Assembly (NCBI GenBank): GCA_032358255.1
Contig: JAULBX010000670.1
Span: 94,871-158,870, forward strand
Length of the DNA: 64,000 bases
Direction of reading: 5' to 3'
Source: Heterotrichella gracilis
Lineage: Eukaryota > Sar > Xanthophyceae > Tribonematales > Xanthonemataceae
In this document: positions 1 through 64,000 of the stretch, in pieces
How the letters are laid out: the number at the start of each line of letters is the position of its first letter
How positions within the stretch are numbered: the stretch's first letter is position 1
Notes under the pieces: generated by a model
What the model was told of the DNA's origin: nothing
Database searches by the model: none
Seen by the model: the letters and a program-made list of their open reading frames with translations, nothing else
Position numbers and translations under genes: made by a program

Positions 1-2445
1 TGCCTGCTGTCGCTGGCAGACTGCGCCAGGGACTACGGGTTCAACCGACCCCAGCTGACGAGAAACAACGTGCTGCATATCAAAGGCGGTACGGATTAAT
101 ATGCTGCTGGGCGTCTGTCAGGCCCAAGGAAGGGTGGTTATTACTCCTTGGACTGCGTAAATATGTTACATTGCCAGGTTCAGGACAAGTTGGACAGGCT
201 TAGGCTTACACTTGGGGGACATTTTCTGCATTTTCCATCCACAGGTGCTTGTGCTATATGCGTATATTATATAATATATGGGCAAGGGTGCCCAGATACA
301 ATGTCACGTAAATCCCTGCCTATTTGAGAGGCGCACTTCCTGGCGTGAAAGGAGTTTTTCTAAGACTTCTTGCTATTCAAGGCTCCTATGCTGTGTACAC
401 CAGACGCCACACCCTTCTGCATGCCATGCCTGCTGACATTGGCTAAGGCCTGTGCTTGACCAGCCGTTCTGGTCGGTTGGTGCCCTGCTGCAAGCCAGTG
501 GCCCCTTAACTCCGCCTTTGCACGTCCCCTTTCTTCCATTCTATGAGGCTGTGCATGTGCTGTGCAGGGAGACACATGCTTGTTGAGATGCTCACTGAGA
601 GGTACATCCCAAACGACACAAACATGGAACAGGCAAGCAAGAGGTTACAGGTGAGGCTCTATGATTTGTCTGGACAAAACAAACATCAACAAATGATGGG
701 GGGAAAACATGTTTGGATGCGCATGCATCCAACATTTTTGTGCATTCCAGTCAATTGCACCAAGAAAATGTGAAGATCTTCTGCACTGCAGCCTTGGTGT
801 TCACGTAGCTCTCTTGAACTGACAATATGCATGCAGGTGATCACTGGACCCAATTTGTCAGGGAAGTCTTGCTACGTCAAGCAAGTGGCCATAATTGTAT
901 TCCTGGCCCACATTGGGTCCTTTGTTCCCGGTGCGTTTACTTGATTCATTGTATTCAATTAATATTCAGCATCATTTCAAGTTGTGCCAAAGGTGTTATT
1001 AGCCTGCATAGCTACATGCTTTTTTCACAAGTTGTGTAAATTGCGCAGCTGACGAGGCCATCATTGGGTTGACAGACCGCATCTTCACGCGCATTGTCAG
1101 CATAGATGCTGTGGCCCTTCATCAGAGCACCTTCATGGTTGACCTTGGCCAGATTTCCAGCATGCTTCGTCTAGCAACCTGCAGGTACGCTATCACAGGC
1201 TGTCAAATATCCACTATATCCACGCATGCATGCAATTATTTGGGGGTTTGCGTTTAAAGTTTAGGGTTTAAATTTAAGCATTTTTCTTTCCGTTTAAGCA
1301 ATGTAATGCAGTGCAGCACGTGGCATTTGACCTTTGCTTGGTTCAATGCTGCAGCACCCAGACCGTAGATGAGTGCATCAAACGCAGGTCATTATGTATC
1401 ATTGACGAGTTTGGGAAAGGGACCCTGGCAGCGGATGGCGTTGGTCTGTTGTGCGCTGTGCTCAGCCACTTTGCAGGGAGGCCGGAGCCCCCTAAGGTGC
1501 TGACATGCACACACTTCAGTGAGGTATTATCAGCAACAATCTTGCCGAGGTAAGTGCATGGCAGGAGATAAGAGAATTTGCTGCGAGCCCCCTAAGGTGC
1601 TAAGCAACATGAATTATGTGTGCACAATCCAATGTACTACCTTCTCATAGAAATAAAAATGTTGAAAATATGCAGTCAACAGTGATATTGGCAGATACCC
1701 TTGCGCGGCCAACACAACTTCACATCAGTGATCTCATTGCGCAGGAATCCTCTGCTTTCATTCTTCACCATGGATGTGTTACAAGATGGGCACCATGCTT
1801 CCGCCGCTGCTGGTGACGCAGCCGTGCAAGGTGCCGCTAAGGACCTGGTGTTCTTGTGTCGCCTGGTACCAGGTGTGGCCTGCGGGGGAAGGCTACGAGC
1901 AGTATCAATATAGATTTAATATTATTTGGGGCATCTGGCAAGGTTGAATTATGCATTCAGGCTTCGGCTGGACAGAGCTGACATCAGGTGCTGCCTATTG
2001 GTGCAATGGTCAGAGCAATCAGTTCCAGGGGCTTCTGACATGCACATCGTGCACTACCTATAGGGTAAAACAATAAGAATGATCATCTTTGAGGTTGCAA
2101 CCCAGCGCGATTTGTGGGCAATGCCAATGACTTGCCAAGCCACAAGGCGTACACCCAGCGCACCACTACTAATCAAACCTCCCTCCTCTGCCTGCAGGAT
2201 ATGCTACCCCAAGCTTTGGCCTGTACTGCGCAAAGCTGTGTGGGCTGAGGCCCGACATCGTGCAGCGCGCGCACGACCTGGTTCGCCTGCAGGCAACTTC
2301 ACAGCCAATCGCTCCTATCCACACGGAGGCACTGGCCAAGCGCAACGCGGCAGCCCTCGCCAAAGTGCAGCACCTGCTGTCCACAGACCTCCAGGACACT
2401 GCGGCAGTGAATGCCCTGCTGACCAGCATCTCCACAGGGCAATGA
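1..2445 (+). CDS. MSH5: MutS homologue 5 (MSH5), 3' part; 5' end outside window
   Basis: Meiotic MutS-family ATPase. In known eukaryotes it pairs with MSH4 as a clamp on recombination intermediates. Seven exons are readable: 1-88, 568-650, 837-930, 1049-1184, 1355-1549, 1745-1872 and 2198-2445. Their phases agree, giving 323 residues and a TGA stop. Exon 3 carries the Walker A motif GPNLSGKS. Exon 5 carries Walker B and the MutS signature IIDEFGKGT, followed by THF. The first exon ([12 protein letters not shown]) matches the segment just before the ATPase domain of MSH5. DEFGKGT, rather than the DELGRGT of most other MutS proteins, together with the absence of a mismatch-binding domain in view, fits MSH5. 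The C-terminal helical part ([12 protein letters not shown]) matches the family's helix-turn-helix dimer region. The N-terminal clamp and lever regions lie upstream of the window. Family identity is firm; exon edges are inferred. Confidence 0.9.
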
Positions 2446-3844
2446 TCACAATGGCCAGCTGGCAGTGCGGCGCGCATGAAGCGATGGCTGGCACGTGGGT
2501 GGCAACAGGGTGACTGGGTTTTAAAACGCCGGCGGTGGGCCAGCAAGCGCTTGAGCCTGAGCCAGCAAGAACATTTCTGAAATGTTCTTTGAATCAAACG
2601 CATGCGTGAGCCAGCAAGTATGCCAGTGCCTGAGTCAGCCAAGTGACCAGTAACAGTCAACTTCTGGTACTGATGGTCCCCTGGGGCCCGAGCACCAGTT
2701 GTGTAGGGCACTGCCAGCCCGGGGCCCCTCAGCCCTTGCCAAGGGCGGCCCTTTAAGGGCGGCACCTGCGATGCAGTCCCTTTTCTTTCTTTCTTCTTGT
2801 GATGGTGCTTGACAACTCAGCTCAATTGCTCAAACTGTGACAGAGACTCTGTAGACACAATGATTGTCATTTCGTGTGTATTCTAAACACCCACTCATTG
2901 AGCAAGGCGGCCTGCTTCCGTCTTGAGTCACTCAATGACGGTCATTGCCATGCTGAGCATCAGCCTTGTGTTCCAGCATAACAATCACTCCCGGTGTAAA
3001 GTCTGAGAGCAGGCGGGATGATAACCAACACAATGTGATGTGAAATCCCCCACGCTGGGGTCATCGAACTGATTTAATGCACATGCTGTGAATCAACCGT
3101 CATAATGGTGCTGTTGCAGAGTTTAACCTCGTCAGTGCCATGAGGGTTTAGTTTAGCAAGGTTGAACCAGATATGGTACAACTTGCAACTAATTCAGAGT
3201 TGAGAGGCAAGCCAGTTGCCTGCTGGTTGCGGTTCCTTGGTGTAAAATCCACTGGGACAGTTGGCAGTGAAAAATCGCACACATAGCAAACTATGTATCC
3301 CTTGCTGCAGCGTGCACACTAGTACACGTGACCATAATTTGCAGAGTACATGTTATCACATACTCTCTAGAAAATTGTCCTACAAGCCCCAGCTTCATTA
3401 AAAAGCTTATACAGCTGCTGTTGCAAATGAAAGAAAAAATCCGCGTATACACCCATGTAATTCAGTGCGACCTTGTTGAAAGACGAAAGTCTGCAACTGA
3501 TAGCACTCCCACCCAACAAGCATTCATACAGACACATGGAGTGTTCTTGCTGCATTTCTGTCTTGGCAAAAACACACACCATTTGCATGATCGGCAGACA
3601 TTCCAGACAACAATACTGCGGCATCCTCCGCCAGCCGTTCCACGCCATGATTGCATGTGAAAGCTCTTGCCCGACTGTTTTTGTCTGCCAACAATCTCAC
3701 GGGCAAAACTTCTCAAGAAAGGACACCTGATGCGCTCTCAGGAACTCACTGAAAGCAGAAGAAAAAGGAAACGGAAACCAGAATCTGACAGAGTGGCAGG
3801 CCTTTGGCATTCCCAAGTGCCGTCCCAAAGTGAAAAGCACATTT
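2446..3844. other. intergenic region between MSH5 and the TIC-like gene
   Basis: This is the space between two converging genes. It has lower GC than the flanks and only short overlapping reading frames with no recognisable protein. It presumably holds both 3' untranslated regions. I see no RNA gene or repeat in it. Confidence 0.5.
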
Positions 3845-4669
3845 TCAACAGCAAACGCTGGACTCGCAACCCACAGATGTAGTGCCATCGCAACCTGTGG
3901 AACCTGCTGTAAAAAAATGGCATCATGGAGGCCCACACACATGCGCCACGTGATAAACTAATGGGTTGCCATGTGCATACAATTCCCAAAACTGTTCCAA
4001 CTAGCCAACTACCCACCATCCCCGGAACACACATCAGCGGAAGACGGGCATACCTGGCAGCCTGCCACTGCCATCCTCCTTGTGCTCTGCCCTCACAGCT
4101 GCCATGAACTGCTCCTGCATGGGCGCCAGGCGCAGGCCGTTGCCCAACATGGGCCGGTTGTCCATCGGGCCTGCGGGTGGGGGCGAAGCGTGGTCAGGCA
4201 AGCTCTGTCACGAAAGCAGCATGCAGCCAGCAAGGGGATGTTCATCTAATACGGTATGATACACAACAAAAGAGAGTGTTGATTGAGTTGCGACAAGAGA
4301 ACGGTAAAAGGGTGCACGGGGAATAGTGCACAATCGCTCGATTATCCTCGATAATGCCCTAGCTTTCAGCTAACCTGCCTGTCTTCACAGCATGAGCAAT
4401 TATTGTAGTAAAAGAAAGACAGGAGAAAGGCGTAGCGACTTGTTTTCAACGTAAAATAAACATTGTTTTCTATTTTCATCCAACATATTTTCCTATTTAT
4501 GTACAAAGAGAGTGAGATTCAGGTTGCCGCGCACCTTGCGCCACGCTCGCCCTGATCCTGTACATGGGGTCCTGCTGCGCAGCCGCAGCAGCTGCCGCCG
4601 CAAACTGCGCGAGGCTGGGCGGGAACTTGGGCCCCCCATCCTCCTGGTGCTTCATCAGGTACTCGGGCA

Positions 4670-4703
<34 letters not shown>

Positions 4704-6803
4704 CTGGTGGTGCACCATGCCGTCCTTGAGCTCCATCTTGGGCGCTGCGCTGGTGGCGGCCAGGTGCGCCTGGAGTGTGCCGGGCGCAAACTGGGCGGCG
4801 GGCAGCGGCGGGAAGGTGGGCGGGTTCAGGAAGGGCTGCATGGCGGCGGCGGCCAGCGCCGCCTGCTGCTGCGGGGTCAGGCCGCCAAATGCTGAGGGCC
4901 CGAAACCCGCTGGGAGGAAGGGGAAGCCTCCCCCGCCTCCTTGCTGCATCATGGCCAGCTGCGACTGCAGGTGCGGGTAGTGCGAGGCGAGCGAGGAGGG
5001 GTTGTGCTGCGGCATCTGCTGGCTGGCGGGGGCGGCGCTGGCAGCCAGGGCATGCACCAGGGGGAGCGGGAGCGGCGGGAGGGGGTCTGACGAGGCCAGG
5101 TGCGCGGGCAGTGGGTTGGGTGTGGGCGCCCGAGGAGGCTCCGATGGACCGGCCAAGGGGAGCTTGCGCTGGGTGATTGGCTGGATTGGTGCCTGCGCCT
5201 GTGGCTGGATGGGCGCCAGAGCGGGGTCGCGCGCTGTGGGTGCGTCGCGCGGGTCGCCGCCCTGGTTGGGCAACCTCCCGTGCTGGCGGTAGCGCTGCAG
5301 CTGCTGCTGGAAGTCGATGAAGTGCGCGATGTACACGTGGTTGGCGCAGCGCTTCCAGGGCTTGCGCAGCAGGGCGGGTGGCGCTGGGGGCTGGTTGCTA
5401 CCCAGCTTCCCTAGCAGCTTGCCAACCTCCTGCTCAGCATTGCCAAGTGGTGCCGCGGACCACGAGGGCTTTGCAAAGCCCTGGAGTGACTGCGCCGTTT
5501 GGCCCAAGTAGCCGCCAAAGCCTTGACCAGGCATCCTGAAGCCGTTGGGGCTGGGCGCCCTGCTGGAGGGGGCCATGCCAGGGAAGGCGTTGGTGGGAGG
5601 CTTGATCGCCTTGGGCGCTGCCAGGGTGTGGGTGGGTTGCTGGTAGCTCCTGGCTTCCTCCCACGACAGGGGCCCTGCAGGCTCGGGTGGCTCGCCCTTG
5701 ACGCGGAGGGGGGCTTCGTGGTCTGGCCCCTGCTGCTCCCTGCTGCCTGACGCCGGGCTGGGGCGCGTGTACTCCTCGGATGTGGCAGCCCCAAAGCCGG
5801 GACGGTCTGCAGCGTGCGCAGCGCCGGGCGCCTCGCCACGGACCTTGCTCCTTGGGTTGGCGTCGCCGGGCTGCTGGGGCTTGGTCTTGGTGCGGAATCG
5901 CTTGGGCTTGTTCTTGGGGCTGGTGGCGGGGCTGAGGTCCTGGCTGGACGATCCCGCAGAGGTGTTCCGGTCGCCGTACCGGTCGTCTGCAGGCGGGGGC
6001 GCGGCGTGCACGGACAGCATGTTGGCGAGGTCAAACAGGGCCTCCGCCACCTCCACCTCCTGCTCGGTCTCCATGGTAGTGGCCTGCATGAAAGGGCGCA
6101 CGTGGGTCACCATGCCCAAAACGACAGGGAGCACTCTATTGCGGCGCAGAATTCAGCGCACCTCGTACAACATCCTCGCTCTGTTCCGATAATCAGCCTG
6201 CAAGAGGAGAGGAGGTGAGCAACAAGAATTCTTGAGGACGGTGGCGATTGCACGAGCTACCAGCCAGGGTACCTACCGCCAGAGGTTTCTTGGCACTCTC
6301 CACCCACGCGCCTCCAACTCGCCTGCGAAGCGCTGCATCAGAAAAGAAAGAGGACGTCAGGGGCAACACATTGAGGTTACAAGCCTCAGAGCAACCCTAC
6401 AGCGTTGCTCCCCAGGGCACCGAGCAAAATCACATCTCGACAGATTTTGTGCTGGAAAGTACAACGGGGCATTTCTGCAGTACCTGTCCTTGGTTTCCGA
6501 GGGAAATTTGTGGGAGGCCCGTCGTCCTCAGACTCAAAACCTTGGTGCTCATCGTAGGCCTGCAGTTGTCAGTGGCAGGTTGAGTACTCGGCGGACGATC
6601 AGCATTCACTTGTCAGCAGAATGCAGGGCACACGCAACAGGCGCAAAAAACCCCACATAGAAGCTTACCTCGGGTGAAGCGGCATGACGTTGATGGGGCA
6701 TAGACTGGCGTTTGGCCCCGTGTAAACCGTACTGCTGCTCAGCCTTGTCGTACGAGTTTGAGCCGTGTCTGGCAGCAGGCATGCCGCCTTCCTTTCGTTT
6801 CAT
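3845..6803 (-). CDS. TIME FOR COFFEE-like nuclear protein with glutamine run
   Basis: Seven exons, in minus-strand order: 6803-6669, 6559-6484, 6332-6277, 6197-6162, 6083-4535, 4170-4054 and 3906-3845. They join in phase to about 676 residues, starting at MKRKEGG. The N-terminal blocks (LRRRVGGAWVESAKK, ADYRNRARMLYE) and the acidic helix EVEVAEALFDLANM are followed by a long Pro/Ser/Gln-rich region. The core motif is KRCANHVYIAHFIDFQQQL. Plant TIME FOR COFFEE (TIC) proteins carry a very similar block (KRCATHxYIA, then a run of H and Q) and an EVAEVLYGL-type helix. This basis is family memory, not a search. Arabidopsis TIC acts in the nucleus in the clock and in metabolic and hormone signalling, and is about twice as long. 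A ten-residue polyQ and two polyAla runs look disordered. The last exon has a CAGCAG tandem acceptor; either choice keeps the frame and adds or drops one residue. The alternative is an unrelated low-complexity protein sharing one motif. Confidence 0.6.
4671..4700 (+). repeat. (CTG)10 microsatellite coding for polyglutamine
   Basis: Ten uninterrupted CTG units on the plus strand are read as ten CAG glutamine codons in the TIC-like gene on the minus strand. A pure codon run like this is expected to vary in length between strains. Confidence 0.9.
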
Positions 6804-8080
6804 GGTTGCTTCTGGTAACACGTTGCCACAGAGTCGATACCAGTGGCTGAAACGGAGTGTCGATCCCAACTGCAAGATCCACAAACACCAAACAGCTGAG
6901 TTAGAGGAACTCGCAAACTGCCGATTGTTGGCACTTCACAGCCCAGCCCGTGCAACTGCTTTGTCAGAGGCTGAAGATAGCGTAATGGGCCAAATGCAAC
7001 GGATGGCCAGCGGGGGTTAGAAACGCCGTACGTAGCATCTCGGCAAACGGCAGGGAAAAACAGCGACACAAAGTCCACTGCCTGAACAAGAGAGGATGCA
7101 AGGTCAAGGGTGCCGTTGGAGCCTGCCAACGCCGCACTTACGTGTTTGTGTGTTTCAGTTGCTTGCGCAAGCAGGGGAGGTATGGGGGTGGTTCCCGCTC
7201 GGAACCACGAACGCGGCAGCAGCGCACGATGGGCGGCGTTCCAACGTCCCAAACAGGTGGCGTCACCTCAGAACTGTCCCAGGCGATCCGTGATGCTGCC
7301 AACCAGGTTTCGGTCTGAAGTATCTTACGGCAGCCCACAAGGTGCCTTTTTGGGCAGGGTCAGGCTGCAAGAAGGCGTGCACTGCAGCTGCAGCAGGCAC
7401 TATGGGTCCTGAATCACATGGGTCTAAAGAATCACGTGGGCAACGCTTTATGCTGATGTGGCAACTTTGCAATCAATCACGGCGTCCGGGCAAAGCTCCG
7501 CCGATTCGCTTGGAAGCTTTTTTATGCACTCCGAGCAGATCTCGGAGATTTGTGACATCCGGTCCGGACAAAACACGGATGTATGAAAAATCATCCAACA
7601 CCAACACCGGACGGCACAAACGCCAGGGTGGCAGCCTCTGCAGAGACTCTGCAGGCGAGGCCACACGACAGCTTTCAAAAGGTCTACCAGGGCAAGTGGT
7701 CTTGTTCGACAATTTCCCAGCCAGTCGGAACGTTGGTTGGTACAGGTCTGGCTTTACAAGCGAGCAGGCAGTCGCTTGTGGGCGCCGTGGACAGCACCAT
7801 CCCCAAGTGCCGCTGACTCATGACGGACTGTACCAGTTTAGTCTGCCTGCTATTGCGCGTGTGCTTTTGTGCTTGCAAGCACTACGATTGCTTCTAACCT
7901 TGATAATTACGCTGGTTTCCTTGCGATGAGTGCAGCCTTTCTATCTATCAGCTGTGGATTTGTTCAGCATGCGACTTATCACACAAGGATATGAAAAAGT
8001 GGACCTCATGCTTATTGCAACAAAAAGCCTGTTACGAAAACAGCACCATTAGCACCAACTGCTGAGTCTGATGAACACTT
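6804..8080. other. upstream region of the TIC-like gene
   Basis: It lies between the TIC-like start and the 3' end of the FAM185A-like gene, both on the minus strand. Long frames exist on both strands (for example 7342-7929 plus), but none has motifs, splice logic or a credible start. It most likely holds the promoter and 5' leader of the TIC-like gene. Confidence 0.4.
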
Positions 8081-10412
8081 TTAGGTCTTTTGCAACTTTC
8101 TCCGAACTGCATCTGCCCAACTCTGCACCTGCAGTGTCAAGGTGCCACTGCGAGCGTCAATGATTATTTCAGGAACAGCCGATGTGGCTGTTGCTTGCTG
8201 CCTAGGTACCCCACCACCCGCACCAGCACCAGTCAGGGGTGCCCAGGAACCCACTAGCACAGTGTGCGGCATTGCATGTGGCTCCTGCTGTGTTGCTGCC
8301 ATGCTGCCCGGTGGCTGGCCCTGCAAACCAGCTGAAAGGCTTTGCCGCTGCTGGTCTACTTTCTGGACAATAAACCGGCTGGAAAAGGACCTCCCTTCAC
8401 TGGCGTTGAACCATGGCAGCGTCTGTAGGGTTCTCTCAAGGGCCTCCGTCTCACCCTGCATCCATGCATTATCGCATATTAATGCCATGGTGTGCCATGC
8501 ATGATCCTGTCATGGTCCGCATTGACAAGCAGCAGCCACACAGAGACTGCAAATCCTGCCTTTGCAGCAAGAAGCATTTTTCCAGCCAAGCCAATACTCA
8601 CCATGCAAGCAATCTCACCCGACAACTCCAGCCTGCCCACACGCAGCTGCAGCTGTGCATGGAGGTTGGGTGACAGGCGGCAGGTCACATCCCCTCCCTG
8701 GGACTGGATGCGCACGTGCTGCAGCCGCTCGTGGACCTGCACCTGCATGGGTGTGCAACGACAAGGTCGGCGTGTGAAGTGCACCGTCATGGGTCTGCCA
8801 TATCCTGGTACACTGAATGGTTCTCATGCGCAAAAACATGACCAAGGTCACACACAAATATGATGGCGTCACATGGGCCGGCCGTGAAAATCCCATCTCA
8901 TGGTAACAATTCAACAGATATACGGGACGAAAATTTAAAAAATTTATTCTTGTTAGTCAACATCGTCATGATAGGACATAGGCGGTGCGCTATATTACCT
9001 CAACTGATCCGCCATGTGAGCTGATGTCCACAGAACCATCAAGACTTGCAATCTGCACTGATCCCCCCTGGCTGCTGATTGTAGCTGCGCCGCAATCTAA
9101 AGTGCCAACTTCGACGGAGTTACTGCAAGGGTTGGTTCCTTCCCCTGCACAAGGAATGCTAGATCATGACGCACGTGATCCCAGCAGCTGGCAAGCACCA
9201 ACATGAACCCTCACACATAGCTATTTATTTATTGCCCACTTATACATGCGGCATGTCACCTGCTGCAATGCTCAGTTTGTCGCAGTACGCGGCGCCAATG
9301 CTGACATTGCCTGCGCCGCTGCTCACATTGACATCCTTGCCCATGAGCCTCTGGAGCTGCACTGCGCCACTGTGTGTGCCCAGCTGTACATGCTCCGCTG
9401 TCACATTCCTCGCCACCAAGCTGCCACCACCTGTATCAACGCCTGTCTGCCCTGCTTTGATGCTGCCCAGCGTCACATCACCGCCCGAGCTCTCAACATG
9501 CAGGTCTGCCTCGGTGAGGTTTGCAACGGATACAGCACCCCCTGCGGCATAAGCCCGGGGTTCAGTGTTCAGGAGATCCACCATCCTATGACGCATTGAT
9601 GTTGCTTTTGCATTGGAAGTCTGTGTGACAGAGGTTGCAACATGAACTTGAACGATAATGCATGTCCGCACATGGCGAAAGTTAATGGCATGCCGCATAC
9701 CGTTGGCCTTCACTTGTATGCTGCAGAAGCGCTCAGGAACCCATGCAGTGACAGAATCTGCCGCTTCAACCTCCACACCTGTACAGAAGTAAGCTTTGTT
9801 CAGCACAGGTTAATTTTTGCAAAGATTCTGCAAAAGCAAATATGTGGCCAAAATTAAAGTGGCTATATTCGCCTTCAACGTACTGAGAGTGGGGCTTGCA
9901 TGGTCAATTCGCAACCCTCCTGTGACAGATGGTGGATCCACCTATGTATACACAAACATAGCTGTTGCATTGCAGTGTGCACAGGAAGCAGCGGGTGTCT
10001 GTTGAGCTTGCGGCCGATACAGGGTGTCACTTGCTAGAGGTGGTTGGCACTGTCCAGGGAAAGCAACACAATTGATGTACCATTGCAGTGTGTAACATGT
10101 TAAGAGCACAGTGTTTGTTACCTCCAGAAATATGCTTTCCAGCGCTCCATTATGTATTGCTACTGGGGCTCCATGGGCGCTGACCGCCACAGAAAGAGTG
10201 GAGCCAGGTGCAATGGGAAAGATGTGCTGCCTTTCTGGCTGAGTACTTGCAGTGTTTAGGTGTGACGTACGGCTGAATGCACAAGACAGCCGAGGTCGGC
10301 TAACCAAGGCTGCAGCCAAGGCCAGGGCTCGGCATGCCCCAAGGGAGCTTGGTGTGATTGTGGCTGTCAAAACTTGCAGGTGGTGCAATCCATGCCTTAT
10401 GCAACCCCTCAT
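8081..10412 (-). CDS. FAM185A-like protein (DUF4097-type beta-strand repeats)
   Basis: Six exons, in minus-strand order: 10412-10122, 9770-9714, 9620-9260, 9144-8999, 8742-8602 and 8455-8081. They join in phase to 456 residues. The middle is a run of short beta repeats with the rhythm of DUF4097/adhesin-like folds: VSVANLTEADLHVESSGGDV, NVSSGAGNVSIG, GSVQIASLDGSVDISSHGG and VRIQSQGGDVTC. The C-terminal tail ends QSWADAVRRKLQKT. Its placement of a TLTLQVQSW strand resembles the end of animal FAM185A, which is about 390 residues. The first 60 residues are Arg/Ala/Ser-rich without acidic residues, so organelle import is plausible. The molecular function of the family is not established, and none is claimed here. 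The start of exon 3 is the least certain edge. The gene is divergent from COG2. Confidence 0.72.
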
Positions 10413-11091
10413 TTTGGTGTGTCTGGTGTGGTCAGGGTTTGGGATTGTTACAGGCTACCTGTAGCGCCCCCTTGTTGTCTATGCATGCATGCACAAGGCC
10501 CTGGCATGTTAATGCCACTGCCCATGCATCAGCGATGTGTGGAACCTTTCAACACAGTGCGAGTTGGGAACACAGCAAAGCAAACCATGCATGTGTTACT
10601 GCGTGTGTGGGGTTTGTTACAGCGCAGAAAGGCAGGCTTCAAACCCGCTACATAGGGGGTATTTGACAGGGGAGGAAAGAATTCCTAATTAATGCAGATC
10701 TGGATGCATGCGAAAGAAGGAAACGCCAATTGATTCCACTGTTTTGTAGGCCTAGTTATTGTGTGTCATCAACATACTTTGTAGTAACATATCGCAGGCG
10801 TTGATTGTTGATGGACTCTGCACCATACCGTTCCAACCCAACTTTAGGCTTGGGTCCCAACAGAAGGATAGGTCCAGGGGTTGCCGTGTGGGCAAGTTGG
10901 TTTGCAAGCAGGTGCAGCTAGAGATATACCTCTTCTATCTTTCAGTGTGCACGGGGCTGGGTGACCGACCAGCCCAAGTGCTCCATCGTCCCATACTGTA
11001 GCCTCATTTGACCCTCTCCAGAGCTGAGGGCAGGCCCCCAAACACGGCATACACATGGTGACAGCAGAGCACTAGTGACGAGCATACCATC
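10413..11091. promoter_or_regulatory. shared divergent promoter region, FAM185A-like / COG2
   Basis: 679 bases separate the two divergent start codons. No clear TATA box or known element stands out. The assignment rests only on the head-to-head arrangement and on finding no gene in the interval. Confidence 0.4.
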
Positions 11092-14000
11092 ATGACGAAC
11101 GCTGTGGATGGTGTGGACTCGGGGCAGGAACCTCTCGTCAACAGCCTGTTCAGTGCAAGGCACGATGCTGGGCCTCCCTTGTGGCTCAAGCCTGAAGTGT
11201 TTCTGCAGCCAGACTTCAAGGCGGATGAGTATGTCGCAGATCTGAGGAGAATTGTGAGTGGACTTCCAGCTTACTGTCGCATTGCTTCACTTTCAAGCAT
11301 GCATGCATCTGGGAGCATGCCACCCAGTTGACCTTACTCAGGGTGGTTTCAGCCGCAGTGTGTGCACGCTTCCCTCAGTCTCACTCCTATGATAATGGAG
11401 CAATGTGTTCTAAACCTTGCATGCTTTGGACACTGAGGCACTACACGGGCTGCACAGGTACCACTAGAAAACCTTGCCTCTGAGTTGGAGAGCTACCTGG
11501 GCGCTTTGAAGAACAAGGTAACAACAGGATACGTTGATACAGCTATTGTGAACAAGCCACTTGCTGCCCACCTCACCTCACACGCTGTATTGCAGTTGGT
11601 GGAGGTAATCAACGACGATTACAACGACTTTGTTAGCCTGAGCTCAAAGCTGATCAGTGTAGATGGAGCAGTGCTGCGGATGCAGAAACCCCTTGTGGAC
11701 CTGAAGGTAACATGCTTTGACCGTTCAAGGTGCCACACAGGGTTCATCAGCTTTGCAGCACCCCATTCCACCCGCACCATTGGCCTGCGGGATTTAGCGT
11801 GCTGTGATCATGCAGGACCAACTACAAGATGTGCAAAATGCCATCAAGGCTCAGCTCGATGCACTGGATGAGGGGCTGCAGCGGCGGCAAAACATCGCCA
11901 CTGCCCGGGCAACCCTTGAGCTGATGCAGGACACAGCACACGTCATGTCAAAGGTGGGTACCCCTCGTGTCCCATATGGGGTCCACAGGCTGTCCCCACC
12001 TGCCTGGAATGACACAGACCACGACTTTGTTGCTGGTGTACAAGCCAGTACCATCCACCTCCTTGCCAGAGGGCTGCACGTAGCATGGGAACCACATCCA
12101 CAGTGACATGCAGGGGGTCAGCACAGCTCCTTGCCCTCCAGCGTTACAGCAGCATTAGCTGCATTAGCAGCTTGGATTAGCAGCCTGCCCTACCTGCCTT
12201 GCGCCAGCCAGCCCTGTTATTCCACCTCTGCACAGCACCTTTCCACTGTGCCCTCCTCATCCCTTGCACTCTAAACCCTAAACCCTCGCAGGTGGAGAAG
12301 CTGCTGGTTGAGCTGGATGACTCCAGCACCACCGACAGCAGTGAGATGGGCGAGGAGGCGCTCAACGCACACAGCCGCATGGTGGAGCGGGTGGCCAGCG
12401 AAGTCAGCAGGCTCAAGTTCTACGCTGCCAAGGGGCAGGTAGGGAGGACCCTACCCCTGCGTCCCTGGCACTGGTGTCGGTAGTTAGGATTTTATATGCG
12501 GCCCCAATGTACGGCCAACTTAGCAGTCTGCAAAAAGCCCCAGGAACTGCCGTGGAGCTTTGCCAGGGGGTAAAATGGCCATGACGTGTCATTCCCTCAA
12601 CTGATGCCTTTCTGAGGCTAGCCACCATCCACGGCTGACAAGATGAGCGTTTGCATCCCTTGGGTGCTCACCCATGCACCGCATGCACCATACCATACCA
12701 CCATGCCGTTCAGAGACAACATGCACGGCAAGGAGCGCATCACCAAAGAGCGCGTCATGGGTAAACCGCCTGCATGGCGTGGCCCCACGTGCTTCCCCAC
12801 CCGCCTCACCCAGCCCCACCCTTTCGTGCACAGGACCTCCCGTTTGTTGAGCAGCTGTCGCAGCGCATGAACGGCGCCACCTCGCAGCTCCAGTCCAAGC
12901 TCACCAGCGGCCTGCGCGCGGCGCTGCAGAGCCGCAACAGCGCAGCCATGTTCCACTTCCTGCACGCCTACGCGGCGGTGGGCGAGCCGGCGGGCGCGGA
13001 ACAGGTGGGGTGGGCTGGGGTTTAGGGTTTAGGGTTTAGGGTTTGTGCTGGCGGATTGCGGACTCTCGTGCGCTGCGGCACAATGTTACAGTGCTGCATG
13101 GACCGTGGTGGCCTTCACAGCAGTGATTGGCAGGCGGCAAGCTGCATGTACACTGTGTGCTGCTGTCACATTCCAGGGTGTCTGGTGAGAGCGAGTATGG
13201 ATTTATATGCGCTGTGGCAAAGCAGTGCGTTGACCACTAGCAGCACCTAACACTGCTGGGGAAGCATGCAGCATTGGTTCACACGTGTTGACGATGGATG
13301 CCGTGCAGGTGGTGCGTTTGGTGCTGGTAGCGCCCTTTGTGCAGCGCACAATCAAGGAGTACAAGGTCGGCAACCCAATGGCGGGGAGCTCACCAGACGC
13401 GCTGTCACACGTAAGCACACCGCACAGCACTGCCAAAACGCCGGTGGGGTGAAGGGGCATGCGCTGCTGTGCATGCTCCCCTGTGCACCTCCACAGCCCA
13501 ATGCACACTGCATAATGGCCATCAGCATCCACGCTGTTGGTACTACAACTTTGCTGGCAAAAAATCGTGCAATTTGGTCCAATCCTGGTGACTGCTGATC
13601 CAGTTGTCTGTCGGTTGCATACAATCACTGCCTGCGCGCCCCAGTCGAGGCAAATTCACTGGTGGTGATTGCACACTGTGCTACATCACATGTGAGCAAC
13701 TAATGATTTACATTTAATTTATTTTTAATTTACTACTTGAATTCCCCCCTGGCCCAGGTCCTGTCTGCTGTGACCGGCCAGACGCAGCACATGTGAGCAA
13801 CTGATTATTTACATTTTTTTTTTTTTAAATTTATTACTTGAATTTCCCTCTTGCCCAGGTCCTGTCTGCTGTGACCAGCCAGACGCAGCAGGAGTGCGGC
13901 ACGCTGCTCGAGGTGACCCTGTCGCCGCAGTCAGGCCTGCACTCATTCAACTTCCTGGGCCACTCCATCCTGGCGGAGGTGGACGAGATGCTGTTCTCGC

Positions 14001-17000
14001 AGCTGCCAGGTGCGGATGCGCATGCACAGCGCATGTCATGCGATGCATGTGCCCGATCCCTTTGCATTGCGCATGTCATTTTTTATAACGTGTGGTGCAG
14101 CGCTTGATGGATCGGGGATAGATCATGCTGTGGAGCGCATGCGTTGTATCTTGATCAGCGAGTAAGGTCTGCTGCGACCATACTCGTGGTTTGCTGCGAC
14201 GCACATGTGCAGCTCATGCCGCGCATTGTTGCATGTACATCTATTCGGGGGCATCAACTGGAGCGCACAGCCGGCCCATGCATGAAACCCATGTGCGCCC
14301 CAGCGCACGCCCACCATCTCTCACTATCGCAGAAGGACAAGCACAGTATTTGGCAATCATATAGCACGCGTGACGGCTTATTTACTTTTCTCCTCCCATG
14401 ACATCCGTTCCCACCCTTCCTCCCCACTCCCCTGCCTGCAGGCGCCTTCTCCCCCGGCGTCCCCTCCACCTTCCTGGCCAACTACCTTGTGGCCATGCGC
14501 TTCCTTGACCAGCTGGAGGCATACTGCGCCACGCGGGCAGCGCTGCAGCAGTTCCGCGCCAGCGAGGCACACACCACCTTCCTGCGCAGGTGGAACCTGT
14601 CGGTCTACTTCTCACTCAGGTTCCAGGTGCGGCCCAGGGTGATGCCCAGGTGGTGATTCTACAGTTGCCAGATTCAATGCATAAACACGCGTGCCATGTG
14701 ATGTGACCTCATGGCACCTTAACTTTGCAGTGCCATTCCACCACCCCGCCCTTTCTGCAATTGGACCCATTGGTCAAAGGCTGAGCGTAAACCCTGAAGC
14801 CTTTTCCTGCAGGACATTGCTGGCACGCTGGACGGTGCGCTGTCCACCCCTGGGCTGACGCCAATCCCCAAGAACAGCAGCGAAGAAAACACGCAAGGCT
14901 TTGCCCTGGCGCAGACCCTGGTGCTGTACCAGTGCCTGAACAGGTGTGGAGGTGGGGGGTGGGGGTTAGGGCATGGTGAAGTACGCGCCTAGCGCTGCAC
15001 GTCGCAGGTTGCAATGGCAATCTCACTCTGCAGCGCCGAACCCTAAACCCTAAACCCTACCTTGAACCCTACCGCAGGTGCATGGCAGACGATGTGTTTC
15101 TGAAGCCCCTGGCGGACAAGTTCCTCAAGCTGGCGCTGCAGCTGTTGGCGCGGTACGGGGCATGGCTTTCAAAGGGGCTCGACGCGCGGGTGGCGGCAGC
15201 AGCGCCCACACCAACAACACCGGGCGGGCCAGCCAGCCCCGGACCCCAGCCGGGGGGTGGCACAGCCCCTCCTGCTGCAGCGACCGCGGGTGCAGGCGCC
15301 AGTGGGGAGGGTGGGGATGTCGACGCGGTGCGTGTGGGCGGGCCAGGCGGGAGCTTGCCTGTGGGTGGCTGCATTTTATAAACGTATCTCTGCACATGCA
15401 TGCATGTTCGGGAGGCCAAGGCCAGGGATCATGTGTGCCGGGGATACCTGTGCAAGGAGATAGTGCATGTGCATGGTGGTACAATGGCGGATACTATAGG
15501 TGCATGGGAGGATGGCTATAGGTGTCATGGTACAATACCTAACTGCACATGATGACAGGTCATGGTACCACCATACAGTGGATGTAGCTGCGCGCGTTAT
15601 ATGCACCAGAAGGCTTTAAAACATTGAGTCCTGCATGGTCACACGCATGGTCCCGGGGTTTTAAAGCGGGCATTGCTGGTGGCTTGCAGGGTGCGCCAGG
15701 GGAGCAATGGGCAACCAAAGCCTCTCCTGAGGACCTCGCACTGGTGCGCTCAGACCTGGACAAGCTGGCTGCGTGGCTGCCCAGCCTCTTGGATCGGGCG
15801 CTCAGCCAGCTCAGCTTCCTCCCAGAGGAGGCCCTGGCGGGTGTGGGCGAGACCCTGCAAGGGTCCAGTGGCGACCTGGCCAGGCATGCGCAGGCGGTGG
15901 GTGGCGTGGTGGTGGATGTGATCACAGAGCGGTGTGTGGCGGTGCTGAAGCAGCTGCGGGGCATCGTGGCGACCTTCCGGATGACTAGCCGCGCGCAGCC
16001 CACAAGGTACTGGTCAGGGGGAATGGTTGAGGGTTTTACATGGTTTAGGGTTTTAAAAACTCACGTCCAGGATGCAGGGGCCTTGCACCTGATCACCCAC
16101 ACCCCCACTCCCTTGTCGCCCACCCCCCCTTGCAGACGCTGTTACCGCATAGCCGTCAGGCACTGGTTTCCTCACCTGGCCCCCACGATTGCCCCCCCCC
16201 ACACACACATCAACTTGTCTCTCCCACCCTGCAGGCCCTCCCACTACGTTGCCGCCATCCTGTCCTCCCTCAAGGCCTACCTGGACACAGAGAGCGCCAA
16301 GCGGATGGCCAAGGTGACGCAGCAGGAGATGAGCAAGGTACATATGCTGTGTAGGGCATGCAGCTGCAACAGCTAAGCATCTGGGTGGGATGGAGCATGT
16401 TGAACATGGAGCACGCTGTGTGACTGCACCGCCACGGCACGGGGGCGGCACCTGGAGGCCTGGGATAGTTGAATACCTTTATTCACTGTACAAATACTGT
16501 CTTTATGGATTAAGTAAATTTCCTTCAATAAATTGGAATAAGTAATACCAATTTATTACTTGGAATGCTATGCATGATTTGTTAACTGTGAAGAAATCCT
16601 CATCCCCCCTTGCAGGCCATTGTGTGCAGCGTGAGCAGCCGCTACTTCCAGATGGCGGAGGACACGCTGACCACGGTGCGCAAGCAGGAGTCCTCGCTCA
16701 AGCGCTTCAAGAAGATGCGCGGGGGCGAGGCGGGCGCAGAGGGCGACGGCCAGACCGACACCGACAAGATGATATGCATGCAGCTGTTCCTGGATGTGCA
16801 GGTGAGTTTGGTGGGTGGGGGTTTGGATGCTGCAGGTTTAGCGGCGCCATGCTGGACAGGGGAAGCGGGCCAGCGCTCAAATTCCCTTTGGGACCGATGT
16901 CCATATACAGATCGCTGCCATGTGCCTGCTGCTGGGTCAGATTATTCCTTCATTTGAGCTGCATGTGGGCGTGCCCTACTGGTGTGTCTTTGTCTTGATC

Positions 17001-17275
17001 ACCCCTCGCCATGTGCATGTAGCCCTGGTATGCACTTTAAGGGAACATGAGGCACCGGATGGCGGCTGGGAACGCCTGTAACTATACCTGCAACCCTGGC
17101 CTATCGTCACGCTTGCCCCGTGTCCTGTTGGCTTCTCACCATGTGGGTGCCTTGCCCCCTGCAGGAGTACGGGCGCCAGATCCATAAGTACGGTGTGGAT
17201 CCCGCTGAGGTGGAGGGCTACCGCAGCCTGTGGGCGCTGGTGGCACCACCGGACAGGCAGCAGGTGGCGCTGTGA
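11092..17275 (+). CDS. COG2: conserved oligomeric Golgi complex subunit 2
   Basis: COG2 is a lobe A subunit of the Golgi tethering complex that captures retrograde vesicles. Fifteen exons all join in phase to 774 residues (human COG2 has 738): 11092-11253, 11458-11517, 11596-11706, 11816-11953, 12292-12438, 12834-13004, 13309-13410, 13859-14009, 14442-14626, 14813-14943, 15078-15327, 15690-16006, 16235-16337, 16616-16801 and 17165-17275. The N-terminus (FLQPDFKADEYVADLRR, then LVEVINDDYNDFVSLSSKL) matches the family's signature region, which forms the coiled coil of COG subunits. RRWNLSVYFSLRFQDIAG, LVRSDLDKLAAWLP and VRKQESSLKRFKKMR match successive blocks of the human protein. A Pro/Ala/Gly-rich insert sits around residues 510-550. 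Introns are short and several carry CCCTAAA-type motifs. An extra copy of the exon 8 acceptor region precedes exon 8 (see repeat). It looks intact. Confidence 0.93.
13687..13890 (+). repeat. 101-bp tandem duplication covering the COG2 exon 8 acceptor
   Basis: Copy 1 (13687-13787) and copy 2 (13788-13890) share the intron end, the CCCAG acceptor and the first 11 codons of exon 8. The copies differ by a few bases and by a longer T run in copy 2. Splicing to the first acceptor (13758) would reach a TGA after 12 codons, so only the second acceptor (13859) keeps COG2 open. Confidence 0.9.
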
Positions 17276-18099
17276 GGGGTGGGGGCAGGCCAGTGCTGGA
17301 GTGGAGGGTGGGTGGTTTATGCAATGAGAACTGGGAGGAGCTGCATGGGTGTGGGTGCATGCGGCGGGGTAATCACTGGTGGGGCCAGTTGTGATATTTA
17401 TTGGTTTGGTCGGCAAGTGACTGTGCATGCGGCGGGTGGTAGGAGGGGTGGGGGGAAGGATGGGTAATCATCAACTGGAAGTGGTGCAGTCATGAATTTG
17501 CACAGTATAACCATCACGCACAGCAAATGGCGGGCTTGAGCCTGGTGGTTGTTTGGTGCCATCTCGGTGGCAGATGTAACATGCGCATCACCGCAACTGA
17601 CCACACAGTTTGCCACTCATCTGTGTCCAATCGTGTACAATGGAACTTTGAGCTACTGGATGAGACAAGTTTGTTTTTGTGGGGCGAGCTCGTTGAGCTG
17701 AACCGTTGCACCCACGTGGCGCACGGGCAGGCTGCTGCAGCACTACAGCAATCACTCCGGTCCTGCCCAATGGGTCCTCCATGTGCTGGTGCGATGGTGT
17801 GAAGAAGGTGGGGGATTTGAAAGGGTGCGAAAGCTTGCCCGGCACTAAGACGAGTCTTTGGCACCCGTACAGCAAGGAAGCAGACACATCGAACCTGTTC
17901 AAACGTCAATGCGACACAGATGATGCCCTCGGGGTGAGGTGAGGGTTTAAAAGATGCATGCATGCATCAGCTGTGTCAAAAGCGTTGTTGATGCCACCAC
18001 AAGTCGAGGGACTATGAGGGGGTCGAGACACGCTGAGAGGGGTCTTTTGTGGTCTTCGAGCAACTAGCTTTCTTTGAGTTCAAACGGTGCTGAGGACAC
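17276..18099. other. gap between COG2 and the FYR/HMG gene
   Basis: Frames on both strands reach about 100 codons, but none shows a motif. It probably holds the COG2 3' end plus promoter or missing 5' exons of the next gene, which lies on the same strand. Confidence 0.35.
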
Positions 18100-21000
18100 A
18101 TGGGCAACCAGTTGTCAGAAGAGGTGTCGCCAGCTGGAGTGGCGGTCCAGGCTGCGATTGCCCTGCCACCTCTCGACAAGGTGCGATGTGGAACGTAAAC
18201 CTTGCTTGCACACAGGTAGGAAACTTGCAACTTGAGTTGACATCAGACCGTTTGTGAGACATTGGAGGTGTTGAGTTGACTTCTGGCTGCCTGAGCCTGG
18301 GTGTTTCAACCCTGAGAAGTGGGCGCCTGCAAGTATGCAAGCGACCTCTGTTTTCACCGCAGGTGATGCTTCCGTTTTCTTTGAGGTCTTCCAAAACAAC
18401 AGTCGACAGCTTCGGCAGCTACGATGCCCCAAGAACTCTCTTTTGGTTTTTTCAAGGGGGCTCCAAACTGTTTGCCTACCCGACTAACTACAGGTACAGG
18501 TTGTTGCTCACTCCAAGAGAAGTCGAGTGTGAGATGCATGTCGTGCCTACTCACTGACCGCCGACCGTTGTGGGTGAACACACTTGCATCTTCATCGCTT
18601 GCCAGTGAAGCCAGAAGGGCCTTTGACAAGGAAGCTTCCCGGGGTGTCTGCTGTGCAGGGCTGTTGTGCAGCTCGACGGCCAAAGCTGCCGCCTTGAAAT
18701 AAACCACCAGCCCGAAACAGGAAAGCCAGTCTTTGAGGTGCGCGCACCATCCCGACACACCACAGCTGTGGGTATATGTCGCACACAGTGTATAAAGATG
18801 ACCTCTTTGCCTTCTGAAGGTGCAAGCTTGTTGTGAGTGCGAGCTGTGAACCGCATCATCACTATTCAGTGAATGCCATTCACTCACCTTGGTGGGAAGT
18901 ATTATAGCGGGGATTGATGGGCATCCACCACTGGCCAAATCGACCACCACAATATCCATTCACCTTTGACACTGAAGGGCAGTGGTGATCAGTGACGCTG
19001 ACCCGGTCAGGTTAATATCCACCAGTGGGGCATTCACAAGCTTCAGTGGGGCATATGTGATGCATTCCGCCGCATATTTTCTGTTACCTGTGCTGCGCAG
19101 CTTGTCGGTTTCGATACCAATATGCCTAGGGCTAACCAGAATTCCCAGGCGTCTGGCCCTGCCTGGCCAGCAGAGTGCTGATGAGGGAGATTTATTTATG
19201 CTGGTGCAGGTGCGTGTTGGGACGCCCCCTGCGGCTCGCACCTTCACAGGATCAACGCCCACAGCGCCATTCGCAAAGCTTTCCCTGGCAACAGCAAGCA
19301 CGGATGTCTGCAACGGGCTGCAGGCACGTATCTTGCTCACTGCTTGTTAACCCATGGGGTCCCATACAACCTAGTTTAATCATTTTTTGCATAGTGGTCA
19401 TGCCATTTCTGAATCAGACGTGCAGTCCGGCAGTACAGCCAATTGGTAGCGTCACCCTTGCACAGCCTGCGCCAGCCAGATCTGTCATTGAGCACCTAAG
19501 AAGTTCGAAATCCAAAACGTTAGTAATCGCCAGGCCCCAGGTGTTCACACAATGTCATCACGAGCCATCCCCGACTCCCTTGAAGACCTTTTGATAGCAT
19601 CCCCGTCCTCACAGGCATTTGGCCTTTCACACCCCTTGGTCCAACGCGCCCTGGCCCATCACCTGGCGCACACCCGGCCAGAGGAAGCTCACCAATTGCC
19701 CCCACACCTCAGAGCGGCAGCTGAGCCACCCGCCATGCCTGACAACCTGCCACATGTGACAAGCTTGACAAATTTGGACCCACCGCCTCTGGAATGGCGG
19801 CAAGTGCGCCTTCCCTGACTGGCTGGCTGTCTGCCTACCTTCCCCATGGTAGGATTCCCCGTTGAAAAGGCAGGGGAACTGGCACCTTGCGCAGAATATG
19901 AGTGGGAAGGCAGCCGCATGTGCATACCTTGATGCCCAATTTCCTTGATGCGCTGTGTGCGCTGACAGCACAGTGTGATGGGGTGCATTATGATACATTT
20001 GAACACATCGCCTGTCCATGGATTATGCATGCAGCAATGATGATGGCATGGCCCATTTATGCCAACTTGTCTGCATGCATTCAAGATTGTGGTGTACAGT
20101 GTGCATCTCACTCCGCTAACTCCGCCAGCCAAACCAAACGTAGACAAAGCAACAGCAACAGTACAACATTGAAGGTCTGGTCCAGCATTTCGTGGATCAA
20201 AGAACTACCGCTGTACCATGGCTGCACCAATGGCAGTTGCTTTGTGCTCTTTTCCTTCCACTGCAATGATTCCCCCATCCTATGGTGCGCATATTTTAAA
20301 AGATACTCAGTCCTTCCCCAGCCCAATAACCATCACATCCTCACCAGTGCCTGGCTCTGGCCCGGCCTCTCCCACCACGCCCACCCTGTCCCTCCCCGTG
20401 TTGTCATCACCCCTGATTATCCTTTCAAGCTGATGTCAACCAGTGATGGACAGTCCCCGGGACGGGCCAGCCTGCCGCCTGTCATGCCCCTGCAGCTGTT
20501 TCAGGTGGGTGAAGAGGACTGGTTTAGGGTTAAGGGTTAAGGGTTTGGGAGTAGGGTTCAGGATTGCAGGGATGCGCTTTCTGCATCAATTGCGCAGTAT
20601 GTGCAGTGCATGTCATGTTGTTTTAGCTTGTGGGAAAAGGTGGACAGGACGTAGCTCGACAGCACAGAAAGCTGTGCGGTCACTGCAACCTTAAAGGTTG
20701 AGGGAGTGGAAACTACCCTATTGGGAAGCATACTGTATGTAACATACCCTTCCTTCACTCATTCCCAATCATCTTCTGCCGTGTTTGTTTTTGTTATCAA
20801 GTACAATACAGAGGTCTCCCACTGTCGAAGGTACTCCATGGTGTCCTTTGTAATACGGTGAGCAAGTTCACTGGAGCAGTTGACACGCATGCTTTGTATG
20901 CCCTGCAGGTCACCACAGGCAATTTGCCCTCTGCCACACAGCATCCTGGGCCCTCCTCCCCTCCTGCCTTGGTTGTCAGCCTTCCCCCTTTTGCACCAAC

Positions 21001-24000
21001 AGGCCAACGCAATAGCCACAATGGGCCTGTTGTGATGGACTCAGAACCAGGTGTGGTAGCATGCACTGCAATGATTAAAGTTTGTGAGCAGATTTTGTCC
21101 ATTAAAGCTGGTCCAGTACCGATTAGGGTTAGTATCGGGTGGACCAAGGTTTGCCAGACCACTGTGAGTCTCAGTGTGGCAGCTGATGGGCAACGAAAGA
21201 TGATGATTGGACATGCTACGTCATCCAAGATTTTCATTGCATTTTACACAAAAACAACACCGCACATTGCTGTCAAATCCATATTTCTCGCTTCATCATC
21301 AACCATTTCTAAAACCTCCTGTCAGTACGCAAATGCAATGGATGCACCAGATGATAGAAGCAAAGGGTTTTGCTCCTGACCCATAACCTACTGATTCCAG
21401 TGCAACTCATTCTGTTTTTTTTGTGTCCCTCAGATACATGGCACCATCAAGAGACTTTCCCAACTGGGTTGCATGGTTCTCCATCAGTGGGACCCGGTGC
21501 GACATTGCGGAAGCGTGGCGGGGGGTCTGGCAAGGGTGGCAAGGGGTGGACCGGCTTCACAGCTTTTGGGCTTGAGATGCGCGATGTGATTTGTGGGGAG
21601 CAGCCAGATGCTACTCCTGCAGATGTGGAGAAGGTGGGGGCATGTGCAGCAAATGTGTGACATCTAGTGTTTGGCTTAGGGAACAAGCCAATAATGACTG
21701 ATCTAAGCCCAAACCCCAGTTCGTGATTCCTGGTAGTTCCATCTCTTGTATGCTTCAATGTACAGTCATAAAAAGTTGCAATATTTAATTGCAATGTGTA
21801 CTGCTTTCACATAGCATTTATTTAATACAGCCATTGCGCAAACTGCCATGTTCTTGCCTTTTCCAGGTAATCACTAACATTTCTTCATTTGTATAAGACT
21901 CTTGATTTGCTCCCCTGTCCCAGGCTGTGGGCCAGCGCTGGGCTGCCCTCCTCCCCGACCAGAAGCGGCACTACACAGAGTTTGCAGCGCGCGTGAGGAA
22001 GAGCAACACAGGCAGGGGTGGGGTCCCCAAGTGTGCGGCAGAGGGCGCCCCAGAGGTGGCAGAAGCCCCTGGCAAGGGGTTGGGGCGTGGGTTGAGGCAG
22101 CGCAGGAGGCCCAGGTTTGAAGGGTATGGTGTGGGAGACGAGGAGGAGGACGCTGATGAAAAGGTAGGATCCCATGCAGTTGCATGTGCCTGCATGGCAG
22201 CTGTTTTTCACTAAGGACATTGCCCTACCATCTAGATTACATGTTGCGTCTGGTATATTCGTGTGTGCGCACCGTGATGTGACTTGAGCACTGCTGAAAA
22301 GGAGTGGACAGTTTTAATCATGTTGCTCGTTTATCAAGTGAGCATCCTGATTTAAGTTACTGGTATTGAAGGGTGGTGTATGCGCCAGATCATGTACGTC
22401 TGCTGATGCGCTTTCTTGTGAACGTTCAGGCTGTGGCCACGCCCAAACGCAATCGCCTGAAGGCCTCGCCTCCCTTACATCCCACCGCTCCCCTTGCGCC
22501 CACTCGCCAGGTGGCAGCGCATGCGCCACATGGCAGGCAGCTACCTGCCAGAAGAGTGGAGATGCTTGTTGAGCTGGCACAGAGCCTCAAGGCAGCACGA
22601 GCCAGGCAGGCTGACTCAGACGTTCCAATGGTTCATGATCAACGAGAGGGAGGTGGTGAAGATGAGATGGAGCACGACTGGGAGGATGCACCAGCAGGTG
22701 AGTCTCAGAGTACTGCAGCTGCGATACCATGGTTGCGGTTTCCAGTGTAAACGGTTTCAGATTAAATGTGTTGACAATTGCAAGGCTCTCACCAGGCATT
22801 ATTTTCATTGTCAATGGTTGGATATCACAGACCAGGTGCATGAGTGGTAGCAGTGCCACCTGGGTACTTTATTTTGCTCCTGTGCAGGTGCCAATGATTC
22901 TGGTACCGTTTTATATCTATCTTGATGCAATCTTGTATAGCAGGGATTTTCTCAATTGATAATTATCCACTGATGGAAAATTGATGTTGTTGCCAGATTC
23001 TGCAATGCTGTATGAGTGTAATTCCTGCAGTAATCAGAGCCCGTACTTGAGGCCAGTGCATTCATTTTGCGGTATAAGGGGACCCCCGTGGCAGGTGCCT
23101 GCCAGCAGGCCAAAAGTGGTGCGTGCGCCCAATGCCTGGCCTGCTACCTGAACAAGACCACAATCCCAGACAATTCATAACCCCTTTCCCATTGCGCATG
23201 ACCTGTCCAAACTTGCAACCTTCTCCCCAATTGTGTCCGGTCAGCAACCATGCCTCCATTTTATGTGCAGCACTGGGCACAGCGTCTGCAGCCAACCTCC
23301 CCAGGGATTCCGGCCACTCAGAGCTCGTGAGTGGAGGGGTGAGCAGTGAGCTTGAGCATGACACCTTGGAGGTGTTGGCTAGCATGAGGCAGGCAGCCCT
23401 GGACAGCGGCAAGGATGGAGGCAGCATGCCACTTGGCCATGGAGCTGAACGCAGCCACTGTGGGGTTGGCATGACCTCTGCAAGCGAGGGTTGTGACATG
23501 AGCAGGCTGGCTGAGGAGGACACAGAGGGTCAGGATTCTCATGCCCAGGTAAGCACCAGAGAGCAGCTTATATTGGAGCAAATGTCACCCAGCATTGCTT
23601 TAGCTTCATCTACAAAAAATGGGCGACTGTGGCTGTCATATTTTGTATTGATTAAATCACTGCTGGCAGAAAAGTCCTGGACCAGTCTTGCAAGTCTCAT
23701 ACTGAATTGCAGGACCATTGTGTCACAGTGACTGTTGAGCCACAATCGCTTTATAGAGAACGGGGCATTGCAAATGTAAAAGCCAAACGGTTTGTGTGCT
23801 GACCATTGCTGTGTTCGATGGTTGTCCTACATAAAGCAATTGCTTGTTGCTGGGGTGCAGGTTGGAGATGAAGGCTCAGACCATGTGGTGCCTGTGCACA
23901 CCAGCACTACAGCGCTGCCAGCCAGGGAGGTCGACCACGCAGGTCTACCTCCACCTGATGACGAGCACACAGCAGACTCACACGCAGGCCGCCCTCGCCA

Positions 24001-24112
24001 GGCTGCTGCAGCAGCTGTTTCAGTGGATGCTGGTCAGGTGCTTGGCAAGGCATCGGGGCCAGCCTGGCAGCAGGATGCTTTTAGCAGCCGCAGGACCTCG
24101 TTGAATACCTGA
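18100..24112 (+). CDS. probable chromatin protein: FYRN/FYRC-like module plus HMG box
   Basis: Proposed exons: 18100-18180, 18363-18493, 18659-18737, 19210-19323, 19418-19540, 19615-19803, one ending at 20504 (start unsure, 20320-20431), 20909-21050, 21434-21633, 21924-22163, 22430-22697, 23271-23548 and 23861-24112. Phases agree if exon 4 uses a GC donor. Total is roughly 750 residues. Exons 2-3 read LFAYPTNYR, then CRLEI and GKPVFEV, in the order expected for FYRN (YP.GY, C.Y.C.I, P.FEV). Exon 6 has FGLSHPLVQRALAHHL, like the end of FYRC. Exons 8-9 encode one HMG box (GWTGFTAFGLEMRDV, then AVGQRWAALLPDQKRHYTEF) split by an intron, followed by an Arg-rich and an acidic stretch. FYR domains occur in trithorax-type methyltransferases, JmjC demethylases and TBRG1; HMG boxes bind or bend DNA. 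A nuclear chromatin role is inference. This could be two adjacent genes rather than one. The 5' start is unproven. Confidence 0.6.
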
Positions 24113-25967
24113 ACATGGGATCAGGGCACAGATCTAGCTTTTTAAAAAATCCATTCAAGGACAGACATTTGAATGCGCAATTCCATATCAAACTCGACTT
24201 GATCGGATGAATAGGGCAACCAAGTGGGGTGGGAGCAATTGGGAGCAGGGATGAAATCCATGGTTCATGCTTATTATGTGTGCACATTTGTACAATGCAC
24301 ATTCTATGCAAGGCCCAAAATTTACTGGCCCAGAAAAAGAATGATTGGCAAAAGATTGTCCCAGGAACCTGAGGTTTGCTCCACAGCAGGATGTGCGCAA
24401 CTATTTTACTAGTAGGATGTGCGCAACAATTTTGTAGTACAGACACTTGACGCCTGTACACCAAGGTACAATCAGCTACATCCAGAGCAACCATTTTCAT
24501 GCACAATTAGCAACATTTCTGCAATTGCGCATGAATGCCCTTAGGGCGTCTAATTGATCATCTTTCTCTTTCGCTGTGCTCATATAGCTGCATTACTAGT
24601 ACTTTTTTCAAATTGGGTAGAAATGCGCAGTAGCGGCAGTGTGATCCTTTGGTATGCCTATCAATAGAAAACAGATAGGTACCACTTCAGACCTGATTTG
24701 CGTGTGATTCGAGTGGCAGTATTGTAGTGACATCAGAAGCATGCTTTTCACTCAAAACTATCCGTCAGCAGCATGATTCTCTACTAGACTGAGTGTCCCA
24801 GCACCTGCGCCAATAGTGCATGTAGTGATCCGTTTGCCATAGTTGTTTTTATTACGTAGTCATCGCTGTGACAAGATGTACAATGTGCATCCAGCAGGGA
24901 ATTGCATGGAGCAGTTCATAGTACTATCGACGACAGCGCGGCATTGCATTGATTATAGTACCCGAGGGTACTGAGGCAAGGTTGACTCACCTGGACTCAC
25001 AGGTTGTATCCACACATGATGCGGGCAGTCTTTGGTGCTCTTGTTGGTTGACTAGCAGAATGTACATGCAGCAGCATTGCGCGCCTTGATAGACCGAGTA
25101 ATGCGTGCTGGACTGTACTAGAACATGGTGGATAAAGTGCAACCTGCAGTGCATCCATTGGCATTGCATGAGGGATGTGTGCATCATTAAATGTATTAGA
25201 GTACATGCCATCCCAAATGTAATTGGTTATCATGGCTTGGTAATTGTCCATTTTCTACTGGCGTTGAGGCCAACGTTTGCTACCTGGTAGGTGGTCCACT
25301 GGCTTCTTAGATTCATCCTGAATGGCATGATTGCCGCTGGAATGCATTCAAATGGCTTGCAGGCATGGATAATTCTGTCATCAAACCTGCCCCTCTCTGT
25401 GACTAACTGTACATTTTTAGAGCACAGTGCTTAGGGACGTTGCGCACCTCGAGAAAATTCACTCATATTGCCAATGTGGCATTGATTTTCAGCTGTAGAG
25501 CTCATATTAAAGAGCTTGAACACTAGTGCAAGTGTGAACATTGGCATGTTGGCTTGTCTCTTGGTGTTTTACGCAACGACAAGATTACAATATACCGCAC
25601 GGTAAATTCTCACACGTGTGACAATAACATCAATTGCACATGCATGGACCATAGATTGCACATTGGCCAGCAGTAAGGCTGTTCTTATGCAAATACAGCT
25701 TAGCATACATGAGCAGGGCTTGCAGATGTTACCCGCAAAGGCCCTGTGGCATATCATGGGCCTTCACGGGTATGATGTCAGACTAGCCTAGTAACGGCTT
25801 CAGCGCACATTGCAAACTAGCATGTTTCATGGTGAGCAAAGCGTCAACTGAGAGGTTAAACCATATGGTGGTGCAGTTCACAGCACAATCAACTGAGCAA
25901 CTTGCCACATGTGTTTCACAAGCGTAATACACAACTGTAGGTAGCCAAGAATCCTTGTCTGCGCTTC
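24113..25967. other. AT-richer interval with no gene seen
   Basis: It lies between the 3' ends of the FYR/HMG gene and the first cysteine-rich secreted gene, which converge. Reading frames are short and show no coding character. I see no RNA gene or repeat family in it. Confidence 0.5.
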
Positions 25968-27527
25968 TCACTGGCTGGTAATTGCCCACTGGCCCAGAAT
26001 GTCTGTGATCAGCTTCTTATCCGCGGGGTTGGTGATCTTGTTCAGGTCGGCTTGGGTGCACATGGCGCGGTGGTTTGACGCTGTGCATTTGAAGTCAACG
26101 TGGTTGAACAAGCCAGATGGGTCGTACTTGCACTCTATTTTGTCGGCAGTGAAGATGTTGTCGTTCAAGCTGCACGTGAAGCTTGCCTGGCTGGCACCGT
26201 TGGTCTTCAGGGTGCACTCCAAGTCGTTGCCATTCACCTGTGCAGAGTGTCAAGAGCAAGGTTATACAAAGGACCCACTGATCCATCTCACATGGACAAT
26301 GTATCAGTGCATTGTGGAGTGTGCACAGGTGTAATGGGAGCCTCACATGGCACTTGTGCCTCAGGCCTTAGGAAATATATTTTATAGTGGCGCATAATTG
26401 CCTGGCAGGCACTGAGTGTTCCACTGCCAAGAGAACTTTTGTGAAAGTGACTGCGCGCAACAGTTGACATGGTTGGGCATGAGTACTCAGCAAAAATATT
26501 GCTGACACTGTGCATGCAATAGCATCGCACATGCACAAAGCGCATCTTTCAATCCTGCATCACGATGGTGCCCAAGCATGATCCATGCATAGCGCAGGAG
26601 CTATCCTACAGGTTACGCTATGCTTCACCCTGCCAGCTGTTGCAACATACCTTGCTGCAGTTGTCTGCCAGGACATTTCTGGGCTGCGCGGGGCTCTGCA
26701 GCAGCCTGCGCGCTGTTGCCACGTCAGCGCTGCCACTCTCTAGCGCTGAGGCTCCCAGGCACAGCTGCATGGATCAGTTGCGCACAGTCAGATCGCAAGG
26801 TTGCATTGAAACAAAGTGTCCATTGAGTTCACATGTGCACATCGGTGAGAGCAGTGTACCAATAGTCTGATAACAAGTAATTTCTGAGGTTATCAGCTAT
26901 TCCTTAAACCCTAATTCTAAACCCTAAACCTAAATCCCTTAACCCGCAGGGGCCCAGCCTAGGAAGGGACTTGGGCCCTTAGGCTCAGTTCTTGAGTGTA
27001 GGGTTTTTAAGTGTAGCCTTGCAGGGCTTTGGAGCTCTTTTGGTGGCACGATTCGTGGGCGCTTACAGTTTACAGTAAATTAGGGTTAGGATTGGCCTTG
27101 CAAGTTTTTATGGTTGCTCACGCAGCGCTCAGGGTTGCCCTTGCAGGTTTAGGGGGGATCTGTAGCTTGGCAACTAGGTAACTCGGTAACCAAACAGACT
27201 CTGAATCGGATGGCATGGCAAGCGCTTGAGCCCTGGGGGCTATGGACATGTGAGTGCGTACATGTGGGGGAATTTCAAATCAGAAGCAGTGGCACTGCTT
27301 CTAACCATCCACGGCATTGCTACATGTCACGGATAGCCACTATACTTGAGGGATATAATATGCATGCTTGCTCCAAAGCTTTGGGTTGGTGCAGCTAATA
27401 TACAGACTGGCCTGTCTGGCAGCCTGTCTGGCCAAGTGCTGGAAGACTAGTGTTCACAGTGCTGATTACATACCGCACACACAAGCAGGCACCCTGCAAC
27501 GGCAAAAGACGCCCTCCTGCCAGCCAT
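25968..27527 (-). CDS. small secreted cysteine-rich protein, copy A (unknown family)
   Basis: Three exons, in minus-strand order: 27527-27474, 26764-26651 and 26237-25968, all phase 0, 145 residues. Exon 1 is a signal peptide (MAGRRASFAVAGCLLVCA). Exon 2 encodes a helix-like stretch ending VLADNCSK. Exon 3 encodes the cysteine-bearing domain with LECTLK, FTCSL, ECKYDPSGLF and FKCTASNHRAMC, ending LITDILGQWAITSQ. There are seven cysteines after the signal peptide, enough for three disulphides. No transmembrane or anchor segment follows, so secretion or a vacuolar lumen is inferred. I do not recognise the domain. Copy B, 2.5 kb upstream on the same strand, has the same exon plan. The last exon has the same length and near-identical end in both, while the middle exon differs by six codons. 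That pattern indicates a tandem gene duplication under protein-level constraint. Confidence 0.72.
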
Positions 27528-28505
27528 TTTGCTCTATGTCCACGCTTGACGTTGCTGGGTCGGTCGTTGCACTGCCGGAGCTGTATGCTACAGAAACTGG
27601 CCCAAGCTGGTCTACACAATGTTCACCTCAACGTTGACGTTGCTCATTGGCATGTAGCTTTTCGTTACCGCATAAGGGAGCAGTGCACCAGCTATTAACC
27701 TTCGCGTTTGCAACGTTGTGGCCGCTCTTCATGAGCTGTGAATTCGACTGTCATTCACTGGGCCTGCCTGGCAGCCACAATGCAGTCAAGTGTGCAGCCA
27801 AGTGTGCAGCTGATATATCCTCTCCTGAGCAGCAGTTACGATTTGCCTGTTCCATGTGTTTGTCGCACACTTGACAGGGTTGTTGCCAATTTAAACGTGT
27901 ACATTTAACAGCATCCAGTCATCCTGAGGCATACTGAATGCTGTATCTACATAGCCTCATTGTGACAGCATAATGGCAATTTAAGATGGTCCAATTCATT
28001 GAGGCATCTGCTTTTTCGCTCCATTTTATGGATGTGGTAACATAATGGCCCTGTTAAAATGTGTTGCAGTGCACTTGGCATTGTGTTGCAGTGCAATGGC
28101 TACACAACTGAAGGGAGCTTCAGTTGTCGATATATCACAACACCAAAGTAAGATTACAAGTAAAATCGCATAATGTCAATTGAACTGGAAAAACACAGCC
28201 GCTGCACCAACACTACAGCACTGCGCATCTAGCTTTACTTGCCACAACGCTCAGCGCTGTCCCAAGAAAGAATGCTTTTAGTTGCCACAGATATACACTG
28301 TACATAAAAGTAGATCAGATGCATATCACTTGCCCCACGGCCTCAGCCTGCTTGAAAGGCCCATTGCCCATGCATTTTCTGCCACCGCATGCACACTGCG
28401 CAATCTGCACAATGCACTCTATACTGTCAGCATGTGGATAATCTCTTGAACTTAATTGCAGATCTTTTGAACTTAATTGCAGTCCTACTATTGTTGACCC
28501 ACGGT
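27528..28505. other. spacer between the two cysteine-rich genes
   Basis: Upstream of copy A and downstream of copy B. No coding frame is convincing. It should contain the copy A promoter; no clear TATA element could be chosen. Confidence 0.4.
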
Positions 28506-30211
28506 CTACTGGCTGGTAATAGCCCACTGGCCTAGAATGTCAGTAATCAGCTTCTTATCCGCGGGGTTGGTGATCTTGTTCAGGTCGGTTGGGGTGCACA
28601 TAGCGCGGTGGTTTGACGCTGTGCATTTGAAGACAACGCTGTTGAACACGCCAAAAGGATCATATTCGCACTTGATGTCGTCATCACTGAAGATGTCTTC
28701 ATCCAGCTCGCATTTGAAATCCGACCCGCTGGCACCTTGACCCTTCAGCGTGCACTCCAAATCGGAACTTTTCACCTGCAACAATAGGTTCTTTGTTTGT
28801 AGTAGAGCATAGCACCCACACAAGAGACAGCAGTATGGACAACAAACCACAGAGCAAATCCATGTACGTTGACATGGTTGACGGTAATTTCTGATTTCAA
28901 AAAATTAGTGCAGTTTGGAGGTTTCCATAATTTGCTGACAGTGTGCACAGCTATAATCATCGTAATTGTTGCGCATAGATACGTAGAGTAAATAGACAGG
29001 TCACAAACCACAATGTCATGCCACAAAGTCTTGAAACTTCCCATGCGCACACATGACTGCCTGGACACTGAGTGCGTCAAACTGAAAGCATTGCAAAGCA
29101 ACTGCAGTGGACAGGTGCGCACTTGCTGTCGCTGATTGCACATCCTAACTTAGACTGATGATGCCGCTGTGCATTGTGAAATAACTTTGTAGGAATCGTG
29201 CGCTTCCTGCACAATGTGTCATGGACCTCGGGATCCCAGTGCGTGCGCTTCTACTAGCTCAAGGTTCTCATAATGGTGTGCACTGTTGGTGCATCCGAGG
29301 CAGAACCCTTTACCTACCCGAATCCATGATGGGCAGACTGGACTACCTCGGTAATCATGCTCATGCTACAGTTCCACCCCAGGTCCTCCCCTCTTCCTGC
29401 CACATACCTTGTTGCAATTGTCTGCCAAGACGTTGGTGTTCGCCCCCATAGGGGTGGTCTGTGTTGGGCCCTGCAGCAGCCTGCGCACGGCTGCCACGTC
29501 AGCGCTGCCAGTCTCCAGTGCAGAGATTCCCAGGCACAGCTGCATGTATCAGCGCAGAGTCAGGTCTCCAAGTAAAAACATTTATATATATTTAATGCAG
29601 TTTCAGTGTACTGGAGTGGGTGAGAGAAAACGGCAGTGAGTAATTTTCTATCTATAGCCAACCCACGGGATGCACAGTGTCACTGATGCTGTTGAATATC
29701 AAGTCAACATGACCCTAAGCGAGGGTCATGGCAGCATTAGGGCGGCAGATCAATCCTTAGGGTTGGGACCTGGCATGGTACATCTATTTTAGGTTTCAGT
29801 ACTGAGTGACAGCAAGGGAGTTTAAACAGCGTTTTACATCAGACTGGCAATGCTGCTCAACCCACATGGGCTTCATTGTTGCGCACTGGTGTTCAACACT
29901 TTGCCAGCCACTCATCACTGCCCAGTGTGAGTATTTTGAACATAATATCCACACTGGATACATGGAGGGGCAGTACTGAATATAATGCTACATGGATTGA
30001 TGAGAATGCAGAGTCACACAAAGCCTGGACCGTGCGTGGGGCCTGGGGCCGTGCATGGGAAACCCCGAGGGTTCTGTCGCCAGGCCCAAGAAGTGCTCGC
30101 CACAAGGTTGGGCAAGTTGGAACACTGCACGAGTAAACTAGTACCACTTACCGAGCATACAAGCAGAAAGCCAACACCCATTACGGCAAAAGAAGCCCTC
30201 TTGCCTGCCAT
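28506..30211 (-). CDS. small secreted cysteine-rich protein, copy B (unknown family)
   Basis: Three exons, in minus-strand order: 30211-30152, 29539-29408 and 28775-28506, all phase 0, 153 residues. The signal peptide is MAGKRASFAVMGVGFLLVCS; I chose this Met although an in-frame Met lies 28 codons upstream, because it directly begins the hydrophobic leader. Exon 2 ends VLADNCNK and includes an insert (TQTTPMGANTN) absent from copy A. Exon 3 keeps every cysteine of copy A (LECTLK, FKCELD, IKCEYDPFGVF, FKCTASNHRAMC) and the same C-terminus, GQWAITSQ. Substitutions between copies fall mostly in charged surface-type positions, for example SLNDNIF versus ELDEDIF. Function is unknown; a secreted or wall-associated role is only an inference from the leader and cysteines. 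Confidence 0.74.
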
Positions 30212-31489
30212 ATTGCCCTCGTCTATGTGTAACGCTTGCTGGTGTCGATTCTGACTCCCTTGCACAGGGAATTCAACACAGTGAATGTACAAGCGACCAC
30301 TCGTTGATGCTCAACAACGCAAACTCTAACAACTTCGTTAAGAGGCAAGAACAGGTCAATTTGTTGCTCGCTGAGGAAGCACTCTCTTTATATAGTTCCA
30401 AAGTCCGGCTTGGCCCTAGTACTGTTGCTTTTAACAGGGCCCCTGCCAGGCAGCCAGGATGCAGCTGGTAATTGCTCAGACTCAGTTGCTTGCAGCAGGT
30501 ACTCAGCATGTTGCGATAACGCTGTCATTAATGCATTGCATGTGTAGATTGGTTGTCAATCGTTGGCAAAAGATGCAGATATCTAAGGTGTGAGTGTCTG
30601 GATTGGGCCGCGTATATGCAAGTTACACATGGGTAATGCTCAGACCGTGGATTCAAGCAGTGTGTTGGCCTGTGCATCCCTCTCAACACAATTGCATGAT
30701 GAAGTGAAAAGGTCTTGAGCTGCAAACCCATGTTCTCATGCTGAACCGCTGGTGAAACTTTCACAGTATTCTTAGCTGGCAACCTAGCAGCTTGGAGAAC
30801 TGTTACAACAGAATTTCATGGCTCAGATTGGGGTGGCAACCTAGACCTGCACCTTGTTCTGCCTTCTTTCACGCCACATCATAGGATTCCAGAGCATGGC
30901 TCTCAGCGCTGGGTGCGCCTGTCCATCCATCTTGACAGGCCTTGAGTAAGCCTTTGCAGGTGGTGCTACCATGGACAGGCGCGGCATGCCCTGTAATACC
31001 CTAGCGTAGGGTTCTTGGACAGGCACGGCATGTAATCCTTGTTTGCTAGGATAATGGCCTTGCGTAGGGTTGGTTCAGGTTGCCCATGGTGTCAGAAGGT
31101 CCCTCCCACCAGTGCATCTGCTAGTTGCATGCACAGCCATAAGTTGTACCAGACCCTAACTTAGGAATGGGATGCCTTCCAGGGCAGGTGGGGAGGAACA
31201 TCTTGCGCAGTGCTACTAGGCCTGGAAGATGGTCTACATTTTCAGGGGGGCGCGCATTAAATGGGATAATATGGTGTTGGATAATAATAGTGATAATTTC
31301 CCTATCCCCCGCAGGCATGGAGTTTGCATCATGGAGCGGTGGCAAGGGGAGGGAAGGGGGGGAGTATTGGAGCAGCTAGGCCAACGCTGGCAGAGCAAGC
31401 TGTTGGGAGGCTCAAAAGCGGCAATGGTTGAGTGGGGGGGGGTTAGGTGGGTGGAGGTGGGGGTGGGAAGAGGCGCTCGACAATGTTCC
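30212..31489. other. interval upstream of the 5S duplication
   Basis: No supported gene. A minus-strand frame at 30841-31026 ends LRAMLWNPMMWRERRQNKVQV-type sequence and looks exon-like (Met/Arg-rich, split into shorter blocks), but no partner exon or homologue was recognised. Short CCCTA/TAGGG motifs are scattered through it. Confidence 0.3.
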
Positions 31490-31879
31490 ATGTTGGGACA
31501 CCCCATTTGGCAAACAGCCCCCCCAATGCCCATCTTGAGTGTTCACAGCCTCAAAATGGCCTCTCTCTCATTAACACCCCAACATGTGCCTCCTTCCAGG
31601 CCTAATAGATCTGACCACCCTTGGCACTGACTCGCCTGGCGGTGCGCAAGATGGCACTGGATGCCATTGTGATCGGCTGCGGGGCGGTGGCGAAGATGTA
31701 GCTGTGCGTGTTCAACAACCTGGCAGGTGCGATACCCTAGCGGAAACCCTAACTAAAAATGATTAGGGCATAGCTACAGCAGGGTGAAGGTCATGAAGTT
31801 TACAATTGCTGAACCCTATCCAAACCCTTAGGGCAAAGCTTGTGCTCGGGGTGTCGGTGGCAATGGGGGGCAGAGGGAT

Positions 31880-32095
31880 CTTATGGGGCAACTGCGTGCG
31901 GCGTGCAGCGCACGGCGGTTTGCTGGCACTGAGGGGGCTTAGGGGAAAGTGCGTGGTGGTGGGTAGGTAGGTGGGGGCTGGTTGCGTCAGTGGTGTTGGT
32001 GTGTGGGGGTGGTAGGTGTGGGGTGGCTGTTTGGTTGCGGCGGCTGGTTGGCGGCTGGTGGCGGCTGGCGGTGGTAAGTGGGGGTTGGATGGAGG
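31880..32095 (+). repeat. G-rich GGT/GGC tract, copy 1
   Basis: About 200 bases dominated by runs of GGTGG, GGGGG and GGCGGCTGGT on the plus strand, a little more than 100 bases before the 5S gene. Repeated short G runs could form G-quadruplexes. Copy 2 lies at about 38300-38450. Confidence 0.7.
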
Positions 32096-32202
32096 TGCAT
32101 CACATGTAGGCCTGCCAAGTGTCCCTCAGGGCCTTTTGCCTCCCTGCACCGTGCACCTGCACTGTGGCAGCGCATATAATCGGTTTGAATGCCCTTCCAG
32201 GC

Positions 32203-32322
32203 ATGCTACGTTCATACCTCGGAGAACACACCGAACCCCATTAGAACTTCGAAGTTAAGCTCCGGTGGGCGGGAGTAGTACTGGGGAGAGAGATCACCTG
32301 GGAAGGCCTCGTGACGTAGTGT
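32203..32322 (+). rRNA. 5S ribosomal RNA, copy 1
   Basis: 120 bases starting ATGCTACGTTCATACCTCGG and ending GACGTAGTGT, so the two ends pair (GCTACGT with ACGTAGT). The internal Pol III control region GAAGTTAAGCTCCGGTGGGC matches eukaryotic 5S box A and following positions, with AGTAGTACTGGG further on. A TTTT run follows at 32325, a Pol III terminator. The end sequences resemble those of Chlorella-type 5S RNAs. GCATATAATCGG lies about 30 bases upstream, where plant 5S genes often have a TATA-like element. Identical to copy 2 as far as I compared them. Confidence 0.95.
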
Positions 32323-32929
32323 CCTTTTGCAACTTTTGCCTGCCATGCGTCCTCTCCTGCTGCTGGCTCACCCCCTGGGACAGCTGGTGCTGTGGGCAAC
32401 AGGGGGGGCTGGAGGGGATTTAAACCTCCCCGGGCCGCCCCAGCCACGCTCGGGTCAGCCGCGCCATCCCGCCCCACTCCGCCTTTCAGCAACACGCATG
32501 GTGGCAGAACCCATCTTTGCGAGGCGGATAACCAGGCTCAACGTTGCAGCACGCGTCATTCCTGAAAGTTTTGAACCGTGATAGTGCCGCAGGCATGTGG
32601 CATGGCATGTGCATGGCATTGCAATGGAAATATATCACAGGATTTTTTGTTTTGCATGATTTTGCTTGCTCACCTTTCTATCTCTGCGCTCGCAGCAGCA
32701 GCAGGGCATACATTGGTGCAACTTTGCACCTGGCTTCATCCCCTAGGGTTTTCAATGGTGATTTATGGCATATGGCCTTGGGTAGCTTGGCATTGCATGG
32801 GCGTGTGCTCGGCATTGAAAAGAGGAATGCGGTGCATGCCAAAGGTGTAGATAATACAACATTGCAATCTCGCATAACCCTCAAGACATGCTTGCCAGTA
32901 AAAAAACCCATCCCTTTGACTCCCAGGAT

Positions 32930-33370
32930 GTTCCGTGTTGGGGCAACCCAAACAACCCCCCAACTGCCCCGGGCATGGCCCACAATGGCATTTGTTTTTA
33001 GTGTTCACAACCTCAAAATGGCCTCTCTCATTGACACCCCAATGCATGCCCCTTTTCAGGCCTGGTAGGGGTCACCTTTTGCACTGATTCGTCTGCAGTG
33101 GGCAGATGGCACTTGACGACTCTTCGATGGACTGGGGAACGGTTGTGTGGCCATTCGTGGAATATAGCAACGCATGTTCAAGAATCCCTGGCAGGTGCGA
33201 TACCCTAGCGGAAACCTAGCAAAACCCTAAATGAATCCTTATAGCAAAGCTCGCACAGGTGAAGGTACAGGAGGGTGACGTCTGGAAGTTGACAGCTGCA
33301 AAACCCTGGCAGCAACGCTATCCAAGCCCTTGGGGCAAAGCTTGTGCTTGCGGTGGCGTTGGCAGTGGGG
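32930..33370 (+). repeat. additional partial copy of the 5S-flank repeat
   Basis: Matches the left parts of the two 5S-bearing copies (about 31500-31840 and 37850-38250): GTGTTCACAACCTCAAAATG, CACCCCAATGCATGCCCC and GGTGCGATACCCTAGCGG in the same order. It has no 5S gene after it. A shorter fragment of the same family is at about 37700-37735. Confidence 0.75.
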
Positions 33371-34999
33371 GCCATTGAGGTCGTTCACCACCCAGCCCAC
33401 CTCAGCCATAACCCCTAAACCCTATACTCTACACTCTACGCCCTAAATATGCTGGGCATTCACCACCCTGTCCACCTCACTGGGCACCATGTTGGGGGCG
33501 CTGCACGATGCCATCATGATGTGGGTACATGGGATGGCAGTGGAGGAGAGGTGCTGGGACTGTGCAGCCTGCTCCGCCTGATGCTTTTTTTTGTTTTGCG
33601 GGTTTGTCTTTTAGCTGGCGGCGGCTGCGCCCATCGTAGGTAGCCGCCTGGGCTGACGGGGGGGCGCGCGCGGGTGGGTGGCTGAGGGAGGAGGGGAGGG
33701 AGGAGAGGCGAGGCTGGGGATGCTGCCATGGCCACTGGTAGGGATGATATCAGACTAATGGTGTGGTGCAATCAGCCATGGTCTAGCTTGGTCCATGCCT
33801 GCAAAAACTTCCCTCCATTGACGTATTTGCTTGCTTGGTCCAGAGAATCTTGCTCACTGCCTATATTGCCTACAATGTACTACAGAAAACAAAATGCAAC
33901 AATGTAAATTTAATCACATGCCTTAGACCCACATTCCACTCCATGCCTAAATTCCTCGCCCTCATTCTGTAGGCTGCCAGCTGGCGAGTCACTGAGCGGG
34001 TCGCCACCCTGTCTGGAGACGCCCACCCAATCACGTGTCTCGGCCACTCTACACACTGCCAGGTGGCGCATGCAGCCGGCGCCGCCAACCAGCCACTGCC
34101 CGAGGTAGCAGCAGTGCTTTTCCAGCCACACCAAGGGTTGACGCATGGCGAGGGTGGGGGCAACAGCTAGGTGGCAGCCTGGAGGCGGCTGTGGGTGCTT
34201 AGGGTGCCACTGGTGGGGAACAGCTGTGGTGACAGTGCGGGTCTAGAGAGGGGGGATGGTGGTGTGGTGTAGGCGGGGGGGTGGGCATGGCATGCGCCGC
34301 ATTGCGTCTGAACCCCTTTGCTGCTGCCCTGCTGCAGCATCTGGTGTTGTGCGCTGTAACAGGAGGTGATGGCGCAGGTTTTGGACAATCCCCGATGAGT
34401 CATTGCAACCAGTCTTGCACATTGCCTGTCATTGACAAGGACCGGATTTGAATCACTTTCAGAGACATATGTCACATTTGCGCATGCGTAGTACAGGCAT
34501 CGAGCCCTGTGCCATTTGGCTATAAATCATGGTTCATCACAGTTACTCAATCATGCCATGCAAGTTGCAGCACAAGTTCCTTTCCTTCGCAAGCTGGGCC
34601 CCTGTCCATATATTATAGCCAACGGCTGGATGGGTGGTGTTTGTTCACGTTGCTTGCTAGAGGACATCTATTCGCATTGCCACCTGTCACGAGCCATCGG
34701 GAAGGATAGGTGGGAAGGTGTTGTAATGCTGACTGCCACAAAGTTGACATGTATTAAAGCATCCCCAAAAAAACTATATTATTGTGTTGCAACACAATGC
34801 CGTTAGTAGTATGATACACGCTCACAGTGTATCTTCTTACTCATAGCAGCCGCTGTCCAGAGCACCCTCCATCCCCACCCCCCCTTTCCCTTGTATTAAA
34901 CAGGTACCCCATCCGCGCTTTCCTTCAGGCTTGGGCACACCACCCTGTCCTGCATCATGCAGTGGCTGCCACTACCCACTTCATCTCCTCCTGCCGTCT
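33371..34999. other. interval with exon-like fragments only
   Basis: A plus-strand frame near 33448-33582 reads FTTLSTSLGTMLGALHDA and continues to a stop. A minus-strand frame at 33910-34146 reads PLVWLEKHCCYLGQWL. Both look like coding remnants, but neither could be linked into a gene. The rest shows nothing recognisable. Confidence 0.3.
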
Positions 35000-36995
35000 T
35001 CACACGCCCAAGTCCCTGCTGTCTGCTAGCTTCCGCAACACCTGCTGGGCAGGAAACAGCTGGTCGATAGCAGCGCCTTGCTTTGTGCAGTCCTCTGAGC
35101 GCAGATCCCTGTATGGAACAAGCTGTACGCCAGTCAAAATCCAGTGTGTCTGCCGGATGCAGCATGACAGCTTCAGGTAACAGTGGACTTTCAACAAACA
35201 AGCAAGTCCACTGTTGCAGCAATGCAACTACCCCTTCTGCTCCTACAGGGCTACCGCACCGCCCCTCACCCATGCACTTTAACTGCACATGACCTCCAAC
35301 CAAAAACCTCCTAGGGCAAAGCAGGCTGCAAGGGGATGTGCAATGCAACTGCCATGCGGCTCACCAACCCCTTGTATGCCACAGCGACAATTATTTCTGC
35401 CATTTGTCACAGTGCTTCCACTGTCGAAGCATGAGGCACGAACCACCCAAGGTCAGCCTCAGACCCGCTGACATACTTGAGGCGGAAGCGGACGGTTCTT
35501 TCAGCTTCAGCTGGGGGAAGAACACCAACAGATACTGCCCCAGATTGCTCATTTTGGACTTTGTTCCCTGCCTGAGGTCAAACAGGTTGGTTGCCACCCG
35601 GGGCCACCATACCTGACAATCAGGCAAGGAACCAACTCCAAAGTGAGCAATCTCATGCAGTATCCTGTTGGTGTTGTTCCCTTAGCTAAAGCCAGAAAAA
35701 ACCGTCCGCAAATCCCTGCATGGACAAGCTGTACGTCAGTCAAAGCCAGCACAGCTGTCGTATGCAATGTGACATCTTCAAGAAGCATTTAAGTTCACCA
35801 ACAAGCAAGATACAATTGCAGCTATGTAACTGCCTGCTCTACACCCACAGCGCTACCACACCGACCCTCACCCATGGCCATGCACAGTGTTGCACATCAC
35901 CTCTCCAACAACCAACCTAGGAAAGCAGGTAGCACAGGTGGCAACGGTGCAGTGCAACATCACCGCCACACAGCACACCTACCCCTCTCACTCCACAGTG
36001 ACGTGCATGGCCACCACTTGCCAGAGCCCTCTGTCCACCGCAGGCTGGCGCAGGTTTTCAAGGTCAACGCTGCTCCCGGTGAGAACGTTGTTGAGCATCA
36101 GTTTGATTCTGACAGCCTTTGCACTCCCCGTATCCAGCTGCGGGAAGGGCTTGGACACCCAGTTCCTCACGTTGCTGGTGCTGTTGTCTGTCTCCTGCTT
36201 GAAGTCTCACCGCAGCCTGGGCGACCTCTTTGTTGGCCTTTGTGGCATTCACCTGCAGCCAATGTATGCGGTGGTTATACGACACTTCCATGGGTGCATA
36301 CAATAGCCGCTTCCACCTAGGGTTCACATAAGTCACCACGATCGAGCGCCTGCGCTCCTCCTGCTCCTTCTCCATCTGCCTCAACCGCTCCTCCTCTGCA
36401 TCGGCCTCCCTGTCCAGATAGAAGCTGGCTGCCAAGGTAGTGCCACTGCATATGACCATACTGGCCACGGTTCTGCAGAGTATCTGCAGCGCACTTTAAA
36501 GGGCTTCAAACAGTTATTTTACACACCAGGCAGGGGCTTGGGACTAGCCACAAACCAGCATACCTGGGTTGCAACTGGTTCAGCTGCCAGGTCATGCACG
36601 ACCATATTCGCCGCGCCTGGGCTTAATAACAGGGCAAGCGTGGCTGGTGCAATACACTTCAGACCCACGTCCACCAGTGGCAGAGAAAACAGGCGCAGGT
36701 TCCTTTTCTGCTCCTGCACAGCACTTGACACTTGGACTGGTTCAAAAGCACGCACAGGACGGCAAGGAATCAGCACACACAGCAACAAACCTCACTTTGT
36801 TGGCAGAACCTCTAACACAACACCACCACGTACCTTTGGCGGGTACTGGCCCATTGCAAATACCCGCAGTGTCTGCCTGCAGGGTGGGTGAACGCTGGAT
36901 GAACGCCTGAGGGCGTGAACTGTGCCCTTCTGAGCAAACTGCCCTTGCATTGCAGGCTGCAAAATCGCAGGGCTGCCCAAAGATACTGCCAGCAT
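35000..36995 (-). CDS. putative plastid membrane protein with coiled coil (unknown family)
   Basis: Five exons, in minus-strand order: 36995-36834, 36713-36564, 36483-36253, 36194-35992 and 35210-35000. They join in phase (0,0,0,2) to 318 residues. The first ~50 residues look like a plastid transit peptide: Ser/Arg-rich, no acidic residues, LRRSSSVHPP then LRVFAMG. Two hydrophobic stretches follow (LKCIAPATLALLLSPGAANM and MVICSGTTLAASFYL). Next come a charged coiled coil (READAEEERLRQMEKEQEERR) and a soluble part with VTYVNPRWKRLLYAP, VRNWVSKPFPQLDTG and WILTGVQLVPYRDLRSED. I recognise no family. Plastid location and membrane topology are inferred from composition. Without the last splice the protein would stop at VTVE and have 249 residues. 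The strong GTGAGA donor and in-phase acceptor favour the longer form. Confidence 0.55.
35090..35340 (-). repeat. last exon of the 35-37 kb gene, duplicated at 35700-35935
   Basis: The region at 35090-35340 (last exon start plus intron end) recurs at 35700-35935 within the preceding intron. Shared blocks include ATCCCTG, ACAAGCTGTACG.CAGTCAAA and ACCAACCTAGG/AAACCTCCTAGG. The upstream copy has an in-frame stop where the real exon reads through, so it is a decayed exon duplicate. Confidence 0.7.
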
Positions 36996-37239
36996 CGTGC
37001 ACTGGGTAGACGTCTGCTGGGCCGAGACGTTGTGGGTGGTTCTACACCTGCCACCTGGACTGAAAGTTTCTGTAGCCTTGGAAGGGGAATCAAGGTGGGC
37101 AAACGCTCCAACAGCAGGCTCAGCCAAACAGAGTATGAGCAGGAGTTTAAAGCCTCTAATCCAGCGAGCTGGTTCGTGCACTGTGGTCGTTTGTGGCGAG
37201 GGGTTGGTTTTTGGCCTAAACCTAGTGCCAAGGGAGGAA

Positions 37240-37700
37240 GTCAAGTTTGAAATACTGGTGGAGTGCCGGTCTTGAAAGTAAGCACTCTTACAGGTGTGGC
37301 ACTGACAATATGTTGGTTCCGTTTCATACGACTGTTGGCAGTTTGCACCGCATCCTAGCGCTGGCAAGTAAACTTCTACTCGACTTGCAAAAAGATGCAT
37401 GCATGCAACCCACTGCTTTGCAAAGCTGATGTCAACAGTACCCCACCGCGCCAAGATACAACTTGGAAAAGCAAGATGACATAGATTACCTCAAATGTTT
37501 GTTTGCAAACCTCCAGACACGTATCGTGAACGTGTTTGACAAAGGCATGCCTAATGCATGCATACACACCAGAGCAGTAGATCAAACAGAGAACCTCAGA
37601 AGTGGTACGTTTGGCAACGACTTGATATATCTGCCCTTCTTGTCACAGGTGCGCTTCCACTTGGCCTCCAACGCTGTAGAAATACGTTCGCGAACCTGGC
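37240..37700 (+). repeat. diverged dispersed repeat, copy 1 (mate at 45290-45760)
   Basis: Both copies share GTGGAGTGCCG, CTCTTA.CAGGTGTGGCACTG, GATGCATGCATGCAA, CACCCCACCGCG, GCAAACCTCCAGA and CCCTTCTTGTCA..GTGCGCTTCCAC in order. Similarity is partial with many indels. No coding capacity, terminal repeats or target duplications are evident. Confidence 0.7.
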
Positions 37701-37839
37701 AGCTGCAATACCCTAGCGGAAACCCTAGGTAAATCCAGGCAATGCAACCAAAAAGATGCAAATAATGCAGCACTGCAACCGTGCATAGCCCCCAAATAAT
37801 TGCCAATGAATTTAACCAGCCCTTTCATCTCAAATCCGT

Positions 37840-39220
37840 TCCATGTCGGGGCATCCCAGCTAACCCCTTCACTGCTCATTTTCAGTGTTCACAAACTCAC
37901 AATGGCCTCCCTCGTTGGCACCCCAATGCATGCCCCCTTCCAGGCCTGGTAGAACTGGCCAACCTTGGCAGTCAATCACCTGGAGTGAACAAGATGGCAG
38001 GCTGTGGACGACCTTGCGATCGGCTGGAGGGCAGTGGCCACTTTGGGACAGTAGCTGCATGTGTTCAAGAGCCTGGCAGGTGCGATACCCTAGCGGAAAC
38101 CCTAGGTACCCGAAGCATTAAGGTAAAGCTCCCACTGGTGAAACTATAGCAGGGTGCCACCTGAGGCCTGAGGCCTGAGGCCATGAAGTTGACAGCTGCA
38201 AAACCATGTCAGCAATCCTATCCCAACCCTTAGGGCAAGGCTTGGGGTTGAGATGGCAATGGGGGGTAGAGGAGCCTTGGGGCCCGGCGGCTTGCAGTCA
38301 CTGAGGGACCGTAGGAGAAAGTGCGCGGTGGTGGGTGGGTGGGTGGGTGGCGGCTGGTTGCGTCAGTGGTGGTGGTGGGTGGTAGGTGTGGGGCGGCTGT
38401 TTGGTTGCGGCGGCTGGTGGCGGCTGGCGGTGGTGGGTGGGGGTTGGAGGGAGTTACACCACATGTAGACTTGCCAAGTGTCCCTCAGGGCCTATTGCCT
38501 CCCTGCACCATGTGTGTGGCTGCGCACATATCGGATTTGAATGCCCTTCCAGGCATGCTACGTTCATACCTCGGAGAACACACCGAACCCCATTAGAACT
38601 TCGAAGTTAAGCTCCGGTGGGCGGGAGTAGTACTGGGGAGAGAGATCACCTGGGAAGGCCTCGTGACGTAGTGTCCTTTTGCAACTTTTGCCTGCCATGC
38701 GTCCTCTCCTGCTGCTGGCTCACCCCCTGGGACAGCTGGTGCTGTGGGCAACAGGGGGGGCTGGAGGGGATTTTGAACCACATCGCCCCCGCCCTGATCG
38801 GGCGCGCACCTGCACCTCGCCCCGCTCCCCCCTTTCAGCCCTAGGCCTTGAAACCCCATCCCCGGGAGGGAAATTACCTAGGCTTAACACAACGGTGGCA
38901 GCAAGGCGTCGTTCCTGAGAGTTTTAAAAGGCGATCCAGTAGTGCCGTAGGCATGGCGCAAGGCACGTGCATGGCATTGCAATCATTGTGGAAATCATGG
39001 AAATAATCACAGTTTCTTTTTTTGTGAATTATTTTTTGCTCATCAACTTATCCTTGCTCTGCAGCATATGGGTCTTGACGGGCTACCTTGGCGCAACTTT
39101 GCAGGGATCATCCCCTAGTGTTTTCAATTGTGATGTGTGGCGTGTGGCGCAGGGTAGCCATGGGGTAGCATGGCATGGCAAGGCGTGTGCACGCAGTCGA
39201 GAGAAATGCAATGCATGCCC
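37840..39220 (+). repeat. segmental duplication, copy 2 (contains a 5S rRNA gene)
   Basis: Second copy of the 31490-32870 unit, same orientation, same order of landmarks. The G-rich tract is at about 38300-38450. After the 5S gene about 100 bases are nearly identical to copy 1 (ACAGGGGGGGCTGGAGGGGA), then similarity drops. Confidence 0.8.
38555..38674 (+). rRNA. 5S ribosomal RNA, copy 2
   Basis: Same 120-base gene as copy 1, with the same 5' and 3' pairing ends, internal control region and TTTT terminator. The upstream flank GCACATATCGGATT differs from copy 1 (GCATATAATCGG), so the TATA-like element is weaker here. Confidence 0.95.
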
Positions 39221-40725
39221 AAACCTCGACCCATCAGGCCCCAGCTGCCAACGTCCCCTCGCTCCTCCCGCACTGGCGCAGCACCATCACCCCCACACAC
39301 CCACCACCCGTCATCCACCACCTCCAATCCCCCATCTGGCACGGCGCCATCACAACCCTCCTTCTCACAGCCTTTGAGATACCCCCCTTGGTGCCTGCTG
39401 GTCTGGCCGTGGTGCAGCCGCATGTGACACCGCACTGACTCGCCTGGCCCCCCACCAGCAGCAGCAGCTGTGCGTGTGGGTGCTGGTGGCGGCGGGGGGG
39501 GAGGTGGGCCAGCAGCCTGCGGTGTATGTGGCTGTGGTCAAGGTGGTGGGTGCGCTGGCGGCCCGGATCGGATGTCACGCGCTTTGAGCAAGGTGAGCTG
39601 CCGAGGGGATGTGACATGGAAATATTGAGGGGAATGAAAGAGTCGAAGACTGTTATCATCAGTCTGGACCGGACCTGGTCTTTACACCGGATCGATATCA
39701 GTTACGTAGCTGCATGCGCTGTCACGTGCAAACATGTACAGATATAGGGGGAAATTTAGCCAGTCTGGTATGATTATAATGGATATAGGCGCCGCCCATG
39801 GAGGGAGCTGGAAGTAGCAACCCATGTGTGCATGGCATTGGAACCACCATGCACTGGCTGGTTGAGCCATGTGTGGCCGACATGCGTGATTGTCTATATC
39901 AGAAAGGAGTCATGCTGCGTGAGGCGCTGTGTTTTAACCACCTTCCTCCCCACTATGTGCAGGGCTGCACCAGGCGCTTGGCCCGCCTTGCAGCTTGGGC
40001 CCAAGGGCTGCGCTGGCACTGCGAGTAGTGGCCGCAGGGGTACTGGTTAACCACAAGGTATTCAAATCACCCGCGAAATCACCCGCGGGATCTTCCGAAG
40101 CCATGGCGGGGGCATAGGAGTGGGTGGGCAGGGGAGTGGACGCTACATGTACAGACATTGCAAGGTGGGTGGAAGGTGGGTGATGCTTGCAAAAATCTTG
40201 GACAAGGTTCGGCTCTTCCACTTGATTGATTGCCACATGATGGGTTCAGGAGCAAGTGTGGCATGCATGTCCCTGCCTGCACAATTGCCAACGTGAGAGA
40301 GTGCACTCAGAGAACCACACTGCCAGTTCAAAAGAAATTGAGTAAATATGCCATAGAATAGCCATTGCAGTGGTACTGCACACCGCTGAACATTGTATTT
40401 GCACCATGAAGGTTTGCAACCCCAGTTCACCTTTTAATCCCCCCTTGCCAAACTCTGCATAATTTTATAAAGGTGCCTAAAGTTATATCCCCCCTTGCAT
40501 GTCCTCCCCATCCCTGCAGTTGGCAACAATGACAAGGTGGCGCCAGGAGCCACTGCGCATTGGGTCGTGTACTGGCAGGGCCTTCTGCGGCGCCACTGCT
40601 TTAGGGTATAGGGTTTAAGGTTCACCCCTTGGGGACCCCACACACCAACCCTCCATTTTCCAAGCGCCAGGGCACACACAGCACCTAGTCCCCACATAGC
40701 ACAGACTGCACAGCCCAGTCCAGCT

Positions 40726-40757
40726 ACAGCCACAGCCACAGCCACAGCCACAGCCAT
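40726..40757 (+). repeat. CAGCCA hexanucleotide microsatellite
   Basis: Five consecutive units of CAGCCA (written CACAGC in another phase) inside the HEAT-like fragment region. Unit count may vary. Confidence 0.8.
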
Positions 40758-40954
40758 GGCGTCCCCCACCACCCTCCTCAGACACAGCCACCCCCTGCGC
40801 ACCCACCCCTTCACAGCCGCCGCCCGGCGCAACCGCCTCCGCACCACACCTTGCTGGCCAAGCTGGGGCTGGGCAGTGCCAAGGTGCAGTGGCAGTGGAA
40901 TGCGTGCGCAGGGCTGGTGGCCAACCATACGCTGGTGATGCTGGCTGAGGTGCA

Positions 40955-41050
40955 TGCGTCAGGTTGCTAATGATGACCATCATCGTTGTATGAATGACGC
41001 ACTCACGTGGAGCATACAACGATGATGGTCATCATTGGCAACCTGACGCA
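40955..41050. repeat. 38-nt near-perfect inverted repeat (hairpin)
   Basis: Left arm 40955-40992 and right arm 41013-41050 are reverse complements at 37 of 38 positions, with a 20-base loop. Arms begin TGCGTCAGGTTGC. It lies just after a plausible splice donor. It could be a short foldback element or a small-RNA precursor. Confidence 0.9.
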
Positions 41051-41656
41051 AATAGCCTCAGGTTGATTCTGGTCTTTGAGACAGACGTATGGCGTGGAGC
41101 ACGGCCGCCAGGTAGGGATTGGGGTTGCACACCGCACATGCAGTGCTGGCTGGTGAAGGATGGGGCAGTCACTGTGGAAGTTTGGTGGGGCCACCGCGCA
41201 GGTTAACTCTGGCATTTGTCTGCATCATAGTTGCAGCTGTAGAGAGAAGAAAGAAAGAAAGGGAACACACAAGGGCGGACTAAGGGGGCCGCTGGGTGGC
41301 GCCATGGCATGTTGTCGTTTAAATTGCGACTTTTCTTCTTCTCTTCCGTGGTAGAAGAGGTGCCGCTCTGCTCAGCACTGCTCAAAGGATGCAACTTTGG
41401 AAGGATACAGCATTTTGAGATCCACGCAAGTTGGGTATTAAATATAATCTCAAGTACAATATTTGTTTAACGAGGGTCACACTGAGGGCATGTGTGCAGC
41501 TTGCAGGCCAAAGGCAACGCCTCCCTTGCTACATTTAACACCTACGGTGACTTCCACCCTGGCTGCCCCCTGCAAGTGGACATAGCAGTGCTGCGGGCGG
41601 CGGCGGTGGCGCTAGGGGCCGTGATGGGACAGGGCGATGGCGCACTCAGTGGGTAG

Positions 41657-42502
41657 CTGGGGCCACTGGAAGCTTCAGCAGGCAGTGACGGTGACTGCAT
41701 ATCAAAGTTTGCAACTGCGCTTGTTGTTGGACCAAATGCACGGTGACAGCAAGCATATGGCCCATTGTATGGGCTCTTTCAGGGTCATCACTGCATGTGT
41801 GCGTCTCCAATGTACATCTCCCAGGCACGTGGGTAGGCTAAGACACACGCCATACCAGGGCCTACTTTTGCAATCCAAATTCTGATAATTGTCTTGTTAC
41901 ATTTTCCTGAAGTGCACTTGGCAAACACTCAGTAACACTGTGTATATGCTTCATGCCCTTGCTACCAACATCATGCATGCAAATGAAACAAGGCACTGGA
42001 ATTGAATCCACCCCTGAGTTGCTGTGCGGCCTGCAAATCCTGGTATAATTTCCAACAAATACCATAATATAGCTTGCTGATGGTGGGCAGCAATTGTGGC
42101 CAGGGTGCCGTCACTTTCCCAAATGGCATACAACAGACTAGTCCCTGAGAGAGAGCGACAGGACAGCCTACACGCAAAAGCCATATGGCATGTACCGGCA
42201 TGCAGTAAACCAACACGGCATTATACTTGGCACATTTGCAAAATAAAAGAACCAACCATTTACACTGCGCACCACAAGGCTCCCTGAGTGCACTAGCAAC
42301 CCGACCGTTTGCCACCCCCAGTCTGACAGGCTCGTAAAAGTTTGCCCAAACCAGCTGGTAGCGGCTCCACAAAACAACTAAGCTTCCGTATAATATTTTG
42401 ACCCATCTCAAGAAAATTACTAGAAGCTCACCTTGTACAGTCAAACCCTAAACAACCCTAAACCTTAAAACCTGCTTGGCCACCTTCACGCTCGGAGCCA
42501 TA
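41657..42502. other. interval with no gene seen
   Basis: Frames of 60-150 codons occur on the minus strand but lack motifs and splice support. A short CCCTAAA-type cluster lies at about 42443-42470. Nothing else was recognised. Confidence 0.4.
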
Positions 42503-43595
42503 TTAAGCCTGGTCCAAAATGCAATGACCAGCTGGCAACAGCAGGTGGCAACTGACAGTTTGCTTGCCAAACTTCTCAACCACCTTCTGGAGTCTGCTGG
42601 TTTTGGGCTGGAGCATGTGCGCCCAGTGCAGCTGCAGGAACTGCCCGCCCACCTGTGCCCACCCTTCTGAAATTGTCCAGTCCACGCCATCGCTGAAGCG
42701 CCTGTCTCGCGGTCAAGAACGCCTGTAGGTTGAGATAGGGAGCGTTACCACCTGTTGTTGCCAAAACAAATGATATTGGCCAACCCTCTACAGTCCCCAC
42801 GCAAGGCACCAGGGCACACTTGCAGCTCGTGGCGCCGAGAAAGACCTTGAGATACAAGTCATCAGTGGTGTACAATACAAGCTCTAAGCTTATTGGTCAA
42901 TGCAATTTACACCAATCGGGCCAGTTGAGCCCACCTTCGTTCGCTGCTAAAGGATCATGCAACCCCCAGTGAACCTCACTTACCCAGGCTTCAGCCCCGC
43001 CCCTTGCACGCTGTAACCCGCCCAGCAATATCCTCTGTCAGACCTTCCAGGTCCTCGCACAGACGTGTCATGTTCTCCTTGATTTCTTTCAGGGAAATGC
43101 TGCTCCTAGACAACTCCTCCTTCTGCAGGGCACAAAGTATCAAGCACCACCATTGCACCGTAGGCAACCCACCTATGGGCTTGAAATTCCTGCATACACG
43201 ACTAAGGACGCTTGCCTCTGTTTTTTGTATATGCTCATAAACCAGGCACTGAATCAGAGCAAGTTGAAGTGTGTGCTGAGCCAAACACAGGGGCAGACAT
43301 ATGCATGCACGCATCCACTTGCAAGTGGGTTTGGTTTTACCCGTTGGCCAATACGTTGCTCACCCATTGAGGCATTTGAGTTGCCAGGCGCCACTGCAAT
43401 CCTATACATGTCGTGTAGATCACCAGACGTGTTGCGAAGCCGCCGAGGTGAGCCATAGTCTTGCTGGGTGCTCGCTACAGCTGGGGCGGCACGTTGGGTT
43501 GTTGCTGGGCAGCCTGTTGCAGCACAGCCCTGCAGCTGCTTATCCTGCGCCTGTGAAGGTTTGCCTTGAACGGCCTGCCCGGCCTGCACACGCAT
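42503..43595 (-). CDS. four-exon protein of unknown family
   Basis: Proposed exons, in minus-strand order: 43595-43341, 43122-43018, 42881-42752 and 42705-42503. They join in phase to about 230 residues. Exon 1 ends MYRIAVAPGNSNASMGEQRI. Exon 2 is a charged amphipathic helix (LKEIKENMTRLCEDLEGL). Exons 3-4 form a compact domain with YTTDDLYLKVFLGA, VEGWPISFVLATT and DGVDWTISEGWAQVGGQF. I recognise no family. The N-terminus is doubtful. An ATG at 43621 in another frame opens a good organelle-presequence-like stretch (FKANLHRRRISSCRAVLQQ) that then stops, so a frameshift or misread exon near 43500 is possible. Exon 4 uses a weak GAG acceptor. The upstream flank faces a small plus-strand frame at 44031. 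Confidence 0.45.
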
Positions 43596-44030
43596 TGGAC
43601 CGGGGGTACTGTCGAGGCCATGGTGAAGAGTGCGGGGGAAGTAGTGTGCAACAACATCAACGGCAGTACGTACTGTGACGTTAACAGTGCATCAAGGTGA
43701 CCTTCACGAGCGCAAGCACTGGACACTGGGGTGCAAGAGCGGGCAGGCAAACCACACGACTGCTTACCAGTCCGCGTTGCCAAGGCTGATGCCCAACGTG
43801 CAGCAACGCTATACTGGCGTCGAAAGGGTTGCCCGCCTGACAACGGCTAGGTGTTGACAAACGAGAAACTAGCGTGATCAACAGTGTATCGGAGCTTTGA
43901 GTGATCACAGTGATACAGAGCTATGCACTCAATAATCCGTCTGCCAAGCTTTATGGATACCAGAGTTCGTGTGCTAGACACTCTGAAACCAACACCTGAC
44001 ACTCTGAAACCAGTACTTGATGACTAAGTA

Positions 44031-44279
44031 ATGGCTCTCCAGGGTGATCTCTCGCCCCAGAAAAGCTTTTCTGTCACCGGGGCTCGACGTCTGCAAGGGT
44101 TTGGCGCCTATGTCATGCACGCACCACGTCTACCTCCAGCTTATGGTGTATGTGGGCTTCTAAAGTTTCTTATTGCGTTCGGTGTGTTCTCTGCGACGTA
44201 TATGCAAGCACCCCCGCAGCATAATACGTCTCTTCAACATTCCTGGGCATTGTCGGTTAGGGTACTGTGCCAAGAGTGA
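44031..44279 (+). CDS. possible small protein, 82 residues
   Basis: Uninterrupted ATG frame with an Arg-containing N-terminus (SFSVTGARRLQGFGAYVMH) and one hydrophobic segment (VCGLLKFLIAFGVFSATYM), the layout of a small organelle membrane subunit. It is divergent from the 42.5-43.6 kb gene. There is no homology I recognise. A second exon-like frame at about 44568-44721 (DPDAEPEPEAGVVVCILCGG) might belong to the same transcript. Weak candidate. Confidence 0.25.
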   Translation: MALQGDLSPQKSFSVTGARRLQGFGAYVMHAPRLPPAYGVCGLLKFLIAFGVFSATYMQAPPQHNTSLQHSWALSVRVLCQE

Positions 44280-45289
44280 CCTGGGCGAGCACGGTTGCAT
44301 CAAACTGGTGCGTGTTAACTGTGCGCGTTGAGCTGTGGGCCCAGTAACTGGTAATCGGAGCTTGGGGCTTGAGACAAGGTCCCATAGCTGCTCTCGGAAC
44401 AATAACATCCCAAACCTCTGACAGTTGGGTACCACCCAAACCGCTGACAACGGTACCGTGTCATGCAGGCAGCTCTCCGCAGAGAGTACAGCGACGACGC
44501 CCTTTCATTGGGTTGTTGAGGTACGTTGTGGGGGCATGGGGTGGGGGAAACGGCATGGGGCAGCAGATGGGTTGATCCTGATGCTGAGCCTGAGCCTGAG
44601 GCTGGCGTTGTTGTCTGTATCTTGTGTGGTGGATGGCAGTGTTCTACAGGGACTGGGTATAACTCCGGGCCCTCCTTGCTGGATCACAAGGCGATAGGAT
44701 TGAGGATAACTACGCAGTAGTTCCGCACAGTTGCACTTGCAATGCGAGCGGGCCATCCGCTTCTTTGTAAGGGTTATGTGGAGCGTGGGTGTCGTGCTTG
44801 CGTGCGCCGTGCATGCGAGTGTGCTTCCTGGCTTGTGGGGGTTGGTGCAGCACTGAGGCCTTTGGGACTGGTGCCCCCACAGCGTTCTTTTGGGACTCTC
44901 TCCCCAGTGCTATTGGCCACAGCTACCCACTTGGGCACATGAATGTGAAAACCGGTGTGCACACCCAGTGTGCTGCTGCTGTTTGTAATGATAGTGCCAT
45001 GAAATTTATTTACTGTCACTGCCAGTGTGACTCACTGGCCATGTATACTAGAGGCGGTGCCAACAACACGTTGACAATAACACCCCACCTATTTCATTGC
45101 ACAAGTTACTGTAAACATGCAGTTGTATAAAGAGACATCCTCACTGCTCACAGCAGCCCCTGGAAAATTGCTGTAAGATAGCAAAGCAAGTAAGTCAGGG
45201 CACGCGCGTATCACTGATACGTGATACTACGGAGCAAGTCGGTCCCGAGCCATTTACACTGAACACACATATTGCCTAGGGGAGGTAGT
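44280..45289. other. interval without a supported gene
   Basis: Holds the exon-like frame at 44568-44721 and a Cys/Arg-rich frame at 44742-44942, neither with splice partners. Otherwise nothing recognised. Confidence 0.3.
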
Positions 45290-45760
45290 GAACTTGAATT
45301 GGTGTGGAGTGCCGATGCTGGTTCTTGAAACTGACCACTCTTAACAGGTGTGGCACTGGCAATTCTATCATATCGTCTCATAGGACCGCTGGCAGTGTGC
45401 ACCGCGTTCAAACGACGGCAACTGAACTTCTGCTCGGTTTGAACAGATGCATGCATGCAAACCAATGCGGCGTGCGCCCAGCAAAGGTTCCACCCCACCG
45501 CGTTGAAGTACACCGTGGAAAATAAATAAGACAATTTTACATCCGATTACTTGGTAGCAAACCTCCAGAACGTATCTTGAAGTTGTTTGCGAGTTGCATG
45601 CCTAATGCATGCATACAGGGCAAAGCAACAAGTGTGGATAAAACCAGGGGATAAAACAGGAGAACACAACCTTACAAAGTGGTACATCATGTCAGCGACG
45701 TGATAAAGTGCCTGCCCTTCTTGTCAGGTGCGCTTCCACTCGGCCTACGACACTACAGAG
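45290..45760 (+). repeat. diverged dispersed repeat, copy 2 (mate at 37240-37700)
   Basis: Second copy of the repeat at 37240-37700, ending about 140 bases before the start codon of the TRM11-ankyrin gene. It may therefore lie in that gene's promoter or 5' leader. Confidence 0.7.
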
Positions 45761-45900
45761 AATTGCAGCATGCACAGGAAGCATGCACTGGCCAGTACAA
45801 GTTGCCTCTGTGTCACTGCTTACATGGGTTTTGCAAGTTCGTTGCACCAGATCCGAATCCACAGCTTAACCCCAACCCCCCGCCCCATGCAGCGCCCCAA

Positions 45901-48900
45901 ATGCCTACATTGAAGTGGGAACAACTGTGCGCCCCCCCAGCAGCTCCAATGCCCCTCTACGCCTGCCTCGTCAGCAGCAGCAAGCGAGTCCAGGAGCTAG
46001 AAGGGTTTGTGCTCCCAGAGCTCCTAGCGCTGCTTGAGTCTTATACCCTCTTGGTGTCAGATCCAGCCGCCAGTGATGGCAAGTCAGTGACAGTGGCAGA
46101 CACCCTTCCCACCACCAGCAACGGTCTGGGGAAGGGTGGTGGGAACCCCACCACTAGCACGGCGCGTGAAGTTGAAGGCGGGAGCAGTGACAGTGTAAGC
46201 GCCAGTCAAGTGCAGCACACCAGTAGCGCTGCGCACCGACTTGAAGGCGGGAGCAGTCTCAGCGCCAGCCAATTGCTGCATGGGGAACACAACGTTCCTC
46301 AACTGCAGCTCCTATCGCTTGATGGTCCCCATCAGTCACTTGATGGTCCCCATCAATCAGCCAAGCAGCAGGGCCACCATGAGAAGGGAGAGGGGCAGCA
46401 CCAAGGGGTAGTAGCAGAGATGGAGCTGGTGGGTCGGCAGTGCATTGTGTGGGTGAGGGGTGCGAGCGCCGGTCAGATGCAGTGGGGGGCCTCCAGGAGC
46501 GCACTGCTGGCGAGCATTGTCCAGGTACCGTAGGCCAATGGGCACATAGCTTGCGCACATGATGGGGCCACTGGCATCGTCATGGCTGCACTTGGTGCAA
46601 GGTTCGAAATCGTTACCCTCCCCATGCAGCCAGCCTGTCACATTTGAGGCATGGGAAACTTTGTGATGGTGCATGTGGGTGCGCTTCCTTTCACATCTTG
46701 GCAGGTGGGGTGGCCGCCCCTGTCAGCATGGAGCTAGGGCCCCGCGGTTGCTCATCATTGGTTCTGAATGGGTATGCATGCAAACCTGAGTACAAAGCAC
46801 ATAGGTGGGTGGCTGTGGCCTAACCCATGTCCACCTCCGATCCCTCCCCTGCAGGTCATCTGTGACTGCACCTCCATTGATGATGCCATACCCGCCATGC
46901 AAGCAGCGGTGGAGCACCCACATGCTTGCCATGTGCACCTATTGGCCTGCTCAGCCAAGCAAGGCACAAAAGCATCATCTGGCAGGCTAAAACAGCACCT
47001 CACCCGAGCAGGCATTGGGTGCGATCCAGCAGGCAATGGAGTGCATCTTTCCATCCTGGAAGCAGGTGGGAATGCATATGCTGCAGCAGGGGTTGATACA
47101 AATGGAGTGTAGGAGGGTCGGTGGAAATTAACCTAGCTATGGGAGGCATGTGAAGGCCATAGCTGTAATTGGTGGCAAGACGAGATTTGCTGAAGACCAG
47201 CCATCAATGTGCACCACCAGCTGTGTTATGACCATGTTTGTGACCACAACCCCATGATGCAACTGATCTACAAGTGGCTAACTTTACTATAATGTTTCTC
47301 AATGTTCTTATAACCACGTTGCCCTGTCGTGCAGATGGGAGGGTGGTTGTTGGTTGCCAGGTGGCGCCCTGTCAGCGCCTGTGGCTGGCACATGGCACCT
47401 TCAGGGCATCACATGGGCCCACCTCCCTCAAACCTGAAGCAGCGCTGCTCACTGCCAATTTGGCAAGGGTGAAACCGGTGCGGTTTGCTTGCATTTTGTG
47501 TGATTTTGTACATTGAAGTTGTGTGTACGTACATGGCCCAGAGTGCAAGACAGGCGCTCCATTGCTGGAATGCGTGCAATTTACCTGGTCAAAATGGATG
47601 ATTGCTGTTTGGTGTGCAGGGCGATGTTGTGTTGGACCCTTGCGTAGGGTCTGGTAGCCTCATGCAGGTAGGGTTGGGACTGTATATCCTGGGAAAATTG
47701 CCAGCCAGTATGACTGAGAAAAACACTCAAGACGTTTGGAGAGCTGCAAGCGGCAAACGTCTGGATATGCTCTGCAGGCAACTATTTATATTTGCTCAGA
47801 CATGGTCATATAATGATATGAAATTGATTGTAGGAGTAAAAGTAACCATAGTTTGAGATTGTAAGACGTGCATAGTACTTTATACAAAAAGTAGTGATTT
47901 GAGGGATACATACATTTGTGCAGGCTGCTACGGGTGTGGGGGCAATGGTGACCATTGGCGGGGATACAAGCGCTGCATTCTATCCCCAGCAGCAGCCACC
48001 TGGCAGTGACCTCCAGGTGGCAGATCTGCAGCAGCCCGCGTGGAGGCCAAACACATTTGATGCCATTCTGTGTGACCTCCCCTACGGCTACAGGACAAAG
48101 ATTGATGGTAAGCCCCCTTGACAATTTGCTGTGGTGATGACACAGCATGAACACACCCAACTGCGTGTGTACAGTGGCGCTACGGATTAATTGCATATCC
48201 AGGATGGAATGGGTTACATGCAAGCCTGCACTTTCCAATTAACTGCCTTGCCATACTCTTAGCACATATAAATGTTGTTAGTGGACATATACCGCTACAC
48301 ACATATGAAGCATTGTCAGACATCAACAGAGAGTCTCATTTGAAAGGTCCCCCCAGGGACACCAGTTGGCGGAGAGCGGAATGGTCCCGGACCTATGGTG
48401 CACCAATCCCCTAGAGACCCCCGTGTGCCTCCACTCAACTGTGTTCTCATTGCTGCGTTCCTCTCCCCAGGCACCCATTCAGGACCCGCCACCTGGCAAC
48501 ACATGGCCACCAGCATCATCCACATGGCTGCTGCTGCTCTGCTGCCCGGACGACACATGGCGTGTTGGTTGCCCTGTGATGCAGACGTGGCGGGGCAGTG
48601 GCTGTGGCTGGAGGGGCAGTGCTTTGCCTGTGCGCCACCTGGCGGGCTTCAGCTGATCGGCCTCATTCCCGAGGCGCGTGCGCAGGTGAGACACCCTAAA
48701 GGGTTAAGCTTCTTCTTGGGAAAGAAGCCTGCGCCAGGCCAGGACAGGTGCATTGCGCCTGGGTGGGGTTGAGGAATCCAGGGTTGCAGTTGCGCACGCT
48801 TTGGGTAGAGGTAAAGCTGATTGCATCAAGCAGCATACAAATCATGCATCATTCATAACTGAATTTCGATCGAATATGTGTGCAGGGTTTTAAGCGAGCG

Positions 48901-50852
48901 GTGGCGGTGTTTAGGAAAACTGCCGACATCTCTGCCCATGCCACTCCCCTGCCAGTCAGCCACAAATGGAAAACTCAAGGCAGGTGCCATGCCCAGCAGA
49001 CCGCCAGCGTCTCAGGTGGTGAGGAAATTTCCATCCCCACTGAAAACGCTGCTGGTCCTCAGCGAATGCGAGCGGAAGGATATGGGAAAAGCAGGCGCCA
49101 GTTGACAGGAGCACAGGCAGACATTTGGAGGTACTAAGAGTGCCTCTTTTCCACTTAAATGGCCATAAACCCTAAACCCTGGACCGCTTGGCTGAAGCTC
49201 TGTTTAGCTGTCGCCCATGCTGCAAGTAGAATGAGCGACCACACGGGCCTTCCTTGGGTACCTTTTCCACCCCATTTCAACTACATTTGCAGGGTGGCAT
49301 GGGTGGGCGACCTGGCTGCCATACGGGCCTTCCTGGCGGATGGGGGTGACGTAAATGCCAGGGATTCCAAGGGCCAGACCCCCCTCCAGTTTGCTGCCGG
49401 GTATGGGAGGTGTGCCGCTGTGCAGCTGCTGTTGGAGGGGCATGCGGATGCAAATGCTGCGCATGATGAAGGTGAGGTGGACAAGGGTGCTAGCCTGGTC
49501 TAAGGAGAGTTTCTGACCCTGCTTTAAACGGGTTTTAAGTCAGAAATTGTGTTGCGCACGATGAAGGTAAGGGGAGCAATTAGTGCCTGGGTTGGTTTAG
49601 CGCTTTGGTCCGGCAATCGTTATGCGCCACTTGAGAATGCTGTGTCAAATTGTGCTTGCAAAGCACTGGCAATGACTGTTAATCCCCAGGAAATACCCAC
49701 AGCCGGGGCATTGTGCACCATGTATATCACCCTCATCATGTCCTCTTTCTCTTGATTTCAACTGCACAGCCTCCAGCAAATCCTATGGCTCTCAAGAGCA
49801 AGCCCCACCAACCCTCCCTCCTCCCCTGCAGTAAAAATGACCCCCCTGCATCGCGCCGCCTCCTACGGCCACGCTGACGTCATCGCCCTGCTCATGTCAT
49901 CACACGCTGACGTGGCAGCACTCAACTCCCGGGGCCAATCAGCCATCCACTGCTGTGCCGAATTTGGGCACGTGGCGGCGGCTCGGCTGGTGCTGGCTGG
50001 TGTGGTGGGGGGTGTGATGGGGCGGATGGTGGCGCGGGATGTGGTGGAGGGCTACACCCCGCTGCACTATGCTGCCAGATGGGGCTATGAGGAGGTGGGT
50101 TGCCAGGCTGGGGTGGTATCGCAGTGTGATGCTGGGGCACAGTGGTACAGGTTGATGCTGGAGTGCAGAGTAGGGTAATGGCTGGTTAGGTGTGTGGCGC
50201 TGGAGCCGGATAATCCTAGATGCATAAGGGTACCGCCAAGGTGCATTGTAGGGCAAGCTGGCAGCGCTGTGACTGGTGACTGGTGCATGGTGTGCAGTGG
50301 AACCGGTACTTGTTGAAATAACGGTATTATCGTTGTTGGAATATATGGTAACAATCAATGTGTTGCCCTTCAAGCGGTGTTCCGGTAGGGAGTTGTTAAG
50401 TGAAAGCTTCATATGAGACTAGTGCACATGACATGCCGACCCTCCTTTACCATGTCACTGTCCCCCCCCTGCAGATGATTCCCCTGCTCATCAGCCCGCC
50501 ATGCCACATGGACCCCAACGCCACAACCTCCCCTGCTGCGGGCTGCATAACGCCAGCCCACCTGGCAGCACGCTGGGGACACCTGGCATCCCTGCGCACA
50601 TTGGTAGATTTGGGTGCTGACTGCACGCTGATATCGCATGGCCCAGGGGAGGAAAAATGCGGCTCGTGCCGAGGGGAGGAAAATGGGGTTTCCAGGCAGG
50701 GGAGTGAGGGCGCGCCTGGGGTGATGGCAGGGTGTGGGCATGTGGGGGCGTCACCCAACGGGGGCGGGGGTGGGTCTACCCCATTGATGGAGGCGGTTGT
50801 GTGGAGGCGGAAGGACTGTGTGGCGTTTCTGGAGCAATTAATTGGAGCTTGA
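45901..50852 (+). CDS. TRMT11: TRM11-type tRNA guanine-N2 methyltransferase fused to ankyrin repeats
   Basis: TRM11 (with TRM112) makes N2-methylguanosine at tRNA position 10. Ten exons join in phase to 826 residues: 45901-46524, 46855-47065, 47335-47468, 47620-47667, 47924-48107, 48471-48685, 48886-49130, 49293-49471, 49832-50094 and 50475-50852. Exons 1-2 match the N-terminal THUMP-like part loosely and hold a low-complexity insert with repeated SLDGPHQ. Exon 3 has GPTSLKPEAALLTANLARV, matching the TRM11 block before the methyltransferase domain. Exon 4 has the SAM motif VLDPCVGSGSLM. Exon 5 has FDAILCDLPYGYR; TRM11 usually has DPPYG, and DLPFG occurs in THUMPD3. Exon 6 continues the fold. 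Exons 8-10 encode four to five ankyrin repeats (TPLQFAAGYGRCAAVQLLLE, TPLHRAASYGHADVIALL, TPLHYAARWGYEE, TPAHLAARWGHLASLRTL). The exon 7/8 join gives DIWR-VAWVGDLAAIR, a normal ankyrin entry. If exon 7 is not spliced it stops two codons later, so two separate genes remain possible. Confidence 0.78.
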
Positions 50853-51468
50853 GTTTCACTTTCTGTATTATTTTACTGCAACAGTTGCTGTCGGGCGTTC
50901 TCGCAACCCATTGGGACACTACAGTGATGACATGACTTGTTACAATTATGCTATAGTATTCACAGCGTCGCTGCAAAATATTGTTTACTTTGTTACTGTT
51001 GCTGCCGAGGCCGGCATCCACAAGGGACTGCAAATGCACATGCTTTCCAAGCTGGCTTCCTCCTTGCTTTATTTCAATCGCCACAGACCATTGGTAGGTC
51101 GTCAGGCTGCTGGCAACACAATTGATGCAGGGTGCGGGCCTGGGGTATGCATCCGATGGGCAATTAGTATGTATAAAGCTTATAAACTGTATGCTATTAC
51201 TAAAAGTATTTTACAATTTAGCCCCTCAGCTCCACTTTTGCGCATCTCGTTTCTTTCTTCTCTTTTTCTTCTAGCATTCTTTACATCAATGACATTTTGC
51301 TCTCGTCAACAGCGTGATAAAGTTTGTCCACACTGGGTTTATGACATGCAACGCCCGTCTGACTTGCTGACAGTCAGAATATCTAAAAAAATAGTGAACT
51401 TTCACATTAAAATTTTAGCAAAGGCCCGAGTCAGATGCGAAACGCGTAATTTTGGAGATATTACCTGA
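50842..51468 (+). other. unexplained 208-codon open frame in AT-rich sequence
   Basis: The frame starts inside the last TRM11-ankyrin codons and runs about 620 bases without a stop through sequence of roughly 40% GC, where stops should be frequent. It lacks an ATG at its start (first Met about 30 codons in). It has one hydrophobic stretch (ISFLSSLFLLAFFTSMTF). No family recognised. It may be a remnant of an inserted element or chance. Confidence 0.25.
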
Positions 51469-51538
51469 TATCTTGAGGAGGCTATCATAGCCGCCACCTG
51501 TAGGTCTGACTCATCCATCGAGATGACATGACATGAGG

Positions 51539-51633
51539 CATTGCCACCTATTAAAAAATTATGAGTTGTGTCACAGTGTGTCACAATGGGACACACTGTA
51601 ACACAACTCACAATTTTTTAATAGGTGGCAATG
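51539..51633. repeat. 44-nt inverted repeat with 7-nt loop (hairpin)
   Basis: Left arm 51539-51582 and right arm 51590-51633 are reverse complements at 42 of 44 positions. Arms begin CATTGCCACCTATTAAAAAA. The tight loop and long arms suggest a foldback element or small-RNA precursor. It lies 0.7-0.8 kb from the ends of the TRM11-ankyrin and acyl-CoA synthetase genes, which converge here. Confidence 0.92.
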
Positions 51634-52392
51634 TCATCGGGAATGATTCCCAATTATCGCCAGTCATCGATGATCAGAGAGCACTATGCACTTAAAGTTT
51701 GATAAATGCGTGCTACCACGCGATTGATCGTTTGAGCGTCATTCTCTGAATTGCGTGTGTAAAGTTTGTCAGAAGCATCATGATTGACGGGCATTGTCAC
51801 AGTTACTGTGCCACTAGGGAACCCTGATTGGAGATTTGTGGCTTTGTTTATCTACAGGTCACCTGTGTACCCTGTGTACCCTCACATCCCGCCGGGTCAT
51901 CACAAAGCAGCAAACACTGTGCCCTGGCAAAACTGTGCTGCACAGTTTTGCCTGCGGCAGCCAATCAGGATTTCCCACTCTGCCAACCTGTAGTAAACTG
52001 TCATACTTGGCAGCCAATTACGCCATTGTTCCACCATCCCAGCCCCACCCACTGCCTGCCCGAGAATGGCACATTTGAGGCAATTCGCATCATACAAGAT
52101 GGCCCTTGCCTGGAGGGGAAGTCTCCTTTGTCAACAACAAGCCTATTGGTGATGCATTCAAATCCGATTTCCAAACACCTTTTCTGCAAACACCTTGGTT
52201 TCCTTCCTTCCCCATCCTTCCCCACTTTCCCCACAGCACCCCCTTACTTCCACCCACCCATCCACACCTGGACATTGTCCCATCATGGCATTAATTGTGT
52301 CCCATCATGGCTTTCCAACCACTCGCACTATTTCCCCCCCCCCTCCCCCCGACCGATGTATCCCTCTCCCCGCTCCCTACACCGTACCCACA
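51634..52392. other. intergenic, downstream of the acyl-CoA synthetase
   Basis: Pyrimidine-rich (CCCCTCCCCCC and similar) with no coding frame that holds up. Short direct repeats are present (CTGTGTACCCTGTGTACCCT near 51864). It probably carries the 3' end of the acyl-CoA synthetase transcript. Confidence 0.4.
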
Positions 52393-55300
52393 TCACCCCT
52401 CCCTGGCAGCTGCCGCGGCATTGACTTTCTTGTACATGGCATCGATGCTCTTCTGGTACTTCTTCAGCAGCTGGGGGCGCTTGAGCTTGAGCGAGGGGGT
52501 CAAAAAGTCGTTCTCGGGGGTCCACGCCTCATGCTCCAAATGCACCGCCCTGGGGAACTCGAATCCCTTGATGCGAGCCCCTTTGCCGGTCTTGGACAGC
52601 TCGGAGAGGACATAGTCAGAGACCTGCGGGAGACAAGGGTTTAGGGTTTAGGGTTTATAGCATACACACTGCACACTAAACCCTAACGTACCCACAGCCT
52701 GCAGGTGACACGGGTTTGGGGTTTAGGGTCTGTAATATACACACTGCACCCTAAACCCTAACGTATGCGGTAGCCTGCGGGTGGGAGTGGGCGGGAAGGG
52801 AGATCAACGGCGGTGGAGGGGAACTTTTGTCCAGTGTGCTGTGACGTGAGATGGCTGTTTATATAAGCCTTGGCAAGGGTCATAGAAGAACATATGACCC
52901 TTTTGGTGACTTAATATATTGGGATTAACATCCTTTTCTGATAGTTCTCTTGTTGATCTGGGCAGCATACCCCAAGGCTAATGAAGTTCAATAAGATCCA
53001 TAGTATATATCAACCAGACATCACTCGTTTTGATTCGTCTCATACTTGCAGTGCGTGGAGTGAAACCCTACCTTGGGGTTTGCGCACAGCTCCTCCAGGC
53101 CCCCCTCCAGCCCCTCCCCCTTGGCCCACTCCTTCAGGTTGCGCGCGTCCGGCACCACCACCGCCACTAGCGCATTCTCGTAGCTGTTGCCATAGATCCA
53201 GACCTGCAGAGCGTGGCACATCATACCCTTAGCGTTTGCACACCATACTCTGATGAACTGTGCACAACACCCACCGTGCTTGACCATTTACGGAAAGTCC
53301 TTTTCACCCCTTCCCTACACCCTACACAGGGGTACGGATGTGTGCCATACCTGCTCCACCAGCAGGCAGCGCCCAAACACGTTTTCAAGATTCTCGGCAG
53401 CGATGTACTCCCCTGCACAGCCACAAAAGGGGGTCGCACTGTCCTCGCATGGAACAAAATGGGGGGAAGGGGTGGGGAATAATTTGTACAGAAAGCAAGG
53501 TATTCCAACCCGGAACACCAATTGGAAACTCTGTTTCACCACAGGCCCTTTGTTCCATACCAGGAAACGGTGATCACATTGCGCCAGCTTAAAGACGTTT
53601 ACCATACAGTCCCATGTACATGAAACAACATGGTACATTACTAATCGTAAAAGCATTGATTACCTTGCGCCAGCTTGAAGATGTTTTTCTTCCTGTCCAC
53701 GATATTGAGGCCACCCTGGGGAGTCAGCTCGCCAATGTCGCCCGTGTGGAACCACCCGTCAGCATCTGCAGCAACATTACACCCCCATTCAACATTTCAA
53801 ATCCCCATTCCAAATTCAATGGCATGGAACAGGACAACGTGCCCTGTGTATATCACCACATACTATTTGTAATTCTGCCCCAAACATTAGCCCAATACCA
53901 ATGCCAACCCCAACAGCCAAACCTTGGAAAGCCCTCCCCCACACCTTACACAGGCAAATCTAGCCAGTCATTGACACCCCAGACCCCGAACCCTAGCCAA
54001 GGATCCCCCTCAAAACCCTACCGATTGCCTCCTTGGTGAGGTCATCTTGCTTGTGGTAGCCCTTGAACACCATGGGGCCCCGCAGGCAGATCTCGCCCCG
54101 GGAAGGGGTGCCGTGCGCATCATAGTTCAGCTCAGGCACGCTCTCAAACCTAAGGGGGAGTACGAAATTTCATCAGGTGGAGGTGAGGCGATTGGGGTGA
54201 TACGAGGACGCAAGGGCGCAGAACAGACCAAGAAACGTATAAGACTTCAACGGTTTTGAGGTTTGTGTTTTGAGGTTATTTAACATTTAGGGTCTGCAGA
54301 GTGCAATAGCAGGTCAGACAGGAGGCAAGAGGGGCAAGCCGCACAACTCCTTATCAGATAGCACCACCAAAGCTGTCCACGCCAAGCACAGGGCAACAGC
54401 AGGGCAGAGCAACAGCAGCAGCACCAGCACACACCTGAGCTCGGTGGGGGCCAGTGGGGGACCGACCGTCCCAAAGAAATCCGAGGTTGGCAGCGCAAGA
54501 AAGGAGGCGGCGCAGGTCTCTGTGAGGCCGTAACCCTGCGGAAAGGTTTTCCTGTGTTGGTGTAGGGTTCAGGGTTTTGGCATGCGCAAGGTCTCAGTGA
54601 ATATGTAATCCTGCAGGAGGTTATTAAATGGAGTGGGATGGCTTCAGGAGTTTGGTGAGGTATAGCAGCCAATATGATGCCGTGAGTAAAGGCGTTGCTG
54701 TTGATGCAATGCATGGTGGCCCTGAGGTACGCGGCCCGGAAGTACCGTACGCCTCGCTGGCAGTGGACAGAGGTGCACCACCCAGGGTCGCAGCCTGCCC
54801 ACTACCCTGCTGCACAAACGCCACTCCCCTCCCCTGCCACACACACAACAACAAAATGCCCTTCCTCTCCACCCCCCCCACCTCCCAATTCCCTACCTGG
54901 ATGACCGGAACACACATGGTGGCCCTGAGGTATGCCTCGCTGGCAGTGGACAGGGGCGCGCCCCCCGAGATCATGTAGCGCAGCCTGCCCCCAAAGCCTG
55001 CCCTGAACTTGTTGAACAGCAGCCAGTCCAGCAGGGGCGAGGCGGAGGAGATGGCCACCCCCGCGGTCATGCGCCTGATCTTGTAGGAGATCGACCATTG
55101 GATGATCTGTGATTGAAAGTGGGAGTCAAGGTTGGGTTGGGGTTCATTTGCATGGGCATGAAAATGGCAACGATATGATGAACAGCAGCTAGTCCAGCAG
55201 CAATACGGAGGGATGTCCAGTTCTAGCAGTGGATATTTGCAAAGCCCTACACTTCAAGCGGAAAGCCACCAAAACCCTGGCCACCCACGGTGGGCAGCAG

Positions 55301-57737
55301 GAAGGGTGTCTGCCTCATGCATGGAGTCCCATCAGGTCCCTACACCCCAAGACCCCAACCCTAAACCCTAGCCACCCACCGTGCGCAGCAGGAAGGGCAT
55401 CTTGGCCACCTTGCCCTGAATGCCCTGGCCGATGCGGTCAAGCACGCGTGGCACCCCCACAAACAGGGTGGGCTTGAGGGTCACCACGTCATCCGTCAGC
55501 TTGCGCACATTGCCCTACGGTAGTATTTTCAGGGTGAGAGGGGATGGGAGCGCCAGGACAAGGTGATGACTTTAATGCCGACTGTCATGGCAACGGGGAG
55601 GTAAGGGTGGCCAATTGCGCGCAACCACTGGCATGCGGCGACCTGGCAACAGCGCAATGCACATAATTGGCATCAATGTGCAATTCATAGGCATTTTGAC
55701 AGGACGTTGCATGTATGCGGGCGCATTTTGAGCACCCACCTGGAAGTAGCCGATTTTGGCCCCCAAGCTCAGCACAAACAGCTCCGCAATGAAGCCAAAG
55801 GAGTGTGCAAGGGGGAGGAAGGAAAGCATGCTGTCGGCCTGCAGGGGAGGGAACGTTGTGCGCTCTGAACCAGGCATGGGTTTGCTCATCCATGCACGTG
55901 CATCCCGGGGATTTGGAAACCGCTATCCAGCAGGAAAGTTCAGGCGGTTGGGGAGGGTTATGTAAGTAACACAGCGGTTTACAGCCACAATGCAGTTGCA
56001 AACCCAACCCACGTTTGAACCCAACACCACATTGCAACTTGAACTGCCGTCCTTAATTGGGGTTCAGGATTCAGGGATTAGCATTGCATGCCCACTCACG
56101 TTGGACACTCCGATGTCGCTCTGCTTCAGCAGCACCTGCAGCCCCGCCACGCCAGACACAAAGTTTTCGTGGGTGAGCAGCACGCCCTTGGGGTTGCCAG
56201 TGGTGCCACTGCATGCACACAGGAGACCCGTCAGCCTGATTAGGGTTAGATTTTAGGGTTTTGTAACAGTTTTTGTGCGTGAGTAGCGCACCCTTGGGGC
56301 TGCCAGTGGTGCCACTGCACGCACAACAGGAGACGCGTTGAGCGTGTTTAGGGTTTAGGGTTTTGTGACAGGGTGGGCGCCGCTGCACACACCAACCAGG
56401 ACGCAAGTCAGCCGTGGGCTTGTTTAGGTACAGGGTTTTGTGACAGGGCGTGTCTTGAAGTAGCAACACTTGACACCAGTATGAATTCATCACCGCACCC
56501 ACAACAAAAGCATGGCCACTGTCCAACTATTGCCACTTTCGATGGCAACCCAAATCCAAAACCCTACAAACCCTAGACATATGCATGCATATATGCCCAC
56601 ACGCACCTCGTGTACATGATGCACGCCGGGTCCTGGGCCTTGGGCACGATGGCAGCGGCGGGCGCAGCCTTGCCCTTCGCTCTGAACTCGTCCCACGTGA
56701 ACAGGTCCACCCCCGCGCCTCGTATGGCGGACGCGGCATCGGGGTCGGGCTTGCCATACGATATCACGGTCTTCACCAGGCCCTCGATGCTGGGCAGGGT
56801 CTTGGCGAACAGCGGCAGCTTGTCCGCCTGGATGAACACCAGGCTTGCTTCCGAGTGCTTGATGATGTACTCCACCGCGTTCTCGCCCAGGGAGTCGTAC
56901 AGAGGCACTGCGCGCAGGGGCACATCAGTGGGTGGGCGATGGCGCGAAACCAGCGTCGCAGTGTCTTAAGAGGTGCAGGATCTGACATGGTACCGTGACC
57001 ACTTACAACGCATAGTCAGGAGACGTGCATCGGGTTCAGGAGGTGGGTTTGCGCAACTCACCCACGTAGGCAGTGAGCCTGAACAAGGCTTGGGCTGTAA
57101 TCATCCATTCTCGGGTGTTTATGCTCCAGATGCCAATCTTAGCTGCAACCAGGAGCAGAGGGAGATGTGGGTACATACAGTGACGTCAGGCGCGCATTGC
57201 GTGCAGTGGGTCGTGCCTGGCGTGGCCAAGATATGGTACGATACGCACGTCGGAACACTCACCATGCCTCCCGATGCCGATGCTCCTCAGTGCCGACGAA
57301 ATCTCCGCAGCAGCGTCTGCATGAAGCAGACTTGTCAGTGAAAGTACTAGTTTCTGCGTTACAAAGCCCTGGGACGTCGCCCACGACATCAAAGATTGGT
57401 GGGAGCTTGCAAACACCAGTGCTTCACCACTTTCCAATGCGTTCCCATGCCTTCATCCACCCTCACCTCTCAGCTCCTTGTAGGTCATGAACTCGTAAGG
57501 GCCAAAGCCGCTGCCCATAGGGATCCTCCTCCCCAGCGACTCGCCATCGGGGAAGTTTGCTGCGCTCTTCTCCAGCAGCTCGTACAGCGTACTCACCCCT
57601 GGCAGTGTGGGGAAGCCATCCACTGCTGCACGGTTGCGGTAGGTGGGGCCAGCGGAGTTGCCGCCCCGCTTTGCACCAACCGCCGGGGCCACCTGGGTGG
57701 TGATTGGACCCAGCATGGGCAGGTCTTTGGAGCTCAT
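52393..57737 (-). CDS. long-chain acyl-CoA synthetase
   Basis: Activates fatty acids to acyl-CoA with ATP (EC 6.2.1.3). Fourteen exons, in minus-strand order: 57737-57467, 57316-57263, 57142-57062, 56907-56607, 56208-56100, 55838-55740, 55514-55380, 55106-54897, 54535-54435, 54149-54022, 53765-53664, 53412-53351, 53203-53072 and 52623-52393. All phases agree, giving 671 residues, normal for plant LACS. AMP-binding motif: [19 protein letters not shown]. Then [11 protein letters not shown], the linker motif [17 protein letters not shown], and GY G-L-T-E-T-C with the core spelled [12 protein letters not shown]. The adenylation aspartate is in [12 protein letters not shown], followed by [20 protein letters not shown]. 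The C-terminus ends NAAAAAREG, with no SKL-type peroxisomal signal. The N-terminus has no strong PTS2. ER or plastid-envelope location cannot be decided. Partial copies of exons 5 and 8 lie in neighbouring introns. Which LACS subgroup it belongs to is not resolved. Confidence 0.93.
54705..54795 (-). repeat. decayed copy of the end of acyl-CoA synthetase exon 8
   Basis: Matches 54915-54990, sharing TGGTGGCCCTGAGGTA, GCCTCGCTGGCAGTGGACAG and GCAGCCTGCCC. The intron copy has an insertion of about 17 bases and lacks the rest of the exon. Confidence 0.8.
56150..56335 (-). repeat. duplicated start of acyl-CoA synthetase exon 5
   Basis: The functional exon start (56163-56227, encoding SGTTGNPKG) is repeated at 56270-56334 (SGTTGSPKG) with its CAG acceptor. 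TTAGGGTTAG / TTTAGGG motifs separate and follow the copies. Splicing to the upstream acceptor would give a frame without a clear continuation. Confidence 0.85.
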
Positions 57738-58174
57738 TGTGGCCTGACCTGCCTCACTACCAGCAGGGGATGTCTGATGGCCCACGTGCTGTATGCACAA
57801 GGCTTTCTAGCAGAACAGAAAAGGGTTGCGAGTCTCAAACAGCTACAAAGTATCCTAGCAGTCTACCTCTAGGTGCTTTCTCAAAGTCGAGACAAGGCAG
57901 GTGCAAGCAGAAGTGGGCTTTTATACGTGCCCTCCGAAACGAAACCAAAACCCTACCTAGGTAGAAGCTGTCCCGCACACTTCGGCTGAGCCAAGGACGG
58001 CAGCAGGGTACCAGTAGCTTTGTCCACACGAGGGCACAAAAGTCAGCCGCATGCAACAGGAAAGGGTACACCAAGCAGTGAACTTGACCCTCGAATCTTT
58101 GTGGGTGAGACCTACAGCTGAACGTTGCGCAATAGCTGTTTTGATTTGGTCTTGGCGGCGTGGACGCTGAAACC
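57738..58174. promoter_or_regulatory. shared divergent promoter region, acyl-CoA synthetase / HGH1
   Basis: 437 bases between divergent ATG codons. No TATA box is obvious. The designation rests on geometry only. Confidence 0.45.
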
Positions 58175-61012
58175 ATGGCAACAGAACTGGAGGAATTGGT
58201 CGAGTTTCTGACGGACCCAAGGCCTCAGGTGCGTTTGAAACTTTCAGCGAACGCTCAAGAACGAGCACTGGGTCTTGCAAAGCTGGGCGACGGCTGTGTT
58301 TATGCATGCATGCGTTGCATGCATATGTCTTTTGGCGATCACCATACACACATGTTGTATCGGGGTGTGAGCTAGGCACTGGTACTGTAAGCTTTGCATT
58401 CATGCTGGTATATTACTAGCAGGTACACCTATGCCGTCACCCCGTTCACCCCTGTACTAGGCCTGCATAGCCACCACAACCACCCTAAACAACCCTGGTG
58501 GTTGGCTCAGTGGTTTGTACAGCCAAACCACTGGTGTATGTGCAGCTGCCTGTTGAGAAACGATGGAACCCTTCAGCCCTGCACACCCACTTGCTCAGCG
58601 CATGCATCTCGCACGTACCCCGCTGCTGGACTGCCTGTGCAACCCTGGTTGGTGGGCAACCACCCCACAGAACGCCAACCTCACACTAGCAATAGGCACT
58701 CCTACACCCCCGCACCCAGGCACTCCAAAACCCTGGCATCGAACCCACAACCGGCACCCTCTCACCCGCAGGTGCGGCGCCAGGCAGCTGAGTTGGTCCT
58801 AGGGTTTACGGGCAGCCCCGAGTCCCTGGAGGCGCTCAAGCCCCAGGCTCCAACGCTGCTCAACAACCTGCTGAGGCTGCTGCCGGACAAGGAGGTTGCA
58901 ATCTCGGAGGCGGCGCTCAATGCGCTGGTCAACATTGCACAGGTGGGGGCGTCGCCATGAGCACGCAGCGCCGTGCATGGCGGTGGTGCTTGGCGGTATG
59001 GTGCAGCCTCACCTCAAGAGCATTTTTTTCTTATTCAATTCATAAGCAGTCTCATTCCACATCATGGCTGACAATCACCACACGTGCACTGAAATAGCCA
59101 TTGATAGTTGCATGGCACGGCGCAAACCCGCTGTTGCGATCCATTTCATGGGGCGTTGGTACCAATAGGAATGTGCCTTTGTACCATGGGTACTCCTCCA
59201 CCTGGCTCACTCACATGCACCCACATATAGGCACCCTCGTTAGTCGTGCCACATGCCGCCGCATGGGCACCGATCCCCTGGTACCCCCCCTGCAGGACCC
59301 CGCGCTTTGCGCCCTGCTGAGTGAGCGGCGGCTGATGTCCCGCTGCATGGACTACCTGCGTGAGGGCGGGTGCGCACACCCCCACCTGCTACTCATGCTG
59401 ATGGCCAATGCCAGCGCCAGCGACCAGGCATGCGAGGAGCTGCTGCAGTTGGGGAGTGACGGGCTGGAGGGGGTGCACATGTAAGTCTGGGGGAGAAAAT
59501 AATGTCGCGAAAAGGGTTGGGAGAGCTTCAACATGTAAGCAAGGAAATACGTGGCCGGGAGGGATTGAGGGGGGAAACATTCATCAGCCTTGCATTTGTG
59601 AAGGCAATCCTCACTTTCGCTTGCCTCTACAGATCCTACTTGCTCAAGCAGTTTGTGAGTGATTCAGACTCCCCCTCCAAGAACGATCACATTGCGCTTA
59701 TACTAAACAACGTCACGCGGTTACAAAAGGTGCGCGATGCAGCTGCAGCCTTCCATGCAGGCATAGCCACCCACACACACACGCGCTGAGCCAAGGACGA
59801 TGCACATGTACATGGCACAGCCATTGGCAAGAGCACACCCCTTTTCTGCATGCGCGTCCTTTTCCTGTCTGCTTCTGTCCCACCGATTGCTTCTTTCCTC
59901 CTCCTTACCCTGCCTGCTCCTTGCTCCCCACAGGGCCGCCTGCTGCTGCTTGACCCAGGCACCAGCCTGCTGACTGTCCTTGTAGACCAAATTCAATCAG
60001 AGAGCGCACTGCGACGCCAGGCGTGCGCCAGCGCCATTCGGAATTGCTGCTGGCAGGCGGAGGTGAGACAGGCAGGGGGTGGGGGCATGTGCATGCGGGT
60101 GGTAATTCCTGCGTTGATAGGCTCATGTAAAGAGGATGAAGTTCTCCATTGCATGCACATGGATTTGGTAGTCATGGCATCGTAGTAATACCTCATGTGA
60201 AGTTTCGATACTGCTGGTGCAGGAGGATGGTACCCTTGATTGGCTGGTAGCAGACGAGGGGGTGCTGCGGGGGCTGGTGGCGCCGCTGAGTGAGGCGGGG
60301 AGGGAGCGGGAGGGGGAGAGCACCATGCGGGCGTCACTGGCGGAGGCGATCATGCTGCTGGCCCAGGTGGGTAATGTGGCGGTGGTGCACAAGGTGGCAA
60401 TAGGGGCCATCTTGCACAGTTTAACAATCTGCAAAAGTTACCACTGGTCAGCAACACAACGCCTAATTTCCTACTATGCATGAAAACAGCGCCCATATCC
60501 ATACCGAGCCGATGCCATTTATAATTTAACAGATTATCCGGCCTGCATGTAATTCACTATGTAATATTTTTCGGCCTATGCACATACACAGCCATTACAA
60601 TAGCGGAAACCCTGCCGTGCTTTGGTGCCATCATATGCTGACCCGTCCTTGGGGAGGCATGCAAAAGCAACTGGCACCCTGCATGCCCAGACAACGTGGG
60701 AACCGACTCATGATGATGGCTGTGTAAAACCCCACAAAAATAATCGCCAATTTTTGTGGCCCGGCCAACGTTAATCTCCCTGTGCAGGCGGATGCTGGTC
60801 GGAAAGCGCTGTGGAAGGTCAACGCACCCGAGCTGCTGAAGCAGGGGTACTATTTCGAGGAGGACCCGGATGTGTGTGACGCCATGGAGCAGGCAGCGGT
60901 CTACTTCATGAGCAATGGCAGGCTAGAGGAGGAGGTGGAGGAGGTGGGGGGCCAAGGGGAGGGGGATGTGGGGGTGATCAGCATGGGTGGAGGGAAGATG
61001 GGGCCACAATAA
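58175..61012 (+). CDS. HGH1: HGH1 homologue (eEF2 folding factor)
   Basis: HGH1 is a cytosolic ARM-type protein that helps CCT/TRiC fold elongation factor eEF2. Seven exons, all in phase, 334 residues: 58175-58228, 58772-58942, 59296-59480, 59633-59729, 59934-60062, 60223-60366 and 60788-61012. The N-terminal helices (ELEELVEFLTDPRPQ, then VRRQAAELVLGFTG) and the block NDHIALILNNVTRLQKGR match HGH1. The C-terminal signature ADAGRKALWKVNAPELLKQG, then YYFEEDPDVCDAMEQAAVYF, is the family's DUF384-type end (compare EGR..LW....P.LL..GY..EE.P.V). Fungal and animal proteins are slightly longer. The acidic Gly/Glu tail after residue 310 is not conserved. The LLLLDPGTSLLTVLVDQIQ exon carries a typical ARM helix pair. 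It looks intact. Confidence 0.88.
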
Positions 61013-61849
61013 TGGCTATCTCAAAGCTGCTCCAGGCAACAATATGTATTTGTGGTTGCTGACTGGGCATCGATTTCCAACCTCTTTTTATCCATCAGAC
61101 AGGAAATTACCGAGTTATGGCAGCTGCCTCGAGGCGCCTTTGGCCTATAGTAGTTAAGAGCGTGTTTGCCGTTATTTATAAGCCTTTTTTGCTGGTGTAC
61201 TTTCAGTTCCTCACTTTCAGTGCTTGCACGCTTCAATAGATGAACTCGCCAGAAGTTTAACGTAACTTACGCCATCTACGGTACAGGACAGAACAGTGAT
61301 GAACTGCCCGCCGCAGCCCTATACTGCAGCATTTTTAAAGGTTCTGGAAAACCCCAGGTGTGTTGCACCTGGCTGGTCTCCTGTGGGCGTTCCATTCCTT
61401 CATTCTTTGAAAGTTTCTGCATTATCGAGCCCTCTTACTGTTTTGTAATCTGGGGCCCTCTCACGTTCGACTTTTCGGCACTGGCTGGGGATTGGGGCTC
61501 GAAAATCGCCGCCGGGAGAAAGGGCCACGTGGGGGGAGGTCCGGCCAGGTTTTGAGGGGGGGGTGCTTTGACCCAAATCAGTGCCCAAAGAGGGGTGAAT
61601 TCAGGCCTCTCTGGGGGTGGTTTTGGGGCAGGCAACATGGTGGCAGCATGGCACAGATGTATCGGAGAGCGAGTAGTTTACTGTGCGCGAGTGAAGCGAA
61701 ACGTCTTCTAGTGGTGAAGGAAACCGTTTTGGCGTGGTTCCGCTGCAAGCCTGGTCACGGAAGGTAGCACTTGGTACGACGGATGTAGACATTGGCACAT
61801 TCCGTGACCAGGCATTGGCACATTCCGTGACCAGGCCCGATTGCTGCCA
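61013..61849. other. interval after HGH1
   Basis: One exon-like plus-strand frame at about 61649-61770 (MAQMYRRASSLLCASEAKRL, then VVKETVLAWF) resembles a mitochondrial presequence and ends at a GTAGCA donor. No second exon was found. Otherwise nothing coding. The repeat at 61749-61836 follows. Confidence 0.3.
61749..61836. repeat. 23-bp direct repeat with an inverted third copy
   Basis: CATTGGCACATTCCGTGACC plus AGG occurs twice back to back (61790-61812 and 61813-61835). The reverse complement of its TTCCGTGACCAGGC part lies at 61749-61762. The cluster could form alternative hairpins. Confidence 0.85.
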
Positions 61850-62594
61850 TCACCGGCTGCCGAGGGATCTGAGGATGCACCTGCATGAGGTACCTATACA
61901 TGGTGCAGGTGCAGCGCCCTTGCTGCCACCCATCCCGCTGCTTGCAGGGGCGTAGTGGCCAGTGACTTTGCACTTGCGCTCATTGGGTTGCTTGGAGGGG
62001 AAGAACTCCAAGCAGCACTTTTTGCAGTACAGGAGGCTGCATTGCATGTTACCTTGCCCATTTACACCCAGAGCGGCTGCAAGTGGTGCTGGCTGCATTG
62101 GGCTTAGAATCAACGTTCTTGAAGCCAGCGTGCACCTCCCCATTCCCTGCCAAGTGATCAGCCATGCTGGATGCAGTGGGCGCTGCGCTGCTCATGCTTG
62201 GAGGCATCATGGCTGGCATGGAGCCCATGGCACTCACAAGGTTGCGCGACCCCAGTGCCGTCACGTTGTTGCTCTGAAGCTGCTCCAGCAGTGCTGAATT
62301 GTGTCCCTCGTGCAACACCAATGCCCGGTCTACATGCTGCATGTCCAAAGAACGGCTGTCCTCTGGTGGTGGCGGTGCTGGCCCCGCTGGCGATCGTTGC
62401 CGAGATCGCGCGCCCGGTGATGGGGATATTGGGGGGGTTTGTCCAGTATGGCGACACCTGGGCTTGGTTTGGGGGTGGCGTCAAGCACAATGACCTCTAG
62501 ACTGGGCGGGGGCGTGGGGTCAAGGACGACGACACCTGGACTAGCCGGGGGCGTAGGCGTAGCGTCCAGGTAAATGGTGTCCTGGCGCTGGTCA
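61850..62594 (-). CDS. unknown protein with four SUMO-interaction-like motifs; frame broken
   Basis: Two minus-strand exons are visible, 62594-62136 and one from about 62036 to 61850; 5' exons lie beyond 62594. The first holds four evenly spaced hydrophobic-acidic motifs, TIYLDATP, VVVLDPTP, VIVLDATP and VAILDKPP, separated by Pro/Ser linkers. That is the pattern of SUMO-interaction motifs. After VAILDKPP the frame is lost at a run of seven C (plus strand 62431-62437). In the next frame coding resumes (PAGPAPPPPEDSRSLDMQHV, then LVSAMGSMPAMMPPSMSS). The last exon has a cysteine set CKKCCLEFFPSKQPNERKC followed by H that could bind zinc, though its splice phase is unsettled. Multiple SIMs plus a zinc module would suit a SUMO-directed factor, but this is speculative. 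Either a sequence error or a real frameshift. Confidence 0.4.
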
Positions 62595-64000
62595 CTGCAC
62601 ACAACACAGCACTGTGAGTATGTGCAATGGTCACTGGCATTGGTCCAATATATGCTGATATAGATCCTATCACTGCCTGTTGATCAAGGAACACGATGCC
62701 CAGGCGGTTGCTTTTGTAGGCAGCGTAAGCAACCCCCAGAGAAAGCATGCTTACAATAGCGAGGTTGCATTTAAGGTGAGGGCTTGCCTTCAATGCGTGC
62801 ATCCCATGAAACACAAGTTCCCTTTTGCTCAAGGATGGCAACAGGGTGTGCACAGCGCCACCTACCTCACGCGCCCTTGTCACAGGGCATCAAAGTTGGC
62901 CATGGCTGTGGTTGTGGGAGTTGGCGTGTAACCCCGTAGTGTGGGTGACCTGGTGGGGTTGGTCTCGAGCGTTGGCGTGCACAGAACAGGTTGTCAACAA
63001 ATTAGAATACCGCCAAGGCAGCCCGCAGTCATTTGTCAGTGGCACAGAGCCGGTGCGGCTTTGGCATAACATCAGGTGGCACATGTCACCCCCCCGAGGT
63101 GAAGCCTACGCAGCAATGCCTTGCTTCCTGGCTCTCCAGCCTTCGAGCCTTGCTGGTTCATACCTATGCTGCCAGTACCCAGGCACTTGCAACAAGCAAC
63201 CTTGGGTGTAATGGGTAGCAAAAGGGCTTTGTAGTACATATATTTTGTCTAGGCTTGGTGTGCATGCACTTTTGACATAGTGCACCGTTCAAAGGGTTCA
63301 CTGTGAGACCACCTAAATCTCAGAACAAGCTTGCAGCACCCATGGAACAGCACCGCTTCTTCAGACTATACCCTGCTGCTCATCACCTCCTCTAGTGGCG
63401 CCAACCAGTGGACTCTCACGACCGATCCCAACCTACCAGTATGCTCAGCACACCCAAGGCCGTTCCCCACATACCGTTTGGCAGTTGAGTTGCTCCCGGT
63501 GCCGTCTCAACACGCCTCGCCTCCTGCTTTCCTGCTGTAAGTTGCTGCCGTGTTTGCAAGCACAGTGCTATTGGTAGCTTCCCAGCCACCACTTTCGCAA
63601 CAACCAAGAATATGGCAAGAAGGCAGCAAGTCGAACCAAACCAAACCCATCCCTGTAAAAACTAAACAGACGCCACCGTCGACGGTTTACAATGCTTTGC
63701 TGGCATGCCACATGCATGCACAGCGACGACAAAGTCCTTTTCTTTTTGTAAAAACAATAAACTTTTGCAGGTACAGGGTCAGAATAACAGAATAATGATG
63801 AAAAGCCCGCCACAGTCCGAAAACCATGGGCAACTCCGGGGCGGGGCGATTTCCCGATCCCGGGGAGGCATGCAAAGAGCAAATTCGCGCTCTAAATTCA
63901 AAAAATTCACATTTTACAAGATTAAAGGCTACTGATGAGGCCCCGTGGCGGGGGCCGAAACCGGTATAGCCAGCCATTTTACCTCACACGTCTGATGTAC
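62595..64000. other. right edge, no gene resolved
   Basis: A minus-strand exon-like frame at about 62680-62780 reads LAIVSMLSLGVAYAAYKSN and then RLGIVFLDQQ, ending at a CAG|G boundary, and may be an upstream exon of the 62.6 kb gene. 63000-64000 shows no convincing coding sequence on either strand. Confidence 0.3.

Follow-up and report, generated by a model that had tools for sequence, protein, structure and literature searches.

This locus raises the question of whether a TRM11-like tRNA methyltransferase gene and the ankyrin-repeat exons that lie immediately downstream of it encode one protein or two and, if one, whether that protein is the TRM11 of the alga or another enzyme. In the window, meaning here the whole 64,000-nucleotide stretch of DNA analysed, the gene model retained (45901..50852, + strand) comprises ten exons in a single frame, with GT-AG at every intron, and gives a product of 829 aa. 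Its features are the following:

Exon 1, 45901..46524, + strand: N-terminal part and low-complexity insert; open frame, GT donor
Exon 2, 46855..47065, + strand: region before the methyltransferase domain, on the THUMP side; matched by the TIGR01177 profile
Exon 3, 47335..47477, + strand: start of the methyltransferase domain, GPTSLKPEAALLTANLARVKP; donor set at 47477
Exon 4, 47620..47667, + strand: SAM-binding motif DPCVGSGS
Exon 5, 47924..48107, + strand: motif II region and motif IV, DLPYGYR
Exon 6, 48471..48685, + strand: C-terminal half of the methyltransferase domain
Exon 7, 48886..49130, + strand: last strand GFKRAVAVF, linker and conserved junction ADIWR; phase-2 donor GAG|GTACTA
Intron 7, 49131..49292, + strand: 162 bp, GT-AG, in-frame TAA at 49135-49137
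Exon 8, 49293..49471, + strand: first ankyrin repeats, VAWVGDLAAIR...
Exon 9, 49832..50094, + strand: middle ankyrin repeats
Exon 10, 50475..50852, + strand: last ankyrin repeats, glycine-rich insert, stop TGA

The exon boundaries of the original prediction were present, with GT-AG limits. For the exon 3 donor, two sites nine bases apart, 47468 and 47477, both preserve the phase, and the latter was preferred because it keeps VKP, which aligns gap-free with the relatives described below. The N-terminus encoded by exon 1 aligns to three of these (P0014, P0017 and P0024), which begin nearer to a second in-frame ATG, at 45949, than to that at 45901, so that the first 16 residues are uncertain. The insert of exon 1 (46084-46400) is not conserved in any of the three, and contains small internal repeats (EVEGGSS/RLEGGSS, and SLDGPHQ twice). 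At the junction itself, exon 7 does end as ...GAC ATT TGG AG|GTACTAA at 49130, with a stop two codons further, and splicing from 49130 to 49293 is in phase, yields DIWR-VAWVGDLAAIR and leads to ankyrin repeats carried by three further in-phase exons (8-10), as had been predicted. The intron 7 acceptor has a pyrimidine fraction of 0.69, against 0.5-1.0 in the other introns of the gene, and its donor, GTACTA, has no G at +5, as is also the case for intron 1 (GTACCG).

Downstream of the gene, at 51539-51633 of the window, lie 95 bases that form a near-perfect inverted repeat, in which 88 positions agree with the reverse complement; a search of the genome returned this copy alone, matched on both strands. 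A short open frame neighbours the gene on the minus strand, at 52393-52647. Its product is similar to the C-terminal end of a long-chain acyl-CoA synthetase, and no Pfam match was found for 52393-52644 at E <= 0.001.

Taken alone, the window sequence accommodates two open reading frames, because the frame starting at ATG 49159 enters the ankyrin exon. Two adjacent genes would then be present, a TRM11-like gene ending at TAA 49135-49137 and an ankyrin gene whose first codon is ATG 49159 or 49231, in line with an ankyrin-phase frame that is open from 49159, inside intron 7, through 49471, and with the A found at -3 of ATG 49231. This arrangement would however leave a gap of 21 or 93 bases, within which both a terminator and a promoter would be needed. 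TGTAA, the polyadenylation signal in green algae, is absent from the + strand between 47860 and 51597, yet this weighs little, because none occurs for more than 700 bases past the stop of the fused gene either. The relatives examined below argue further against separate genes, as those annotated are fused, one of them (P0024) has no intron at the junction, and the junction motif IDVWR is retained in 16 of 17 rows; we consider this arrangement highly improbable. A bicistronic mRNA, in which the ankyrin frame would be translated separately from a single transcript, appears just as improbable. A preprint (PMC11291117) describes such loci in green algae; the gap between the two ORFs is short there (median 183 nt in C. 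reinhardtii and 40 nt in A. protothecoides), and translation is attributed to leaky scanning past a first ORF with median lengths of 357 and 291 nt. Leaky scanning expects a short first ORF, whereas that of the present locus measures 1677 nt and contains 32 ATGs, 11 of them in frame, and the relatives P0014, P0017 and P0024 are, here again, fused.

Evidence for a single protein came from these relatives. When residues 170-560 of the window protein were used as a query, 7990 candidates were scored and none matched at E <= 0.001, a result which the later searches showed to reflect divergence rather than absence. A profile built from the window enzyme and the genome's own TRM11 matched at least five proteins, including P0003, an ORF that ends in IDVWR, resembling the ADIWR that closes exon 7. 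As the direct search had given none, the family link was reached through P0003, which in turn matched at least 21 rows, namely 17 of Chlorella type (a label given by similarity, P0003 included), three of TRM11 type (P0022, P0023 and P0025) and P0024; the relatives found by the profile and P0003 searches, each covering 7997 candidates at most, constitute a lower bound. Ankyrin domains were found in three of the 21 listed rows, both domain types being confirmed by scan: P0014 (Micractinium tetrahymenae ABPG75_010977) and P0017 (Chlorella vulgaris D9Q98_006793), with a fused methyltransferase-linker-ankyrin organization, and P0024, a metagenomic ORF in which the methyltransferase, NIWKASWKGD and the ankyrin repeats all follow in one frame.

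The Chlorella-type rows, fused ones included, are informative as to the junction. IDVWR is lacking only in P0019, a shorter ORF. Beyond this motif, two of the 16 rows go on as AAWLGD into ankyrin repeats, six stop at R and eight read into other residues, the first of which is W (five rows) or C (three rows); both imply a codon starting with TG, which fits read-through of a G|GTG donor. P0015 and the C. vulgaris protein P0017 are identical at 448 of 453 residues through IDVWR and then diverge, P0017 entering ankyrin repeats and P0015 something else, with a weak local match beyond the junction (40/97, score 42) which we take as low-complexity similarity. The window, with AG|GTAC, shows the same phase-2 break. 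A methyltransferase with D[LI]PYG, a linker, a junction of the form [IV]W[RK] and colinear ankyrin repeats were found together in the window, P0014, P0017 and P0024, a group which, judging from these sequences, spans Chlorella, Micractinium and at least one more distant organism (P0024). The end of exon 7 and the repeats downstream are thus more than a chance juxtaposition, because they are conserved in other species. The search for the same architecture elsewhere, suggested at the outset, gave P0014, P0017 and the metagenomic P0024. It is from such relatives, together with the original prediction, that the source is taken to be a green alga. That one gene encodes one fused protein is supported with a probability of about 95%, the fusion being established by comparison of relatives rather than by a transcript.

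Beyond this group, a more distant homolog, P0004, possesses DLPYGVR and an arginine-rich C-terminus, and its Pfam scan gave no ankyrin match; it may be either a frame-shifted ORF or truly tail-less. Scanning of prokaryote genomes yielded 25 matches to the pattern, none of them a relative, and a scan of viral contigs gave at least 29 loci, mostly matching the SAM-motif region of the query, which were taken, from the query residues matched, as generic methyltransferases.

The tail itself is unambiguous at the domain level, Ank_2 being found in the joined protein with an E value of 1.2e-32 and 112.8 bits (cut-off 27.3). Where four to five repeats had been counted, alignment to the ortholog P0014, whose model shows seven helix pairs, indicates about seven, and Pfam Ank matches six stretches. 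The window tail scored 126 bits against the tail of P0024, 107 against P0014 and 100 against P0017, all above the best ankyrin locus of the same genome (59.7 bits), a comparison based on 12 of 15 matching loci, all single-exon, and hence biased toward the fusion. In a cyclic-shift control, the true repeat register came out on top for the three fused relatives (340.5, 327.5 and 301.5), but P0024 scored 300 at a shift of 231 residues, where the register is nearly restored, and the control was given little weight.

The methyltransferase part was recognized by UPF0020 (PF01170; E 1.8e-6, best stretch residues 302-341) and by NCBIfam TIGR01177, a methyltransferase profile (residues 208-405; E 3.9e-11), the latter with 42.8 bits, far below its cut-off of 316.55; searches of the alga's own assembly with both profiles did not include the window gene among their matches. 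Structure models were those of the homologs P0014 and P0008 rather than of the window protein itself. With the full P0014 model, Foldseek and VIA-align gave ankyrin folds alone among the matches listed, and the methyltransferase part of a homolog was therefore modelled alone. The fold predicted for P0008 is that of Trm11 over the whole chain, combining ferredoxin-like and THUMP parts with a Rossmann methyltransferase of Trm11 type.

Is the gene then the TRM11 of this alga, the tRNA m2G10 enzyme, with an acquired ankyrin tail? The overall fold, which is the same as that of Trm11, and a clear profile homology would be in line with this, but a canonical TRM11 bearing DPPYGVRAGGRK is encoded separately, on another contig (C896) of the same genome. 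In a tree rooted on one archaeal row, the six TRM11 rows cluster by themselves (99/97), and the window protein lies outside. Motif IV is DLPYGYR in the window, as opposed to DPPYG in the alga's own TRM11 and in P0001, P0002, P0022, P0023 and P0025. The N-terminal domain PF25904, in precomputed annotations, is absent from family rows, while among the five database rows of TRM11 type it is carried by P0001, P0002, P0022 and P0023 and lacking in P0025, a comparison weakened by our local Pfam scan, which did not report PF25904 even for P0001. An identity with TRM11 is thus improbable, and this part of the original prediction, unlike the fusion, was not quite right, the fold being of Trm11 type but the protein lying outside the TRM11 clade. 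We place the window gene beside TRM11, as a putative paralog or sister and not as its ortholog, very probably a second TRM11-like protein and not an accident of gene prediction; the fused architecture together with Trm11-like kinship is, as a whole, likely. In the same tree, the family and P0004 are grouped at 96/91. The 19 family rows do not form one clade in the best tree, which has four long branches and places P0004 in the unresolved fork of P0024; keeping these rows together was not rejected (AU p 0.165) but not supported either, such a grouping occurring in 8% of bootstrap trees.

Two observations concern the rest of the assembly. The canonical TRM11 locus (L013) holds partial copies of its own exons near CCCTAAA-like sequence, with FCREVASSNRSVV twice and TVGTDIDIRV three times (about 3035-3130, 3173-3270 and about 3390-3680). 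Another locus (L003, contig C72) contains long intronless bacterial-looking ORFs, including one methylase-like frame with NPPY, so that the assembly may not be purely algal.

From a mechanistic point of view, the 829-aa protein most likely begins with ferredoxin-like and THUMP parts, followed by a Rossmann methyltransferase of Trm11 type that a flexible linker joins to about seven ankyrin repeats, and would use SAM to methylate guanine N2 in tRNA or tRNA-like RNA. This chemistry is expected because of the Trm11 fold and of intact SAM and DLPYG motifs. THUMPD3, which makes m2G at tRNA position 6, has a motif similar to DLPYG, so that this motif would be compatible with activity; THUMPD2 makes m2G in U6 snRNA. 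On the basis of sequences and homolog models, an active RNA guanine-N2 methyltransferase is rather likely. The activity of the window copy itself is less sure and may be weakened, because of its long branch (2.0) and because, of the 20 positions invariant in the family, it retains 14, the changes including the second Asp of GSDID, replaced by Ser, and one glycine, replaced by Arg. These six changed positions and the long branch would also suit a catalytically dead methyltransferase part serving as an RNA-binding scaffold for an ankyrin partner; the SAM motif and D[LI]PYG[YFV]R are nevertheless intact in the window protein and its relatives, and we regard a dead enzyme as unlikely. For an active enzyme, the standard activator would be available, because the genome encodes a Trm112 (C465, 32.5 bits), and Trm112 is probably still its activator. 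According to PMC9957541, the THUMP-related tRNA methyltransferases reported are all Rossmann enzymes making m2G or m22G, in which THUMP captures the CCA end and its spacing to the catalytic pocket decides the site.

Given the nature of ankyrin repeats, the stack most likely offers a surface on which proteins dock. It might bind a protein by which the enzyme is brought to certain RNAs or to a given place, a recruitment to which we give even odds, and a role of the tail as a putative anchor is plausible. Retention of the junction intron, whose length is divisible by three, would give a methyltransferase-only protein because of the in-frame TAA at 49135-49137 near its start; among the 14 Chlorella-type ORFs that have IDVWR but no fusion, six end exactly at the junction, where retention would stop translation at once. 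More tentatively, a specialised second Trm11-type enzyme might exist in green algae and in one or more further lineages, its tail selecting the RNA or bringing it in and perhaps making Trm112 less necessary or dispensable; intron retention could then toggle this enzyme between forms with and without tail. This proposal is doubtful as it stands; organellar tRNAs, a tRNA subset or an snRNA would be examples of such RNAs.

An apparent gene-model accident thus proves to be a conserved architecture, in which a known enzyme fold is followed by a conserved interaction tail, and the alga would possess a pair of Trm11-type enzymes, of which one is linked to a module for protein interaction. The choice of m2G targets is now explained, in PMC9957541, by THUMP geometry and Trm112; a built-in interaction domain would offer another route, which is testable in Chlorella. 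Among the entries listed in an open-access literature search, no description of a TRM11- or THUMP-ankyrin fusion was found, and database names for the relatives, where given, are hypothetical protein or domain names.

Compared with known systems, archaeal Trm11 (6ZXV/6ZXW/6ZXY of A. fulgidus, 5E71 of T. kodakarensis) matches the predicted fold of P0008 over the whole chain but has no ankyrin tail, is archaeal and shares 14-20% identity. Eukaryotic TRM11/TRMT11 is homologous over 306 profile columns, with the same region order, but forms a separate clade and bears DPPYG instead of DLPYG; ankyrin repeats are absent from the reconstructed portion of the alga's own TRM11 and from P0001, P0002, P0022, P0023 and P0025 (precomputed Pfam). 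The hypothetical proteins P0017 of C. vulgaris and P0014 of Micractinium have the same architecture and junction as the window protein, with about 30-40% identity in aligned parts and other low-complexity inserts. RomA and EHMT1/GLP are histone SET enzymes, with a catalytic fold unrelated to the Trm11 type. EHMT1/GLP, which has a SET domain besides its ankyrin repeats, likewise joins a methyltransferase to ankyrin, and structures of the GLP ankyrin domain exist. Legionella RomA similarly associates a methyltransferase domain (SET) with ankyrin repeats.
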